The notes below the pieces were generated by a model. It did not search any database, was not told the DNA's origin, and saw nothing but the letters and a program-made list of their open reading frames with translations. Made by a program: the position numbers and the translations under genes. Shown here one piece after another: positions 1 through 64,000 of a stretch of 64,000 nt of DNA. How positions within the stretch are numbered: position 1 is the stretch's first letter; the number at the start of each line of letters is the position of its first letter. The stretch is from Cupriavidus cauae (GTDB taxonomy: Bacteria > Pseudomonadota > Gammaproteobacteria > Burkholderiales > Burkholderiaceae): NCBI RefSeq assembly GCF_008632125.1, contig NZ_VWRN01000016.1:62001-126000 (forward strand), written 5' to 3'.

Positions 1-38
1 GGGGGAGATACATCCTGTTACTCCTCCTTTGATGGAGG

Positions 39-72
39 GCGCCGAGGGCAGACGGGCAGCCACCCTCGGCGC
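39..72. terminator. inverted repeat downstream of the asparaginase gene
   Basis: Arms GCGCCGAGGG (39-48) and CCCTCGGCGC (63-72) form a 10-bp stem just past the 3' end of the leftward asparaginase gene. No clear U-run follows in that direction, so it may be a transcript-end hairpin rather than a textbook rho-independent terminator. Confidence 0.4.
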
Positions 73-89
73 GTCAGCGTTTCGAGACT

Positions 90-1253
90 TCAGTACTTCC
101 ACAAAATCTTCTGCAGCTCGCGCGTGTCGTTGGTCTTGGTCAAGGCCAACGCGGTCAGGATGCGCGCCTTCTGCGGCAGCTGGTCGTCCACCACCACCCA
201 GTCGTACTTGTCGTCGGGCTGCTCGCCGTTGCGGATGACCACGCCGCTGCCGGTGCGCGAGGCGCGGACGATCTGTACGCCCTTGGCGCGTGCGGCCTTC
301 AGCGGTTCGACCATGTACTCGCCGACGCTGCCATTACCGGTGCCGGCATAGACGATCGCCTTGGCGCCGTTCCTGACCGCTGCGTCGACGCTGCCCGGGT
401 TGGCGTTGCCGTACGCATAGACGATCGCCACTTCAGGCAGGCGGTCGATCCGGTCGATGTCCCATTCGGTCGCGGTGGTGTGCGGACGAGCCGGCAGGCG
501 GTAATACAGCGTGCGGCCCTCGACCACGTAGCCCAGCGGGCCGAACGGCGAGCGGAAGGTCTCGGTCTTGAAGGTGTTGCTCTTGGTGACGTCACGGCCC
601 GTGTGGATCTCGTCGTTCAGCACCACCAGCGTGCCCTTGCCCTTGGACTCCGGGCTGGAAGCGACCAGCACCGCGTCGTACAGGTTCAGCGCGCCGTCGG
701 CGCCCAGCGCCGTCCCCGGACGCATGGAGCCGACCACCACCACCGGCTTGTCGCTCTTGAGCGTCAGGTTCAGGAAGTAGGCCGTCTCTTCAATGGTGTC
801 GGTGCCGTGCGTAATCACGACGCCGTCCACGTCCGGCTGCTTCAGCAGTTCCGAGACGCGTTTGCCGAGCTTGAGCAGACGCTCGTTGTTGAAGCTCTCC
901 GAACCGATCTGGAAGATCTGCTCGCCCTTGACGTTGGCGACCTTCGAGATTTCGGGAACCGACGCGATGATCTTGTCGACCGGCACCACCGCGGACTGGT
1001 AGGCGGCGGTATTGATGGCCGAGGCGCCGGCGCCGGCGATGGTGCCGCCGGTGCCGACGATCACGATATTGGCCTTGCGGACCTGGCTCGGCGCGGTCGC
1101 CGCAGGGGCCGTGGCGGCTTCCGGAGCCGTCGTCGCGGCGGGTGCGGCGGGTGCGACGACGGTCTGTGCGTGGGCGGCGCCGGTGAGCAGGCCGGCGCAA
1201 AGCAGTAGCGCGGCGATCGGACGGACGGGGTGAAGGGTGGTGGTACGGGCCAT
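90..1253 (-). CDS. ansB: periplasmic type II L-asparaginase
   Basis: Hydrolyses L-asparagine (often also glutamine) to aspartate and ammonia in the periplasm. Both asparaginase signatures are present: TGGTIAG near the start of the mature protein and HGTDTIEETAYF further in, which carry the two catalytic threonines. A signal peptide (LLLCAGLLTGAAHA) follows a basic start, then an Ala/Pro/Thr-rich linker of about 30 residues before the core. The ATG at 1253 was chosen because AGAGGAG sits 6 bases upstream and the signal peptide then begins at once; an in-frame start further up (1358) would add 35 residues ahead of it. Length, 387 aa, suits the type II family with its extra linker. It stands alone; the neighbour at 1473 is a chemoreceptor on the same strand. 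Confidence 0.93.
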   Translation of the reverse strand: MARTTTLHPVRPIAALLLCAGLLTGAAHAQTVVAPAAPAATTAPEAATAPAATAPSQVRKANIVIVGTGGTIAGAGASAINTAAYQSAVVPVDKIIASVPEISKVANVKGEQIFQIGSESFNNERLLKLGKRVSELLKQPDVDGVVITHGTDTIEETAYFLNLTLKSDKPVVVVGSMRPGTALGADGALNLYDAVLVASSPESKGKGTLVVLNDEIHTGRDVTKSNTFKTETFRSPFGPLGYVVEGRTLYYRLPARPHTTATEWDIDRIDRLPEVAIVYAYGNANPGSVDAAVRNGAKAIVYAGTGNGSVGEYMVEPLKAARAKGVQIVRASRTGSGVVIRNGEQPDDKYDWVVVDDQLPQKARILTALALTKTNDTRELQKILWKY

Positions 1254-1472
1254 GATGCTCCTCTGAATGGATGGCTTCGCGTCGCCTTGTGAGCGCGCGG
1301 CCGTGTGCAACTGTCCTTGTTGGTATTGAGTCCCTGCGCTCGCGGGCCGGATGTTCACCGGCTTACGTCAAGCGCAGAGCGTGGACTATACACACGACAC
1401 GGTAGGCCATCCAGAGGCACCCAGCACGTCCCGTCAACATGCCAAGTCACCCTCCCGCCTGGGTCTTCCAGA

Positions 1473-3026
1473 TCACGCCGCCAACCGGAACGTCCCCACC
1501 GCGCGGTGCAGCGCGTCGGCCTGGTCTTCCAGCGAAGCCGCGGCGGCGGCCGCCTGTTCGACCAGCGCGGCGTTCTGCTGCGCCATCTGGTCCATCTGCG
1601 TGACGGCCTGGTTCACCTGCTCGATGCCGCCGGTCTGTTCCTCGGTGGCGGCGCACATTTCGCCGATCAGGTCGGTGACGCGCTTGACCGCCTCGACGAT
1701 CTCGCCCATTGCCTTGCCGGCGTTCTCGACCAGCGCCGAGCCGTCCTCGACGCGCTGCGCCGAGTTGCCGATCAGCGCCTTGATTTCCTTGGCGGCGGTG
1801 GCGCTGCGCTGAGCGAGGCTGCGCACTTCGCCGGCCACCACGGCGAAGCCACGGCCCTGGTCGCCGGCGCGGGCCGCTTCGACGGCGGCGTTCAGCGCCA
1901 GGATATTCGTCTGGAAGGCGATGCCTTCGATCACGCCGATGATGTCGACCACCTTGCCGGACGCGTCCTTGATCTCGCCCATCGTGGACACCACCTGATG
2001 GACGATCTCGCCGCCGCGCACCGCGATCTCCGACGCGCCTTCGGCCAGCCGGCTGGCCTGGCGGGCGTTGTCGGCGGTCTGGCGCACGGTGCTGGTCAGC
2101 TGCTCCATGCTGGCGGCGGTCTCCTCCAACGAGGCGGCCTGCTCCTCGCTGCGGCGCGACAGGTCGGCGTTGCCGGCGGCGATCTGCTTGGCCGCGCCGG
2201 CGATCGAATCGGCCGAACCGCGGATGGTGCCGATCGCGCCGGTCAGCCGCTGCTGCATCTGGGCCATTGCGAACAGCACGCTGCGCTGGTCGCCGGGCGC
2301 GACCTCGACGCGGCTGGCCAGATCGCCTTCCGCAATCCGGCTGGCGATATGCGAGGTGAGCGCCGGCTCACCGCCAAGCTGCTTGTGCAGGCCGTTCGCG
2401 ATCCGGACGACGACCAGGCTCATCAGCGTGCCGATCACCAGCAGCAGCCCCAGCGATTGCCACAGCGAGGCGCGGAAGGCCGCGTCGATATCGTCCAGAT
2501 AGACGCCCGAGATGAAGTTCCAGTCCCACGGCTTGAAGTTGGCGACATAGCTGAGCTTGGGCTGCGGCGCCTCCGCGCCCGGCTTGGGCCACAGGTAGTG
2601 GACGAAGCCGGTGCCCGGCCCCTTGCCGATCTCGGCGATGTCGCGGAACAGGTAGGTGCCGGCCGGATCCTTGAAGTCGGCCATGCTCTTGCCGTTCATC
2701 TCGGACTTGATCGGATGCATCACGACCACGGTGTCCGAGCGCATCAGCGTGAAGTAACCGTCGCTGCCGAAACGCATCGCCCGCACCTTGTCGACGGCGA
2801 ATTCCTTGGCCTGTTCGACGGTCATCTTGCCGGCCTTCGCCTCGGCCTCGTAGGCCTTGACCACCGACAGCGCGGTCTCGGTGACATGGACGAGGTCGGT
2901 GCGCCGCTCGTCGAGCCGCATGTTGCGCATCTGCCAGGCATCCCACAACAGCAGCGCCAACAGGCACACCCAGCTGAGCACCAATGGCAGCAGCAATTTC
3001 TTTCTCAAGCTAAGACGTTCCAGCAT
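1473..3026 (-). CDS. methyl-accepting chemotaxis protein with Cache sensor domain
   Basis: Transmembrane chemoreceptor of 517 aa that signals to CheA/CheW. Order: TM helix near residues 10-30, a periplasmic single-Cache region ([18 protein letters not shown], then [14 protein letters not shown]), a second TM helix about 190-212, HAMP, then the coiled-coil signalling domain with the hallmark hairpin segment [19 protein letters not shown]. Methylation-helix composition ([15 protein letters not shown]) is typical. The C-terminus ends GTFRLAA, with no NWETF-type CheR-binding pentapeptide, so it probably depends on other receptors for efficient methylation. The Cache type usually senses small organic acids; the ligand is not known here. 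No che genes lie nearby. Confidence 0.93.
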
Positions 3027-3243
3027 CGTGTTTCCCCGTGGTCCACCGTAAAAATTGTGTTTGTCCGCGGCATAACGGCGGACCGGCGGACAAACTTGAC
3101 CGAGGAGGGCCTAGGGCTTTCCATGAGTGCAAATGCGGGCACAATCGTGGCAGTACGCGTAAAGTTACATGCACTTACTTACAAGTTAGGCTCGCGTGAA
3201 ATGCGCTGTAATACTTATTAATCACGCGCGCATTGCAGGACCA

Positions 3244-3262
3244 AATGAGAACAATTATTCTT
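3244..3262 (+). promoter_or_regulatory. candidate Fur box upstream of the PepSY/ApbE operon
   Basis: The AT-rich site AATGAGAACAATTATTCTT matches the 19-bp Fur consensus at about 11 positions by my hand alignment and contains the AATGAGAA half-site common in proteobacterial Fur boxes. It stands out in GC-rich DNA, about 190 bp before the PepSY gene. Fur control would fit a ferric-siderophore reductase role. It is inference from motif and context. Confidence 0.45.
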
Positions 3263-3436
3263 TCGGTCTCCTGAAACTCCCGTTACGACGGGCCGACGAC
3301 GGACGGCGAGAGAGCCTGCGGCAAGTCGCTGCGCCGCCGTCCCGCACGCCGCATTGCCCCGGCGACGAGCAACACGCAGTAGCGCCGGAACACAGTCATG
3401 ACCGAATCCCGCCTGGAACCCCCTTTGGAGCCGCGT

Positions 3437-4165
3437 ATGGAATCCCATATGGGCGCGGCGCAGCAGCGCCGGGCGTTCTGGCTCAAGCACCTTCACCAAT
3501 GGCACTGGATCAGCTCCGCGCTCTGCCTGATCGGCATGCTGCTGTTCGCGGTGACCGGCTTCACGCTGAACCATGCCGGACAGATCGAGGCCGAGCCGAA
3601 GGTCGTGGTTCGCAATGCCGAGGCGCCGGCCCCGGTGCTGGCGGCCTTGCAGGCCCGCAAGGCGGCCCTGGCGGGCACGAACGGCGATAGCAGCGACGGC
3701 GGCAATAGCGGCAATAGCGGCAAAAACGGCGATACCGGCAACCGCGGAAATAACGCCGCCCAGGACAAGAGCCCGGTTCCCGCCGAACTCGCCGACTGGC
3801 TGCAGCGCGAATTCGATATCGACGCGCATGGCCGCGAGGCCGAATGGTCTCCCGACGAGATTTACGTGCCGCTGCCGCGCCCGGGCGGCGATGCCTGGGT
3901 CAGCGTCGCACTGGACAGCGGCGAGACGCAGTACGAGCTGACCACGCGCGGCTGGATCTCCTACCTGAACGATCTGCACAAGGGCCGCAACACCGGCGGC
4001 GCCTGGAGCCTGTTCCTGGACCTGTTCGCGTTTGCCTGCCTGGTGTTCTGCGTGACCGGCCTGTTCCTGCTGAAGCTGCACGCCGGCGCCCGCGTCGCCA
4101 CCTGGCCGCTGGTCGGCCTGGGGCTGGTGGCACCGCTGCTGCTGGCCATCCTGTTTATCCATTGA
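3437..4165 (+). CDS. PepSY-associated transmembrane protein
   Basis: Inner-membrane protein of 242 aa from this start, first gene of a five-gene operon. Three TM helices are visible: ISSALCLIGMLLFAVTGF near the N-terminus, LFLDLFAFACLVFCVTGLFL and PLVGLGLVAPLLLAILFI near the end. Histidines sit at the membrane edges (KHLHQWHW before TM1, NDLHKGRN before TM2), as in PepSY-TM proteins, where such residues may bind haem. The periplasmic loop holds a Gly/Asn/Ser/Asp-rich insert coded by GGCAATAGC-type repeats near 3700-3740. ATG at 3437 has GGAG 6 bases upstream; an ATG at 3398 is in frame but has only a weak ribosome site. Likely passes electrons across the membrane to the periplasmic flavoprotein encoded next. 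Confidence 0.8.
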   Translation: MESHMGAAQQRRAFWLKHLHQWHWISSALCLIGMLLFAVTGFTLNHAGQIEAEPKVVVRNAEAPAPVLAALQARKAALAGTNGDSSDGGNSGNSGKNGDTGNRGNNAAQDKSPVPAELADWLQREFDIDAHGREAEWSPDEIYVPLPRPGGDAWVSVALDSGETQYELTTRGWISYLNDLHKGRNTGGAWSLFLDLFAFACLVFCVTGLFLLKLHAGARVATWPLVGLGLVAPLLLAILFIH

Positions 4166-4178
4166 CGAGGTTCCCTGT

Positions 4179-4730
4179 ATGCGTCGTTTGCTTAACGTCT
4201 CCATGACCGGCCTGGGCGGCCTCAGTGGCCTGAGCGGCCTGGCGGCGGTCTCGTTCGCCGCGCCCGCCGCGGCGGCGGAGATGAACGTCAAGGTCGAGAT
4301 CCCTCGCCTGAGCGTCGCCGAATACCACCGCCCTTATGTGGCGATGTGGCTCGAGCGCGCCGACCAGAGCCCGGTGGCGACATTGTCGGTCTGGTACGAC
4401 GTCAAGCTGAAGAACGCCGAGGGCACCAAGTGGCTCAAGGACATGCGCCAGTGGTGGCGCAAGGCCGGCCGCGATCTGCGGATGCCGGCCGACGGCATTT
4501 CCGGCGCGACCCGCGCACCGGGCGAACACACCGTCACCTTCACCGACGGCAAGGCGCCGCTGGCCAAGCTGCCCGCGGGCGAATACCAGCTGGTGGTCGA
4601 GGCCGCGCGCGAAGTCGGCGGCCGCGAACTGCTGCGCGTGCCGTTCGCCTGGCCGCCGGAAGGTTCCAAGTCGGCGCAAGCCAAGGGCCAGCACGAGCTG
4701 GGCGCCGTCACCGTCAGCCTGAAGCCGTGA
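4179..4730 (+). CDS. DUF2271 periplasmic protein with ApbE flavinylation motif
   Basis: Exported protein of 183 aa with a signal peptide (hydrophobic stretch to about residue 33, ending AAPAAAAE). It matches the DUF2271 family by its length and features ([36 protein letters not shown]). Residues 105-111 read DGISGAT, the D-x-x-(S/T)-G-A-T pattern that ApbE enzymes use to attach FMN covalently to a threonine; here that would be Thr111. An ApbE gene lies in the same operon. DUF2271 proteins are known in flavinylated extracytosolic redox systems linked to PepSY proteins. It starts 13 bp after the PepSY gene. I infer it is the periplasmic flavin carrier that reduces an external acceptor, perhaps Fe(III)-siderophore. 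Confidence 0.88.
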
Positions 4731-4801
4731 GCGTCGTGCCCCGCGCCGCCGCCCGCCGCATTCCATCCGTCCATTTCCGATCCCGTGCCCTGGAGCCCTC
4801 G

Positions 4802-5626
4802 ATGAACCGTTCCGCGATGTCCCTCTCCGCCAGGCTGTCCGCGCTGGCCCTGGTTGCGCTGCTGCCGCTGTCGGCGCATGCCCACCGCCAATGGCTGCTG
4901 CCGTCGGCCACCGTGCTGTCGGGCAGCGATCCGTGGGTGACCGTCGATGCGGCGGTGTCCAACGACCTGTTCTACTTCGAGCATTTCCCGCTGCGCCTGG
5001 ACAACCTCAGCGTCAGCGCACCGGACGGCAGCCCGGCCAAGGCCGAGAACCAGAGCACCGGCCGCTATCGCAGCACCTTCGACGTGCACCTGACCGCGCC
5101 GGGCACCTACAAGCTGGCGGTAGTCAACAACGGCCTGTTCGCCAGCTACAAGGAGAACGGCCAGACCAAGCGCTGGCGCGGCTCGGCCGAGGACTTCGCG
5201 CAGAAGGTGCCGGCCAACGCCCAGGACCTGCAGGTGACCCAGTCCGAGAGCCGGCTCGAAACCTTCGTGACCGCCGGCAAGCCGACCACCCAGGCGTTGA
5301 AGACCACCGGCCGCGGGCTGGAGCTGGCCCCCGTCACGCATCCGAACGACTTGTTCGCGGGCGAGCCGGCCAATTTCCGCCTGCTGCTCGACGGCAAGCC
5401 GGCGGCCAACGTCGAGGTCGAGGTGGTGCCGGGCGGCAATCGCTATCGCGACCAGCTCGGCGAGATGAAGGTCAAGACCGATGCGGACGGCAAGTTCACC
5501 GTCAAGTGGCCGTCGCCGGGCATGTACTGGATCGAGGCCGAGGTGCGCGATGACAAGGTTTCGATCAAGCCCGCCAAGGCGCGCCGCGCGGCCTATATGG
5601 CGACCTTCGAGGTGCTGCCGCAGTAA
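4802..5626 (+). CDS. DUF4198 periplasmic protein
   Basis: Secreted protein of 274 aa: signal peptide [20 protein letters not shown], then mature [17 protein letters not shown], the typical His-containing start of DUF4198 proteins (related to cobalt/nickel-transport accessory proteins). The rest is beta-rich, ending in a carboxypeptidase-regulatory-like repeat ([15 protein letters not shown] ... [23 protein letters not shown]). ATG at 4802 has GGAG 7 bases upstream; the open frame upstream overlaps DUF2271 in another frame and is not coding. Third gene of the electron-transfer operon, following DUF2271 by 71 bp. A metal or metallophore-binding role is plausible from the N-terminal histidine but unproven. 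Confidence 0.85.
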
Positions 5627-5658
5627 GCGCGGCGCGTTGGGTCGAGTTGGGTCCTCCG

Positions 5659-6900
5659 ATGCTGCCGATGTCCGCCGCCGCGGCGGCTCGCATGCGGTCC
5701 ACGCCGTCATCCGAGCTACCATCCGCGCCGCTATCCGCCGCGCGGCGCGTGCTGGTGCCGCTGCGTTTCGATGCGCCACCGTCGCCGCCCGAAGGCGCGG
5801 TGGTGCTGCATCGATGCGGCGGGCAGACGATGGGGACGACCTGGTCGGTGCGCTGCCTGCTGACCGCCGATGATGCTGGCGATGACAGGGGCAAAGACGC
5901 GGGCAATGACGCAGGCAAAGTCGCGGGCAATGACGCGGGCAATGACGCGCCCGGTTTCGATGCCGATGGCGATGCCGATATCGATGCCGCTGTCGATGCC
6001 GCAACGATCCAGGCCGGCATCGACGCGTTGCTCGCACAGATCGTCGGGCAGATGAGCAACTGGCTCGACGACTCCGATATCGGCCGTTTCAACGGCGCGC
6101 CCGCCGGCAGCTGGGTCTCGTTGCCGCCCGCCTGCTTTTCCGTGCTGCAGGCGGCGCTGGCGGTCGCGCGCGACAGCGGCGGCGCCTACGATCCGAGCGC
6201 GGGCCCGTTGGTGTCGCTGTGGGGCTTCGGCCCCGACGGCGCACGCGCGCTGCCGCCGACCGCCGACGAAGTCGAAGCGGCGCGCGAGCGCTGCGGCTGG
6301 GCGCGCATCGAGCTCGACGAGGAAGGACAGCGCGCGCGCCAGCCCGGCGGCGTGTCGATCGATCTGTGCGCGATCGCCAAGGGCTATGCGGTCGACGCCG
6401 TATCGGCATGGCTGTCGGCGCGCGGCGTCTCGCACCATCTGGTCGAGATCGGCGGCGAGCTGAGCGGCGAGGGCGTCAAGCCCGATGGCATGCCGTGGTG
6501 GGTCGAGCTGGAAAGCCCGCCGGCCACGGATGACGCCCGCGGCGGCGATGCCACCTTGCACGCCCGCGATGCCGCCGCCCCGACCGTGGTCGCGCTGCAC
6601 GGCCTGTCGGTCGCGACCTCCGGCGATTACCGCCGCTATTTCGACAGCGGCGGCCGCCGGTACGCCCACACGCTCGATCCCCGTACCGGCTATCCGGCCA
6701 GCCATGCGCTGGCCTCGGTGACCGTGCTGCATCGGCAATGCATGATGGCCGACGCGCTGTCGACCGCGCTGACGGTGCTCGGCCCCGAGGCCGGCATGGC
6801 CTTCGCCACGCAACGCGGCATCGCGGCGCGGATGCTGCTGCGCACGCCGCACGGCTTTGCCGAACGCGTTTCGCCCGCCTTCGCGGCGATGCTCGCATGA
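5659..6900 (+). CDS. apbE: FAD:protein FMN transferase (ApbE family)
   Basis: Transfers FMN from FAD to a threonine in target proteins. ApbE motifs are all present: GGQTMGTTWSVR at the start, DLCAIAKGYAVDAV in the middle, and RYAHTLDPRTGYP near the C-terminal third (the Mg/FAD site). The target is probably the DUF2271 protein two genes upstream. Two oddities: no convincing signal peptide can be read at the N-terminus, although targets are periplasmic, and an Asp/Gly/Asn-rich insert of about 30 residues (DAGNDAGKVAGNDAGNDA) coded by 12-bp repeats splits the protein after TTWSVRC. The start is uncertain: ATG at 5659 is used, with 5668 and TTG 5647 possible, none with a good ribosome site. Its stop overlaps the next start by ATGA. 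Confidence 0.9.
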   Translation: MLPMSAAAAARMRSTPSSELPSAPLSAARRVLVPLRFDAPPSPPEGAVVLHRCGGQTMGTTWSVRCLLTADDAGDDRGKDAGNDAGKVAGNDAGNDAPGFDADGDADIDAAVDAATIQAGIDALLAQIVGQMSNWLDDSDIGRFNGAPAGSWVSLPPACFSVLQAALAVARDSGGAYDPSAGPLVSLWGFGPDGARALPPTADEVEAARERCGWARIELDEEGQRARQPGGVSIDLCAIAKGYAVDAVSAWLSARGVSHHLVEIGGELSGEGVKPDGMPWWVELESPPATDDARGGDATLHARDAAAPTVVALHGLSVATSGDYRRYFDSGGRRYAHTLDPRTGYPASHALASVTVLHRQCMMADALSTALTVLGPEAGMAFATQRGIAARMLLRTPHGFAERVSPAFAAMLA

Positions 6901-8525
6901 ACGCGCCGCGACGATTCGGCCTGCCCTCACTGACGAGCGCGCTCGGCGTGCTCACCGCCATCAGCGGAGTGGCCGGCGCGTCCGGCCTGGCGCTGTCGCT
7001 GGCCGGCGCGGGCAAATGGCCGACCGCGGGCGGCGTCGCGCTCGCCTACGCCGGCTTCTGCGGCGCGATCCTCGCGCTGCATCGCCGTCGCCGCCAGGGC
7101 AGCGCCGCCTTCGCGTCGACCGCCGACGATGCCACGCTGATCGCCTATGCCAGCCAGACCGGGTTTGCCGAACAGCTGGCGCTGCAGACGGCGCAGGCGC
7201 TGCAGCACGCCGGCCTGCCGGTGCGGGTCGCCTCGTTTGGGGAGCTCGATCCGTCCGCGCTCGCGCGCTGCCGGCAGGCGCTCTTCGTTGCCAGCACCAC
7301 CGGCGAGGGCGATGCGCCCGACAGCGCGGCGGGCTTCACGCGCAAGCTGGCCGCCGCGAGCGGCGACGGGCTGCGCCGCCTGCGCTACGGCATCCTGGCG
7401 CTGGGCGACAGCAGCTACGCGAATTTCTGCGCCTACGGTCATGCACTGAGCGCGGCGCTGCAGCGCGCGCAGGCGCAGCCCTTGTTCGACCTGGTCGAGG
7501 TCGACAACGGCGACACCGGCGCGCTGCGCCATTGGCAGAACCACCTGTCCGCGCTGGCCGGTGGCGCCGAGATCGCGGACTGGGAGGCGCCGCGCTACGG
7601 CCGCTGGCGGCTGGTCGAACGCCGGCTGATGAATCCGGGCAGCGCCGGTGCGCCGGCCTTCCATCTGGCGCTGGAGCCCGAGTCGCCGGCCGCGCTCGAC
7701 TGGCAGGCGGGCGATATCGCGGAGATCGGCCCGCGCCTGCCCTCCACGCAGGTCGCGCAACTGCTGCGTGACCTGTCCCTCGATGGCGGCGCCGCGGTGC
7801 GCTGCGATGGCGAGGCGATGCCGCTGGCGGACGCGCTGGCCACCCGCATGCCGTTGCCCGCGCCGCATGCCGAAGCGATGCGCGGCTTGTCCCCGCAGGC
7901 GCTGATCGACGCGCTGCCGCCGCTGCCGCATCGCGAATATTCGATCGCTTCGCTGCCCACCGATGGCCGGCTCGACCTGCTGGTGCGCCAGACCCGCCAC
8001 GAGGATGGCCGGCTCGGGCTCGCGTCTGGCTGGCTGACCGAACACGCGCCGCTCGGCGCGCCGATTGCGCTGCGCGTGCGCACCAACCGCGCCTTCCATG
8101 CACCGGCCGACGACCGGCCGCTGCTGCTGATCGGCAACGGCACCGGCATGGCGGGCCTGCGCGCGCTGTTGAAGGCGCGCGCCGCCGCCGGGCACCGGCG
8201 CAACTGGCTGCTGTTCGGCGAACGCAGCGCGGCGCACGACGCCTTCTATCGGGAAGAATTGCAGGCCTGGCAGGCCGACGGCACGCTGCCGCGGCTGGAC
8301 CGGACCTGGTCGCGCGACGGTGCGCCGCTGCGCTACGTGCAGGACGCCGTGCGCGCCGCCGCGCCGCAGATCCGCGAATGGGTCGCGGCCGGCGCGGCGA
8401 TCTACGTCTGCGGCAGCCTGCAGGGCATGGCCGCGGGCGTCAACGATGCGCTGGCCGAGGTGCTGGGGACGCAGGCGCTGGCGGCGCTGGCCGAGAACGG
8501 GCGCTATCGGCGCGACGTCTACTGA
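6897..8525 (+). CDS. membrane-anchored flavodoxin/NADPH reductase (sulfite reductase flavoprotein-like)
   Basis: Diflavin reductase of 542 aa. Two hydrophobic N-terminal segments (about residues 10-60) anchor it to the membrane. They are followed by a flavodoxin domain (LIAYASQTGFAEQLALQ; ASTTGEGDAPDSA; ALGDSSYANFCAYG), a ferredoxin-reductase-type FAD domain (REYSIAS) and an NADPH site (LLLIGNGTGMAGLRALL; FGERSAAHD). The end, RYRRDVY, matches the C-terminal aromatic tail of CysJ-type reductases. It overlaps apbE by ATGA, so the two are translationally coupled. In this operon it most likely feeds NADPH electrons to the PepSY membrane protein rather than to sulfite reductase, since no cysI gene is present. 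Confidence 0.9.
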   Translation: MNAPRRFGLPSLTSALGVLTAISGVAGASGLALSLAGAGKWPTAGGVALAYAGFCGAILALHRRRRQGSAAFASTADDATLIAYASQTGFAEQLALQTAQALQHAGLPVRVASFGELDPSALARCRQALFVASTTGEGDAPDSAAGFTRKLAAASGDGLRRLRYGILALGDSSYANFCAYGHALSAALQRAQAQPLFDLVEVDNGDTGALRHWQNHLSALAGGAEIADWEAPRYGRWRLVERRLMNPGSAGAPAFHLALEPESPAALDWQAGDIAEIGPRLPSTQVAQLLRDLSLDGGAAVRCDGEAMPLADALATRMPLPAPHAEAMRGLSPQALIDALPPLPHREYSIASLPTDGRLDLLVRQTRHEDGRLGLASGWLTEHAPLGAPIALRVRTNRAFHAPADDRPLLLIGNGTGMAGLRALLKARAAAGHRRNWLLFGERSAAHDAFYREELQAWQADGTLPRLDRTWSRDGAPLRYVQDAVRAAAPQIREWVAAGAAIYVCGSLQGMAAGVNDALAEVLGTQALAALAENGRYRRDVY

Positions 8526-8555
8526 GCGGGATCCCCCGCCGCTTCACGGACTGTT

Positions 8556-8603
8556 TTCACCGGCCCCTTCACTGGCCCCTTCACTGGCCCCTTCACCGGC
8601 CCT
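8556..8603. repeat. four 12-bp tandem repeats between convergent genes
   Basis: Four consecutive units of TTCAC(C/T)GGCCCC fill the gap between the reductase gene and the convergent lysP gene, reaching the lysP stop codon. Units 1 and 4 have C, units 2 and 3 have T at the sixth base. Confidence 0.85.
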
Positions 8604-10087
8604 CATTCGACGCCCGGAAACCGCATGTCCTCGTACCTGACGAAGCGCGTCTTGCGCGTCCAGCGGTAGCCCAGCCAGATCGCCAGGAAGATCGGAATGC
8701 CGATATAGGTGGCGGCCACCGACCACCAGTCGATATTGCCGCTGAGGAAGGCCTGGAAGTTCTGCCCCAGCGCGATCACCAGGCACAGCACGAACGCGAA
8801 GATCGGGCCGTACGGGAAGAAGGGCGAGCGGTACGGCAGCCGCGACAGGTCCAGGCCCCGCCGGGTCCAGCCCTTGCGGAAGCGGTAGTGGCTGATGGCG
8901 ATGCCCAGCCATGCGATGAAGCCCGTCATGCCGGACAGGCTCAGCAGCCACAGATAGACCGTCTTGCTCTCGAACAGCGAGGTCAGGAAGCACAGCGCGC
9001 CGACCGCGGTGGTGGCCAGCAGCGCGGGCATCGGCACGCCGTTGCGCGTCAGCCGGGCGAACACTCGCGGCGCGCGGCCCTCGGTGGCGAGGTTGTAGAG
9101 CATCCGCGTCGACGCATACATGCCCGAATTGCCGGCCGACAGCACCGCGGTCAGGATCACCGCGTTCATCAGCCCGGCGGCGAAGGCCAGCCCGGCATTG
9201 CGGAACACCAGCGTGAACGGGCTGACGCCGATGGTCTGCACATCGCTCTTGAGCAGGCTCGGATCGGTATAGGGAATCAGCACGCCGATCACCGCGATCG
9301 CCAGCACATAGAACAGCAGGATGCGCCAGAACACCTGCCGCACCGCGCGCGGGATATTGCGCGCCGGATCGGCCGATTCGCCGGCGGCGACGCCGATCAG
9401 CTCGGTGCCCTGGAACGAGAAGCCGGCGATCATCGCCACGCCGATCATCGCGGGCAGCCCACCGACGAAGGGCGCATCGCCCAGCGTCAGGTTGGCCAGG
9501 CTCGCCGGCACGTCGCCGCGCAGGATGCCGAAGATCATCAGCGTGCCGATCGCGATGAACGCGATCACGGTCACCACCTTGACCAGCGAGCACCAGTATT
9601 CGGCCTCGCCGAAGCCGCGCACCGAGATCGCGTTGAGCCCGAACATCAGCGCCAGGAACAGCGCGCTCCACAGAATGCCCGGCGTGTCGGGGAACCAGTA
9701 CTGCATCACCAGCTGCGCTGCGGCCAGCTCCACCGCGATCGTCACCGCCCAGTTGTACCAGTAGTTCCAGCCGAGCGCGAAGCCGAAGCCCTCCTCGACA
9801 TACATCGAGCCGTAGGTCGAGAACGAGCCGGCCACCGGCATATAGGCGGCCAGTTCGCCCAGGCTGGTCATCAGGAAATAGACCATCGCGCCGATCAGCA
9901 GGTAGGCGGCGAGCGCCCCGCCCGGGCCGGCCTGGGCAATGGTCGCGCCGGAGGCGACGAACAGTCCCGTGCCGATCGAGCCGCCGATGGCGATCATGCT
10001 CAGATGGCGGGCCCGCAGCTTGCGCTGCAAGGTCGGACGCGCGGTGTCGGCGGCCGCCGCGGCGCGCGTGTCTTGGGAAGCGGTCAT
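8603..10087 (-). CDS. lysP: lysine-specific amino acid permease, LysP-like
   Basis: Proton-coupled amino acid permease of the AAT/APC family, 494 aa with about 12 TM segments. The N-terminal motif MIAIGGSIGTGLFVASGA is the family signature. Long stretches match E. coli LysP as I remember it: IPYTDPSLLKSDVQ, SPFTLVFRNAGLAFAAGLMN, SAGNSGMYASTRMLYNLA and TGFIAWLGIAISHYRFRKGW. ATG at 10087 was chosen because family homology starts just after it; the frame stays open far upstream over the divergent channel gene, but that part shows no homology. Likely imports lysine. Substrate assignment is by similarity and could extend to other basic amino acids. Confidence 0.88.
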   Translation of the reverse strand: MTASQDTRAAAAADTARPTLQRKLRARHLSMIAIGGSIGTGLFVASGATIAQAGPGGALAAYLLIGAMVYFLMTSLGELAAYMPVAGSFSTYGSMYVEEGFGFALGWNYWYNWAVTIAVELAAAQLVMQYWFPDTPGILWSALFLALMFGLNAISVRGFGEAEYWCSLVKVVTVIAFIAIGTLMIFGILRGDVPASLANLTLGDAPFVGGLPAMIGVAMIAGFSFQGTELIGVAAGESADPARNIPRAVRQVFWRILLFYVLAIAVIGVLIPYTDPSLLKSDVQTIGVSPFTLVFRNAGLAFAAGLMNAVILTAVLSAGNSGMYASTRMLYNLATEGRAPRVFARLTRNGVPMPALLATTAVGALCFLTSLFESKTVYLWLLSLSGMTGFIAWLGIAISHYRFRKGWTRRGLDLSRLPYRSPFFPYGPIFAFVLCLVIALGQNFQAFLSGNIDWWSVAATYIGIPIFLAIWLGYRWTRKTRFVRYEDMRFPGVE

Positions 10088-10240
10088 GGTCAGGACAGGA
10101 AGGCCAGCAATGGGGCGGCATCCTATAAGAAAACCCGCCGGCGGGATAGACGGCGGGATACCCGGGCCGCCAACTCGGTAGAATCGTGGCTTCCCTGCCC
10201 GCGCGGCCGAGCGGCGCTGCGGCGCCGCGGTCCCGACACC

Positions 10241-11230
10241 ATGAAGCTGAATCTGGATTTCAACGACAGCATCCTGCTGCATATCGTGCTGAGCGTGCTC
10301 ATCGTTCTGGTGGGCGTGCTGCTGGTCAAGCTCAGCAACCGCTTCTTCGTCTCGCGCCAGCTCGCCGATCGCGACAACCTGCGCAGCTATCGCACCTGGA
10401 CCGTGGCCTCGCGCAACCTGATCGGCGCGGTGGTGTTCCTGCTGCTGCTCGGCATCTGGGTCTCCGAACTGAAGAGCGTCGCGATCTCGCTGGCCGCGTT
10501 TGCCGCCGCGCTGATGATCTCCGGCAAGGAGCTGGTGATGTGCTTCCTCGGCGCGTTCATGCGGATGCTGACGCGGCCGTTCCAGTTGGGGGACCTGGTG
10601 GAGATCGGCCAGTACGCCGGCGAGGTGATCGACATGGACGCGCTGACGACGACGCTGGTCGAGGTCGCGCCGACCCGGCAATTCACCGGCTTCACGGTGC
10701 AGGTGCCCAACAGCCTGCTGCTGACGGTGGCGGTGCGCAATCATTCGCAGGCGGGCAAATACACGCTGGACACCGTGCGCATTCCGCTGGCGGCGCAGTG
10801 CGACCCGGACCGCATCGAGGCGGAACTGCTCGACATCGCGCAGCAGGCCTGCGAGCCGTTTCTCGAGGCCGCGGGCCAGAGCCTGCGCCGCTATGGCGAC
10901 ACGCGCTTCCTGGACCTGTCGCAGTTCGCGCCGCGCGTGATGTTCGAACCGGTCGGCACCGACCGGCTCGACGCGATCGTGCGCTTCCCCGCGCCGGTGG
11001 GCGGGCGGCTGCCGGTGGCGCAGCAGATCATCCGGCGTTTCTATCGGCAGCGGATGAGCGACAGCAAGGAGGCCGGCGCCGATGCGGCCGCCGAGGCCGC
11101 CACGGAAGCCGACCAGCGCGAGGCCGCCGAGGACCGCGCGCGGATGGCCCGCGCCGGACGCCCTGGCACGGCCGGCGGCCCGGGCGCGCCGGACGCCAGC
11201 GGGCCGCCTGCCTCGTCGCCTGCCTTCTGA
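10241..11230 (+). CDS. small-conductance mechanosensitive channel (MscS family)
   Basis: Membrane channel of 329 aa that opens under membrane tension. TM1 (ILLHIVLSVLIVLVGVLLVK) and TM2 (LIGAVVFLLLLGIWV) precede the pore-lining helix region (VAISLAAFAAALMISGKELV) and the conserved beta-domain entry RPFQLGDLVEIGQYAGEVIDM. The pore helix is less Gly/Ala-patterned than in E. coli MscS. The last 60 residues are an acidic/Ala-rich low-complexity tail. It is transcribed away from lysP, sharing a 153-bp spacer that includes the GC-rich inverted sequence around 10135-10160. Confidence 0.88.
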   Translation: MKLNLDFNDSILLHIVLSVLIVLVGVLLVKLSNRFFVSRQLADRDNLRSYRTWTVASRNLIGAVVFLLLLGIWVSELKSVAISLAAFAAALMISGKELVMCFLGAFMRMLTRPFQLGDLVEIGQYAGEVIDMDALTTTLVEVAPTRQFTGFTVQVPNSLLLTVAVRNHSQAGKYTLDTVRIPLAAQCDPDRIEAELLDIAQQACEPFLEAAGQSLRRYGDTRFLDLSQFAPRVMFEPVGTDRLDAIVRFPAPVGGRLPVAQQIIRRFYRQRMSDSKEAGADAAAEAATEADQREAAEDRARMARAGRPGTAGGPGAPDASGPPASSPAF

Positions 11231-11275
11231 TTGCCTGCCCTGTAACGCGCCTGGCATACCGGCCCAGCTCGCGGC

Positions 11276-11335
11276 CCCGGTTCGCAGCCCGGTTCGCAGC
11301 CCGGTTCGCAGCCCGGTTCGCAGCCCGGCTTGCGG
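11276..11335. repeat. 12-bp tandem repeat downstream of mscS
   Basis: Four exact units of CCCGGTTCGCAG plus one degenerate unit lie in the 240-bp spacer between the channel gene and the Nudix/MBL gene. No promoter or gene is evident in the rest of that spacer. Confidence 0.88.
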
Positions 11336-11470
11336 CCGGTGACCGCACAGCGCTGCCGCTCCACTGGCGCAGTGCGCCATGACCGCCGCGACGCTTGCCC
11401 TTACACTAGGGCGATCCGATGACGGCCCGCGCCATGTCCGCGCGCCGCCCACCCGATCTGTTCGACCCGT

Positions 11471-13213
11471 ATGAATCCATCGAATCCCACTCCGGACGCC
11501 GCCGCTGGCGCCTCATCTGCCGCGCCAGCGAAGCGTCCGCGCGCTCCTTCGCTGCGCCACGCGGCCAGCGTGCTGGTGCTGCGCGACGGCGCCGACGGCA
11601 TGGAAGTGCTGCTGGTGCGCCGGCCCGAACGCCAGGACGACCGCAGCAGCGGCGCCTATGTGTTCCCCGGCGGCACGCTCGATCCGCAGGACAACCAGCT
11701 GCACGGCCTCTGCGAAGGGCTCGACGATGCCGCCGCCAGCGCGCGGCTGCGCCTGCCGGCCGGAGGGCTCGACTTCTACCTGTGCGCGGTGCGCGAATGC
11801 TGCGAGGAGGCCGGTCTGCTGTTCGCCTACCAGCGCGACGGCGAGATGGTCGCGCTCGAACGCTTCGACGACGCCCAGCTGGCCTGGCTGCGCGAGGCGG
11901 TCCGCTATGGCGGCCCGGGCATCGCCGAGGTCTGCCGCCGCTTCGATCTGCGGCTGGCGATGGACAGGATGGCCTATATCAGCCACTGGCTGACGCCGCC
12001 GGGCCTGCCCAAGCGTTTCGATACGCGCTTCTTCGTCGCGGTGCTGCCGCCGGGCCAGAGCGCGATGCACGACGGCATCGAGGCGGTCGATCATCGCTGG
12101 GTGCGCCCGGCCGAGGCGATCGCGCCGGACAGCGGCATGACGCTGGTCAACGTGACGCGGCGCATGCTGGCGTCGATCGCGCATTTCCCCACGGCGCAGG
12201 CCTGCTTCGACTACGCGCAGGGCCTGCGCGAGATCGCGCTGATCATGCCGCGGCTGGCCAATGGCCCCAAGGGCGTGCGCCCGGTGCAGCCGGACGAGCC
12301 GCCCTACGCGGAGATCGCGCGCATCGATCCGGACGGCGCCGGCCACGGCCGCTATGCGCTCGAACCTGGCGTGCCGGTGCGGCTGTCGGAACGCGTCTGG
12401 CGCGTGACCGCCGACAACGGCAACGCGATGACCGGGCCAGGTACCAACACCTACCTGGTCGGCGGCGGCAAGCGCAACGAATGGGCGGTGATCGATCCGG
12501 GCCCCGACGACGAGGCGCATCAGCGCGCGGTGCTGGCCGCCGCGCCGGGTCCGATCCGCTGGATCCTCGCCACGCATACGCATATCGATCATTCGCCGGG
12601 CGCGGTGCGGCTGCGCGAAGCGACCGGGGCCCAGGTGCTGGGGCGCATCGCAAACCGGCCCGAGCGGCAGGACCCGACCTTTGCGCCGGACCGCGTGCTC
12701 GAACACGGCGAGCGCATCGTGCTCGGCGACACGGATGTACCGGGCGACGCCATCACGCTGCGCGTGGTGCATACCCCGGGCCATGCGTCCAATCACCTGT
12801 GCTTCCTGCTCGAGGAAGAGAAGCTGCTGTTTACCGGCGACCACGTGATGCAGGGCTCGACCGTGGTGATCGGCCCGCCCGATGGCGACATGCGGGCCTA
12901 TCTGGCCTCGCTCGCCGCGCTGCTGGACGAGGATCTCGAATGGCTCGCGCCCGGCCATGGCTTCCTGATGCCGCGGCCGCGCGACGCGATCCGCCTGCTG
13001 ATGCGCCATCGGCAGCATCGCGAGGCCAAGGTCGTCAATGCGTTGCGCGAGCTCGGGCCGGCGCCGATCGAAACGCTGCTGCCGCGCGTCTACGACGACG
13101 TGCCGCCGCGCATGCTGCCGGTCGCGCAGCGCTCGCTGCTGGCGCACCTGCTGAAGCTGCAGGCCGATGGACAGGCGCAGGAAGCGCAGGGCGACTGGCG
13201 CATGCTGCAGTAG
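11471..13213 (+). CDS. Nudix hydrolase / metallo-beta-lactamase-fold hydrolase fusion
   Basis: One 580-aa protein joins two hydrolases. Residues about 25-290 form a Nudix domain of the NUDT7/NUDT19 kind: the box begins YVFPGGTLDPQDNQ, is split by an insertion of about 40 residues, then resumes RECCEEAGLLFA. Residues about 320-580 form an MBL domain with all metal ligands: THTHIDHSPGA (HxHxDH), TPGHASNHLC, FTGDHVMQGS and LAPGHGFLMPRP, followed by a LACTB2-type winged-helix tail. Relatives of the first half act on CoA or nucleotide pyrophosphates, and of the second on thioesters or RNA; a joint role in CoA-ester turnover is a guess. The N-terminal 25 residues are Ala/Pro-rich. Confidence 0.9.
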   Translation: MNPSNPTPDAAAGASSAAPAKRPRAPSLRHAASVLVLRDGADGMEVLLVRRPERQDDRSSGAYVFPGGTLDPQDNQLHGLCEGLDDAAASARLRLPAGGLDFYLCAVRECCEEAGLLFAYQRDGEMVALERFDDAQLAWLREAVRYGGPGIAEVCRRFDLRLAMDRMAYISHWLTPPGLPKRFDTRFFVAVLPPGQSAMHDGIEAVDHRWVRPAEAIAPDSGMTLVNVTRRMLASIAHFPTAQACFDYAQGLREIALIMPRLANGPKGVRPVQPDEPPYAEIARIDPDGAGHGRYALEPGVPVRLSERVWRVTADNGNAMTGPGTNTYLVGGGKRNEWAVIDPGPDDEAHQRAVLAAAPGPIRWILATHTHIDHSPGAVRLREATGAQVLGRIANRPERQDPTFAPDRVLEHGERIVLGDTDVPGDAITLRVVHTPGHASNHLCFLLEEEKLLFTGDHVMQGSTVVIGPPDGDMRAYLASLAALLDEDLEWLAPGHGFLMPRPRDAIRLLMRHRQHREAKVVNALRELGPAPIETLLPRVYDDVPPRMLPVAQRSLLAHLLKLQADGQAQEAQGDWRMLQ

Positions 13214-13221
13214 GCTTCGCT

Positions 13222-13276
<55 letters not shown>

Positions 13277-13377
13277 GAACCAGCGCTGGGACCCGGACCC
13301 GTCCCGGGCGATGCGCCGGCGGGCGCAACATCGCAGTGGATTTCCCGATAGCCCATCAAGCGGAACAAGGAGACACC

Positions 13378-14463
13378 ATGAAAGCTGCCGTGCTGCATCA
13401 GCCCAGGACCCCGCTGGTCATCGAAGACCTCGCCATCGACAAGCCCGGCCCGCGCGAGGTGCTGGTCCGCACTGCGGCGGTCGGTGTCTGCCATTCGGAC
13501 CTGCATTTTCTCGACGGCGCCTACCCGTTTCCGATGCCGGTGGTGCTGGGCCACGAAGCGGCCGGGGTGGTCGAGCAGGTCGGCGCCGAAGTGCGCACGG
13601 TCAAGCCCGGCGATCATGTGATCACCTGCCTGTCGGCCTATTGCGGCCACTGCGAACACTGCCTGAGCGGGCATCTGTCGCTGTGCGTCGCGCCCGATAC
13701 GCGCCGCCGTGACGACGAGCCGCCGCGGCTGCGCGCCGCCGGCGCGGCGATGAACCAGTTCCTGAACCTGTCGGCCTTCGCCGAACAGATGCTGATCCAC
13801 GAGCATGCGCTGGTGGCGATCCGGCGCGACATGCCGCTGGATCGCGCCGCACTGATCGGCTGCGCGGTGACGACCGGCTTCGGCGCGGTCACGCATACGG
13901 CCGGCGTGCGGCCGGGCGAGACCGTCGCGGTGATCGGCTGCGGCGGCATTGGCCTGGCCACCATCAACGGCGCCGCGCTGGCGGGCGCGGGCCGCATCAT
14001 CGCGATCGACCGGCTGCCCGGCAAGCTGGAGCTGGCGCGGCGCTTCGGCGCCACCGATGTGGTCGACGCCAGCGCGGCCGATCCGGTCGACGCGGTGCGC
14101 ACGCTGACCGGCGGCGGCGTCCATCACGCCTTCGAGGCGATCGGGCTGAAGGCCACGGCCGAGCAGGCGTTCGCCATGCTGCGCCGGGGCGGGGCCGCCA
14201 CCGTGATCGGCATGCTGCCGCCGGGCGTCAAGGTCGAGCTCAAGGGCACCGACTTCCTCGCCGAAAAGCGCATCCAGGGCTCGATGATGGGCTCGAACCG
14301 CTTCCCGATCGACATGCCTCGCCTGGTGGACTTCTATCTGTCGGGCCGGCTGGAGCTCGATGCGCTGATCGCGCAGCGGCTGCCGCTCGAGCGCATCAAC
14401 GAGGCCTTCGACGAGCTGCGGCGCGGCGAGCTGGCGCGCTCGGTGATCCTGTTCGAGCATTAG
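13378..14463 (+). CDS. zinc-dependent alcohol dehydrogenase
   Basis: Medium-chain, NAD(H)-dependent alcohol dehydrogenase of 361 aa, class III-like. Catalytic zinc ligands are visible at Cys38 (GVCHSD) and His59-Glu60 (GHEAAGVV). The structural zinc lobe has Cys89, Cys92, Cys95 and Cys103 in C-x2-C-x2-C-x7-C spacing. The Rossmann motif is VIGCGGIGLATING. ATG at 13378 is preceded by AAGGAG at ideal spacing. A LysR gene follows 94 bp later on the same strand. Substrate unknown; related enzymes oxidise primary alcohols, and some use an exogenous acceptor. Confidence 0.9.
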   Translation: MKAAVLHQPRTPLVIEDLAIDKPGPREVLVRTAAVGVCHSDLHFLDGAYPFPMPVVLGHEAAGVVEQVGAEVRTVKPGDHVITCLSAYCGHCEHCLSGHLSLCVAPDTRRRDDEPPRLRAAGAAMNQFLNLSAFAEQMLIHEHALVAIRRDMPLDRAALIGCAVTTGFGAVTHTAGVRPGETVAVIGCGGIGLATINGAALAGAGRIIAIDRLPGKLELARRFGATDVVDASAADPVDAVRTLTGGGVHHAFEAIGLKATAEQAFAMLRRGGAATVIGMLPPGVKVELKGTDFLAEKRIQGSMMGSNRFPIDMPRLVDFYLSGRLELDALIAQRLPLERINEAFDELRRGELARSVILFEH

Positions 14464-14557
14464 TCCGGCCGCGGCAGAGCGCCGGACCTGCGATGCCGCC
14501 CGCGCTGTGGGAAAATCCCGCTCGCGCGCCGCATCTCAGGCGCCGGCGAACGGGACG

Positions 14558-15583
14558 ATGAAGACGATCGAATGGAAGGATTGGGAAATCTTCTGCCGCG
14601 TGGTCGAGGCAGGCACCTTCACGCATGGGGCCGAACTGGCCGAGGTGCCGAAGTCATCCGCGAGCGCGGCGATCGCCCGGCTTGAAGCGCAGCTCGGCGG
14701 ACGGCTGTTCGAGCGCAACACGCGCCGCGTGCGCGTGACCGAGCAGGGCCAGCGGCTGTACGAACGCGTCGCGCCGCATTTCGCCGCCTTGCGCGAGATC
14801 AGCGCCGAGGCCGCCTCGGCCAGCGAACAGGTCAGCGGCACGCTGCGGATCGCCACCCCGTACGAGGTCGGCTCGCAGCATCTGGCCCCGAGCCTGTCGC
14901 GTCTTCTGTCGCTGCATCCGAACCTGAAGGTGCAGATCGACGTCACCTGGGACCAGCCGGACCTGCTCAAGCACGGCTACGACCTGGCCTTCGTGATGAC
15001 CAACACCACGCTGCACGACAGCTCGTTCGCCAGCAAGCGCGTGGTGCTGGTCGAGCGCGCTTTCTATGCCGCGCCATCGCTGATCCAGGCGCGCGGGCTG
15101 CCGCGCTCGCCCAGCGATCTGAACGGCTGGCCCGTGATCGGCAACGCCGACGATCGGCGCTGGGAGTTCGTGCAGGACGGCGCCGAGGTGGCCGTGCTGC
15201 CGGTCGACCCGCGCATTCGCACGCACAACGCGGAGATCCGGCTGAAGGCCGCCACCGACGGGTTGGGCGTCGCGCGCCTGTCGCCGAAGTTCGTCGACGA
15301 GCAGGTGCGCCAGGGCCAGCTGGTGCGCGTGCTGCCCGCCTATGCGTCGTCGCCGCTGAAGGTCTACGTGCTGATGCCCGCGCGCAAGCTGATGCCTGCC
15401 GCGGTGCGGGCGCTGCTCGATGTGATGGAGCACACGGTGGGGGCCGCGGCGCCGGCGCGAGGAGTGCGGCGGGCGGGGAAGGCGGAGGCGAAGGGCGATA
15501 CCAAGGGCGATATCAAGGCCGACCCCAAGGCCGACCCCAAGGCCGATATCAGGTCCGACACCAAGGCCGATATCAAGGCTTGA
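14558..15583 (+). CDS. LysR-family transcriptional regulator with charged repeat tail
   Basis: DNA-binding regulator of 341 aa. The N-terminal winged helix reads WEIFCRVVEAGTFTHGAEL ... SAAIARLEAQLGGRLFERNT, followed by the periplasmic-binding-like effector domain (GTLRIATPYEVGSQ onward), the CrgA-like subgroup. The last 30 residues are a low-complexity run of (K-x-D/A) blocks such as KADPKADPKAD, coded by imperfect 12-bp repeats at about 15490-15580, outside the normal family fold. ATG 14558 begins the homology; an upstream in-frame ATG (14507) would add 17 unrelated residues. It may control the alcohol dehydrogenase gene before it. Confidence 0.88.
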   Translation: MKTIEWKDWEIFCRVVEAGTFTHGAELAEVPKSSASAAIARLEAQLGGRLFERNTRRVRVTEQGQRLYERVAPHFAALREISAEAASASEQVSGTLRIATPYEVGSQHLAPSLSRLLSLHPNLKVQIDVTWDQPDLLKHGYDLAFVMTNTTLHDSSFASKRVVLVERAFYAAPSLIQARGLPRSPSDLNGWPVIGNADDRRWEFVQDGAEVAVLPVDPRIRTHNAEIRLKAATDGLGVARLSPKFVDEQVRQGQLVRVLPAYASSPLKVYVLMPARKLMPAAVRALLDVMEHTVGAAAPARGVRRAGKAEAKGDTKGDIKADPKADPKADIRSDTKADIKA

Positions 15584-15603
15584 TGCGGCCGCGGCCGCTG
15601 CGC

Positions 15604-16107
15604 TCAGAACGACTGGTCGCCGGTCCTTAGCTCGATGCCCAGCGTTTCGCCGATCGCCAGGATCTCGTCATCGTCCTCGGCGCGCGCGATCCAGCCCGCG
15701 TAGACGCCGGAGCCGATCTCCCAGTGCCATAGCGTGATGCCGGCCGCGCGCAGTTGCTCGTGCGCCTGCTCCATCAGTTCGGGCACGCTGGTGCTGCCCA
15801 GGAAGTCCTCGTCCTCGGGGTCGTCGACGCCCCAATCGAGCACCAGCGCCACGCGCGCCGCCAGCTGGTTCATGCAGTCGATAAAGGTGGCGGTGTCATT
15901 CTGTTCGACCTGGAAGCCCGCTTCCCAGTCCACCACGTCCTGCACCACCGACAGCAGTTCGGTGCCTTCCACCGTATCGTCGGCTTCCTCCAGCGCCTCG
16001 TCCAGCAGCGCCAACTGCTTCTCGACCATTGCGCCGTCGTCGAAATTGATCATGCCGAGCAGCCGTTCGACCGCCTGGCGCGACTCGTCGTCGATGACTC
16101 CATTCAC
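15604..16107 (-). CDS. acidic protein of unknown function, coupled to the ArsR gene
   Basis: I do not recognise this 167-aa soluble protein. It is strongly acidic (EEADDTVEGTELL, GVDDPEDEDFLG, RAEDDDEIL), has no signal peptide or TM helix, and contains Trp-rich spots (DVVDWEAGF, LWHWEIGSGVYAGW). The start is set by the GTG at 16107, which overlaps the ArsR stop as GTGA and has GGGAGGG upstream; the frame remains open 27 codons further but that part is coded by spacer-like repeats. Co-translation with the ArsR-type regulator suggests a functional link. It is probably conserved in relatives, judging from its even composition and good start. Confidence 0.75.
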   Translation of the reverse strand: MNGVIDDESRQAVERLLGMINFDDGAMVEKQLALLDEALEEADDTVEGTELLSVVQDVVDWEAGFQVEQNDTATFIDCMNQLAARVALVLDWGVDDPEDEDFLGSTSVPELMEQAHEQLRAAGITLWHWEIGSGVYAGWIARAEDDDEILAIGETLGIELRTGDQSF

Positions 16108-16925
16108 GGCTTGCCCTCCCGCTTCCCATGCAAAACATCCAGTGTGCCGGACCGCCGTCCACTGTGTCGGTCCGCTGTGCCGGTCCACTGCGTCGGTTCA
16201 CCGCGTTGATCCGCCGTGCCGACCCAGCGGCCAACCTGATTCGCCAGTTGCCCGATTTCCCGCATCCCGCGTGGCGTCACCCGCAGCGCGCGCGACGATG
16301 GCGTGCGCTCGACCCAGCGCTGTTGCAGCATCGCGTCCAGCAAGGCCGCGCCCAGCGCGCCGCCCAGGTGCGGCTTGCGCTCGCTCCAGTCGGGACAGGT
16401 GCAGGCAAATTGCCTGCGCTTGCGGCGTGCGCCGTCCAGATCCACGCCGAGCTGCGCCATGCCGTGCGCGCCGTGCTCGGACAATTCCACCGCGCTGTCC
16501 CGCACGAGGATCCATCCCGAATCGGTCATGCGCGCGAACAGGTCGACCGCCAGTTCGCCTGCCAGATGGTCGTAGCAGGTCCGCGCGTGGCGCAGCGTCG
16601 CCGGGGCGGTGCGCGAGGGCGGCACCGCACGCAGGCGGGGCGGGCGGCTTGCCAGCGAGGCAGCGGCCAGCGCCTCGATGGCCACGCCGATCTCGGGCGC
16701 GGCCAGCCGGTAGTAGCGATTGCGGCCATGCGTCTCGACCGCCAGCAGGCCGCCCTCGGCGAGCCGGGCCAGATGGCCGCTGGTCGACGAGGCCGACAGC
16801 CCCGCGATCAGCCCCAGCTCGCCGGCCGGTCTCGCGCTGCCGTCCATCAACGCCCACAGCATCGCGGCGCGGCCCGGGTCGGCCAGCAGGCCGGCCAACT
16901 GACTGATGCTGGGAGCGTATTCCAT
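16104..16925 (-). CDS. ArsR/SmtB-type winged-helix regulator with long C-terminal domain
   Basis: DNA-binding protein of 273 aa. The N-terminal 85 residues are a helix-turn-helix domain (LADPGRAAMLWALMDGSARP; LSASSTSGHLARLAEGGLLA; HGRNRYYRLA). No ArsR-type ELCVCDL metal site is present at the usual place. The C-terminal half contains Cys/His residues (RHARTCYDHLAGELAVDL; FACTCPDWSERKPHLGG) that could bind a metal or haem. The final 40 residues (RWVGTADQRGEPTQWTGTAD...) are coded by CGGTCCACTG-type repeats and look like a recent read-through extension. Divergent from the P450 gene, it may repress it. Confidence 0.85.
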   Translation of the reverse strand: MEYAPSISQLAGLLADPGRAAMLWALMDGSARPAGELGLIAGLSASSTSGHLARLAEGGLLAVETHGRNRYYRLAAPEIGVAIEALAAASLASRPPRLRAVPPSRTAPATLRHARTCYDHLAGELAVDLFARMTDSGWILVRDSAVELSEHGAHGMAQLGVDLDGARRKRRQFACTCPDWSERKPHLGGALGAALLDAMLQQRWVERTPSSRALRVTPRGMREIGQLANQVGRWVGTADQRGEPTQWTGTADRHSGRRSGTLDVLHGKREGKP

Positions 16926-17001
16926 AGTTCATTCCACGGTGAAACAACGATCGCAGTATAGGCCGATACTTGCCGATATCAACCATGCCTTGTCGGCGGT
17001 C

Positions 17002-17073
17002 ATGCCGCGGCAATGTCGCGGCAATACCGCCGTAGCGCCGCCCCGATGCCGCGGCAATGCCGAGGTAATGCCG
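17002..17073. repeat. GCGGCAATGCCG-like degenerate repeats in the arsR/P450 spacer
   Basis: Several imperfect copies of ATGCCGCGGCAAT lie between the divergent ArsR and P450 genes. Each contains the palindrome GCCGCGGC or a variant. They could be either regulator sites or slippage repeats. Confidence 0.5.
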
Positions 17074-17106
17074 TCGCAACGCGGCCGTGAACCCCCTGTG
17101 ATCCCC

Positions 17107-18312
17107 ATGACCCTGTACCCGACCAAGCCGCCTCCCGATCCGCTGGCCGCCGCCACGCATCCCGACCCCTATCCCTACTATCGCGAACTCGCACGCGCGC
17201 AGCCGTTTCACCGCGACGCGATGCTGATGCTGTGGGTCGCCGCGGGACCGGACGAGGTGGCCGCGGTGCTGTCGCATCCGGCGTGCCGGGTGCGGCCGCC
17301 GGGACAGCCGGTGCCGCCGCCGCTCGCGCAGTCGCCCGCCGGGACCTTGTTCGCGCGGCTGATCCGCATGAACGACGGGCCGGGCCATGCGCCGTTGAAG
17401 GTGGTGCTGCAGCGGCAGTTGGCGACGCTGGACCTGAACGACGTGCGTGCTGCCGCCTCGGCATGGGCGCGTGTCCTTGCGGTGACGCACGATCACGGCG
17501 CGACCGCGAATCGCTGGAGCAGCGCGCTGCCGGTGATCGCGATCGCGGGTTTGCTCGGGTTCACGGCCACCGACGACGAGGCCACGGCCGGCCGGATGGC
17601 CACGCAGATCGCCAGCTTTGCCGCCGCCATGTCGCCGTTGGCGGGTCCGGCGGAGATCGCGGCCGGCATCGAGGCCGCCGCGGCGCTGCAGGCCCAGCCC
17701 CTGCGTGCCGATACGCCGTGGACGCAGGCGCTGCGCGAGCAGGCGCGCACGGCCGGGGTCGACGCCGCCGCGATCGCCGCCAATCTGCTGGGGTTGATGG
17801 TGCAGAGCTGCGAGGCCACCGCAGGCTTGATCGGCAATACGCTGCTGCGGCTCGCACGCGATGCGGCCGCGGCCGACGATCTGCAGGCGACGGTGGCGGG
17901 CGTGCTGCGAACCGATCCGCCGATCCACAACACGCGCCGCTTCATGGCCGAGGATGCGTACGTCTGCGGCGTGCCGCTGCGGCGCGGCGATGGGATCCTG
18001 GTGCTGCTGGCCGCGGCCGCCGCATCGGAAGGCCGACCAGCCAGTGTCTCGGCGAATGCCCCGGTGAATGCCCCGGTAAGTGCCCCGGTGAGTGCCTCGG
18101 TGAGTGCCTCGGTGTATGGGCCGCCGAATTCCGGCGAGCGGGCCTGGACCTTCGGCCATGGCGCGCATCGATGTCCCGGCGACGCGCTGGCGGCGACGCT
18201 GGCCGAAGCCACCGTCGCCGCGCTGCTGGCGCGCGGCATCGAGCCGGCCGCCTTGGCAAAGGCGTATCGTTACCGGCCATCGCTGAACGCACGGATCCCG
18301 CATTTCCTCTGA
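17107..18312 (+). CDS. cytochrome P450 lacking the K-helix glutamate
   Basis: Soluble bacterial P450 of 401 aa. The haem-binding loop FGHGAHRCPGD carries Cys356. The K helix reads AGVLRTDPPIHNTRR, so the nearly invariant Glu of ExxR is Gly265, while Arg268 and the later PERF-like Arg remain. The I helix is unusual too (LMVQSCEATAGLIGN in place of AGxDTT). A Ser/Ala/Val/Pro-rich insert at about residues 313-336 (SANAPVNAPVSAPVSA) is coded by 12-bp repeats just before the haem loop. ATG 17107 starts normal P450 sequence (HPDPYPYYRELA). Followed 63 bp later by an ABM-domain gene; substrate unknown. It may be a peroxide-using or otherwise atypical enzyme. Confidence 0.9.
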   Translation: MTLYPTKPPPDPLAAATHPDPYPYYRELARAQPFHRDAMLMLWVAAGPDEVAAVLSHPACRVRPPGQPVPPPLAQSPAGTLFARLIRMNDGPGHAPLKVVLQRQLATLDLNDVRAAASAWARVLAVTHDHGATANRWSSALPVIAIAGLLGFTATDDEATAGRMATQIASFAAAMSPLAGPAEIAAGIEAAAALQAQPLRADTPWTQALREQARTAGVDAAAIAANLLGLMVQSCEATAGLIGNTLLRLARDAAAADDLQATVAGVLRTDPPIHNTRRFMAEDAYVCGVPLRRGDGILVLLAAAAASEGRPASVSANAPVNAPVSAPVSASVSASVYGPPNSGERAWTFGHGAHRCPGDALAATLAEATVAALLARGIEPAALAKAYRYRPSLNARIPHFL

Positions 18313-18375
18313 TCCCCATCTTTTCGGATCCCGATCTCCGCACAGGACCACCCAACACAACTCAAGGACGCCCCG

Positions 18376-18738
18376 ATGATTGCCGTGATCTTTGAAGTCG
18401 AATTCGCCCCAGGGCAGAAGGACGCCTATCTCGATATCGCCGCGCAGTTGCGCCCCACGCTTGAAGCGATCGACGGCTTTATCTCCGTCGAACGCTTCCA
18501 GAGCCTGAGCACGCCAGGCAAGGTGCTGTCGCTGTCCTTCTTCCGCGACGAGGCCGCGGTGCAGGCCTGGCGCAATACGGTCGAGCACCGCCATGCCCAG
18601 GCCGCGGGCCGCGGCGGCGTGTTTGCCGACTACCGGCTGCGCGTCGCGCAGGTGCTGCGCGACTACGGCATGCATCGGCGCGAGCAGGCGCCGGGCGACA
18701 GCCGCGCCGTGCACGATGCCCGTACCGGCGACCAGTAA
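18376..18738 (+). CDS. antibiotic biosynthesis monooxygenase (ABM) domain protein
   Basis: Small protein of 120 aa with one ABM ferredoxin-like domain: MIAVIFEVEFAPGQKDAYL, IDGFISVERFQSL, and FFRDEAAVQAWRNTVEHRHA. Members are cofactor-free monooxygenases or small dimeric binding proteins. It sits between the P450 and a TauE/SafE permease on the same strand, and only 11 bp separates it from the permease, so the three probably form one operon. The substrate is not known. Confidence 0.88.
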   Translation: MIAVIFEVEFAPGQKDAYLDIAAQLRPTLEAIDGFISVERFQSLSTPGKVLSLSFFRDEAAVQAWRNTVEHRHAQAAGRGGVFADYRLRVAQVLRDYGMHRREQAPGDSRAVHDARTGDQ

Positions 18739-18749
18739 GGGAACGCGGC

Positions 18750-19505
18750 ATGGATGCTCACACGCTGGGCGCACAGGCGCTGTTCATCGGCCTGACCTTT
18801 CTGCTGGCGGGCTTCGTCAAGGGCGTGGTCGGACTCGGCCTGCCGACGGTCGCCGTCGGCCTGCTTGGGCTGGTGATGCCGCCGATGCAGGCCGCCGCGC
18901 TGCTGGTTGCGCCATCGATGGTGACCAACGTGGTCCAGCTGGCCGCCGGTCCGCGCTTCGGCGCACTGGTGATGCGGCTCTGGCCGATGCTGCTCGGCAT
19001 CGTCGTCGGCACGCTGGTGGCCGGTGCGCTGGCGCCGCCGTCGGCCATGCAGCAGGCCACCGCGGCGCTTGGCATCGCGCTGATCGCCTATGCGGCGGTA
19101 GGGCTGTCGTCGTGGCACCTGAACGTGCCGGCGGCGCATGAGCGCTGGCTGGCGCCGCTGATCGGCCTGGCCACCGGCGCGATCACCGCGGTGACCGGCG
19201 TGCTGGTGATTCCGGCGGTGCCCTATCTGCAGGGCCTGGGCCTGGCGCGCGAGGAACTGGTGCAGGCGCTCGGCCTGTCGTTCACCGTGTCGACGGTGGC
19301 GCTGGCGATCAATCTGTTGATGCATGGCGTGCTGGCGCAGACGCCGGTGCTGGGCGCCTCGCTGGCGACGCTGGTGCCCGCGCTGGCCGGCATGTGGCTG
19401 GGCCAGCGGCTGCGCAACCGGATCAGCGCGGCGCTGTTCCGGCGGCTGTTCTTTATCGGGCTGCTATTGCTGGGAGCGGACCTGGCCTGGCGCGGCTGGC
19501 ATTGA
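18750..19505 (+). CDS. TauE/SafE-family anion permease
   Basis: Membrane protein of 251 aa with about eight TM helices and the TauE/SafE pattern: LAGFVKGVVGLGLPTVAVG at the first helix pair and a second copy of the half-repeat around LIGLATGAITAVTGVLVIP. The family exports sulfite, sulfoacetate or other small organic anions. AAGGGAA lies upstream of the start. It is the last gene of the P450-ABM group, so it might move a product of that pathway, but this is inference. Confidence 0.88.
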   Translation: MDAHTLGAQALFIGLTFLLAGFVKGVVGLGLPTVAVGLLGLVMPPMQAAALLVAPSMVTNVVQLAAGPRFGALVMRLWPMLLGIVVGTLVAGALAPPSAMQQATAALGIALIAYAAVGLSSWHLNVPAAHERWLAPLIGLATGAITAVTGVLVIPAVPYLQGLGLAREELVQALGLSFTVSTVALAINLLMHGVLAQTPVLGASLATLVPALAGMWLGQRLRNRISAALFRRLFFIGLLLLGADLAWRGWH

Positions 19506-19560
19506 GGGCCGGCTTGCCCGGCAACGGCACCGTACTGGCAGCGGCATCGGCATCGGCGTC

Positions 19561-19656
19561 GGCAACTGCAACTGCAACGGCAAGGGCAAGGGCAAGGGCA
19601 AGGGCAAGGGCAAGGGCAAGGGCAAGGGCAAGGGCAAGGGCAAGGGCAAGGGCAAC
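19561..19656. repeat. hexanucleotide microsatellite (GGCAAG)12
   Basis: Twelve exact GGCAAG units at 19579-19650 are flanked by GGCAAC or TGCAAC variant units on both sides. The array lies in the 255-bp spacer between the TauE gene and the esterase gene. Perfect 6-bp arrays of this length are prone to slipped-strand change. Confidence 0.95.
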
Positions 19657-19760
19657 GGTATCGGCGTCTGCACCGCATCGGCATGCCGCGCTCCGGCTTG
19701 CCGCATAATGGCCTCGGTCCCGACCCGCGGACCGCAATGCGTAAAGCGCAAGGCTGACCG

Positions 19761-20927
19761 ATGCCGACCCCACGCCGCCGCCGCACCGTCAATCCCTGGG
19801 CCAAGCTTGGCAAGACCGCTGCCCGCCAGATGCAGCAGATGCAGCGCGCGGTCGCGCGCTCGGTGACGAAGTCCGTCACGAAGACGGTGGCGCAGACCGT
19901 CGCGCATACCGTGGCGCAGTCGGTCGGCCATGCGGCCCAGCAGGGCCGGGAAGCGCGGCGCGTGCTGTCCGGTGTCACCTCGCCGGTGCCGGCGCCGACC
20001 AGCCGCGGCGGCGGCCGATGGCAGGAGGGCGTCTGGGGCTTCGGTCCGCTGGCGCAGCGCCACTATCGGCTGTTCATTCCATCAGGTGTCGGCACATCGC
20101 GGCCCGCGCCCTTGCTGGTGCTGCTGCATGGCTGCGGCCAGGATGCCGCCAGCTTCGCCGCCTGCACGCGCGTGGCGGCGCTGGCGCGCGCACGCCGCTG
20201 CATCGTGCTGCTGCCCGAGCAGTCCTCGCGCGCCAATGCGCATCGATGCTGGAACTGGTTCCGCAGCGAGGCGCAGGCCGCGGCGGAGGCCAGCCTGCTG
20301 ATGGGAATGATCGACCATGTCTGCCGCGCGCATCCGGTGCAGTCCGATCGCGTGCATCTTCTCGGCCTGTCGGCGGGTGGCGCGATGGCGTTGATGCTGG
20401 CGCTGCGCTATCCCGACCGCTTCGTCGCCGTCGGCTCGCACTCGGGCGCGGCCCCGCATCTCGCACGCAACGCCACGCAGGCCGGCCGCGTCATGCGCGG
20501 CGCGCTGAACGGACATACGGCCGCGCAATTGCAGGCGCTGCGGCTGCAATTGCAGGGCAGGATGCCGCCGCCGCTGCTGCTGATCCATGGCGATGCCGAC
20601 CGTGTCGTCGCCTACGACAACGCCATCGCCAGCGCGACGCTGTGGTTGTCGCTGTCGACCCCGGGCGCGTTGCCGGCCGCGGCGGCCCAGCCCTCGGTGC
20701 GCGTGCTGCGGCGGGGAGAGCGCCGCCCGGTTGCGGTGCATGACTGGCGCCGCGACGGCAGGCTCTATGTGCGGCTGGTACGGGTTGAAGGGCTGGGCCA
20801 TGCATGGAGCGGCGGCGCGGCCAGCCAGGCCTATGCCGATCCGGCGGGGCCCGATGCGCTGCGGATCGCGCTGGCGTTCTTTGCCGCGGTTGCGCCGGCG
20901 CCGGTGCGCAGGCGCGCGGTCGCCTGA
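19761..20927 (+). CDS. PHB depolymerase-like esterase (alpha/beta hydrolase)
   Basis: Serine hydrolase of 388 aa in the family of short-chain-polyhydroxybutyrate depolymerases and feruloyl esterases. The oxyanion segment LLVLLHGCGQDAASFA, nucleophile LGLSAGGAMAL, catalytic Asp region IHGDADRVVAYDN and His in GLGHAWSGG are all visible. The first 60 residues are basic and contain a repeated (S/T)V(T/A)(K/Q)(S/T)V pattern (SVTKSVTKTVAQTVAHTVAQ) coded by 12-bp repeats at about 19855-19920; there is no clear signal peptide. It may act inside the cell on PHB granules, as the amphipathic N-terminus might bind granules, but this is speculative. Confidence 0.88.
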   Translation: MPTPRRRRTVNPWAKLGKTAARQMQQMQRAVARSVTKSVTKTVAQTVAHTVAQSVGHAAQQGREARRVLSGVTSPVPAPTSRGGGRWQEGVWGFGPLAQRHYRLFIPSGVGTSRPAPLLVLLHGCGQDAASFAACTRVAALARARRCIVLLPEQSSRANAHRCWNWFRSEAQAAAEASLLMGMIDHVCRAHPVQSDRVHLLGLSAGGAMALMLALRYPDRFVAVGSHSGAAPHLARNATQAGRVMRGALNGHTAAQLQALRLQLQGRMPPPLLLIHGDADRVVAYDNAIASATLWLSLSTPGALPAAAAQPSVRVLRRGERRPVAVHDWRRDGRLYVRLVRVEGLGHAWSGGAASQAYADPAGPDALRIALAFFAAVAPAPVRRRAVA

Positions 20928-20938
20928 GCGTCGCGGGC

Positions 20939-21307
20939 TTAGTCCTGCCGCCGCGCGCCCGGTGCGACGATCTCCAGATCGGATTGGGGGCAGGCGACGC
21001 AAGGCAGCAGATAGCCGTCTTCCTTTTCGTCGGCGCTCAGGCCCGGCCATTCAATCCGATAGCGGATGCTGCCGGACACCAGCCGGGACAGGCAGGCGCG
21101 GCACGTGCCGTTGCGGCACGAGCTGGGCAGGCGAATGCCGGCGCGCAGCGCGGCCTCGAGAATGGATTGCCCCGGCTCCGCCGTGAACTCGAACCCGGAT
21201 GGGGCGATACGCACGCGCAGCGGCGATGCCGTGTCCGGGCCGCTCCTTGGTTCGCCCATCGCATCGTCCCTCGGATCGCCTTTCACCTCGCCCATGGGCT
21301 CGCTCAT
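20939..21307 (-). CDS. [2Fe-2S] plant-type ferredoxin
   Basis: Electron carrier of 122 aa. Cluster ligands are Cys64, Cys69, Cys72 (SCRNGTCRACLS) and Cys103 (LLPCVACPQ), the plant/mammal 2Fe-2S spacing. The first 30 residues are a charged low-complexity leader (GEVKGDPRDDAMGEPRSG). ATG at 21307 is preferred because it overlaps the upstream gene's stop as ATGA and has GAGGG nearby; an ATG two codons earlier is possible but sits on the ribosome site. Its partner oxygenase or reductase is not in the window. Confidence 0.9.
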   Translation of the reverse strand: MSEPMGEVKGDPRDDAMGEPRSGPDTASPLRVRIAPSGFEFTAEPGQSILEAALRAGIRLPSSCRNGTCRACLSRLVSGSIRYRIEWPGLSADEKEDGYLLPCVACPQSDLEIVAPGARRQD

Positions 21308-21918
21308 CGGCATCCCTCGTTGTCCGGGTCCGCCCGCGGAAACTGCGCGCGGCCATGGGTGGCATCGCGCAGCGCCGCGCGCGCGGTGTCGGCTTCGCTG
21401 GCGGGCAGCCTGACGATGAGCTTCACCGTCGAGCCATAGGCGCTGTCGGCCAATGTGTGGCCGGTCTGTTCGAGCCAGCGCCGCACCCGCGCCTCGTCGG
21501 CATAGTCCACCTCGACCGCCAGGCTCGCATACGCGATGCGCTCGACCCGTTCGGCGGTCTTCAGCGCGGCGGCGATCGCATCGGTATAGGCCCGCACCAG
21601 CCCGCCGGCGCCGAGCTTGATGCCGCCGTAGTAGCGCACCACCGCGGCCAGCACGCCATCGAGTTCGTGATGGCGCAGCACCTCGAGAATCGGCCGCCCG
21701 GCGGTGCCCGACGGCTCGCCGTCGTCCGACATGCCGGACTGCCCGCCGGCCAGCAGCGCCCAGCAGACATGCGTCGCCGTCGGATGTTCGGCGCGCAGCG
21801 ACTGCACGACGCGCATCGCCTCGTCGCGATCGGCGACGGGCATGGCGACGGCGAGAAAGCGGCTCTTGCGGATATCGAGCTCGGCGTGAACGGCGGCGGA
21901 AAGGGTGTACGTGGGCAA
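21304..21918 (-). CDS. yigZ: IMPACT/YigZ-family protein
   Basis: Cytosolic protein of 204 aa in the YigZ/IMPACT family, with the N-terminal domain signature SGMSDDGEPSGTAGRPIL and VVRYYGGIKLGAGGLVRAY followed by a ferredoxin-like C-terminal domain. The eukaryotic relative regulates Gcn2; the bacterial role is unclear and has been tied to translation or peptide metabolism. It is translationally coupled (ATGA) to the downstream ferredoxin. ATG at 21918 begins the family homology directly (MPTYTLSAAVHAELDIRKSR). Confidence 0.9.
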   Translation of the reverse strand: MPTYTLSAAVHAELDIRKSRFLAVAMPVADRDEAMRVVQSLRAEHPTATHVCWALLAGGQSGMSDDGEPSGTAGRPILEVLRHHELDGVLAAVVRYYGGIKLGAGGLVRAYTDAIAAALKTAERVERIAYASLAVEVDYADEARVRRWLEQTGHTLADSAYGSTVKLIVRLPASEADTARAALRDATHGRAQFPRADPDNEGCR

Positions 21919-22043
21919 GGGGGCTACGGCGGGGAAATGGCAACGGCGGGGCCAGTGTATCGCAGTGGCGATTCGGCTCGACAGCGGGACCGTTGCTGGT
22001 AGGCTGTCAGTCTCGCCGTTCGAACCGGCTGCCCGACCGACCG

Positions 22044-22670
22044 ATGCCCATGCTGCCTGAACACGTCCATCCCAACCACCGCCGCATCGCCCCCGCTGCC
22101 GAACGCAATCGCGAGCCGATTCTTGATGTGTTGCGGCGCGTATTGCCGGCGGCCGGCAGCATTCTCGAGATCGCCAGCGGTACCGGTCAGCATGCCAGGC
22201 ACTTCGCCGCCGCGAATCCGGCGTGGATCTGGCAGCCCAGCGATCCGGACCCCGCCGCGCGGCGGTCGATCTCGGCGTGGAAGGTCGAGGCGGGCTTGCC
22301 GAACCTGCGTGATCCGCTGGCGCTGGACGTGCTGCAGGCCGACTGGGGCATCGAGCATGCCGATGCCGTCGTCTGCATCAACATGATCCATATCTCGCCG
22401 TGGCAGGCGACGGAGGCGCTGTTCGCGGGCGCGGCGCGCTTGTTGCCCGTCGGTGGCGTGCTTTATCTGTACGGACCTTACCGTCGCGACGGCCAGCACA
22501 CGTCGCCGAGCAACGCGATCTTCGACGAGCAGTTGCGCGCGAGCGACGCCTCGTGGGGCGTGCGCGATATCGAGGCCGTGATCGCGCTGGGGGACAGCGT
22601 CGGGCTGCGCTTCGAGGAAGCGGTGCCGATGCCGGCCAACAACTTCAGCGTGGTGTTCAGGAAGAACTAG
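22044..22670 (+). CDS. DUF938 SAM-dependent methyltransferase
   Basis: Class I methyltransferase-like protein of 208 aa. The SAM-binding motif is SILEIASGTGQHARHFA near residue 37, followed by WQPSDPD and the LPVGGVLYLYGPYRRDG segment, all typical of DUF938. The substrate of this family is unknown. ATG 22044 is taken as start, with a second ATG two codons on; family sequence (HPNHRRIAPAAERNREPIL) starts right after. Divergent from yigZ with about 125 bp between them. Confidence 0.87.
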   Translation: MPMLPEHVHPNHRRIAPAAERNREPILDVLRRVLPAAGSILEIASGTGQHARHFAAANPAWIWQPSDPDPAARRSISAWKVEAGLPNLRDPLALDVLQADWGIEHADAVVCINMIHISPWQATEALFAGAARLLPVGGVLYLYGPYRRDGQHTSPSNAIFDEQLRASDASWGVRDIEAVIALGDSVGLRFEEAVPMPANNFSVVFRKN

Positions 22671-22714
22671 CCTGCGGCAAAAAGACCGGCCGCAGCGGCA
22701 AACGCCTCGGCCGC

Positions 22715-22890
22715 GCACCGGCACCAACACTGCCTCGGCCCCGCGCCAGCATTACCGCCGCCTCAGCCCCGCACCAGCATCACGCCCGCCTCAGCCGCGC
22801 GCGGGCATCACGCCGCGTCGCCGCGCGCCAGCATCACCAACCGCGTCGGCCGCGCGCCAGCATCAACACTGGCTCAACCCCGCACCAGCA
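22715..22890. repeat. decayed repeats of the TauE gene's 3' end
   Basis: Five or six imperfect units of roughly 30 bp share the core GC(A/G)CCAGCAT(C/T)A(C/A). The last unit (near 22875-22890) is the 3' end of the leftward TauE gene itself, including its stop. The others lie beyond it, as if that end had been copied downstream several times. Confidence 0.65.
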
Positions 22891-23638
22891 TCACCACCGC
22901 GGTCGCGATCAGGCACAGCGAGAACCACGCCCGCAGATGGCGTTCGGGCATGCGGTGCGCCAGCGCCACGCCCCAGGAGATCGTCAGCATGCCGCCGAGC
23001 GACAGCGGGATGCCGCTGGCCCAGTCGACGTGGCGGGCCTGTGCATAGGTCGCCAGCGCGACCACCGCGCCCGGCGTGACCAGCGCCAGTGCCAGCCCTT
23101 GCGCCGCCGCTTGGCGGAAGCCGAACAGACCGACCAGTGCCGGCGCGGCCACCACGCCGCCCCCTACGCCAAAGAATCCCGACAACGCGCCCCCGACCAC
23201 GCCGACCGCCGGAATCCAGCGCGACGACAGCCGGTCCTTCTGCACCGTGACCGCGCGGCCAGGCAACAGCCGCCACAGGAAATACACGGCCATGCCGATC
23301 ATGAACAGCGCGAAGATCCGCCGCAGCAGCACCGCATCCATCGCCGTCGCCAGCCGCGCGCCCACATAGGTCGCCAGCACCGCGGACAGGCCCAGCACCA
23401 GCGCGGTGCGCAACGCGATGTCCGCGCGGCGGCGGTACTGCCAGAAGCCGATCAGCACATTGGGCGCGATCATCACCAGCGCGGTGCCCTGCGCCAGCTG
23501 CTGGTCCATGCCGTAGAGCAGGCCGAGCGCGGGGATCGCAATCAGCCCGCCGCCGATGCCGAAGAGCCCGCCGACTGCGCCGAGCGCACCGCCGAGAAGG
23601 AAGGTCAACAGCGCGGGGAGCAGCGGAATATCGGGCAT
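22874..23638 (-). CDS. TauE/SafE-family anion permease (second copy)
   Basis: Membrane protein of 254 aa with the family glycine motifs in both half-repeats: GAVGGLFGIGGGLIAIPALG and GALSGFFGVGGGVVAAPALV. About eight TM helices. It differs clearly from the other TauE in this window, which lacks the GxGGG motif, so the two are not recent duplicates. ATG 23638 starts right before the first helix; an earlier in-frame ATG (23686) would add 16 residues and neither has a strong ribosome site. It is divergent from the czc operon across 283 bp, in which I see no clear operator. Confidence 0.87.
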   Translation of the reverse strand: MPDIPLLPALLTFLLGGALGAVGGLFGIGGGLIAIPALGLLYGMDQQLAQGTALVMIAPNVLIGFWQYRRRADIALRTALVLGLSAVLATYVGARLATAMDAVLLRRIFALFMIGMAVYFLWRLLPGRAVTVQKDRLSSRWIPAVGVVGGALSGFFGVGGGVVAAPALVGLFGFRQAAAQGLALALVTPGAVVALATYAQARHVDWASGIPLSLGGMLTISWGVALAHRMPERHLRAWFSLCLIATAVVMLVRG

Positions 23639-23921
23639 CGTCGATCGAGTGGAGGGGGCGGGCGCCACCGTGGCGGCCTCGCGCAAAAGTATCGATCATA
23701 AAACATGGAGACATCGCCCACACGCTGGACGTCAGGACATTCCCGCGGAATCGCGCGCTGCAAGCTAATCGTCAAGATCTTGAAAGCCGATTGAAATCCG
23801 GTTTCGCTCCAATGCCGCCGGAGATCGTGCCGGGCCCGTTGCCAAAGGGGCCGCACGGTCGCGTCGCGCCGGCCTTGCCGGCGCGCTTCGTGTCTGCGTT
23901 GCCTGAGTCGAGCCTGTCATC

Positions 23922-25394
23922 GTGCATGTCCGTCGTCATCGCTTTGCCCACCTCCGCCTGCTGCTCGCGTCGATCGCCGCCTCGCTGCTGCTCGGCGCGC
24001 CGGCCCGTTTCGCCGCCGCCGCTCCGCCGCCGGCAGCCGTCGCACCGCAGCCAGATGGCGAATGCCGCGCGCCCGGCGCGGGCGCGACGCTGACGCTGTC
24101 CGAGGCGCGCGCGCTGGCGCTGCGCTGCAATCTCGACCTGCTCGCGGCTCGCCGCGCCGTGCAGGCGGCCGAGGCCGATATCCGGATCGCCGGGCAGCGG
24201 CCGAACCCGGTGCTGAGCCTGGGCGTGGAGAACATCAACCCGCATGCCGGCGTCGGCGCCGGCAGCTGGCGCAACAAGACCGTCGATTCGACGGTGCGCA
24301 TCGACCAGGTGATCGAGACCGCCAACAAGGCCGGCCTGCGCGTCAAGACCGCGCAGGCGGCCAGCGTGGCGGCGGGCCGGCAGGTGCAGGCGGCCACCGT
24401 GCAGCAGATGGCCGCGCTGGAGCAGGCCTTCTTCGATGCGGCGGTCAGTCAGCAGCGGGTCGACGTGCTGGCGCAGACGCTGGCGCTGTACGAGCGCACC
24501 GAGCAGGCCAACAAGACCCGCTACAAGGCCGGCGACCTGGCGCGCGCCGACGTGACCCGGCTCGAGCTCGATGCCTTGCGCGCCCGCGCGGACTGGCGCG
24601 AGGCACGGGCCGATCATCAGCGCGACCTGGCCGAACTCGCACAGCGCATCGGCATCCCGGGCACGCTGCAGGACGTCGCGCTGTCGCCGCGGTGGCCGGG
24701 CCTGGCCGAGCCGGTGCCGTCGCTGGACGAACAGGCCTTGCAGGCGCGGCCCGATGTCGCCGTGGCGCAGGCGCGTCTGCAGGCCGCCGCGGCCGCGCGC
24801 GAGCTGGCGCGCGCGGCACGCGTGCCCGACGTGACCGTCGGCGCGCAAGCCGAGCGCTATCCGGCCTCGGCCACCAACCAGCAGGGCAGCGGCAACAGCT
24901 TCGGCGTGTTCGTCAGCATCCCGCTGTATCTGCGCCACAGCTATGGCGGCGAGGCGCAGCGCGCCGAGGTCGATTACTACGCGGCGCTCGACGAACGCAA
25001 CCGCGTGCTGCTGGCCGCGGGCAACGAGGTCGGCCGGCTGCGCACGGCACTCGATGCCGCGCGCGAATCGCTGCGCCAGATCGACGAGGCCGTGCTGCCC
25101 GCGGCCGAGCGCGTCGCCGCCGATGCCGAGTTCGCCTTCGGCAAGGGCGCGATCGGCGTGCTCGAACTGCTCGATGCGCGCCGCGCGCTGCGGCAGACGC
25201 GCCTCGATGCCGCGCAGGCGCGCGGCGCCTATGCCAAGGCGCTGTCCGCCTATCTGGCCGCCACGCGCACTGCGGATGAAGCGGCCGCCGCGGCTCCGGC
25301 CGGTGCTGCCGATCTGCCGCTGCAGGACGTCGCCCCCTTACCTTTCCGTCCACTAGCCGGACACGTTCCGGCTTTCCCGATCCCGTCGCCATGA
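23922..25394 (+). CDS. czcC: outer-membrane efflux protein, CzcC/TolC family
   Basis: Outer-membrane channel of 490 aa for a tripartite heavy-metal efflux pump. A signal peptide (LLLASIAASLLLGAPARF) is followed by two TolC-type repeats, e.g. LTLSEARALALRCNLDLLAA, AAEADIRIAGQRPNPVLSLG and the second-half AEFAFGKGAIGVLELLDARR. Start GTG at 23922 gives the best signal peptide; no in-frame ATG nearby. The stop overlaps the next gene by ATGA. With the adaptor and RND pump next to it, it completes a CzcCBA-type exporter. Confidence 0.9.
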   Translation: MHVRRHRFAHLRLLLASIAASLLLGAPARFAAAAPPPAAVAPQPDGECRAPGAGATLTLSEARALALRCNLDLLAARRAVQAAEADIRIAGQRPNPVLSLGVENINPHAGVGAGSWRNKTVDSTVRIDQVIETANKAGLRVKTAQAASVAAGRQVQAATVQQMAALEQAFFDAAVSQQRVDVLAQTLALYERTEQANKTRYKAGDLARADVTRLELDALRARADWREARADHQRDLAELAQRIGIPGTLQDVALSPRWPGLAEPVPSLDEQALQARPDVAVAQARLQAAAAARELARAARVPDVTVGAQAERYPASATNQQGSGNSFGVFVSIPLYLRHSYGGEAQRAEVDYYAALDERNRVLLAAGNEVGRLRTALDAARESLRQIDEAVLPAAERVAADAEFAFGKGAIGVLELLDARRALRQTRLDAAQARGAYAKALSAYLAATRTADEAAAAAPAGAADLPLQDVAPLPFRPLAGHVPAFPIPSP

Positions 25395-26572
25395 CCCTCC
25401 GTTCCCTGTTGACGATCGTCCTGCTTGCCACGTCGCTGAGCCTGACCGGATGCGGCCGGAAGGCCGAACCGGAGTCCGAGTCGCCGCGCGTCGAAGGCGC
25501 GGCCGTCGTCTTCCCCGATACGGTCAAGTCGCTGCCCGGCATTGCCGCCGAACCGGTGCGGCGCGGCGCGGAGCGCGTGCTGACGCTGCCCGGCCGGCTG
25601 GTCTGGAACGAGGACCGTACCGTGCGCGTGATGAGCCCGTTCGCCGGCCGCGTCGCCGAGATCCTGGTGCAGCCGGGCACCACCGTCGCCGCGGGCCAGC
25701 CGTTGGCGCTGCTGTCCTCGCCCGACTTCGGCGCGGCGCAGGCCGACGCGCGCAAGGCGGCCGCCGATGCCGCGCTGGCGTCCAAGGGCCTGGCGCGGCA
25801 ACGCGAGCTGTATGGCGCCGGCATCGTCGCGCAGAAGGACCTCGAGCAGGCCCAGGCCGAGGCCGCACGGGCCAGCGCCGAACTGCAGCGCGCGCAGGCG
25901 GCCCTGCGGCAGGTCGGCGGCGAACTGGGCAAGCCGGGCGCGATCGGTGTGGGCGCCCCGGATCGCTTCGCACTGCGCGCGCCGATCGCCGGCCTGGTGG
26001 TCGAACGCAACCTGAATCCCGGCATGCAGCTGCGGCCCGACCAGCCGCCGGCCGCGCCGCTGTTCCTGCTGACCGACCCTTCCGACCTGTGGGCGCAGCT
26101 CGACGCGGCCGAGGCCGATCTGGCGCTGTTCCGCCCAGGCGGCAGCGTGACGCTGACCTCGACCGCCTATCCGGGCGAGTCCTTCCCGGCCAAGGTCGTC
26201 AAGATCGCCGATTACGTCGATCCGGCCGCGCGCAGCATCAAGGTCCGCCTGTCGGTGCCAAATCCCGAGCGGCGGCTGAAGGCCGAGATGTTCGTCACCG
26301 CGCGCATCCAGGCCGCCGGCTTCGACGGCATCGCGGTGCCGGCCCGGGCGGTGTTCCTGGCCGACAATCATCACTATGTGTTCGTGCGCGTCGACGCGCA
26401 TCGCTTCGAGCGCCGCGAGGTCAAGGTCGGTGCGAGCCTGCCGGGCGTGACCGAGGTGGTGTCTGGGCTCGAACCCGGCATGCAGGTGGTGACCGACGGC
26501 AATCTGTATCTGCAGGACATCCTGCGCGATGCGAGCGCGACGCAGGCCGCGCTGCGCCAGCAAGCTCGATGA
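25391..26572 (+). CDS. czcB: periplasmic adaptor lipoprotein, CzcB family
   Basis: Membrane-fusion protein of 393 aa linking pump and outer-membrane channel. A lipobox (SLSLTGC, Cys21) shows a lipid anchor. The barrel-sandwich/lipoyl motif is MSPFAGRVAEILVQPGTTV, then a long alpha-hairpin (ASKGLARQRELYGAGIVAQK ...) and beta-barrel (PGESFPAKVVKIADYVDPA). It lacks the His-rich N-terminal extension of some CzcB proteins. Four-base overlap with czcC and a 13-bp gap to czcA show one operon. Confidence 0.9.
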   Translation: MTLRSLLTIVLLATSLSLTGCGRKAEPESESPRVEGAAVVFPDTVKSLPGIAAEPVRRGAERVLTLPGRLVWNEDRTVRVMSPFAGRVAEILVQPGTTVAAGQPLALLSSPDFGAAQADARKAAADAALASKGLARQRELYGAGIVAQKDLEQAQAEAARASAELQRAQAALRQVGGELGKPGAIGVGAPDRFALRAPIAGLVVERNLNPGMQLRPDQPPAAPLFLLTDPSDLWAQLDAAEADLALFRPGGSVTLTSTAYPGESFPAKVVKIADYVDPAARSIKVRLSVPNPERRLKAEMFVTARIQAAGFDGIAVPARAVFLADNHHYVFVRVDAHRFERREVKVGASLPGVTEVVSGLEPGMQVVTDGNLYLQDILRDASATQAALRQQAR

Positions 26573-26585
26573 GGGCGGCCGCGTC

Positions 26586-29500
26586 ATGATCTCGCGCATC
26601 GTCCATTTCGCGCTGCACCAGAAGCTGTTCGTCTGGATGGGGCTGGCGCTGTTCGTCGCCGGCGGCCTGGCGGCCTTCAAGAACCTGCCGATCGAGGCCT
26701 TCCCGGATGTCTCGGACGTGCAGGTCAACGTGATCACGCTGTATCCCGGCCGCGCGGCGGAGGAGGTCGAGCGCCAGGTCACGATTCCGATCGAGACCGC
26801 GCTGGCCGGCACGCCCAATTCGGTGCGGGTGTTCTCGCACACGCAGTTCGGCCTGTCCTACCTGATGGTGACCTTCAACGACAAGGCCACCGACGTCACC
26901 GCGCGCCAGCAGGTGATCGAGCGCCTGCGCGGCGTCGATCTGCCCGACGGGGTGCAGCCGGACCTGGCGCCGCTGTCGACCGCGATCGGCGAGATCTACC
27001 GCTTCCGCCTGAAGGGCAAGGGCCACACGCCGCAGGAGCTGCGCACGCTGCAGGACTGGGTGGTCGAGAAGAACCTGCGCCAGGTACCGGGCGTCGCGGA
27101 CCTGGTGACCATCGGCGGTACCATCAAGCAGTACGAGGTCAACCCGAATCTGGCCCGCATGCGCGACGCGCATATCTCGCTGGCGCAGCTGTTCGAGGCC
27201 CTGCAGCGCGGCAACTCGAACGCCGGCGGCGGCGCGGTCGCGCAGGGGCGGCAGCAGTATCTGCTGCGCTCGCTCGGCAGCTTCCGCAGCTCGGCCGATA
27301 TCGCGAACGTGGTGGTGTCCGAGGTCAACGGCACGCCGATCCTGGTCAAGGACATCGCCGAGGTGCGCGTCGGCGCCGCGCCGCGGCAGGGCCTGATGGC
27401 GCAGGACGACGAGGAGGACATCGTCTCGGGCATCGTGGTGATGCGCAAGGGCGAGAACCCGTCGGAGGTGCTGACCGCACTGAAGGCCAAGATCGCGCAG
27501 CTCAACGAGCAGATCCTGCCGCGCGGCGTCGAGATCGTGCCGTACTACGACCGCGCCGACCTGATCGACAAGACGCTGCACACGGTGTTCGGCAACCTGG
27601 TCGAGGGCGCGCTGCTGGTGATGGCGGTGCTGTATCTGTTCCTGGCCAACGTGCGGGCCGCCGCCATCGTCGCGCTGGTGATCCCGCTGGCGCTGCTGTC
27701 GACCTTCATCGGCCTGACCTGGGTCGGCATTCCGGCCAACCTGCTGTCGCTCGGAGCGATGGACTTCGGCATCATCGTCGACGGCGCGGTAATCGTGGTC
27801 GAGAACATCTTCAAGCGGCTGGGCGAACTGAAGGAGCAGAAGATCCGCGACAGCCGCGCGCGCTTGCACGCGATCGCGCGCGCGACGACCGAGGTCGGCC
27901 GCCCGACGGTGTTCTCGATGGTGATCATCATCGCCGCGCACCTGCCGATCTTCACGCTGCAGCGGCACGAAGGAAAGATCTTCGCGCCGATGGCATACAC
28001 GGTGACGGGCGCGCTGGTCGGTTCGCTGATCGTGTCGCTGACGCTGGTGCCGCTGCTGTGCTACCTGCTGCTGAAGAAGGACATCGCCCATCACGACAAC
28101 GCGGTGGTGCGGCTGTGCAAGCGCGCCTATGCGCCGATGCTGGCGTGGGCGCTGGACCACAAGCGCGCGGTGGTGGCGAGCGCGGTGGCGCTGCTGGTGG
28201 TGACTGCCGGCGTCGGCAAGCTGCTGGGCAGCGAATTCCTGCCCGAGCTCGACGAGGGCGCGATGTGGGTCAGCTTCGACCTGCCGGCCTCGGTGTCGAC
28301 CGACGAGGCGCGCGAGCAGGCCGCGCGGCTGCGGCGCACGATCCGGCAAACGCCGGAGGTCAAGTCGACCATCTCCAAGGTCGGCCGTCCCGACGACGGC
28401 ACCGACCCGAAGCTGATCAATACGGTGGAGATCCTGGTCGACCTGAAGCCGGAAGCGGAGTGGCGCCGCGGCTTCGACAAGCGCCGCATCATCGGCGAGA
28501 TCAACGCCAATCTGCGCAAGCTGCCGGGGATCGAGCCGAACTTCTCGCAGCCGGTGCGCGACAACATCCTCGAGAGCATCTCGCAGATCAAGGGCCAGAT
28601 CGTCATCAAGGTGCAGAGCGACAGCCTCGAGCAGAACAAGCGCGTCGCCGACCAGATCCTCGCCAACGTGCAGACCGTGCCCGGTGTGATGCGGGCCTTC
28701 ATCGACCGCGACGGCGAGCTGCCGCAGTATGTGCTCGACTTCGACCGCGCCCAGGCCGCGCGCTACGGCATCAACGTGGCCGACGTGCAGGACCTGATGG
28801 AGACCGCGCTGGCGGGCAAGGCCGCCACCGAGTTGTGGGAGGGCGAGCGGCACTTCAGCGTGGTGGTGCGGCTCGCGCCCGGCGAACGCGAACTGCCGAA
28901 CCTGCCGAACATCCTGATGCAGACCGCCGAGGGCGCCCAGGTGCCGCTGTCGCAGCTGGTGCATTTCCATGCGGCGTCCGGCGCGATGAATATCAGCCGC
29001 GAGAACGGCCAGCGCACCACGTCGATCGGCGTCTTCATTCACGACCGGGACATGGGCAGCGTGGTCAAGGACATGCAGGCGCTGGTGGCGAAGAACGTGC
29101 GCGCCGACGACGTCAAGATCGGCTGGTCCGGCGAGTTCGAGAACCAGCAGCGCGCGATGGCGCGGCTGTCGATCGTCGTGCCGCTGTCGGTGCTGCTGAT
29201 CTTCCTGCTGCTGTTCCAGGCGTTCAAGTCGTTCAAGAGCGCCACGCTGATCCTGTCGAACATCCCGTTTGCGCTGGTGGGCGGCGTGTTCGCGCTGTTC
29301 CTGACCGGCATTCCGCTGTCGGTGTCGGCGGCGATCGGCTTTATCGCGCTGTTCGGCCAGGCCGTACTCAATGGGGTGGTGATGGTGACCTACTTCAACC
29401 AGCTGCGCGAGCAGGGGCTGCCGCTGCGCCAGGCCGTGCTGGCCGGGTCGATGGACCGCCTGCGCACCGTGCTGATGACCGCGCTGCTGGCGATGCTGGG

Positions 29501-29726
29501 CCTGTTCCCGATGGCGGTCTCGCGCGCGATCGGCTCGGAGACGCAGCGCCCGCTGGCGATCGTGATCATCGGCGGGCTGATCACCGCGACCGTGCTGACG
29601 CTGATCGTGCTGCCGACGCTGTACGAATGGATGGTCAGCCGCAGCTGGCCGGATGAGGCGGCGGAGGAAGATGAGGTTGCGGCGGGGGCAGCAGGGGTGC
29701 GACGGGACGACGAGGCGGTGGTTTGA
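26586..29726 (+). CDS. czcA: heavy-metal efflux RND pump, CzcA family
   Basis: Proton-driven inner-membrane exporter of 1046 aa with 12 TM helices. The charged TM4 motif reads DFGIIVDGAVIVVEN (about residues 394-408), the pattern of HME-RND pumps for divalent cations (Zn, Co, Cd or Ni), unlike the Cu/Ag group. Other family motifs: NLPIEAFPDVSDVQVNVITL at the N-terminus and SEFLPELDEGAMWVSFDLP at the second periplasmic domain. ATG 26586 gives the standard MISRIVHFALHQKLFVW start; an upstream ATG (26529) overlaps czcB. The last 25 residues are acidic. No metal sensor (czcRS type) or cation-diffusion facilitator lies next to it. The metal cannot be fixed from sequence alone. Confidence 0.92.
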   Translation: MISRIVHFALHQKLFVWMGLALFVAGGLAAFKNLPIEAFPDVSDVQVNVITLYPGRAAEEVERQVTIPIETALAGTPNSVRVFSHTQFGLSYLMVTFNDKATDVTARQQVIERLRGVDLPDGVQPDLAPLSTAIGEIYRFRLKGKGHTPQELRTLQDWVVEKNLRQVPGVADLVTIGGTIKQYEVNPNLARMRDAHISLAQLFEALQRGNSNAGGGAVAQGRQQYLLRSLGSFRSSADIANVVVSEVNGTPILVKDIAEVRVGAAPRQGLMAQDDEEDIVSGIVVMRKGENPSEVLTALKAKIAQLNEQILPRGVEIVPYYDRADLIDKTLHTVFGNLVEGALLVMAVLYLFLANVRAAAIVALVIPLALLSTFIGLTWVGIPANLLSLGAMDFGIIVDGAVIVVENIFKRLGELKEQKIRDSRARLHAIARATTEVGRPTVFSMVIIIAAHLPIFTLQRHEGKIFAPMAYTVTGALVGSLIVSLTLVPLLCYLLLKKDIAHHDNAVVRLCKRAYAPMLAWALDHKRAVVASAVALLVVTAGVGKLLGSEFLPELDEGAMWVSFDLPASVSTDEAREQAARLRRTIRQTPEVKSTISKVGRPDDGTDPKLINTVEILVDLKPEAEWRRGFDKRRIIGEINANLRKLPGIEPNFSQPVRDNILESISQIKGQIVIKVQSDSLEQNKRVADQILANVQTVPGVMRAFIDRDGELPQYVLDFDRAQAARYGINVADVQDLMETALAGKAATELWEGERHFSVVVRLAPGERELPNLPNILMQTAEGAQVPLSQLVHFHAASGAMNISRENGQRTTSIGVFIHDRDMGSVVKDMQALVAKNVRADDVKIGWSGEFENQQRAMARLSIVVPLSVLLIFLLLFQAFKSFKSATLILSNIPFALVGGVFALFLTGIPLSVSAAIGFIALFGQAVLNGVVMVTYFNQLREQGLPLRQAVLAGSMDRLRTVLMTALLAMLGLFPMAVSRAIGSETQRPLAIVIIGGLITATVLTLIVLPTLYEWMVSRSWPDEAAEEDEVAAGAAGVRRDDEAVV

Positions 29727-29788
29727 TTGCCGCCTCTCTACCGCCTGCGCCGCCGGCGGGAAAGGGCGGGGGAGGGCAACGGCGTTCG

Positions 29789-31033
29789 CTATCCCTCCGC
29801 CGCCGTCACGTCCCGCACGACGCCAGCCCGCAGCATCCGCGCAATCTCGGCCTCTCCATACCCGCACTCGGCCAGCAGCGCCCGCGTGTCCTCGCCCAGC
29901 CGCGGCGGCGGCCGCCGGTATTGCGCCGGCGTCTCCGACAGCTTGATCGGCAGGCCGATGCTCTTGACCGGCCCGGCCTCGGGATGCTGCTGCTCGACCA
30001 CCATTTCGCGCGCGAGAGTTTGCGGATGCGACAGCGCCTCGCCGATCGAATGCACCGGCCCGGCCGGCACGCCCGCCGCGTCGAACGCCGCCAGCCATTC
30101 GGCCGAGGGCTTGGTGCGCAGGATCTCCGCCATGGCCGGCAGCAGCGTGTCGCGGTGGCGCATGCGGTCCGAGTTCAGTCGATAGCGCGGATCGGTCAGC
30201 CATTCGGGCCGGCCCAGCACCTGCGCGATCCGTTCCCAGTTCTTCTCGTTGGCGCCGCCGACGATGATGTGCCCGTCCTGCGTCGGAAAGGCCTGGTACG
30301 GGGTCGCCAGCACATGCGCCGAGCCGCTCGGCCCCGGCGATTCGCCGGTGGCGAAATGGATCGCCGCATGCCAGTACAACTGCTGCAGGCCGGCTTCGAT
30401 CAACGAGGTCTCGACGATCTGGCCGCGCCCGGTCTTCTGCTTGTGCTGGTAGGCCGCCAGGATGCCGAACGCGGCCAGGATGCCGGCATTGATGTCGGCG
30501 ATCGAGTTGCCGGTGCGCAGCGGCGGTCCGCCTTCCTCGCCGGTGATGCTCATCAGCCCGGTATAGCCCTGCGCGATCAGGTCGAAGCCGCCCTTGTCGG
30601 CGGCCGGGCCGGTACGGCCATAGCCCGAGATCGCGCAATAGATCAGGCCGGGATTGATTTCCGACAGCACGTCGTAGCCGAGACCAAGCTTTTCCAGCGT
30701 GCCCTTGCGAAAGTTCTCGATCAGCACGTCGGCGTCGCGCACCATCCGCAGCAGCACCGCCTTGCCTTCGGCCGTCTTCAGATCGAGTGCGATCGCGCGC
30801 TTGTTGCGGTTCAGCATCAGGAAGGGCGCCGACACGCCGTTGATGCGCGGATCGCGATAGCCGCGCGCATCGTCGCCGCCATCGGTCTTCTCGATCTTGA
30901 TCACGTCGGCGCCGAGGTCGGCCAGCATCATGCCGCAGGTCGGGCCGGCCATGATCTGCGCCAGCTCGAGCACGCGCATGCCGGCGAGGGCGCCGGCCTG
31001 CGGAGAACGTTCGGATTGCATGGGGGAAGCCAT
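29789..31033 (-). CDS. CaiB/BaiF-family CoA-transferase
   Basis: Class III CoA-transferase of 414 aa, which moves CoA between carboxylic acids through an aspartyl-CoA thioester. Signature segments: LAGMRVLELAQIMAGPTCGM, LGADVIKIEK, NRNKRAIALDLKT, IENFRKGTLEKLGLGY, and GFDLIAQGYTG, where Asp151 is the expected nucleophile. AAGGA precedes the ATG at 31033. The hydratase gene upstream ends 25 bp before it, so both are one operon: CoA activation plus hydration of an enoyl-CoA. Acid substrate unknown. Confidence 0.92.
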   Translation of the reverse strand: MASPMQSERSPQAGALAGMRVLELAQIMAGPTCGMMLADLGADVIKIEKTDGGDDARGYRDPRINGVSAPFLMLNRNKRAIALDLKTAEGKAVLLRMVRDADVLIENFRKGTLEKLGLGYDVLSEINPGLIYCAISGYGRTGPAADKGGFDLIAQGYTGLMSITGEEGGPPLRTGNSIADINAGILAAFGILAAYQHKQKTGRGQIVETSLIEAGLQQLYWHAAIHFATGESPGPSGSAHVLATPYQAFPTQDGHIIVGGANEKNWERIAQVLGRPEWLTDPRYRLNSDRMRHRDTLLPAMAEILRTKPSAEWLAAFDAAGVPAGPVHSIGEALSHPQTLAREMVVEQQHPEAGPVKSIGLPIKLSETPAQYRRPPPRLGEDTRALLAECGYGEAEIARMLRAGVVRDVTAAEG

Positions 31034-31058
31034 CGCTGTCCTTCGAGGTGGAGGCCGC

Positions 31059-31949
31059 TCAGCGGCCGTGAAACTCGGGCGTCTGCTTGGCGAGGAAGGC
31101 GCGATAGCCGGTGCGGAAGTCCTCGGTGTCGAAGCAGTCGAAGGCCTCGTCGCGCTCGCGCTCGCTCAGCGGCGTGCCGGCCGCCAGTTGGCGCGCGAAC
31201 TTCTTGTGCCAGCGGGCGACCAGCGGCGCGCCGCTGGCGATGCGCTGCGCGGTCGCGGCCGCTTCGGCGGCGACCTGGTCGTCGGGCACCACGCGCGACA
31301 CCAGGCCCATGCCATGGGCCTCATCCGCGCCGACGATCCGGCCTTCGAACAGCAGCTCCAGCGTGCGCGACTCGCCGATCAGCCGGATCACCGGGGCCAT
31401 TTCCGCATGGGCCATCACCAGCCCGAGGTTCTTGATCGGCGCGCCGAAACGGCTGCCCTGGCCGCAGATGCGGATGTCCGCCATCGCGGCGATCTCCAGC
31501 CCGCCGCCGACGCAGATGCCGTGGATCTGCGCGACCACCGGATGGCGGCAGTCCTGCAGCGCCTGCGCGGTGGCGTGCATCACCTTGCCGTAGGCGGTGG
31601 CCTGCGCCTTGTTCGAGCGCGCCTGCGCGAACTCGCCGATGTCGTTGCCGGGCGAGAAGGCCCGCTCGCCGGCGCCGCGCACGATCACGCAGCGCACGCC
31701 GTCGTCGGCGGAGAGGGCGCGGAAGGCGTCGCCCAGTTGCTGCCACATCGACAGCGTCATCGCGTTGAGCTTGGCGGGGCGGTTCAGCACGACGGTGGCG
31801 ATGGCGCCGTCGCGGATCGTCAGCACGGGGCTGTCGTCGGTGCCGCCCGGTTGGGGATCGACCCGGGAATCCGGTCGGGCTTCCGGGTGCGAATCGGGTC
31901 CGGAATCGGGTCCGGAATCGGGAGAAGCGGAGGCGGGCATCACGGTCAT
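31059..31949 (-). CDS. enoyl-CoA hydratase/isomerase
   Basis: Crotonase-fold enzyme of 296 aa. Oxyanion-hole motifs: NRPAKLNAMTLSMWQQL, FSPGNDIGEFAQ and IHGICVGGGLEIAAMADIRI, then GAPIKNLGLVMAHAEM. The expected catalytic Glu pair of crotonase is not both obvious, so it may be a hydratase or an isomerase. The N-terminal 35 residues hold a Pro/Asp/Ser repeat (PDSGPDSGPDSHPE) coded by GGAATCGGGTCC-type repeats at about 31870-31925. ATG 31949 has AGGAG upstream; further upstream the frame crosses the operator site. Confidence 0.88.
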   Translation of the reverse strand: MTVMPASASPDSGPDSGPDSHPEARPDSRVDPQPGGTDDSPVLTIRDGAIATVVLNRPAKLNAMTLSMWQQLGDAFRALSADDGVRCVIVRGAGERAFSPGNDIGEFAQARSNKAQATAYGKVMHATAQALQDCRHPVVAQIHGICVGGGLEIAAMADIRICGQGSRFGAPIKNLGLVMAHAEMAPVIRLIGESRTLELLFEGRIVGADEAHGMGLVSRVVPDDQVAAEAAATAQRIASGAPLVARWHKKFARQLAAGTPLSERERDEAFDCFDTEDFRTGYRAFLAKQTPEFHGR

Positions 31950-31997
31950 CGAGGGCGCTCCTGGCAGGTTGGCGACATGGTGTCTTGCCGCATCGTT

Positions 31998-32022
31998 GAT
32001 TTGGTATACCATATCCCAAATC
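31998..32022. promoter_or_regulatory. GntR/FCD-type operator palindrome
   Basis: The perfect palindrome TGGTATACCA (32002-32011) matches the FadR-subfamily pattern (T-n-GTATAC-n-A) and is embedded in a wider GATTTGG ... CCAAATC inverted repeat. It lies between the leftward hydratase/CoA-transferase operon and the rightward GntR gene, 29 bp before the GntR start. This fits autoregulation and control of the divergent operon. Confidence 0.65.
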
Positions 32023-32050
32023 ATCGCCACATACCAAGGAAGCATCGCCC

Positions 32051-32860
32051 ATGGTTAACCCGGAAGACGCGCCGGCAACGCTGGCGCCCGACCTGCCCCA
32101 GGCGCGCACCGGCGGCGAGCGCGGCCGCCGCACGGGACCCGCCACCGCCGCCAGCGCCGCAGCCGGCCTGTCGGCAGACGGCGACGACCCGCTGGCGATC
32201 GCGCATCCGACGCTGGCCGCGGTGGTGGCCGAGCGGCTTCGGCAACTGATCATCAACGGCACGCTGGTGCCGGGGGTGTGGCTCAACGAGCGCGATCTGT
32301 GCGAACGGTTGCGCGTCTCACGCACGCCGCTGCGCGAGGCCTATCGCATCCTCGCCGCCGATGGGCTGGTGATGTTGCTGCCCAAGCGCGGCGCGCAGGT
32401 GATCGCGATGTCCGAGCGCGACGTCGCCGACCTGTTCGACGTGCTGGCCGTGCTGGAAGGACTGACCGGACGGCTCGCCGCGGAGAAGGCCAGCGACGAG
32501 GAACTGGCGCAGATCGCCCGGCTGCATCGCGCGATGCTCGACGCCTATGCCGCGCGCGACCTGCACGCCTACTACGAGGCCAGCATGGGCACCCATCTGG
32601 CGATCAGCGCGGCCGCCCATAACCCGACGCTGGCCGACACCCATCGCCGCCTCAATCTGCGCGTGCAGAACCTGCGCTTCCGCTCGAACCAGGACCGGGA
32701 CGAATGGGCCCACGGCGTCGAAGACCACCAGCGCTTCGTCACCGCCTTGCTGGCGCGCGACGGCGCCACGGTGGAGACACTGATGCGCGAGCACGCGCTG
32801 CAGAAGAAGGCGCTGGCGATGCGCGAGGCCCGCGAGCGCGAGGCCGCCGCGACGCGATAG
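32051..32860 (+). CDS. GntR-family regulator with FCD domain
   Basis: Ligand-responsive repressor of 269 aa. A 40-residue Ala/Thr-rich leader precedes the winged helix (VVAERLRQLIINGTLVPGVW, NERDLCERLRVSRTPLREAY, LAADGLVMLLPKRG), then the helical FCD domain (DLFDVLAVLEGLTGRLAAEK; SMGTHLAISAAAHNPTLADT) with conserved His and Asp/Asn ligand residues for a metal-bound carboxylic acid. AAGGAAG lies upstream of ATG 32051. It probably regulates the divergent CoA-transferase/hydratase genes via the palindrome upstream. Confidence 0.92.
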   Translation: MVNPEDAPATLAPDLPQARTGGERGRRTGPATAASAAAGLSADGDDPLAIAHPTLAAVVAERLRQLIINGTLVPGVWLNERDLCERLRVSRTPLREAYRILAADGLVMLLPKRGAQVIAMSERDVADLFDVLAVLEGLTGRLAAEKASDEELAQIARLHRAMLDAYAARDLHAYYEASMGTHLAISAAAHNPTLADTHRRLNLRVQNLRFRSNQDRDEWAHGVEDHQRFVTALLARDGATVETLMREHALQKKALAMREAREREAAATR

Positions 32861-33165
32861 CCGCAGCGATGGACGCCGCGATCGTCGCAAGCAGTTATTT
32901 CGGCTGTAACGCCGCATTACGCGACGAACGCGGCCGCGCTGGCGGCAGTACGGGCGGCAGCATGACGGGAAGGCGGGCGCAGCGGCCGCCAGCCTCGCCC
33001 CGGCAAGGGCCTGGGCGCTCTCCAGCGTGTGTCGAAGCCGGTCTCCAGCGCCCGCCCGCTTGTGAGACGGTCTTACAACTGCATCCGTCCGAGAGCGCGA
33101 CGCATCGCTACAGTCGAGCCATGTTCAACGCGCCGCCAAGCCGGGCAGCGCATCAGGAGAAAAAC
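32861..33165. other. 305-bp spacer, no gene seen
   Basis: Spacer between the GntR gene and the His-rich protein gene. I find no convincing gene. The last 100 bp should hold the promoter of the His-rich gene, but no clear -35/-10 pair can be named. Confidence 0.5.
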
Positions 33166-33483
33166 ATGACTCGCCAATTGCTGATCGCACTCGGAACCCT
33201 GGCCGCCGGCGCCCTGTTCGGGCTGGTGTCGCCCGCCCAGGCGCATTCGGACCGCCACGACCATCGGCATGGCTACCATCGGCACGAGCACTACCGTCCG
33301 GCGCCGCCGCATGTGCGGCGCCACCACTACCGCCATGACCACCATCACCATCGCTACTACGCCCGTCCGCACCATGGCCACGGCCACTACGTGTCGCGCC
33401 CGGGACACCGCTACGTGCCCGAGCGCTGGGTCAGGGACTCGCACGGGCATGTCGTGCGGCGTCCGGGGTATTGGACGCGCTGA
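33166..33483 (+). CDS. small secreted histidine-rich protein
   Basis: Protein of 105 aa with a signal peptide (LLIALGTLAAGALFGLVSP, cleavage near AQA-HS). The mature part of about 80 residues is very rich in His, Arg and Tyr (HDHRHGYHRHEHYRPAPPH; HYRHDHHHHRYYARPHHGHG), ending VVRRPGYWTR. Such a composition suits metal binding (Ni, Zn, Cu) or buffering in the periplasm, but no named family is recognised. AGGAG lies 9 bases before ATG 33166. It stands alone with its own terminator. Confidence 0.8.
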   Translation: MTRQLLIALGTLAAGALFGLVSPAQAHSDRHDHRHGYHRHEHYRPAPPHVRRHHYRHDHHHHRYYARPHHGHGHYVSRPGHRYVPERWVRDSHGHVVRRPGYWTR

Positions 33484-33517
33484 GCAATGGGATCGCGGTC
33501 TTGCCATCGCTGCCAGG

Positions 33518-33547
33518 AAATGCCGGCCGGTTTGGCCGGCATTTTTC
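33518..33547 (+). terminator. rho-independent terminator
   Basis: The stem AATGCCGGCC / GGCCGGCATT with a five-base loop is followed by TTTTT. It lies 35 bp after the stop of the His-rich gene. Confidence 0.88.
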
Positions 33548-33577
33548 TTGCGCGCCGGCTCCTTATGGACCGTCTCC

Positions 33578-34828
33578 TTACGCGTTGTCCGCTTGTGCGT
33601 TGTCCTTGTGCATCGCGGCAGCAGAATCGGCCTGCCCGGGCACAGAACGATCGGCGCGCGGCCGCAAGGTCATCAGCACGGTCATCAGCACGGCCAGCAG
33701 CGCTGCCAGCGCGCCGACCATGAACACGCGCGCATGGCCGAAATGGTCGGCGATCCAGCCGGCCAACGGCCCGGTCGCGCCGTAAGCCAGATCCTGGAAC
33801 GCCGCGAAGCCGCCGATCGCGGTGCCGCGCAGATTTGCCGGCACGCGCCTGACCGCTTCCAGCCCCATCGACGGAAACACCATCGAGCAGCCCATGCCGG
33901 TCAGCAGCGCGCCGAGCATCGCCACGGCGGGCCCGGGCGCCAGCCACAGCAGGCACTGCCCCGCGGCCTCGATGAGCAGCGAGACCAGCGCCACGGGCAC
34001 GCCGCCGAGCCGGTCCGGCAAGGTGCCGCACAGCAGGCGGACCGCGACGAAGCCCAGGCCGAAACAGGTCAGCCCGTAGCCGGCGCCGTGCCAGCCGTTG
34101 GCCAGGAAATACAGCGGGAAGAACGCGCCGAGCGCGGCGAAGCCGATGCCTTGCAGGCCCACCACCGCGCCCGGTTGCCAGATGCGCCCGAGCACCTGGA
34201 CGAACGGCGGACGGCGTCCCGCTTGCGGCGGCGCCGCCGGGGCGGTCCGCCACAGCATCAGCGCGCCGAGCAGCGGCATCGCCACGCAGACCAGCATCAG
34301 CCCGGCGAAGCCGCAGCGTTGCAGCAGCCATAGACCCAACGGTCCGCCCGCGGCGAACGCGCCATACATGCCCGCGCCGACCAGTGCCATGACGAGGCCC
34401 GAGCGCGCTGGCCCCATCGCCCCCATGCCCCACGCCAGCATGCCGACCAGCGCGGCGCTTTCGCCTAGCCCCAGCAGCAGCCGGCCCGCGAGCAGTACCA
34501 CGTAAGAGGCCGTGCCGCTGCCGAGGGACGGCCAGGAAGACAGCCAGCACAACAGCGAGGCCAGCGCGTACAGCGCGAGACCGCGGAACATGGCGGCCTT
34601 GCCGCCGCGTTCGTCCGCCAGCCGTCCGGCCCAGCCGCGACTGAGGATCGTCGACAGGAAGGCAATGCCCACCGCCAGGCCGGAGGCGACATTGCCCATG
34701 CCGAGCGCATCGGAGACGTGTATCGCCACGGCGGGCATCGCCATGGCGACGGCAAGGTAAGTCAGGAACAGCGCCACGGTCATCCAGACCAGCCGGCGCA
34801 GGGAAGAATCTTGCAGGACGTTCGACAT
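33578..34828 (-). CDS. MFS transporter, YhhS/YfcJ-like
   Basis: Major-facilitator exporter of 416 aa with 12 TM helices. Motif A-like loop: RGWAGRLADERGGKAAMFRG between TM2 and TM3, and RLLLGLGESAALVGMLAWG in TM4. The pattern resembles the YhhS/YfcJ group of arabinose-like exporters. ATG 34828 has AAGGAG upstream and starts MSNVLQDSSLRRLVWMTV; the longer open frame upstream (to 35047) lacks homology. The last 25 residues are hydrophilic. Substrate unknown. Confidence 0.88.
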   Translation of the reverse strand: MSNVLQDSSLRRLVWMTVALFLTYLAVAMAMPAVAIHVSDALGMGNVASGLAVGIAFLSTILSRGWAGRLADERGGKAAMFRGLALYALASLLCWLSSWPSLGSGTASYVVLLAGRLLLGLGESAALVGMLAWGMGAMGPARSGLVMALVGAGMYGAFAAGGPLGLWLLQRCGFAGLMLVCVAMPLLGALMLWRTAPAAPPQAGRRPPFVQVLGRIWQPGAVVGLQGIGFAALGAFFPLYFLANGWHGAGYGLTCFGLGFVAVRLLCGTLPDRLGGVPVALVSLLIEAAGQCLLWLAPGPAVAMLGALLTGMGCSMVFPSMGLEAVRRVPANLRGTAIGGFAAFQDLAYGATGPLAGWIADHFGHARVFMVGALAALLAVLMTVLMTLRPRADRSVPGQADSAAAMHKDNAQADNA

Positions 34829-35046
34829 CGACCGCCGCTCCTTCAGAGAGAGGGCGGCACCGGAACGATCGACAGGCGGGGAACGATGCAGACGCGAGGC
34901 ATGACGCAAGCGGTCGACACACACCGCCAGCCGGCCGGAGGTGCCGCTGGTGATGCGTTGGTTCACGTGAACGCTTACGACCGCGCGCCCGGGACATCGT
35001 TGGGCATGCGGCGGGAGCGATTCTAACCGCCCTGGGCGCGCGCGCA

Positions 35047-35083
35047 ATAAAAAACCCTCGCCTCAACGAGGCGAGGGTTTTGC
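35047..35083. terminator. bidirectional terminator between the HU and MFS genes
   Basis: A 14-bp near-perfect stem (AAAACCCTCGCCTC / GAGGCGAGGGTTTT, loop AAC) is flanked by an A-run on the left and T-run on the right. The run of A at 35047-35054 reads as U on the lower strand, so its main role is to end the HU gene transcript. Confidence 0.9.
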
Positions 35084-35129
35084 ATGCCGGCGCGGGAGTC
35101 GCGTCGGCGCAGCGGCAAACGCAGGCCGA

Positions 35130-35570
35130 TTACAGCGCCGCGTCCTTCAGCTTCTTCAGCGCGCGGACCTTGACCTTGACCGACGCCGGCTTGGCAGCGA
35201 ACCACTGCTCCTGGCCGGTGAACGGGTTCTTGCCGAAACGCTTCTTGGTGGCGGGCACTTGCACGGCGGTGACCTTCAGCAGGCCGGGCAGCGTGAATTC
35301 GCCCGCGCCCTTCTTGTTCAGCGCGCCGATCATGGTGTTTTCCAGCTGGGCCAGCACGGTCTTGACCGTCTTCGGATCGAGTTCGGTCTGCGCGACCAGG
35401 TGCGACACCAGGCTCGACTTGTTGAAGGTGTCCTTCAGCGGCTTGGGCGTCGGCGCTGCCGGCGCTGCCTTCCTGGCGGCCTTCACCGGAGCGGCGGCCT
35501 TCTTGGCGGGCGCCTTGGCGGCGGTCTTGGTTGCTGCAGTCTTCGCGGTCGGTTTAGCTTTGGTGGCCAT
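35130..35570 (-). CDS. HU-family DNA-binding protein with H1-like tail
   Basis: Nucleoid protein of 146 aa. Residues about 1-48 are a Lys/Ala/Pro/Thr-rich tail (TAATKTAAKAPAKKAAAPVK) like histone H1 C-terminal tails. Residues about 50-146 are the HU/IHF fold (FNKSSLVSHLVAQTELDPK; GEFTLPGLLKVTAVQVPATK; RFGKNPFTGQEQWFAAKPAS). Canonical HU is about 90 aa, so this is a tailed form, known from several Burkholderiales. The tail should add non-specific DNA binding and condensation. ATG 35570 is the only start that fits; it is preceded by a 5' leader of about 70 bp and a candidate promoter, and followed by a strong terminator. Confidence 0.92.
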   Translation of the reverse strand: MATKAKPTAKTAATKTAAKAPAKKAAAPVKAARKAAPAAPTPKPLKDTFNKSSLVSHLVAQTELDPKTVKTVLAQLENTMIGALNKKGAGEFTLPGLLKVTAVQVPATKKRFGKNPFTGQEQWFAAKPASVKVKVRALKKLKDAAL

Positions 35571-35639
35571 ATCGATGTCGTGAACAGGTTCAATGTTGGA
35601 GCGCAGTACCGTCGGAAGCCGCCGGGCAGCGCCGCGCAC

Positions 35640-35668
35640 AGAATAGCAAAACGCGCGAACGGTGCCTA
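35640..35668 (-). promoter_or_regulatory. candidate sigma-70 promoter of the HU gene
   Basis: Read on the lower strand: TAGGCA, 17 bases, then TATTCT, with TGC directly before it to form an extended -10 (TGCTATTCT). It lies about 70 bp upstream of the HU start codon. Confidence 0.4.
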
Positions 35669-35787
35669 TTTTCAAGGGGTTTTCGGCGCGATTTGGCGGT
35701 TGGACCGTGCAATGTGTCGCGCGGATGCCACCATCTTCGCGATCGCCCCTGTCGCGATGCCCTGCGCGCTGCAAACCGGTGCGCCGA

Positions 35788-36696
35788 TCAGCGGCGTTGC
35801 GCGACCCAGATCCCGGCCACGATCGCGGCCAGTCCGACGCCGTGGTACCAGTTCGGCCACTCGCCCAGCAGCAGCGTGGAGAGGATCGCGGCGAAGGCCG
35901 GCGTCAGCGTGACGAAGAACACCGGCAGCTGCGCGCCGGCACGCGCCACCGCGCGATCCCAGGCGAAATACGCCAGCAGCGACGGAACCGTGGCGACATA
36001 GGCGAGGATGCCAACCGTCTTCGTGCTCCAGACGATGGCCTGGCCGTCGATGCCCAGCTCCCAGGCGACGAACGGCACGCTGACCACCACGCCGGCGACG
36101 ATCTGCGCGTACAGCAGCACGATCAGCGGCAGCGCCGGCCGCTGCTTGCGCAGCAGCCACGTATAGCCGCTCCAGGCCAGCGTGGCCGCCAGCATGAACA
36201 GGTCGCCCGGCACGAAGTCGAGCTGCGCAAGCCGGCCCAGTTCGCCGCGCACCAGCACGAAGGTCACGCCGACCAGGCACAGCAGCGCGCCCGCGATATG
36301 GCTGCGTGTGGCCGGCTCGCGAAAGAAGGTCACGCCGACCGCCAGCAGGAACAGCGGCATCGAGGCGCCGATCAGCGTCACGTTGATCGGCGTCGAGGTG
36401 GTCAGCGCCAGATATTGCAGCGCGTTATAGCTGGCGATCGACAGCACGCCGAGCGCGAGGATCAGGCCCGCATGGCGCCGCAACGCGGCAGCGTGCTCGC
36501 GCACGCCGTTCCATGCCAGCGGCGTCAGCAGCAGGCCGGCCAGCAGCCAGCGCAGGAAGTTCAGCGTGATCGGCGGCACGGCGCCGGCCGCCAGATGGCC
36601 GACGATCGCATTGCCGGCCCAGCTCAGCGGCGGGAAGGCGAGCAGGAAGAGGGTCAGCCAGCCGGCGCGCGAGCCGGCGATCGGAGAGGAGGACAT
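35788..36696 (-). CDS. DMT-superfamily (EamA) transporter
   Basis: Membrane transporter of 302 aa with ten TM helices in two EamA repeats. First repeat: LTLFLLAFPPLSWAGNAIVG to about residue 140 (LLCLVGVTFVLVRGEL). Second repeat: DLFMLAATLAWSGYTWLLRK to the end (GVGLAAIVAGIWVAQRR). Such proteins export amino acids or metabolites. ATG 36696 has AGGAGGA close upstream; the longer open frame upstream (to 36813) overlaps the divergent promoter region. Substrate unknown. A spacer of about 300 bp separates it from the divergent kinase. Confidence 0.9.
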   Translation of the reverse strand: MSSSPIAGSRAGWLTLFLLAFPPLSWAGNAIVGHLAAGAVPPITLNFLRWLLAGLLLTPLAWNGVREHAAALRRHAGLILALGVLSIASYNALQYLALTTSTPINVTLIGASMPLFLLAVGVTFFREPATRSHIAGALLCLVGVTFVLVRGELGRLAQLDFVPGDLFMLAATLAWSGYTWLLRKQRPALPLIVLLYAQIVAGVVVSVPFVAWELGIDGQAIVWSTKTVGILAYVATVPSLLAYFAWDRAVARAGAQLPVFFVTLTPAFAAILSTLLLGEWPNWYHGVGLAAIVAGIWVAQRR

Positions 36697-36993
36697 GCGG
36701 TCGGAAGGCGCGCGGGCTCGGGCGTCGATGTGGGCGACGCGGGCCCGAAGCAGTGGTACCGCCTCGGGGCAGCGTCGCCAATGGCCCTTGCCGCGGACGC
36801 GGCGGCGTAGCAAGTGGAGCGCGCATTATGCCGCCTGCCGCGGCACAGCATGGGGCCGGCCCTGTTTTCCGCGCGGGGATTGCGGCTCGCAACCCTACCG
36901 GCGTGCTACCCCCGATCGGGGATGGCGTATTCAACCCCGGTTACCGCAGAGTGCAACCGAAATCAGTACGGCGGCGCAGCGTTAGGGCATACC

Positions 36994-38595
36994 ATGTCCG
37001 CTTTCCGCCGGTCTGGCAGCTCAAACGGTCACGCCATGTACGCCATCCTGCCCGCCTTCGTCTCGTCGATCTTTCTCGGTTACGGCCTCTACGTGCTGGT
37101 GACGAAGGGCGTCACGCGCCTGACCACGTCCTTCTTCCTGATGTGCGCCACCACGTTCGCGTGGCAGGGCACCTGGGCCTTCCTGTTCCAGACCGTGCAT
37201 CCGGATGTGGCGCTGCTGCTGGCCAAGGTCGGCTATCTGTTCATCCTGTTCCTGCCGACCACCTTCTATCACTTCATGACAGAGGTGACCGAGCGCCGCG
37301 GCGAGCGGCCATGGCTGCTGGTGTCGTACGGCATGTCGCTGCTGCTGGCGGTGGTATTGCTGACGTCGGATCGCCTGGTCTCCGACTACTACCTCTACAG
37401 CTTCGGCAATTACCCGCGCGCGGGCGTCCTCCATCCCCTCCATGTCGCGCAGACCGTGCTGCTGGCGCTGCGCAGCGGCTGGCTGCTGCGCGACGCGCGC
37501 CGCAGCGCGGTGGGCGAGAAGCGCCAGCGCCTGACGCTGTGCCTGTGGAGCCTGGGCCTGTATTCGCTCGCCGCGATCGACTATGCGGCCAACTATGGCC
37601 ACGACTTCTACCCGCCCGGCGTGGTCTTCATCGCCGTCAGCCTGGGCCTGATCGCGCTGTCGATCGTCCGCTACGACCTGATGCATCCGTACTCGCTGGC
37701 CGCGACCGTGGCGCACGAGGTACGCACGCCGCTGGCGACGATCCGCATGCAGACGCAGGAGCTGGCAGTGGCCTGGCCCACGGTGCTGGACGGCTACCGC
37801 CGCGCCGTCGAACACGGCCTGATCGAGGACCAGCTGCGCCCGGCCCAGCTCGAGCGGCTGCCCACGCTGCTGGCGGCGATCCGCAGCGAGGTCGACGGCA
37901 CGCAGGCGGTGATCGAGATGGCGCTGGCCTCGATCACGCTGGAGCGGCTGGACCGCGGCAGCTTCGTGCCGCACGGCGTGGCGCAATGCGTCGATTCGGC
38001 GCTGGAGCGCTACCCGTTCCGCGCCGGCGAACGCGAACGGGTCTCCGTGCATGCGATTCCGGCCGGCTGGCGCTTCCGCGGTTCCGACACGCTGCTGGTC
38101 TACGTGCTGTTCAATCTGCTGAAGAACGCGCTGCAGGCCATGCGCGCTCATCAGGGCGCGCACCAGGGCGCGAACCCGGCCGCGCGCGAGGACGGCGGCC
38201 GCATCGAGATCTCGGCGCGCGAGTCGGGCGGCTTCTATCAGCTGCGCGTGCGCGATACGGGGCCGGGCATTCCGCCCGATGTGCTGCCGCGCATCTTCGA
38301 TCCCTTCTTCTCCACCAAGCCGCACGGCAGCGGTGCCGGCATGGGCCTGGCCTTCTGCCGGCGCGTGATGGAGGCCTTCGGCGGCCGCATCGAGTGCGAA
38401 TCCGCGCCCGGCCGGCATACCGTCTTCACGCTGCATCTGCCGGTCGCGCTGGCGGCCGAGCCGCCGGCCTCGGCGAACGCGGCCACGTCGATCGGCCCGC
38501 TCGGTCCACTCGAGACGCTGGAGCGGATAGATCGGATCGAGCCGATGCAGTCGCTCCAGCCGATGCAGCCGCTGGGCCAGGGCACGGCCGCCTGA
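36994..38595 (+). CDS. 7TM-type sensor histidine kinase (LqsS/CqsS/PhcS-like)
   Basis: Membrane sensor kinase of 533 aa. The first 225 residues have about seven TM helices of the HisKA_7TM kind (ILPAFVSSIFLGYGLYVLV; LPTTFYHFMTEVTERRGERP; YSFGNYPRAGVLHPLH). Then comes an H-box (VAHEVRTPLATIRMQTQEL, His near residue 241), N-box (LLKNALQAM), G1-box (RDTGPGIPPDV) and G2-box (GSGAGMGLAFCRRVM). No receiver domain is attached and no response-regulator gene is next to it. The plan resembles kinases that sense small diffusible autoinducers such as PhcS, but this is not proven. The C-terminal 40 residues are a Leu/Glu/Gln-rich repeat tail. ATG 36994 is used; 37036 is possible. Confidence 0.85.
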   Translation: MSAFRRSGSSNGHAMYAILPAFVSSIFLGYGLYVLVTKGVTRLTTSFFLMCATTFAWQGTWAFLFQTVHPDVALLLAKVGYLFILFLPTTFYHFMTEVTERRGERPWLLVSYGMSLLLAVVLLTSDRLVSDYYLYSFGNYPRAGVLHPLHVAQTVLLALRSGWLLRDARRSAVGEKRQRLTLCLWSLGLYSLAAIDYAANYGHDFYPPGVVFIAVSLGLIALSIVRYDLMHPYSLAATVAHEVRTPLATIRMQTQELAVAWPTVLDGYRRAVEHGLIEDQLRPAQLERLPTLLAAIRSEVDGTQAVIEMALASITLERLDRGSFVPHGVAQCVDSALERYPFRAGERERVSVHAIPAGWRFRGSDTLLVYVLFNLLKNALQAMRAHQGAHQGANPAAREDGGRIEISARESGGFYQLRVRDTGPGIPPDVLPRIFDPFFSTKPHGSGAGMGLAFCRRVMEAFGGRIECESAPGRHTVFTLHLPVALAAEPPASANAATSIGPLGPLETLERIDRIEPMQSLQPMQPLGQGTAA

Positions 38596-38652
38596 CGCGG
38601 CGGCCGTGCCCGGACCGGCTCGCATGGCCGGCCCGGCTGGCACTGGTTGGCG

Positions 38653-39150
38653 CTAGTTGGCCAGCACCGGCGCGCTCACCTCATACTCCTTGACCCGCTC
38701 GACGATCTCCTTCGGGAACCGCGCGATCCGCTTCTCCTTGTCGGCGAACACGATCTGCTGGTAGCCCAGCGAGACCGGCCGCTCGTCGACGCAGAAGCGG
38801 AACAGCAGATACGCCGAGCACTGCTTGACCTGGAACGTGTTCAGGTAGCAGTCCACCCGCTGGAACGGGAAGGTTTCCTCGACATATTCCTGGTGCGCGC
38901 GCTTGGTCACGAAGACGCCGCCCGCGGCCAGCAGATTGCCGTGGATGCACTCGTGGAACCAGCGCTCGCGGCAGATGCCCTGCCACTCGAAATAGCGCGC
39001 GAAGTAGGTGTTCATGAAGGCGTTGGAATCCTTCAGATAGATGTCGATCGTGTGGTGGAACGTCTTGCGGGGTGGGGTCTCGACCTGATCCTGCGCCAGC
39101 TGGCCGGTGCCGCGGTTCAGGATGTGGGGGATCACGTCTCGCATCAACAT
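38653..39150 (-). CDS. hotdog-fold acyl-CoA thioesterase
   Basis: Protein of 165 aa with the 4-hydroxybenzoyl-CoA-thioesterase-like motif (IYLKDSNAFMNTYFARYFEW, where D and the YF-YF aromatic cluster match the family), then QGICRERWFHECI and a beta-rich remainder. It should hydrolyse an acyl-CoA to free acid and CoA. Start ATG 39150 is 8 bases after AGGAG. The gene is divergent from the GntR/UTRA regulator that opens the catabolic region and may belong to it. Confidence 0.82.
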   Translation of the reverse strand: MLMRDVIPHILNRGTGQLAQDQVETPPRKTFHHTIDIYLKDSNAFMNTYFARYFEWQGICRERWFHECIHGNLLAAGGVFVTKRAHQEYVEETFPFQRVDCYLNTFQVKQCSAYLLFRFCVDERPVSLGYQQIVFADKEKRIARFPKEIVERVKEYEVSAPVLAN

Positions 39151-39351
39151 GGAAAAGCTCCTGGATCAATGGCTGCGAGCGGCAGCCGCGCTTGCCCCGG
39201 GGGAGAGGGGGGCATGCCGCATTCTGGCCGGAGACCCTCCACGAACGTCACCCACCTTTGCGGGTAGACCAGGGGCCGGCACACGTAAGCGGAACTTGCC
39301 ATTGCCGGGCCTTCGTTGACTGCGGGATGCCGCACCAACCCGCGGTAAACC

Positions 39352-39371
39352 CTAGTGGTATAGGTAACTAG
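39352..39371. promoter_or_regulatory. palindromic site between the thioesterase and GntR/UTRA genes
   Basis: CTAGTGGTATAGGTAACTAG has perfect CTAGT/ACTAG arms around a TATA core, in a 338-bp divergent spacer that is otherwise featureless to my reading. The shape is that of a HutC-type GntR operator. It could be the autoregulatory site of the regulator that starts at 39489. Confidence 0.45.
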
Positions 39372-39488
39372 ACCTTATTACAGTGGCAGTTCGCCGAACC
39401 CCCATTTCGAGGGACGCACGGCCTTCGTTTGTCTCGCGTCCATCCGCGGCACGGCGCCGCGCACCGGTCCCTTCGCCTGCCGCCATCG

Positions 39489-40256
39489 ATGCCCGCATCC
39501 CTGTCCTCGATCGAACTGCTGTCGCGCAGCCGCGAGCCGGTCTATCTGCAGCTGGCGACCATCTTTCGCCGCCGCATCGAGAGCGGCGCCTGGCGTCCCG
39601 GCGAACGCATACCCTCGCTGGAGGACCTGTGCCGCCAATACGGCGTCGCCCGCATGACGATGCATCACGCGCTGTCGGTGCTCGATGACGAAGGGCTGGT
39701 CGCGCGCTCGCGCGGCCGCGGCACTTTCGTCAAGGGCGGCGGCAAGCGGCGCCGGCCGGTATCGCTGCCGGTCACCTGGGGCCAGGCGGTCGAGGTCGGC
39801 GAGCAGCTGGGCACCGAGGCGCTGGTCGAGTCGGCGGGCAGCGTGCCGCTGCCGGACGAGCTCGGCATGCCGTGCGAGGCCGAGCGCGCGCCCGCCTACC
39901 ATTTCCTGCGCCGGCTGCACCGGCTCGACGACCGGCCCTTCGCGATCGGCGAGGTCTATATCGAGGAAGGCCTGTTCGCGCGCAATCCGCGCGCGTTCCG
40001 GCAGGGCGCGTCGGTGCCGGTGCTGGACCGCTTTCCCGGGCTGCGGGTATCGAGCGCGCGGCAGCGGCTGTCGATCATCGCCGCCGGTGCCGAGTCGGCC
40101 GCGGCGCTGGCGCTGCCGGTCGGCGCGCCGGTCGCCGAACTGCGCCGCCATGCCTGCGCCGACGGCGTGATCGTCTACTACGCCCGCATCGAATTTCCGA
40201 CCGAATACGTCTGCCTGGACTTCGACCTGCTCGACCCGGGCGGGCCGGCGGGCTGA
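39489..40256 (+). CDS. GntR-family regulator with UTRA domain (HutC-type)
   Basis: Repressor of 255 aa. The winged helix spans residues 10-80 (PVYLQLATIFRRRIESGAWR; PSLEDLCRQYGVARMTMHHA; GLVARSRGRGTFVKGG), then the UTRA ligand domain (FLRRLHRLDDRPFAIGEVYI; FPTEYVCLDFDL at the end). ATG 39489 is used because the in-frame ATG at 39429 adds 20 residues lacking homology. Its position ahead of the TPP enzyme, DUF35 and thiolase-like genes suggests it controls them. Ligand unknown. Confidence 0.9.
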   Translation: MPASLSSIELLSRSREPVYLQLATIFRRRIESGAWRPGERIPSLEDLCRQYGVARMTMHHALSVLDDEGLVARSRGRGTFVKGGGKRRRPVSLPVTWGQAVEVGEQLGTEALVESAGSVPLPDELGMPCEAERAPAYHFLRRLHRLDDRPFAIGEVYIEEGLFARNPRAFRQGASVPVLDRFPGLRVSSARQRLSIIAAGAESAAALALPVGAPVAELRRHACADGVIVYYARIEFPTEYVCLDFDLLDPGGPAG

Positions 40257-40370
40257 ACGGCGGCGCATCACGAAGGCATCACGAACCATCGCCGACGCAT
40301 CGCCAGCGCTGGCACAACCGAACCCCACCTGATTTCGAATCGACCGACCCCAGACCAAGGAAGCGCGCAT

Positions 40371-41945
40371 ATGCAGACCAACCAATCCCAGCAACCCGGG
40401 CAGACGCTCAACGGCGCCGAGAGCCTGGTCAAGACCCTGCTCGCCTGCGGGGTGGATACCTGCTTCGCCAACCCGGGCACCAGCGAGATGCATTTCGTCG
40501 CGGCGCTCGACCGCATCCCCGGCATGCGCTGCGTGCTGGGTTTGTTCGAGGGCGTGGTGACGGGCGCGGCCGACGGCTATGCGCGCATGGCCGACAAGCC
40601 CGCGGCGACGCTGCTGCATTGCGGACCGGGTCTGGCCAACGGCCTGGCCAACCTGCACAACGCCCGGCGCGCGCAGACGCCGATCGTCAATATCATCGGC
40701 GACCAGGCCACCTATCACCGGCCGCTCGATGCGCCGCTGACCGCCGACACCGAGGGCTGGGCCCGTCCCGTTTCGGTGTGGACCCGCACCGCGCAGCGCG
40801 CCGATCAGGTCGGCGCCGATGCCGCGGCGGCGGTGCAGGCCGCCTGCGCCGCGCCTGGCGGCGTGGCGAGCCTGATCCTGCCGTCGGATGTGTGCTGGGA
40901 CGAGGGCGGGCAGGTTGCCGCGCCGCTGCCGCCGCTGAGCGCGCCCAAGGTCTCGCCCGACGCGATCGAGCAGGCCGCGCGCTGGCTGCGCTCGGGCCAG
41001 CCGACGCTGCTGGTGCTGGCCGGCACGGCGCTGCGCGAGGCGCCGCTGGCCGACGCGCATCGCATCGCCGCCGCCACCGACGCGCGGCTGATCACGCCGA
41101 TGTCCAATGCGCGCGTGTCGCGCGGCCGCGGTCGTTTCGCGGTCGAGCGCGTGCCCTACTCGGGCGATGCGGCGCGCGCCAGGCTGGCCGGCATCCGCCA
41201 GGTGATCCTGGTCGGCGCGCCGCCGCCCGTGACCTTCTTCGCCTATCCCGGCAAGTCGCCGCGCCCTTATCCCGAGGACGCGCAGGTCCATGTGCTGGCG
41301 CGCCCCGAGCAGGACCTGGCCGATGCGCTCGCGCGGCTGGCCGACGCGCTCGGCGCGCCCGCGGTGCCGGTGCCGGACGCCGTCGCACCCGCCGGCATCG
41401 CCAAGGGCGCGGTGACCTCGGAAGCCGTCGCGCAGACGCTGAGCGCGCTGCTGCCCGAGCAGGCGGTGGTGGTCGAGGAGAGCGTCAGCTTCGGCCGTGC
41501 CTTCTATCCCGGTACGGTGCATGCCGCCCCGCACGACTGGCTGCAGCTGACCGGTGGCGCCATCGGCGCGGGCCTGCCGCTGGCGGTCGGCGCCGCGGTG
41601 GCGGTGCCGGATCGGCGCGTGGTCGCGCTGCAGGCCGACGGCTCGGGCATGTACACCGTGCAGTCGCTGTGGACGATGGCGCGCGAACAGCTCGACGTCA
41701 CGGTGGTGGTGCTGGCCAATCGCAAGTACGCGATCCTGCTGGGCGAACTGGCCGGCGTGGGCGCCAACCCCGGCAAGACCGCGCTCGACATGCTCGATAT
41801 CGGCAATCCCGACCTCGACTGGGTCAAGCTCGCCGCCGGCATGGGCGTCGAGGGGGCGCGTGCGGTCGATATGGAGAGCTTCGCCGACCTGTTCGCGATG
41901 GCGAACAAGCGCAAGGGGCCGTTCCTGATCGAGCTGGTGATTTGA
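40371..41945 (+). CDS. thiamine-diphosphate-dependent enzyme (acetolactate synthase/benzoylformate decarboxylase-like)
   Basis: TPP enzyme of 524 aa with the three usual domains: N-terminal pyrimidine-binding (VDTCFANPGTSEMHFVAAL; catalytic Glu in GLFEGVVTGAADGYAR), central domain, and C-terminal pyrophosphate-binding (ALQADGSGMYTVQSLWTMAR ... NRKYAIL, in place of GDG...NN). Annotated in relatives as acetolactate synthase large subunit, but no small-subunit gene accompanies it and the context is catabolic. It more likely decarboxylates a 2-oxo acid or cleaves a 2-hydroxyacyl-CoA. ATG 40371 follows AAGGAAG. Confidence 0.9.
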   Translation: MQTNQSQQPGQTLNGAESLVKTLLACGVDTCFANPGTSEMHFVAALDRIPGMRCVLGLFEGVVTGAADGYARMADKPAATLLHCGPGLANGLANLHNARRAQTPIVNIIGDQATYHRPLDAPLTADTEGWARPVSVWTRTAQRADQVGADAAAAVQAACAAPGGVASLILPSDVCWDEGGQVAAPLPPLSAPKVSPDAIEQAARWLRSGQPTLLVLAGTALREAPLADAHRIAAATDARLITPMSNARVSRGRGRFAVERVPYSGDAARARLAGIRQVILVGAPPPVTFFAYPGKSPRPYPEDAQVHVLARPEQDLADALARLADALGAPAVPVPDAVAPAGIAKGAVTSEAVAQTLSALLPEQAVVVEESVSFGRAFYPGTVHAAPHDWLQLTGGAIGAGLPLAVGAAVAVPDRRVVALQADGSGMYTVQSLWTMAREQLDVTVVVLANRKYAILLGELAGVGANPGKTALDMLDIGNPDLDWVKLAAGMGVEGARAVDMESFADLFAMANKRKGPFLIELVI

Positions 41946-41964
41946 CAGGGGCGATGAGGCGCCG

Positions 41965-42083
41965 CTTGCCCTCTCCCCCAGCCTCTCTCCCGCATGCGGG
42001 AGGGGAGCAAACCGCCGCGCCGACGAACGACCGGTGGTGTTCTGCCTCTCCCGCTTGCGGGAGAGGGCCGGGGAGAGGGCAAG
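41965..42083. repeat. REP/BIME-like palindromic element
   Basis: Outer arms CTTGCCCTCTCCCC (41965-41978) and GGGGAGAGGGCAAG (42070-42083) are perfectly complementary. Inside are two smaller palindromes: CTCCCGCATGCGGGAG (41987-42002) and CCTCTCCCGC-TT-GCGGGAGAGG (42045-42066). This is the build of REP-type elements spread by REP-associated transposases in many proteobacteria. It lies in the 246-bp gap inside the presumed operon, between the TPP gene and DUF35 gene. Confidence 0.85.
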
Positions 42084-42191
42084 GGCGGCCCCATTCGCGA
42101 TTGAATAATCCACCCTTCCGGACAAGCGAATTGTGCAGCCGCCAATGACTGCGGCAAGCTGCCCCCGGAAGGCACCGAGCCAGGAGACAGC

Positions 42192-42599
42192 ATGACAACA
42201 CCCACCACCGAGGCGCAGGCCGAGCAGGGGCCGGACCGCCTCTACGCGGCCCTGCTGAACGAAGGGCGCTTTCGCATCCAGCACTGCCGCGACTGCGACC
42301 GCCACGTGTTCTATCCCCGCAATCTCTGCCCGCACTGCGGCGGCGAGGCGCTGGACTGGGCCGATCCGAAGGGCACCGGCACCGTCTATTCGACCAGCGT
42401 CGTGCGCCGCAAGCCGGACGCCGGCGGCGACTACAACGTCGCGCTGATCGACCTGGACGAAGGGGTGCGCATGATGAGCCGGGTCGAGGGCGTGGCGCCG
42501 CAGGCGGTGCGCATCGGCATGCGCGTCAGGGCGCGCGTGGCGCCCGCCGCCGGCGACGGCGTTCCCGCGATGGTGGTGTTCGATCCGATGGAGGGCTGA
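42192..42599 (+). CDS. DUF35 OB-fold protein with zinc ribbon
   Basis: Protein of 135 aa. Residues about 25-60 form the rubredoxin-like zinc ribbon with four Cys in two pairs (QHCRDCDRHVFYPRNLCPHC), then an OB fold (GTGTVYSTSVVRRKPDAGG; VALIDLDEGVRMMSRVEG). DUF35 proteins pair with thiolase-like enzymes and in Ltp2/ChsH2 are needed for aldolase activity. Only 4 bp separates it from the thiolase-like gene, so they are translated together and probably form a complex. Confidence 0.92.
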   Translation: MTTPTTEAQAEQGPDRLYAALLNEGRFRIQHCRDCDRHVFYPRNLCPHCGGEALDWADPKGTGTVYSTSVVRRKPDAGGDYNVALIDLDEGVRMMSRVEGVAPQAVRIGMRVRARVAPAAGDGVPAMVVFDPMEG

Positions 42600-42603
42600 C
42601 GCG

Positions 42604-43776
42604 ATGCCAGCACAATCGTTGCGCGGTGGCGTCGCCATCGTCGGCGTGGGCCAGGCCGGACTCGGCGAGGCACACGGCAAGACCGAAATGGAAATCCTGG
42701 CGGAGGCGGCCAAGGCCGCGGTCAAGGACGCCGGCATGTCGATGCGCGAGATCGACGGCATCGCCACCGCCAGCGTCGGCGCCACCATGTGGGTGATGCC
42801 GGTGGCCGAATACCTCGGCATCCATCCGAAGTTCGTCGACAGCACGATGATCGGCGGCTCCAGCTTCGTCGCGCATATGCTGCCCGCGATGCTGGCGCTC
42901 GAGGCCGGCCTGTGCGACGCGGTGCTGGTCTGCTACGGCAGCAATCAGCGCACCTCGACGGTCGGCCGCGCCGGCATCGCCAAGGTGCGTTCGGTGCTGG
43001 ACCCGCAGCCGTACGAGAACCCCTACCAGCCGATGCAGCCGATCACCTCGTACGCGTTGGCGGCCGCGCGGCACATGCACCAGTACGGCACCACGCGCGA
43101 GCATCTGGCCGAGGTGGCGGTGGCCGCGCGCAAGTGGGCGCAACTCAATCCCGATGCGCTGATGCGCGATCCGTTGAGCATCGACGACGTGCTGAACGCG
43201 CGCATGGTGTCCGACCCGCTGTCGGTGCGCGACTGCTGCCTGGTCACCGACGGCGCCGGCGCCTATGTGATGGTCCGCGCCGAACGCGCCAAGGACCTCG
43301 CCAAGCCGCCGGTCTATGTGCTCGGCAACGCCACCGCGACCTGGCACCGGCAGATCTCCAGCATGCCGGACCTGACCGTCAGCGCGGCGAAGGAATCGGG
43401 CGAGCGCGCGTTCGCGATGGCGGGCGTCAAGCCGGCCGATGTCGACGTGCTCGAGCTGTACGACGCCTTCACCATCAACACGCTGCTGTTCCTCGAAGAT
43501 CTTGGCTTCTGCGCCAAGGGGGAGGGCGGCCCCTTCGTCAGCGGCGGGGCCATCGCGCCGGGCGGCAGGTTGCCGGTCAATACCAACGGCGGCGGACTGT
43601 CGTGCGTGCATCCCGGCATGTACGGCATGTTCATCACCATCGAGGCGGTGCGCCAGTTGCGCGGCGAATGCGGCGAACGCCAGGTCGGCGGTGCGGAGAT
43701 CGCGCTGGTGCACGGCAACGGCGGCACCTTGTCGAGCCAGTCGACCGCGATTCTGGGAACCGCGGCGGCGCTGTAG
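42604..43776 (+). CDS. SCP-x/Ltp2-like thiolase-fold protein without the nucleophile Cys
   Basis: Thiolase-fold protein of 390 aa. The stretch where thiolases carry the nucleophile Cys reads STMIGGSSFVAHMLPAMLAL (about residues 80-99) and has no Cys; the C-terminal active-site region has VHPGMYG and LVHGNGGTLSSQS instead of the second catalytic Cys. This matches the non-thiolytic SCP-x/Ltp2-like branch, in which some members are retro-aldolases acting on beta-hydroxyacyl-CoAs with a DUF35 partner. That partner is encoded directly upstream. I therefore infer carbon-carbon cleavage or transfer, rather than thiolysis. The gene ends 75 bp before a terminator. Confidence 0.9.
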   Translation: MPAQSLRGGVAIVGVGQAGLGEAHGKTEMEILAEAAKAAVKDAGMSMREIDGIATASVGATMWVMPVAEYLGIHPKFVDSTMIGGSSFVAHMLPAMLALEAGLCDAVLVCYGSNQRTSTVGRAGIAKVRSVLDPQPYENPYQPMQPITSYALAAARHMHQYGTTREHLAEVAVAARKWAQLNPDALMRDPLSIDDVLNARMVSDPLSVRDCCLVTDGAGAYVMVRAERAKDLAKPPVYVLGNATATWHRQISSMPDLTVSAAKESGERAFAMAGVKPADVDVLELYDAFTINTLLFLEDLGFCAKGEGGPFVSGGAIAPGGRLPVNTNGGGLSCVHPGMYGMFITIEAVRQLRGECGERQVGGAEIALVHGNGGTLSSQSTAILGTAAAL

Positions 43777-43851
43777 CGGCCCCGACTGCCGAACCGATGC
43801 TGCGACGACATGCCGCAGCAGGCGTCAGGCAGGTACGCAAGCGCGCAAGGC

Positions 43852-43890
43852 AATGCGGACGGACGATTAACGCGTTCGTCCGCATTTTTT
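43852..43890 (+). terminator. rho-independent terminator of the thiolase operon
   Basis: Arms AATGCGGACG and CGTCCGCATT, followed by a T-run (CATTTTTTCG), 75 bp after the thiolase-like stop. Confidence 0.88.
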
Positions 43891-44092
43891 CGTTTGCGAC
43901 ACCAGGTCCCGTCGAAGACTCGCGAAGTCGGCATTGGCCGTCAACGATGGCGCCGCGCCACTCGTCTAGAGAGTGCGAGGGCGAATCGCGGACCGGCAAG
44001 GCGCTGCCGCTCGGCCCGTGGATCGTTCACGCTGCCGCTCGGCCTGTGGTTCGCCCACGCCCCTGCCTTGTCCTTTTGAGCCTGCCCGCATC

Positions 44093-45316
44093 ATGACGCT
44101 GTCCGCCCGTCCCATCCCATCGTTCCTTCCCCCGACGCCACGTATCGGAGACCCGCGATCCCGCGCATGGCAGGCGCCGCTGCGGCCGCGCGATGCCGCG
44201 CAGGTGGCGCGCACCGCGGCCACGCTGTTTCTCGGCGAAGGCAGCATCGACGTCACGCTGGCCGCGGATCGAGGCGGACGCTTGCGTTCGGTCTTCGCCG
44301 ACATCGAGCGGGAATACCGCATCGGCGGACGCAGCTGCGACCGCGCACCCGATCCCGAGGCAGCCCATGCCGCGCTGGAGCTCGAGATGGGCATCAAGGT
44401 GCTGATGCGGCTGAGCGATTGCCTCGGCGCCCTGTTCGGGGCGCAGGACGGCGTACGGAACGGCGTACGGAACGGCGTACGGAGCGACGTACGGGACGAC
44501 GCAGGGGGCGCCGCACAGCCCGACGTTCAGCGCGACGCGCATGGCGACCATATCGCCCGCCGCGCCGCGCTGCTCGAATGCGCGGCGGCGATTGCCGACG
44601 AGGCGCTGATCTGCCGCGACGAGCGTGCCGTAAAGGCCGACGCTGCACCGGTGCAGCGCTGCCTGTCGATTTGCGCGGGCGCAGGCGGCGAGATTCGCCT
44701 GCACAAGTTCACACGCTGGCAGCGGCAGCCGGAGCGGGGGACCGATCGCACGGGTGGCACCGGCAGGCCGGATAGCGCCGACAGTGCCCTTGGTGCGGGT
44801 GCAGACGGTGCGGATGGTCCGGTGACACAGGCTACCGAGATGGACGCGTGCCTGGCCTTCCGGATCGAGCCGTGGCGCCGGACGGTGCGCCCGCGCCGCG
44901 GCGATCCACGGCGTGTGCTGCTCCGTTGCCGCATCCGGCCGGTGCGCGTCGGGGATGCGCGGCGCATGCACGAGGCCGTGCCGATACCCGGCCCCGGTGT
45001 ACGTGATCGGCTCGCCGCCGGCGACTGGCGCGGCGCGTTGCTGATGCTGCTGACCCGGCTGTTTCGTCTGCCGATGCCTCGCCGCGGCGAGATCGCCGGC
45101 AGGGCGCAGCTGAAGGTCTATCCGATGCCGCGCGACGGGCGCGCGGCGGTGGTCGTGCGGATGAGCGGCGAGGGGAAGCGCCGGGAAGGATACCGGGCGG
45201 CCACTCACGGCGTCGAAGCGGTCAGGCGGGAACTGGAAGGTCCGCGGTGCCTCCTCTCGGCACTCCCGCCGGAGCCGGAGCCGGCAGTGCGCGACGACGA
45301 GGTGCGCTGCTATTGA
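44093..45316 (+). CDS. hypothetical protein, low-complexity segments
   Basis: I do not recognise this 407-aa protein. It has no signal peptide or TM helix and is rich in Arg and Asp. Conserved-looking patches are FLGEGSIDVTLAADRGG, FADIEREYRIGGRSC and AQLKVYPMPRDGRAAVVVRM. Two parts are repeat-coded: GVRNGVRNGVRSDVRDD (about residues 118-136, 12-bp units near 44448-44500) and a Gly/Asp/Thr run about residues 220-245. No gene on the other strand of this stretch looks better. ATG 44093 is the first plausible start after the terminator. It lies between the thiolase operon and the Bug protein gene; link to them unknown. Confidence 0.5.
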   Translation: MTLSARPIPSFLPPTPRIGDPRSRAWQAPLRPRDAAQVARTAATLFLGEGSIDVTLAADRGGRLRSVFADIEREYRIGGRSCDRAPDPEAAHAALELEMGIKVLMRLSDCLGALFGAQDGVRNGVRNGVRSDVRDDAGGAAQPDVQRDAHGDHIARRAALLECAAAIADEALICRDERAVKADAAPVQRCLSICAGAGGEIRLHKFTRWQRQPERGTDRTGGTGRPDSADSALGAGADGADGPVTQATEMDACLAFRIEPWRRTVRPRRGDPRRVLLRCRIRPVRVGDARRMHEAVPIPGPGVRDRLAAGDWRGALLMLLTRLFRLPMPRRGEIAGRAQLKVYPMPRDGRAAVVVRMSGEGKRREGYRAATHGVEAVRRELEGPRCLLSALPPEPEPAVRDDEVRCY

Positions 45317-45688
45317 GCCGCGGAGGCATGGTGTAGCGCGCTACCGTGCTCTCCTTTCGTGCCCCCCGTCCGTGTGCCCCATCCTTTCGCGAGGTCCCTG
45401 CGCGCCATCGGGGCGCCCCGGCTGCGCTGCTGATCAGCGCTCCGGATCCGTACTCGCGATCCGTGCTCGCGATCCATGATTTGCCGCACCGCACCCACGG
45501 CCGTGCAAAAGGCCGCCTTAGCCAAATGCAAATGGCGAGCGCCCCGGCGCGCCCACACACTGCGGTGATGGCATCGGCGGGAGCGCCCGGGCTTCCCTCT
45601 ATATGTATACGGACGTATGCGGAAAAGACCTGCGCAAACCAAGAAAGTGCGCCGGCCGAGCCAGACCGTTCACCACAGGAGGAGACGC
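45317..45688. promoter_or_regulatory. 372-bp spacer with a small palindrome before the Bug gene
   Basis: No gene is convincing in this spacer. ATACG-GA-CGTAT at 45607-45618, embedded in an AT-rich pocket (TATATGTATACGG), is the only palindrome I see, about 70 bp before the Bug-protein start, and may be an operator for the neighbouring GntR or LysR regulator. Confidence 0.35.
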
Positions 45689-46708
45689 ATGGCAACGAAG
45701 CAAACACGATGGCGGCCCGCCGGCATGCTGGCGACCGTGCTGGGCGCGCTGGTTCCACTGGCCGGCGTGGCCTCGCTGGCGCTGAGCGATGGCGCCGCGG
45801 CGGCCGACGCCTATCCGTCGCGGCCGATCAAGCTGATCGTCGGCTATACGCCGGGCGGTCCCGTCGATACCGCGGCGCGCGTCTATGCCGATCACCTGGG
45901 ACGAGTGCTGAAGCAGCCGGTGGTGGTCGACAACCGTGCCGGCGCCAGCGGCGCGATCGCCGCCGAGATCACGGCCAAGGCGCCGCCCGACGGCTATACG
46001 CTGTACTTCGTCGCCAGCCCGACCATGACGATGACGCCGCTGATCCAGAAGGCGGTCAACTTCAATCCGAGCCGGGATTTCAGCCACATCGGGCTGATCA
46101 CCGACTACACCAACGTGCTGCTGATCAACAAGGACTTCCCGGCCCGCAATGTCGGCGAGCTGGTGGAGTACGCCCGCAAGCACCCGCAGGGCGTGGCGTT
46201 CGGCTCGGCCGGCGTCGGTGCGTCCAACCATCTGTCGGCCGAACTGCTGGCGCAGATGAGCGGCGTCAAGATGCTGCACGTGCCGTACAAGGGCAATTCG
46301 CCGGCGATGACCGACGTGATCAGCGGCAAGATCGCCTTCATGTTCGATATCGCCGGCACCGCGATCGGCCATATCCGGGGCGGCAAGGTGCGGCCGCTGG
46401 CGGTGACGTCGAAGGAGCGCAACGCGGCGCTGCCGAACGTGCCGACCATGGTCGAGTCCGGGCTGAAGGACTATGCGGTGACCGGCTGGTACGCGCTGAT
46501 CGGACCGCCGAAGCTGCCGGCCGAGGTGGTCGACACGCTGGTCAAGGCGCAGCAGACCGTCGGCGACGATCCGGCCTTTCGCCAGCGGATGACGCAGGGC
46601 GGCTACGACCTGAACATCACCGGCCCCAAGCCGCTGGCGGAGCGGATCGAGCGAGAGCTGCGGCTGTGGGGCGGGGTGGTCAAGACGGCGAAGATCGAGG
46701 TGGAGTGA
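45689..46708 (+). CDS. tripartite tricarboxylate transporter substrate-binding protein (Bug family)
   Basis: Periplasmic binding protein of 339 aa. Signal peptide: AGMLATVLGALVPLAGVAS, mature start near AADAYPSRPIKL. Family marks: YPSRPIKLIVGYTPGGPVDT and VVVDNRAGASGAIAAEITAK, then LHVPYKGNSPAMTDVISGKI. Bug proteins bind small carboxylates and either feed TctAB or act as sensors. Here no TctA/B lies nearby, as with most orphan Bug genes. AGGAGGAG precedes ATG 45689. It is near the CoA enzymes and may bind their growth substrate. Confidence 0.92.
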   Translation: MATKQTRWRPAGMLATVLGALVPLAGVASLALSDGAAAADAYPSRPIKLIVGYTPGGPVDTAARVYADHLGRVLKQPVVVDNRAGASGAIAAEITAKAPPDGYTLYFVASPTMTMTPLIQKAVNFNPSRDFSHIGLITDYTNVLLINKDFPARNVGELVEYARKHPQGVAFGSAGVGASNHLSAELLAQMSGVKMLHVPYKGNSPAMTDVISGKIAFMFDIAGTAIGHIRGGKVRPLAVTSKERNAALPNVPTMVESGLKDYAVTGWYALIGPPKLPAEVVDTLVKAQQTVGDDPAFRQRMTQGGYDLNITGPKPLAERIERELRLWGGVVKTAKIEVE

Positions 46709-46715
46709 TGCAGTT

Positions 46716-46744
46716 CCGTCGTTCCCCGAATGCGGGAACGACGG
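46716..46744. terminator. hairpin between the convergent Bug and hydratase genes
   Basis: Perfect 11-bp arms CCGTCGTTCCC and GGGAACGACGG around a seven-base loop, right after the Bug stop codon. No U-run follows, so it may act as a transcript end for both strands or as a stabiliser. Confidence 0.55.
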
Positions 46745-46790
46745 AGGCACGTGTGGCGGTGCAGCGCAGGCGGTGGCGCAGGGCAGGCGG

Positions 46791-47699
46791 TTATTCCTCG
46801 ACCACCGCCCATCCCTCCATCGCCTGGCCGCCGGCATCGTCGCCAGTCCACAGCAGCACGCGCCCGGGCTGCTGGTCATCGCGGCGGCCGCCGACCGTGA
46901 CGAGGTCGTGGTCGAACAGCGGCGCCATGCCGCGGAAGCCGAAGCGTTTGACGTTCGCCTGCGGCAGTTCGCGCCGCAGCAGGTCCACCATCAGCACCGC
47001 CTGCAGCGGACCGTGGACGACCAGGCCGGGATAGCCCTCGACGTCGCGCACGTAGTCATGGTCGTAATGGATGCGGTGGCCGTTGAAGGTCAGCGCGGAG
47101 AAACGGAACAGCAGCACCGGATCGGCATGCAGCTGGCGCTGCCATTGCGGCTGGTGCGGCAGCCGCGGGCGCGCCGGCTGGGCCTGGCCGGGCTCCGGCA
47201 TCGCGCGATAGACGATGTCGTGGCGCTCGCTCAGTGCCGTCTCGCCGTCGACGGTCAGCACATGGCGGACCGAGACGAACCACAGCTCGCCGCTGCGGCC
47301 GGTTTTCTGCTGCACCTCCTCGATGGTAGAGGTACGCGTCACGGTGTCGCCGACGCGCAGCGGACGCTGGAACTCGAGCTCGCTGCCGGCCCACATCCGG
47401 CGCGGCAGCGGCACCGGCGGCAGGAAGCCGCCGAGCACCGCGTGGCCGTCGCGGCCCAGCCTGTGCTGGGGCGCACGCGGCAGGAAATACAGCCAGTGCC
47501 ACAGCGGCGGCAGCGGTCCGCGCGCGATCGCCTCGCCGTCCAGATCCAGCGTGGCGGCGAGGCCGAGCACCGGTTGCAGCGCCAGCGTTTCGGTACGGCT
47601 TTCGCTGCGGCCGATCCACCGGCGCAGCGCTTCGAGGCTGGTATCGGTATCGAGATGGGTTTCAGAGGCGGCCGGATCGGCCGTGAGTTGTTGGGCCAC
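46791..47699 (-). CDS. HTD2/MaoC-type acyl-CoA hydratase (FAS1-like dehydratase, mesaconyl-CoA hydratase-like)
   Basis: Double-hotdog protein of 302 aa. The N-terminal half is FAS1-like (RMWAGSELEFQRPLRVGDTV; KTGRSGELWFVSVRHVL). The C-terminal half has the hotdog active-site stretch RFSALTFNGHRIHYDHDYVR, with His and Asp in place, then GYPGLVVHGPLQAVLMVDLL. Such enzymes hydrate an enoyl-CoA or dehydrate the hydroxyacyl-CoA, e.g. mesaconyl-C4-CoA. Start is a GTG at 47699 with AGAGGA upstream; the open frame runs further across the MmgE gene, so GTG is the only sensible start. Third gene of a leftward operon behind ACAD and MmgE/PrpD. Confidence 0.85.
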   Translation of the reverse strand: MAQQLTADPAASETHLDTDTSLEALRRWIGRSESRTETLALQPVLGLAATLDLDGEAIARGPLPPLWHWLYFLPRAPQHRLGRDGHAVLGGFLPPVPLPRRMWAGSELEFQRPLRVGDTVTRTSTIEEVQQKTGRSGELWFVSVRHVLTVDGETALSERHDIVYRAMPEPGQAQPARPRLPHQPQWQRQLHADPVLLFRFSALTFNGHRIHYDHDYVRDVEGYPGLVVHGPLQAVLMVDLLRRELPQANVKRFGFRGMAPLFDHDLVTVGGRRDDQQPGRVLLWTGDDAGGQAMEGWAVVEE

Positions 47700-47773
47700 G
47701 GTTGGGAATCCTCTTATGGTTTGGGGAACGGCAGGGACGGCAGTCTTCGCGCCGTCTCTGCGAGCGTAGGAGT

Positions 47774-49144
47774 TCAGGCTGCGGCCGGCAACCAGTCCGC
47801 CATGCTTTCCGTGTGTTCGAGCGCCCAGACGCGCGCGATGATGGTGCGCATCTCGGCCTCGCTGGCGCCCTGGCGGAAGGCCGCCAGTTGCAGCGCCTTC
47901 GCTTCCAGTTCGGGCCGGCTCAGCGTGTTGTCCGGATCGCCCTTGGGCACGTCGACGCGGGCCTCCAGCGTGCGGCCGTCGGTGGTCGCCACCGTCACGC
48001 GGCCGATCCACTGGCGCGGATAGGCGGCGTTGATCTCCGCGTCGAGCGCCATCGTCACCTTGTCGCGGAAGGCCGCCACGCGCGCATCGCGCAGCCCATG
48101 CTGCTCGAACTCGCCCAGGCCGGCGTGGCCGTGCCAGGCGACCAGCCCGAGCACCGTGCCCATCGAGAACTTGGCCTGATGGATCGTGACCGGATCGACC
48201 ACGGGGCCGAGCACGTCGATCGCGCCCTGGTGCACGTGCGCGGTCACGCTGGCGATCTGCTCGGGGTCGAGGCGCTCGCGCTGCATCAGCGCCTTCAGCG
48301 CATCGGCCGCCGGATGGGTGTGGCGGCACGAGGCGAAGAACTTGAACGAGGTCTCGGCGGTGGCCCAGCGTGTGCCCAGGCCGTCGGTCAACCGCGCCGG
48401 ATCGGCGTCGCTCGACATGCCGGCCGCCATGCCCTGCGCGCCCTCCAGGATGCGGCGCGCGCCGGTGAAGCCCGCCCGCGCCAGATGGGCCGACATCAGC
48501 CCGTCCGCCGCCGCCTTGGCGGTATGCAGCTGCTTCGAATCGGCGGCGTCGCGCAGGAATTCCCACAGGCCCGCGGCCTGGGTGCCGGCCGACCCCAGCG
48601 CCTGGTTGATGCCCTCGGCATCGAGCCCGTACAGCTTGGCCACCGCCGCCGCGGCCGCCAGTGTGCCGACCGTGCCGGTGGTATGGAATACGCGATAGTG
48701 GGAGCGGCCCATGAATTCGCCGATGCGGATGCCGGCCTCGTAGCCGGCGATCGCCGCGGTCAGCAGCTGCGCGCCGCTCTTGCCCTCGGCCTGGGCCGCG
48801 GCCAGCACGGCGGGAAACACCACCGCGGCCGGATGCAGCACCGAGCCGTTGTGCACGTCGTCCTGTTCGACCACATGCGAGGCCGCGGCATTGACCAGCG
48901 CGGCGAACCACGGCGAGGTGCGGCGGCGGTCGACCAGTACCTCGGACGGGCCCTGCTGCGGGCCCATCGCCACGGCGAACTCCTGCAGCCGGCGGATCGC
49001 CGGAGCGTCCTTGCCGGCGAGGGCCGAGGCGATCCAGTCGAGGAACAGGTCCTTGGTGCGCTCGACCACGTGCGGCGGCACGTCGGACAGCGTGAAGCGG
49101 GCAAGGAACTCGCAGAGTTCGCGCGTGGGATAGGAGCTTGGCAT
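47774..49144 (-). CDS. MmgE/PrpD-family protein
   Basis: Protein of 456 aa in the MmgE/PrpD/cis-aconitate decarboxylase family. Typical segments: RELCEFLARFTLSDVPPHVV, SHVVEQDDVHNGSVLHPAAV, AAIAGYEAGIRIGEF, FHTTGTVGTLAAAAAVAKLY, FKFFASCRHTHPAADAL. Members include 2-methylcitrate dehydratase, cis-aconitate decarboxylase and iminodisuccinate epimerase. Start ATG 49144 is the only ATG near the family start; upstream of it lies a repeat that could be read as PIRTKPIRTEPIRTK, with no ribosome site. It is the middle gene of the ACAD-MmgE-hydratase group. Confidence 0.88.
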   Translation of the reverse strand: MPSSYPTRELCEFLARFTLSDVPPHVVERTKDLFLDWIASALAGKDAPAIRRLQEFAVAMGPQQGPSEVLVDRRRTSPWFAALVNAAASHVVEQDDVHNGSVLHPAAVVFPAVLAAAQAEGKSGAQLLTAAIAGYEAGIRIGEFMGRSHYRVFHTTGTVGTLAAAAAVAKLYGLDAEGINQALGSAGTQAAGLWEFLRDAADSKQLHTAKAAADGLMSAHLARAGFTGARRILEGAQGMAAGMSSDADPARLTDGLGTRWATAETSFKFFASCRHTHPAADALKALMQRERLDPEQIASVTAHVHQGAIDVLGPVVDPVTIHQAKFSMGTVLGLVAWHGHAGLGEFEQHGLRDARVAAFRDKVTMALDAEINAAYPRQWIGRVTVATTDGRTLEARVDVPKGDPDNTLSRPELEAKALQLAAFRQGASEAEMRTIIARVWALEHTESMADWLPAAA

Positions 49145-49145
49145 C

Positions 49146-49235
49146 GGTTTGGCGGGGATCGGCTTGGCGTGGATCGGTTTGGTGCGTATCGGCTCGGTGC
49201 GTATCGGCTTGGTGCGTATCGGTCTGGCGCGGAAG
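49146..49235. repeat. 15-bp tandem repeat upstream of the MmgE gene
   Basis: About six imperfect 15-bp units of the form GGYTTGGYGNGKATC fill the spacer between the ACAD and MmgE/PrpD genes. Read on the lower strand in frame with MmgE they would code PIRTK-like pentapeptides. Confidence 0.8.
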
Positions 49236-49279
49236 GCCTGGCGCAAGGCGGTGGCAACGGCGCTGAGGAAGACGCCGGC

Positions 49280-50449
49280 CTAGAAGGACCGCGGCAGTCC
49301 CAGCACGTGCTCGGCCACATAGGACAGGATCAAATTGGTCGAGATGGGTGCGACCTGGTACAGACGCGTCTCGCGGAACTTGCGCTCGATGTCGTATTCG
49401 GCGGCGAAGCCGAAGCCGCCGTGGGTCTGCAGGCAGACGTTGGCCGCTTCCCACGAAGCATCGGCGGCCAGCAGCTTCGCCATGTTGGCCTCCTTGCCGC
49501 AGGGCTGGCCGGCGTCGAACAGCTCGGCGGCCTTGTAGCGCATCAGGCTGGCGGCCTCGACGTTGACGTAGGAGCGGGCGATCGGAAACTGGATGCCCTG
49601 GTTCTGGCCGATCGGCCGGTCGAACACCACGCGCTCGCGCGCATAGTGGCTGGCGCGCTCGACGAACCAGTAGCCGTCGCCGATACATTCGGCGGCGATC
49701 AGGATCCGCTCGGCGTTCAGCCCGTCGAGGATGTACTTCAGGCCCTTGCCTTCCTCGCCGATCAGGTTCTCGGCCGGGATCTCCAGGTTGTCGAAGAACA
49801 GCTCGTTGGTCTCGTGATTGACCATGTTGCGGATCGGCTGGACCGTCAGGCCGTTGCCGATCGCCTCGCGCAGGTCGACCACGAACACCGACAGGCCCTC
49901 GGACTTGCGCTTGACCTGGTCCAGCGGTGTGGTGCGCGCCAGCAGCAGCATCAGGTCCGAATGCTGCACGCGCGAGATCCAGACCTTCTGGCCGTTGACG
50001 ACATAGCGGTCGCCCTGGCGCACCGCGGTGGTCTTGAGCTTGGTGGTGTCGGTGCCGGTGGTCGGCTCGGTCACCGCCATCGACTGCATGCGCAGCTCGC
50101 CCGCGGCGATGCCCGGCAGCCAGCGCTGCTTCTGCGCCTCGGAGCCGTGCCGCAGCAGGCAGCCCATCACGTACATCTGGCCGTGGCAGGCGCCGGAATT
50201 GCCGCCGCTGCGATTGATTTCTTCCATGATCACCGAGGCGGCCGTCAGCGGCAGGCCGGAGCCGCCGTAGTTCTCGGGAATCAGCGCCGACAGCCAGCCG
50301 GCCTGCGTCAGCGCCTGGACGAACTGCTCGGGGAAGGCGTCCTGCTCCTCGACGCGCTGCCAGTAGGCGGAATCGAAGCCGGCGCACAGATCGCGCACGG
50401 CCTCGCGGATTTCGGGGTAATGCGCATCGTGCGCCTGGTCGATCGTCAT
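49280..50449 (-). CDS. acyl-CoA dehydrogenase (isovaleryl/long-chain-type base)
   Basis: FAD enzyme of 389 aa that makes a 2,3-enoyl-CoA. Signatures: MQSMAVTEPTTGTDTTKLKT (FAD/substrate loop), VNGQKVWISRVQHSDLMLLL, QTHGGFGFAAEYDIERKFRE. At the place where MCAD-type enzymes keep the catalytic Glu (YEG) the sequence is YQVAP. Glu247 (LNAERIL) sits where isovaleryl- and long-chain enzymes have theirs, so that is the likely base. ATG 50449 with AAAGG upstream; an upstream extension to 50521 has no homology. The ETF and its dehydrogenase are not in the window. First gene of the leftward operon. Confidence 0.92.
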   Translation of the reverse strand: MTIDQAHDAHYPEIREAVRDLCAGFDSAYWQRVEEQDAFPEQFVQALTQAGWLSALIPENYGGSGLPLTAASVIMEEINRSGGNSGACHGQMYVMGCLLRHGSEAQKQRWLPGIAAGELRMQSMAVTEPTTGTDTTKLKTTAVRQGDRYVVNGQKVWISRVQHSDLMLLLARTTPLDQVKRKSEGLSVFVVDLREAIGNGLTVQPIRNMVNHETNELFFDNLEIPAENLIGEEGKGLKYILDGLNAERILIAAECIGDGYWFVERASHYARERVVFDRPIGQNQGIQFPIARSYVNVEAASLMRYKAAELFDAGQPCGKEANMAKLLAADASWEAANVCLQTHGGFGFAAEYDIERKFRETRLYQVAPISTNLILSYVAEHVLGLPRSF

Positions 50450-50690
50450 CAAGGGGCCTTTGCGGGAAATCACGGGAATGCGGCCATTATTCCCGAGCCC
50501 GCCACGGACCGACATTCGCATTTGCCAAAGAGCGGCTTAGGGCGGGCCTTACCTTGCCGGTGCCCTGGCCGCCGTGGGCCGATGTGGCGCGCTGGGACCC
50601 GCCGGGGCCTCGGTGGCCAGCGATGGCTGGCGGTGGCATGCGGGTGGCACGTCGTGGCCCCCGGCGGTCCGCGATGCCGGACGCGCCCGC

Positions 50691-51593
50691 TCAGACCGGC
50701 TCGCGCGCCGCGTCGATCAGGTAGTGCACCAGGGTCTCGGCGAACTGCGGCAGCTCGCGGCCGGGCCGGCGCACCAGGCGCAGCTCGCGCTTGGCCCAGT
50801 CGTCCTCCAGCGTGATGAAGCGCAGCACCTTGCGGCTGGCGTAGCGGCGCGCGCAGCTGTTGGGCACGATCGCGATGCCGGCGCCGGCCTCGACCATGCG
50901 GCAGACCGCGTCGAAGCTGCCGACCTGGATGCGCAGGCTGATGCGCTTGCCCATGCCGCTGGCGATGCGGTCCAGGAAGGACTGGATCGCGCTGAACTGG
51001 TTCAGGCCGACGAAGCGGCAGGTATCGAGCAGATCGGCGAAATGCAGCCGCTTGAACTGCGGCAGCGGGTGGTTGACCGGCGCGATCACGATCAGCTCGT
51101 CGCTGCACAGCTGCATCACGTCCAGGTCCTCGGTGGCGACCTCGCCGGCGACGATGCCCAGGTCCGCCGCGCCGGCGCCGATGGCCGAGACGATCTCCTG
51201 CGACAGGTGTTCCTCCAGCTCGATGTCGACGTCCGGGTTCTCCGACAGGAAGCGCGACAGCGCGTTGGCAAGGAACGAGTTGGTCGCGGTGGTGTTGGCC
51301 AGCAGCCGGACCTTGCCCTTGACGCCCTTGGCGTAGGGGCGCAGATCGGCATGCAGGCATTCGAGCTCGCGAAAGACCTCGCGCGCGTGCCGCAGCAGCG
51401 CGTCGCCGGCCGGCGTCAGGCGCACCCCCTTGACCTGGCGGATCAGCAGCTGGGTCTGGAACGCTTCCTCCAGCTGCTTGATGCGGGTGCTCGCCGCCGG
51501 CAGCGACAGGAAGCTGCGTTCGGCCGCCCGCGTCAGGTTATGGGTTTCCCCTACGTTCAGGAACAGGCGCAGGTCGGTCAGGTCGTAATGCAT
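50691..51593 (-). CDS. LysR-family transcriptional regulator
   Basis: Regulator of 300 aa. Winged helix: LTDLRLFLNVGETHNLTRAA, LSLPAASTRIKQLEEAFQTQ; then the effector domain (GKVRLLANTTATNSFLANAL; MVEAGAGIAIVPNSCARRY). ATG 51593 starts the family pattern (MHYDLTDLRLFL). It is divergent from the SDR gene across 145 bp that has an AT-rich stretch (about 51685-51715) where a LysR box and promoter are expected, and it lies next to the ACAD operon. It probably regulates one or both. Confidence 0.9.
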   Translation of the reverse strand: MHYDLTDLRLFLNVGETHNLTRAAERSFLSLPAASTRIKQLEEAFQTQLLIRQVKGVRLTPAGDALLRHAREVFRELECLHADLRPYAKGVKGKVRLLANTTATNSFLANALSRFLSENPDVDIELEEHLSQEIVSAIGAGAADLGIVAGEVATEDLDVMQLCSDELIVIAPVNHPLPQFKRLHFADLLDTCRFVGLNQFSAIQSFLDRIASGMGKRISLRIQVGSFDAVCRMVEAGAGIAIVPNSCARRYASRKVLRFITLEDDWAKRELRLVRRPGRELPQFAETLVHYLIDAAREPV

Positions 51594-51738
51594 CGTGTCG
51601 TGATGGGTTTGGCGGGATCGAACGGAGGGTTTCGGCAGGCGGAAGGCGTCTTTTGGGATTGGCGAATTCCCCTTTCGCTGCCGGCAATTTATCGTATATG
51701 CCGCTTCAATAGAACCTCGTAGGTGGGACAGGAGACCG

Positions 51739-52704
51739 ATGATGACGGCGAAGGTGGAAGGATCGGCGGCAGGCGCGATGGCAGACTCGACGGCTGGCAC
51801 GATGGCGGGCAAGGTCGCGGTGGTGACCGGCGCGGGAGGCGGCATCGGCCGCGGCATCGCGCTGGCGCTGGGCGCCGCGGGCGCGCGCGTGGTGGTCAAC
51901 GATATCGGCGTGTCGCTGAGCGGCGAGGGCGGCGATGCGGGACCGGCGCAGCGCGTGGTCGAGGAAATCCAGGCCGCCGGCGGCGAGGCGGTCGCCAACA
52001 CCGACAGCGTGTCGAGCTGGCAGGGCGCCAACGCGATCGTCCAGTGCGCGCTCGATCGGTTCGGCCGCATCGACGCCGTGATCAACAACGCCGGCAACCT
52101 GCGCGACCGCATGTTCTTCAAGATGAACGAGGAGGAATGGCGCGCGGTGATCGACGTGCATCTGCACGGCACCTTCTTCGTCAGCCGCGCCGCCGCGCCC
52201 TACTTCAAGGACCAGCAGAGCGGCGCCTATGTCCATATGACCTCGACCTCCGGCCTGATCGGCAATTTCGGCCAGGCCAACTACGCCGCCGCCAAGCTGG
52301 GCATCGCGGCGCTGTCCAAATCGATCGCGCTGGACATGGCCCGCTTCAACGTCCGCTCGAACTGCATCGCGCCATTCGCCTGGAGCCGGATGACCAGCTC
52401 GATCCCGTCGGAGACGCCGGAGGAGCAGGCGCGCGTGGCCAAGCTGCAGAAGATGGAGGCCGGCAAGGTCGCGCCGATGGCGGTGTTCCTCGCCAGCGAG
52501 GCGGCGCGCGAGGTCAATGCGCAGATCTTCGCGGTGCGCGCCAACGAGATCATGCTGATGAGCCAGCCGCGGCCGGTGCGCTCGGTGCATGCCAGCGAGG
52601 GGTGGACGCCGGAGTCGATCGCCGAGATCGCGATCCCGGCGATGCGCAACAGCTTCTATCCGCTGGAGCGCTCGCCCGACGTCATCAACTGGGATCCGAT
52701 CTGA
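51739..52704 (+). CDS. short-chain dehydrogenase (hydroxyacyl-CoA dehydrogenase-like)
   Basis: SDR enzyme of 321 aa. Rossmann motif VVTGAGGGIGRGIALALG, NNAG in INNAGNLRDRMFFKMNEEEW, and the Ser/Tyr/Lys triad in TSTSGLIGNFGQANYAAAK. The NLRDRMF segment is typical of the (3R)-hydroxyacyl-CoA dehydrogenase part of MFE-2/HSD17B4-type enzymes. The C-terminal 100 residues extend beyond a standard SDR, as in that group. ATG 51739 is followed by a second in-frame ATG, and AGGAG lies upstream. It probably oxidises a hydroxyacyl-CoA of the pathway encoded around it. Confidence 0.92.
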   Translation: MMTAKVEGSAAGAMADSTAGTMAGKVAVVTGAGGGIGRGIALALGAAGARVVVNDIGVSLSGEGGDAGPAQRVVEEIQAAGGEAVANTDSVSSWQGANAIVQCALDRFGRIDAVINNAGNLRDRMFFKMNEEEWRAVIDVHLHGTFFVSRAAAPYFKDQQSGAYVHMTSTSGLIGNFGQANYAAAKLGIAALSKSIALDMARFNVRSNCIAPFAWSRMTSSIPSETPEEQARVAKLQKMEAGKVAPMAVFLASEAAREVNAQIFAVRANEIMLMSQPRPVRSVHASEGWTPESIAEIAIPAMRNSFYPLERSPDVINWDPI

Positions 52705-52767
52705 GGATTCGCTTCCGACGATCTGATCCGAGATATGCCGCTGCCGGCAATGCGCTGGCAGCACGAC

Positions 52768-52796
52768 GCGCCGGGTGCTGACGCCCGGCGTTTTCA
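52768..52796 (+). terminator. rho-independent terminator of the SDR gene
   Basis: Stem CGCCGGG (52769-52775) / CCCGGCG (52784-52790), eight-base loop, then TTTTCATT. It lies about 65 bp after the SDR stop. Confidence 0.75.
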
Positions 52797-53882
52797 TTGT
52801 CTCGCTCTTCTCCGCTCTCTCCTCTCCTCTCCTCTCCTCTCCTCTCCTTCGCCGTTTCGCCTCTCCTCCTTCGATCGATTGTCGCTCGCGCGCACGTCCT
52901 CGCGCATTGCGGTTTCCCCTCATCGCCGTCGGCTGTCGTCGGTGAATGCCGTTCGTCCACCGCCTTCTTCGTCGACCGTCCGACCATCGTTCCGCTCGCC
53001 CCGTCGCATGTGGCCCGCAATTTGCTGGTGTACCGACAACGGTGGCCGACGGATGCCGCCGCGCGGGCAACCGCGACGGGGAGACAGCGATGCGATCGAC
53101 GCGATCGAATGCGAACTGGAACCTGTAGCGGTTTCGGCATTCCAATGGGCACGCACCCGCACGGTGCGCGCCACGATTCCAAAGGGGAGACGCGATTGCC
53201 TCGACGGTGCATGGAGACAACCGGCGAACGATGCTTCGCCACACCCGGGCCGACAGCGGGCCAGCGCCCGGGCCGATGGGTTAACCCTGCTTTTTGGCAG
53301 CGCGATGCGCGATGTCGCGGCGCTCCGTTTTCATCCCGCTTCGATCCCCGTTTCTGTCCCTGCGTGCGTCGCTGCTTCGATCGCCTTCCCGCGCATCGAG
53401 AACACGACGGCAGCGTGTCGCGCGACGTTGCGCGCGAGGCCTTGGCAGCAGCAACGATGCAGGATGTGCCAACGTACGACCCCACCCGTTCCAAGGTTTT
53501 GCAGTCCCGGTATGTCGTCGATGCTCGCCGGAAGCAATCGTTACAAACAGGGCAGTGCAGCACCAAAGGGAAAGGTGTAAGGTGTGTCCCAGAACATGGT
53601 CGCGCCGCCCAGTGCGAACCGGTCAGCGTGCCGCTCAGTCGCACGCAGCCAGAACGCAGTTTTCACGAGCAGGACCGCGCCGTTGCCAGTGCGCAATGCG
53701 CGTCAACAAGCTCTTCCCCCTGGGCGTTATTTGACTATGATGAAGTAAAGACTTCGCAACATGGTCAGTCTTCCGCCAAGCCGGGGTGGCGGTATTCAAA
53801 GGCTGATACGTGGAATGAGGCAGGGTACCTACCTGCAGACGGACTGCGTTCGCCTCGGACGAGACTCTGACGGGAGTGAGGT
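52797..53882. other. long gene-free stretch before prkA
   Basis: About 1.1 kb in which several open frames exist on both strands but none has a normal composition, start site or recognisable motif. It begins with six or so TCTCC pentamers (52816-52849). Toward the end the base composition falls (about 53715-53760: GTTATTTGACTATGATGAAG), which probably marks the promoter and leader of prkA. Nothing else is recognisable; a small RNA or a decayed gene cannot be excluded. Confidence 0.6.
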
Positions 53883-55805
53883 ATGGACATTTTCGGCCAC
53901 TACGCCACGCGCTTCGAAGCTCGCAAGGAAGAGGAATACAGCATCCAGGAGTATCTGGAGATCTGTAAGAAAGACCCTACTGCCTATGCGACCGCGGCCG
54001 AGCGCATGCTCGCCGCGATCGGGCAGCCAGAGCTGGTAGACACGCACCACGACCCGCGCCTGTCGCGCCTGTTCTTCAACAAGGTCATCAAGATCTATCC
54101 GGCCTTCCGCGAGTTCTACGGCATGGAGGACACGATCGAGCAGATCGTCTCGTTCTTCAAGCATGCCGCGCAGGGTCTCGAGGAACGCAAGCAGATCCTC
54201 TACCTGCTCGGGCCTCCCGGCGGCGGCAAGTCCTCGCTCGCCGAGAAGCTCAAGTCGCTGATGGAGCAGATCCCCATCTACGCGCTGAAGGGCTCGCCCA
54301 TCCATGAATCGCCGCTCGGACTGTTCTCGCCCGAGGAAGACGGCAAGATTCTGGAGGAGGACTACGGCATCCCGGTCCGCTATCTGAACACGATCGCCTC
54401 GCCATGGGCGGTCAAGCGCCTGCACGAGTTCAACGGCGACATCACGCGCTTCCGCGTGGTCAAGCTGCGGCCCTCGGTGCTGTCGCAGATCGCGATCGCG
54501 AAGACCGAGCCGGGCGACGAGAACAACCAGGACATCTCCTCGCTGGTCGGCAAGGTCGATATCCGCAAGCTCGAGGACTATCCGCAGGACGACCCGGACG
54601 CGTACTCGTACTCCGGCGGCCTGTGCCTGGCCAACCGCGGCCTGCTCGAGTTCGTCGAGATGTTCAAGGCCCCGATCAAGGTCCTGCACCCGCTGCTGAC
54701 GGCGACGCAGGAGGGCAACTACAAGGGCACCGAAGGCTTCGGCGCGATTCCGTTCGACGGCGTGATCCTGGCCCACTCGAACGAGGCCGAATGGCAATCG
54801 TTCAAGGCGGACAAGAACAACGAGGCCTTCCTCGACCGGATCTACATCGTCAAGGTGCCGTACTGCCTGCGCGTGTCGGACGAGGTCAAGATCTACGACA
54901 AGCTGCTGCGCAGCAGCTCGCTGTCGGCCGCGCCATGCGCGCCGAACACGCTGAAGATGATGGCGCAGTTCGCGGTGCTGACGCGGATCAAGGAACCGGA
55001 GAACTCGAACATCTTCTCGAAGATGCGGGTCTACGACGGCGAAAGCCTGAAGGACGTCGACCCGAAGGCGAAGTCGTACCAGGAGTATCGCGACTACGCC
55101 GGCATCGACGAGGGCATGAGCGGGCTGTCGACGCGCTTCGCGTTCAAGGTGCTGTCCAAGGTCTTCAACTTCGACAACACCGAGGTCGCGGCCAATCCGG
55201 TGCACCTGCTGTACGTGCTCGAGCAGCAGATCGAGCGCGAACAGTTCCCGCCGGAGCAGGAAGCGAAGCTGCTCTCGTACATCAAGGAATACCTGACGAC
55301 GCCCTTCGTCGAGTTCATCGGCAAGGAGATCCAGACCGCGTATCTGGAGTCGTATTCCGAATATGGCCAGAACATCTTCGACCGCTACGTGGTGTTCGCC
55401 GACCTGTGGATCCAGGACCAGGAGTACCGCGATCCCAATACCGGCGAGATCCTCGACCGCAACGCGCTGAACGACGAGCTGGAGAAGGTGGAAAAGCCGG
55501 CGGGTATCTCGAACCCGAAGGACTTCCGCAACGAGATCGTCAACTTCGTGCTGCGGGCGCGGGCCAACAACGGCGGCAAGAACCCGAACTGGACCAGCTA
55601 CGAGAAGTTGCGCATGGTGATCGAGAAGCGGATGTTCTCCACCACGGAGGACCTGCTGCCGGTCATTTCCTTCAACGCCAAGTCCTCGCGCGAGGACCAG
55701 GAGAAACACGAGAACTTCGTCAACCGCATGGTCGAGAAGGGCTATACGCCCAAGCAGGTCCGGCTGCTGGTGGAGTGGTACTTGCGCGTTCGAAAATCAT
55801 CGTAA
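53883..55805 (+). CDS. prkA: PrkA-type serine protein kinase/AAA ATPase
   Basis: Protein of 640 aa (YeaG in E. coli). N-terminal AAA-like domain with Walker A LLGPPGGGKSSLAEKLK at about residues 108-123, the PrkA-AAA core (NRGLLEFVEMFKAPIKVL; EGNYKGTEGFGAIPFDGVIL), and the C-terminal PrkA kinase domain. It acts in stress and starvation responses, with YeaH and YcgB. GAGTGAGG lies before ATG 53883. Followed by yeaH after 38 bp and spoVR, in the conserved three-gene order. Confidence 0.96.
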   Translation: MDIFGHYATRFEARKEEEYSIQEYLEICKKDPTAYATAAERMLAAIGQPELVDTHHDPRLSRLFFNKVIKIYPAFREFYGMEDTIEQIVSFFKHAAQGLEERKQILYLLGPPGGGKSSLAEKLKSLMEQIPIYALKGSPIHESPLGLFSPEEDGKILEEDYGIPVRYLNTIASPWAVKRLHEFNGDITRFRVVKLRPSVLSQIAIAKTEPGDENNQDISSLVGKVDIRKLEDYPQDDPDAYSYSGGLCLANRGLLEFVEMFKAPIKVLHPLLTATQEGNYKGTEGFGAIPFDGVILAHSNEAEWQSFKADKNNEAFLDRIYIVKVPYCLRVSDEVKIYDKLLRSSSLSAAPCAPNTLKMMAQFAVLTRIKEPENSNIFSKMRVYDGESLKDVDPKAKSYQEYRDYAGIDEGMSGLSTRFAFKVLSKVFNFDNTEVAANPVHLLYVLEQQIEREQFPPEQEAKLLSYIKEYLTTPFVEFIGKEIQTAYLESYSEYGQNIFDRYVVFADLWIQDQEYRDPNTGEILDRNALNDELEKVEKPAGISNPKDFRNEIVNFVLRARANNGGKNPNWTSYEKLRMVIEKRMFSTTEDLLPVISFNAKSSREDQEKHENFVNRMVEKGYTPKQVRLLVEWYLRVRKSS

Positions 55806-55843
55806 CGGCGCCTGCACGGGGCCTCTGAACGAGGGCAACCAAT

Positions 55844-57124
55844 ATGGCCACGGTCATCGATCGGCGGGAGAATGGCGGCAACAAGAGTGCGGTCAACAAG
55901 CAGCGTTTCATCAAGCGTTACCGCGAGCAGATTCGGCAAGCCGTAGCGAAGGCGGTGTCCGGCCGGAAGATCATGGACATCGAGCAGAGCGGGCAGGTGT
56001 CCATTCCGGTCAAGGACATCTCCGAGCCGATTTTCCACCATGGCCAGGGTGGCAAGCGCGAGTGGATCCACCCCGGCAACAAGAAGTTCGTCCGCGGAGA
56101 CAGTTTCGACCGCCAGCAGCAAGGGGCGGGCGGAACCGGCTCGCGGGCGAGCGACTCGGGCGAGGGCGAGGACGATTTCGTCTTCACGCTCTCGCGCGAG
56201 GACTTCCTGAATTTCTTCTTCGAGGACATGGCGCTGCCCGACATGGCCAAGCGCCATCTGGCCAAGATCGCCGAGGTGCGCAAGGTGCGCGCCGGCTTTT
56301 CGATCGACGGCACGCCCTCGAACCTGTCGGTGCTGCGCACGATGCGCAGTTCGCTCGGCCGCCGCATCGCGCTGTCCGGGCCCTACCAGCGGCGCCTGCA
56401 GGCGCTCGAGCAGCAGTACAGCGAGGTGCTCGAGGAAGAGGGGCCCTACACGGCCCGCGCGCAGGAGATGATGAAGGAGATGCGCCATCTGCGCGCCTGC
56501 ATCGATCGCGTGCCCTTCATCGAGAAGCTGGACCTGCGCTACAACAACCGCGTGCTGAAGAAGCGTCCGCAGGCACAGGCGGTGATGTTCTGCCTGATGG
56601 ACGTGTCGGGTTCGATGGACGAGAGCCGCAAGGACCTGGCCAAGCGCTTCTTCATGCTGCTGTACCTGTTCCTGAAGCGGAACTACGAACGCATCGACGT
56701 CGTCTTCATCCGCCACCATACGGTCGCCAAGGAAGTCGACGAGGAAGATTTCTTCCACTCGCGCGAATCGGGCGGCACGGTGGTGTCCAGCGCGCTGAAG
56801 CTGATGGTCGACGTGATCCACAACCGCTACCCGGCCAGCCAGTGGAACATCTACTGCGCGCAGGCGTCGGACGGCGACAACTGGGCCGGCGACTCGGAAC
56901 TGTGCGGGCGGCTGCTGCGCGAATCGATCCTGCCGCTGGTGCAGTACTACGCCTATGTAGAAGTCGCGTCGGAGGAGCCGCAGAACCTGTGGGAAGAGTA
57001 CATGACGGTCAAGGGCGCGCACGAGAACTTCGCGATGCAGCGGATCATCGGCGCGGACGAGATCTATCCGGTCTTGCACGACCTGTTTCAGAAGAAGGCG
57101 GCCTGGCCGAACACCGGGCGTTGA
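55844..57124 (+). CDS. yeaH: DUF444/YeaH-YhbH family protein with VWA domain
   Basis: Protein of 426 aa. N-terminal conserved leader (RRENGGNKSAVNKQRFIKRY), a charged middle with a Gly/Ser-rich part (GAGGTGSRASDSGEGEDDFV), and a C-terminal von Willebrand A-like domain with a MIDAS DxSxS motif (FCLMDVSGSMDESRKDLAKR). Works with PrkA and SpoVR in stress adaptation; biochemical role not known. Same strand as prkA, 38 bp after it. Confidence 0.95.
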   Translation: MATVIDRRENGGNKSAVNKQRFIKRYREQIRQAVAKAVSGRKIMDIEQSGQVSIPVKDISEPIFHHGQGGKREWIHPGNKKFVRGDSFDRQQQGAGGTGSRASDSGEGEDDFVFTLSREDFLNFFFEDMALPDMAKRHLAKIAEVRKVRAGFSIDGTPSNLSVLRTMRSSLGRRIALSGPYQRRLQALEQQYSEVLEEEGPYTARAQEMMKEMRHLRACIDRVPFIEKLDLRYNNRVLKKRPQAQAVMFCLMDVSGSMDESRKDLAKRFFMLLYLFLKRNYERIDVVFIRHHTVAKEVDEEDFFHSRESGGTVVSSALKLMVDVIHNRYPASQWNIYCAQASDGDNWAGDSELCGRLLRESILPLVQYYAYVEVASEEPQNLWEEYMTVKGAHENFAMQRIIGADEIYPVLHDLFQKKAAWPNTGR

Positions 57125-57260
57125 TGCGCTGACGCCTTGATGCGTCGATGCACCGGCGCAGCGGCGCCCGGGCATGGTGTCAATGCAGGGGTGCCGCGCC
57201 GGACAGGCCTTGGCTAACCGGCGGAGCCGCGATCGCGGGCCGCCGACATGGGGGTGGGAA

Positions 57261-58793
57261 ATGGCATACCTCTCTACCGGTTCGGAGTGGACCTTCGAAC
57301 TGATCCAGCGGTACGACCGGGAGATCGCGCGCATCGCGGCCGATTTCGGCCTCGATACCTATCCCAACCAGATCGAGATCATCACCGCCGAGCAGATGCT
57401 GGACGCCTACGCGTCCGCGGGGCTGCCGGTCGGCTACAGCCACTGGTCCTACGGCAAGCACTTCCTCGCTTCCGAGCGCAGCTACCAGCGCGGCCACATG
57501 GGCCTGGCCTACGAGATCGTGATCAACTCCAACCCCTGCATCGCCTACCTGATGGAGGAGAACACGATGCCGATGCAGGCGCTGACGATCGCGCACGCCT
57601 GCTACGGCCACAACTCCTTCTTCAAGGGCAATTACCTGTTCCGCACCTGGACCAATGCGGACGCCATCGTCGACTACCTGCTGTTCGCCAAGAACTACGT
57701 GGCCGAATGCGAGCAGCGTTACGGCGAGCAGGAGGTCGAACTGCTGCTCGACTCCTGCCACGCGCTGCAGAACTACGGCGTGGACCGCTACAAGCGCCCG
57801 AAGAAGCTGTCGATCACCGAGGAGCAGGCGCGCCAGGCCGAGCGCGAGAACTATCTGCAGATGCAGGTCAACGATCTGTGGCGCACGCTGCCGAAGCACC
57901 GCTCGCACGCGCTGGTGACCGAGGACGAGACGCCGGAGGCCGAGGCCACCTTCCCGCCGGAGCCGCAGGAAAACCTGCTGTACTTCATCGAGAAGAACGC
58001 ACCCAAGCTGCAGCCCTGGCAGCGCGAGATCGTCCGCATCGTGCGCAAGATCGCGCAGTACTTCTACCCGCAGCGGCAGACCAAGGTGATGAACGAGGGC
58101 TGGGCCACGTTCTGGCACTACACGATCCTGCACGAGCTGTACGAGCAGGGGCTGGTCAACGACGCCTTCATGATGGAGCTGCTGCAGGCGCATACCAACG
58201 TCATCTACCAGCCGCCGTACCACAGCCCTTATTACAGCGGACTCAATCCTTACACGCTCGGCTTCCTGATGTTCCAGGACCTGCGCCGCATGTGCGAGCG
58301 CCCCGAGGAGGAGGATTATCGCTGGGCGCCGGAGATTGCCGGCAGCGACTGGCGCAAGACGCTGGACTTCGCCATGCGCAACTTCAAGGACGAAAGCTTC
58401 CTGCTGCAGTTCCTGTCGCCGCGCGTGATCCGCGAACTGAAGCTGTTCTCGGTGCTGGACGACGACCGCGAAAGCAAGCTGCGCGTGACCGCGATCCACG
58501 ACGACGAGGGCTATCGCCGCATCCGTCAGCTGCTGGCCAGCCAGTACGACCTGTCCAATATCGAGCCGAACATCCAGGTCACCAACGTCGACGTCGGCGG
58601 CGACCGCTCGCTGACGCTGCGCCATCTGCAGAACGACCGCCGGCCGCTCGCGCAGAACTTCGAGGAGGTGATCCGCCATGTCACCCGGCTATGGGGCTTC
58701 ACCGTGCGGCTCGAGGTTGTCTACGAGGACGGCCGGCACGAGATCAAGTACGAATGCCGGCCCGAGCGCAAGCATCATCGCAAGGCGGCATAG
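57261..58793 (+). CDS. SpoVR/YcgB family protein
   Basis: Protein of 510 aa. Typical SpoVR sequence: YPNQIEIITAEQMLDAYASA, GLPVGYSHWSYGKHFLASER, HACYGHNSFFKGNYLF, KVMNEGWATFWHYTILHELY. Conserved His and Glu residues suggest metal binding. In Bacillus SpoVR affects the spore cortex; in non-sporulating bacteria it belongs to the prkA-yeaH-ycgB stress unit. ATG 57261 is where homology begins (MAYLSTGSEWTFELIQRYD); an in-frame ATG at 57174 would add 29 residues. A terminator follows 138 bp later. Confidence 0.95.
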   Translation: MAYLSTGSEWTFELIQRYDREIARIAADFGLDTYPNQIEIITAEQMLDAYASAGLPVGYSHWSYGKHFLASERSYQRGHMGLAYEIVINSNPCIAYLMEENTMPMQALTIAHACYGHNSFFKGNYLFRTWTNADAIVDYLLFAKNYVAECEQRYGEQEVELLLDSCHALQNYGVDRYKRPKKLSITEEQARQAERENYLQMQVNDLWRTLPKHRSHALVTEDETPEAEATFPPEPQENLLYFIEKNAPKLQPWQREIVRIVRKIAQYFYPQRQTKVMNEGWATFWHYTILHELYEQGLVNDAFMMELLQAHTNVIYQPPYHSPYYSGLNPYTLGFLMFQDLRRMCERPEEEDYRWAPEIAGSDWRKTLDFAMRNFKDESFLLQFLSPRVIRELKLFSVLDDDRESKLRVTAIHDDEGYRRIRQLLASQYDLSNIEPNIQVTNVDVGGDRSLTLRHLQNDRRPLAQNFEEVIRHVTRLWGFTVRLEVVYEDGRHEIKYECRPERKHHRKAA

Positions 58794-58930
58794 GGCGGCA
58801 TAGGGCGGCAGAGGGCGGCAAATAGGGCGACATGAGGCGGCATAAGGCCGCGTGAGGCGGCGTAAGCCGGCGGAAACGATCCGATAGCGGTCCGCGCGGC
58901 GAGCCGGGTGCGGCAAGCGAGCAAGGCAAG

Positions 58931-58968
58931 AGCGGGGATTTCAGCGCTGAAATCTCCGCTCGTTTTAT
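58931..58968. terminator. terminator between the convergent spoVR and mscS genes
   Basis: Fourteen-base arms AGCGGGGATTTCAG and CTGAAATCTCCGCT (one G-U pair) with a two-base centre, followed by CGTTTTATTT. Just upstream (58793-58870) AGGGCGGCAT-like repeats run after the spoVR stop. Confidence 0.85.
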
Positions 58969-59027
58969 TTGGAAGCGATTGGGCGGGTGGGAAGCGGTTC
59001 GAAGCGTTCTTCCTGTGCCAGGCATCC

Positions 59028-61310
59028 CTACGCCGCCCCCGCACTCCCCTCGCTTCCCGCAATCAGCGGCTTGACGTCCGCCGCGCCGCCGTCCAGCTGC
59101 AGCGTCATGTAGGGCGAGGCCATGCGGATCCCCGCCGCGTCGAACTTCTGCTTCAGCGTCGCGTTGAACGCCCGCGTGATCTCGAACTGCGCCAGCGGCA
59201 ACGTCTTGAACTGGGCCAGCACCACCGGGCCGGACGGATCGAAGCGGTCGAGCCCCAGGATGTCCAACCCCGACAGCAGCCGGTGCGTGAAACGGATGTC
59301 CTGCGCGATCTCGTCCCCCGCCTCGCGGATCAGCGCCATCGCGCGGTCCAGGTCGCTGTCGTAGCGCAGGCCGATATTGAAGACCGCGAAGGCATGGCCG
59401 CGCGACAGGTTCTTGATCGCCTTGATCTGGCTGTACGGCAGCACGTGCAGCGCGCCCTTTCCGTCGCGCAGCTTGATGGTCCGGATGGTCATGCCCTCGA
59501 CCGTGCCGCTGTGGTCGGGCAGCTCAACCACGTCGCCGATGGCAATCGAATCCTCGATCACGATGAAGAGCCCCGTGATCAGATCCTGCACCAGCGTCTG
59601 CGCGCCGAAGCCGATGGCCAGGCCCACCACGCCGGCGCCGGCGATCAGCGGCGTCACGTTGACGCCGAGGTTGGCGAGCACCGCGATCAGCGCCATCACC
59701 AGCAGCGCGACGAACACCGCGTTGCGCAGCAGCGGCAGGATGGTGCGGGCGCGCATGCTGGGCGGCTGCCCGCGCCCGTGTCCCGGCGACAGCGCTTGCG
59801 TGATGGCGGTGTCGATCACCAGCCAGAACAGCCACGACAGCAGCACCGCGGCCAGCGCGCCGAATACCGCGTCGGCGAAGCGGCGGCCCAGCGCGGTCGA
59901 ATGCATCAGATGCAGCAGCGAATTGCCCCAGACGCGGCTGGCGAGCTCCAGGAAACCCAGCCAGATCGCCAGGCGCACCAGCGCGACCGCAAAGCGGCCG
60001 AAGCGCGCCAGATAGGCCGAACGCCGCTGCCAGCGTTGCCGCGGTCCATGCTGGGTGGCCTGGGGCGAGCGTCCGGTCACCACCGTCAGCGCCAGCGCGG
60101 CGACCAGCAGCGCCACCGTCAGGATGGTCCGGCCCAGATAGTCGTCGGCATGGCCCGCGGCGAGCAGGGTGCCGACCACCGACGCGAATACCACCGCCAG
60201 CACCGGCAGGTGCCAGGTGCCGCCGGCCAGCCGCAGCACATCGGTGATGGCGGGATGGGCCTGGCGGAAGGCCAGCGGCCGGTTGGCGATCAGATGGCCG
60301 ATCTGCCGGCGAAAACGCAGACAGAACCAGGCCATCAGCAGCGCCGCGGCGATATTGGACAGATTGGCGGTCACGGCGGACAGGTTGACGCCGAGCGCGG
60401 CGATCACGCGCGCGTTGGTCGCGGCGTCGCCAAGCGCCGCCAGCGAGCCGATCGCGAACAGTACCGGGCGCGAGTGCTGGTGCAGGTCATGGACCGCGCG
60501 CCGCCGGTGCGCGGTGTTGAAGACGGCGAACAGCGTCTGCGATACCGCCGACAGCACCGCGCCGGCGACCAGCGCGTAGGCCACCGTCAGCGCCGCCACG
60601 CCGGCCGGCACCAGATGCAGCGCCAGCGCGCGCACGATCCAGATCGCCACGCCGAAGGCGATCGCCCACGGGCCGACCCGGCGCAGCATGAAGATGCCGA
60701 CGTCGGTCCACGACGGCACGGTGGGCAGCTGGACCCGATCGACCGGCCGCATCAGCCGGCCCCGCACGCGCCGCGCCAGTTCGTGCAGCAGCCAGCCGCC
60801 GACGGCCCAGCCCGCCAGCACCGCGGCGAACAGCTGCGCCGAACGCGGTGCGCTGCCCCGCCCGCGATCGGTCAGCGCCTGCTGCCATTCCTCACCGGCA
60901 AAACGCAGGCGCCAGCTCCAGTAGCGCCACGGCCCCTGGTCCTTGCCGAGCCGGTCGTCCACCTGCTCGACCGCTTCGGCCAGCGCGCCGACCAGTCCGC
61001 CGGCCTCGGCGTCCGAGGCCGCCGTCGCCGTGGAAGCCGCCGGGGCTGACGCGCCGAGGCCGTCGCGCACCGCCCGCAGCTGGCCGACCAGCGCCGCGCG
61101 CTGCTGGTCGTTCTGCAGCGTCTCGATGACCTGGTCCAGCGATTGCGCCAGCGGCACGCTGGCGGCGGCCTCGGAGGCGGGTGCCGACGTAGCGGACGGG
61201 GGATGGGCCGCGGGCTTGCCCAAGGGCGTGGCCGCACCGGCGTGGGGCACGGTACCGATCGCGCAGAGCCAGATCAGCGCCAGCCATGGCAGATGACATC
61301 GCAGGTTCAT
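59028..61310 (-). CDS. large MscS-family mechanosensitive channel (YbiO/YjeP-like)
   Basis: Membrane protein of 760 aa. A signal peptide (LPWLALIWLCAIGTVPHAGA) and an Ala-rich periplasmic region of about 150 residues come first, then roughly ten TM helices, ending in the MscS core: pore helix VVGLAIGFGAQTLVQDLITG, then FIVIEDSIAIGDVVELPDHS and a cytosolic beta domain. The size and signal peptide match the YbiO/MscM-type large paralogues rather than classic MscS. ATG 61310 with GAGG upstream; the frame stays open to 61430 without homology. Second MscS-family gene in the window. Confidence 0.9.
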   Translation of the reverse strand: MNLRCHLPWLALIWLCAIGTVPHAGAATPLGKPAAHPPSATSAPASEAAASVPLAQSLDQVIETLQNDQQRAALVGQLRAVRDGLGASAPAASTATAASDAEAGGLVGALAEAVEQVDDRLGKDQGPWRYWSWRLRFAGEEWQQALTDRGRGSAPRSAQLFAAVLAGWAVGGWLLHELARRVRGRLMRPVDRVQLPTVPSWTDVGIFMLRRVGPWAIAFGVAIWIVRALALHLVPAGVAALTVAYALVAGAVLSAVSQTLFAVFNTAHRRRAVHDLHQHSRPVLFAIGSLAALGDAATNARVIAALGVNLSAVTANLSNIAAALLMAWFCLRFRRQIGHLIANRPLAFRQAHPAITDVLRLAGGTWHLPVLAVVFASVVGTLLAAGHADDYLGRTILTVALLVAALALTVVTGRSPQATQHGPRQRWQRRSAYLARFGRFAVALVRLAIWLGFLELASRVWGNSLLHLMHSTALGRRFADAVFGALAAVLLSWLFWLVIDTAITQALSPGHGRGQPPSMRARTILPLLRNAVFVALLVMALIAVLANLGVNVTPLIAGAGVVGLAIGFGAQTLVQDLITGLFIVIEDSIAIGDVVELPDHSGTVEGMTIRTIKLRDGKGALHVLPYSQIKAIKNLSRGHAFAVFNIGLRYDSDLDRAMALIREAGDEIAQDIRFTHRLLSGLDILGLDRFDPSGPVVLAQFKTLPLAQFEITRAFNATLKQKFDAAGIRMASPYMTLQLDGGAADVKPLIAGSEGSAGAA

Positions 61311-61497
61311 CGTCGCGGGAGCCTCGTCGAAACCGGTCCTCGGCCCGGTGGGCGGGCCGCCATGGGCGCACTGTAACCGATGCCCAAGGGCCGGACGACC
61401 GGTGTCCGTCCGACGCCGCGGAGCCGCCAATCCCGCGCCGCACGCAACTTCGCCGATAGTGCTACTCTAACTCCCCTCTTTTCTCCGACCCCTTTAT

Positions 61498-61519
61498 TCA
61501 GGTTCTACTCAGGTTCTAC
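61498..61519. repeat. 11-bp direct repeat upstream of fusA
   Basis: Two exact copies of TCAGGTTCTAC followed by a partial third (TCAGG) lie 27 bp ahead of the elongation factor start, in its likely 5' leader. Confidence 0.7.
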
Positions 61520-61545
61520 TCAGGCCCCTAACTCAGGAGATTGTC

Positions 61546-63651
<2,106 letters not shown>

Positions 63652-63753
63652 GCTTCGAAGGCAGGGCGCTCCGACCCGGGGCGTCCCCGGCGCTAAAACG
63701 GACGGCGTTGAAACGAACGGCGCCCCATCGAACGTCGCTCAAACAAAAGTCGC
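63652..63753. other. spacer after fusA with hairpin and short repeats
   Basis: A small hairpin CCGGGG-CGT-CCCCGG (63676-63690) without a U-run, followed by two copies of GTCGCTCAAAC (about 63735-63760). May form the fusA transcript end. Confidence 0.4.
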
Positions 63754-64000
63754 TCAAACGAAAGGCGGCTCGCCCTGCCAGTCGAAGAAGTCGGGCATGT
63801 CGCGCGACACGGTCTGCGGGAACGCGGCCGGGCGCTTCTGCAGGAAGGCCTCGACGCCTTCCTTCGCGTCCGGCGAGCGCCCGCGCGACTGGATCGCGCG
63901 GCTGTCCAGCTTGTGCGCCTCCATCGGATGCGCGGCGCCCGCCATCCGCCAGATCATCTGCCGCGAGATCGCGACCGACACCGGCGCAGCGTTGTCGGCG
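63754..64000 (-). CDS. enoyl-CoA hydratase/isomerase, 3' end only
   Basis: The last 80 or so codons of a crotonase-family gene that runs off the right edge of the window. Readable C-terminal part: SRQMIWRMAGAAHPMEAHKL, then SPDAKEGVEAFLQKRPAAFP, typical of enoyl-CoA hydratases (the DAKEGVEAFL-KRP signature). The start and active site are outside the window. Confidence 0.85.
   Translation of the reverse strand, partial: ADNAAPVSVAISRQMIWRMAGAAHPMEAHKLDSRAIQSRGRSPDAKEGVEAFLQKRPAAFPQTVSRDMPDFFDWQGEPPFV

Follow-up and report, generated by a model that had tools for sequence, protein, structure and literature searches.

A putative iron-starvation metal reductase operon of Cupriavidus cauae with a flavin transferase that lacks a recognisable export leader

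This study analyzed a five-gene operon within a 64,000-nucleotide stretch of the 5.75-Mb Cupriavidus cauae genome (contig NZ_VWRN01000016.1, positions 62,001 to 126,000; hereafter the window). Sequence comparison places the operon as a well-supported member of an already known system, and we consider it rather probable that it encodes a Fur-controlled periplasmic metal reductase of iron starvation, served by a dedicated and probably cytosolic flavin transferase. The ApbE of the operon belongs to a branch of leaderless ApbEs whose target is apparently exported. This is the feature that limited searches did not find in print, and the initial annotation of this DNA had not remarked on the missing export signal.

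The genes for PepSY, DUF2271, DUF4198, ApbE, and diflavin reductase proteins that the initial annotation had listed were all recovered by profile matches, head to tail at positions 3398-8525. The features, numbered from the first letter of the window, are as follows.

3241..3262, strand not given: Fur-like site with 12 of 19 consensus matches (begun at 3244 in the initial annotation)
3398..4165, + strand: PepSY_TM_like_2 membrane protein (PF16357, E 7.9e-80; AlphaFold2 model pLDDT 89.9)
4179..4730, + strand: DUF2271 protein with an N-terminal leader, the expected flavinylation substrate (PF10029, E 1.3e-53)
4491..4511, + strand: codons of DGISGAT (residues 105-111), T111 being the expected FMN-bearing residue
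4802..5626, + strand: DUF4198 protein, predicted mature N-terminus HRQW with the His codon at 4883 (PF10670, E 3.4e-65; model pLDDT 93.3)
5647..6900, + strand: predicted ApbE flavin transferase (PF02424, E 3.7e-83); 5647 is the earliest possible start and the true start is uncertain
5746-5760, + strand: RVLVP segment within the ApbE gene
6897..8525, + strand: CysJ-like diflavin reductase (flavodoxin E 1.6e-23, NAD-binding E 8e-9)

The fifth protein scored E 3.8e-70 against the CysJ profile TIGR01931, yet below the cut-off of that profile, and our own reading of its sequence places two hydrophobic segments N-terminal of the flavodoxin domain. The PepSY protein, whose gene adjoins the DUF2271 and ApbE cluster, also matched PF03929 (E 2.2e-11). 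By our reading, the five rightward genes are flanked by two leftward ones, which resemble a chemotaxis-receptor gene on one side and an amino-acid-permease gene on the other, and no TonB receptor or iron importer was found among the neighboring genes read. The DUF2271 protein had its best named relatives in Cupriavidus gilardii and in a metagenome bin of Cupriavidus. Tandem repeats (6-12 bases) at 3699-3755, 4204-4246, and 5870-6001 add length to loops in PepSY and ApbE and to the leader of DUF2271, and a 12-base repeat (TTCACCGGCCCC) occurs four times at 8556-8602, immediately 3' of the operon.

Relatives were collected by scanning one genome per species, and the best 80 of 155 were kept as loci. 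All five genes lay on one strand in 70 of the 80 loci; eight loci had four genes (seven from Phenylobacterium without a reductase match and one on a cut contig), and two had only three. The retention of the five genes in 70 of the 80 loci shows that this layout is not due to chance. The gene order of the window recurred in 68 of the 70 complete loci when counted from hit coordinates (sorting by open-frame start gives 57 instead), with L055 and L068 rearranged. In a survey across the phylum, DUF2271 scored above the cut-off in 54 of 349 genomes, and an ApbE was present in all 54, compared with 258 of the 349 overall. Around the surveyed DUF2271 genes, ApbE was linked, absent, or part of a fusion with DUF2271; a distant type of DUF2271 adjoined a reductase and, mostly, an ApbE. 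The distribution of DUF2271 is patchy; it was found in 8 of 60 genomes in the family of the window's genome.

The same five gene kinds occur in the same listed order in Caulobacter crescentus (CC3059-CC3063, CCNA_03155-03159), a likeness of gene content and order rather than of compared sequence. That operon is reported to be iron- and Fur-regulated, with expression that rises under iron limitation and is released from repression when fur is mutated (PMC3751524), and an EDTA fitness defect has been described for the homologous operon of this species (PMC11870441). One of the related loci, L058, is from an uncultured Caulobacter. The PepSY-like flavinylation clusters described by Meheust et al. 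in 2021 likewise bring PepSY, DUF2271, ApbE, and DUF4198 together (PMC8238504), and the window contains two of the elements by which those clusters were delimited, namely a PepSY gene beside a flavinylation gene and a DUF2271 protein with a [S/T]GA[S/T] motif. In those clusters, however, NAD-binding domains lie inside the PepSY genes, and the accessible text of that paper mentions neither a separate diflavin reductase nor an ApbE without a leader.

We infer haem binding, an electron path, a substrate metal, and a place of flavinylation. On the cytosolic side, NADPH would hand electrons to the membrane-anchored diflavin reductase, and two PepSY haems, held by H36/H228 on the cytosolic side and H59/H194 on the periplasmic side, would relay them across the membrane. 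The electrons would then reach the FMN at T111 of exported DUF2271, which would reduce ferric iron or a ferric chelate, and the N-terminal histidine of DUF4198 may serve to bind the metal or to pass it on. The operon ApbE would attach FMN to DUF2271 alone, most likely in the cytosol and before Sec export. The chain from NADPH through the membrane to a periplasmic flavin and the link to iron, both put forward in the initial annotation, fit our findings, but the matter is less open than was held there, because homologues have been published.

The Fur-like site upstream of the operon, another element of the initial annotation, is present and gains support across homologues, but it is weak in the window alone. 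Scored against a 19-position Fur consensus, its 12 matches were equaled by 33 of 500 shuffles. The 120 homologous upstream regions, many of which stem from closely related species, averaged a best score of 13.1 versus 10.1 in shuffles, and in 80 of the 120 regions the best score was equaled by no more than one of 60 shuffles. Stronger Fur-like sites, with up to 16 of 19 matches, occupied the matching place in homologous loci. These sites and the reported response of the Caulobacter operon to iron limitation and fur mutation (PMC3751524) argue against the alternative of a system that handles copper, nickel, or another metal instead of iron, whether by reduction or by trafficking, which we regard as improbable. 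The points in favor of such a metal come from relatives of two of the proteins. IsDUF4198 of Ideonella sakaiensis (PDB 9GCB) was reported in 2025 to bind metal with a preference for nickel (PMC12537917), the PepSY_TM protein CrpH is described as supporting copper-dependent oxidases (PMC13038864), and the model of the window's DUF4198 protein comes closest in fold to Zcp entries containing copper, cobalt, or zinc.

The DUF4198 protein itself bears on this question. Its predicted cleavage between AHA and HRQW would expose an N-terminal histidine, as leader cleavage does in IsDUF4198; a histidine stands at this position in 97% of 123 unselected rows, and a leader was called in 120 of 122 DUF4198 rows by our lenient rule. 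A second alignment of 37 rows was trimmed to start at this residue, and the invariance of H1 there is therefore by choice. The histidine of the THPND segment (H153 of the mature protein) is kept in 98% of the 123 rows. By contrast, the nickel ligand His18 of IsDUF4198 is replaced by Trp in the window's protein, and this Trp is near-invariant in the 37 rows, as judged by residue number and alignment rather than superposed coordinates; this difference also speaks against nickel. The mutated His142 of Zcp (9MHI-9MHO), a protein known here from PDB titles and alignments, aligns with a residue other than histidine. The initial annotation had called the role of DUF4198 not known; one DUF4198 has been shown to bind nickel (PMC12537917). 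A second, partial DUF4198 match (L092; genome G000, contig C71) was observed in the same genome.

Four histidines of the PepSY protein are conserved in 121 rows (H36 in 99%, H59 in 94%, H194 in 100%, and H228 in 87%). The AlphaFold2 model contains three long membrane-type helices, and the four residues lie at the ends of helices one and two. To judge from the alignment, H36, H59, H194, and H228 are candidate ligands of two haems. FoxB is reported to carry two pairs of haem-ligand histidines (PMC11334425, PMC13038864), and the resemblance of the two conserved pairs to those of FoxB fits a two-haem wire. FoxB, HiuB, and other PepSY_TM ferrisiderophore reductases share the placing of histidine pairs on either side of the membrane. 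The FoxB-type reductases nevertheless have at least four membrane segments compared with three long helices in our model, and no flavinylated partner was found mentioned for them in the accessible text. A Foldseek search of the model against the PDB gave no match at E 0.001, an absence that proves nothing on a FoxB fold. With the four PepSY histidines and H1 and H153 of DUF4198 identified, the metal and haem steps can be put to a direct test. The C-terminal residue of the PepSY protein, H255 (last codon 4160-4162), is kept in 112 of the 121 rows and would face the periplasm if the third helix leads outwards.

The DGISGAT motif that the initial annotation had read at residues 105-111 of DUF2271 is there, with SGAT at 108-111, and it is the sole [ST]GA[ST] motif across the five proteins of the operon. 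The form DG[VI]SGAT was the most frequent (68 of 80 loci); SAAT, SSPT, TSPT, and TGAT also occurred, the first three of which reveal that the middle Gly of the motif is not invariant. The final Thr (T111) was kept in 99% of 125 DUF2271 rows, and Ser ended the motif in seven distant DUF2271 proteins in which the motif was found. The window's genome encodes one DUF2271 protein, one ApbE, and no FMN_bind protein. The initial annotation had suggested comparing DUF2271 with and without ApbE and mutating the Thr; this experiment has already been published for the homologue of Amantichitinum ursilacus, whose DUF2271 is flavinylated by its ApbE and loses the flavin upon a Thr-to-Ala change (2021; PMC8238504). 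The result for this homologue, the kept motif, and the co-occurrence of ApbE make FMN on T111 of the window's DUF2271 likely. The operon ApbE is a flavin transferase as far as its profile match and conserved residues indicate; all 53 linked rows that were compared retain H341, D369, and T373.

A different target for this enzyme could be imagined. The apbE stop codon and the reductase start share ATGA, and the cytosol would be the side on which the two products act. The ApbE might modify a cytosolic protein, for example by providing the diflavin reductase with FMN, and leave DUF2271 unflavinylated here. We consider this highly improbable, given that the other four proteins have no flavinylation motif, that Thr111 is kept so widely, that no other ApbE was found in the window's genome, and that a homologous ApbE/DUF2271 pair has been shown to react (PMC8238504).

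DUF2271 itself is apparently exported. The clusters of Meheust et al. further call for a signal peptide or lipid site on one or more of the flavinylation targets. By our own lenient rule, a leader was found in 117 of 124 DUF2271 rows, mostly of the Sec type; that of the window, which is extended by a Gly-Leu repeat, fails the rule. Tat export was not adopted as the route, because none of 120 leader regions matched the strict Tat pattern, although 51 of the 120 contained twin arginines. The lack of a Tat motif that would account for exporting a folded flavoprotein counts against our preferred reading.

The ApbE, by comparison, revealed no signal peptide or lipobox in the window, and none of eight scanned in-frame starts passed the lenient leader rule. 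An enzyme without an export signal and a substrate that is apparently exported pose a puzzle of place, with the enzyme inside and the substrate outside. Leader calls rested on this one rule of our own plus a spacing test, neither being SignalP; a run-length hydrophobicity score was dropped because it ran into the ApbE core and left the groups unseparated. Among 110 operon-linked ApbEs, 34 passed the lenient rule and none had a lipobox, and 32 of the 34 carried an RVLVP-like segment whose proline falls inside what would be the hydrophobic core. Taken by itself, the phylum survey gave 3 passes among 32 linked ApbEs. Among the 29 linked ApbEs of an order-level sample, which omits the places G415, G487, and G620 and the second ApbEs of order-level genomes, seven passed, including L199 with a true lipobox leader. 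Both samples together (139 linked ApbEs) thus contain one lipobox and 40 further passes, mostly through the proline-broken segment. ApbEs encoded away from DUF2271, retrieved from 34 of 41 places in the 54 surveyed genomes, had a leader in 27 of 28 cases and a lipobox in 18. The RVLVP-like element preceded the ApbE core in 89 of 110 linked versus 0 of 25 unlinked proteins, and in nine distant linked ApbEs the stretch from the upstream stop codon to the core spans only 7-12 residues (the spacing test gave no core match in L162, L174, and L175). The linked ApbEs formed one side of a branch with SH-aLRT 93 in a tree of 53 rows and SH-aLRT 98 in one of 82 rows, the latter omitting L162, L173, L174, and L175. 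L199 (genome G587) is nested in the leaderless branch, and its leader therefore looks like a later gain. ApbE-DUF2271 fusions offer an alternative answer to the location problem; the fused chains pass the leader rule in three of three cases in the first set (L132, L134, and L135) and in four in the order-level sample (L210-L213).

The missing export signal suggests that DUF2271 receives its FMN while still in the cytosol, ahead of Sec export, and we tentatively propose that an old branch of leaderless cytosolic ApbEs flavinylates DUF2271 with cytosolic FAD and that the FMN-bearing chain is then threaded through Sec. The operon ApbE might instead reach the periplasm without a recognisable leader, by non-classical export or with the RVLVP segment as a weak leader, and flavinylate its target there, as other ApbE systems do. 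The 34 linked ApbEs that pass the rule, the lipobox of L199, and a report that periplasmic localisation is essential for one ApbE (PMC12052999) point in this direction, but the proline within most of the passing segments, the nine very short N-termini, and the failure of all eight starts in the window count against it, and we find this route doubtful. The reported description of the A. ursilacus ApbE construct associated with DUF2271 as signal-peptide-truncated (PMC8238504) counts against the generality of leaderless ApbEs. A cytosolic ApbE of Klebsiella pneumoniae, like that of the window, is described as having no signal peptide (PMC12052999); its substrate, however, is a soluble cytosolic fumarate reductase, whereas the substrate expected here has a leader. 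A limited literature search, which covered accessible text of PMC8238504, PMC11334425, and PMC12052999, found no report in which a leaderless ApbE serves an exported substrate. If the flavin is attached before export, as we propose, the branch would be a widespread exception to the tagging of exported proteins by ApbE outside the cytosol. Sec would have to pass an FMN-carrying chain, and periplasmic FAD would be unneeded, setting the system apart from exported ApbEs.

The occurrence of second ApbEs followed that of FMN_bind proteins. Of the 33 linked genomes in the first survey, nine have FMN_bind, each together with a second ApbE, and the other 24, which lack FMN_bind, have exactly one ApbE each. 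In 29 further linked genomes, a second ApbE accompanied FMN_bind in 16 of 16 cases, and a single ApbE was found in 12 of the 13 without it, the exception being G752, which has an additional ApbE though no FMN_bind. Over all 62 linked genomes, a second ApbE was thus present in 25 of 25 with FMN_bind and a single one in 36 of 37 without (Fisher p=2e-16, shared ancestry uncorrected). Where the operon lacks ApbE, 13 of 19 genomes combine FMN_bind proteins with a single ApbE, compared with 0 of the 25 linked genomes with FMN_bind (Fisher p=5e-7, likewise uncorrected for shared ancestry). The ten extra ApbEs of the first set comprised two with a lipobox leader, five with a Tat-like leader, two with a hydrophobic leader, and a tenth (L176) that was unclassed. 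Such a pattern would be expected if the flavin is attached in the cytosol, prior to export, or if the enzymes are strictly specific. FMN_bind genes that travel with their own ApbE would equally account for it, and the adjoining coordinates of FMN_bind and ApbE in G560 and G589 suggest such joint travel.
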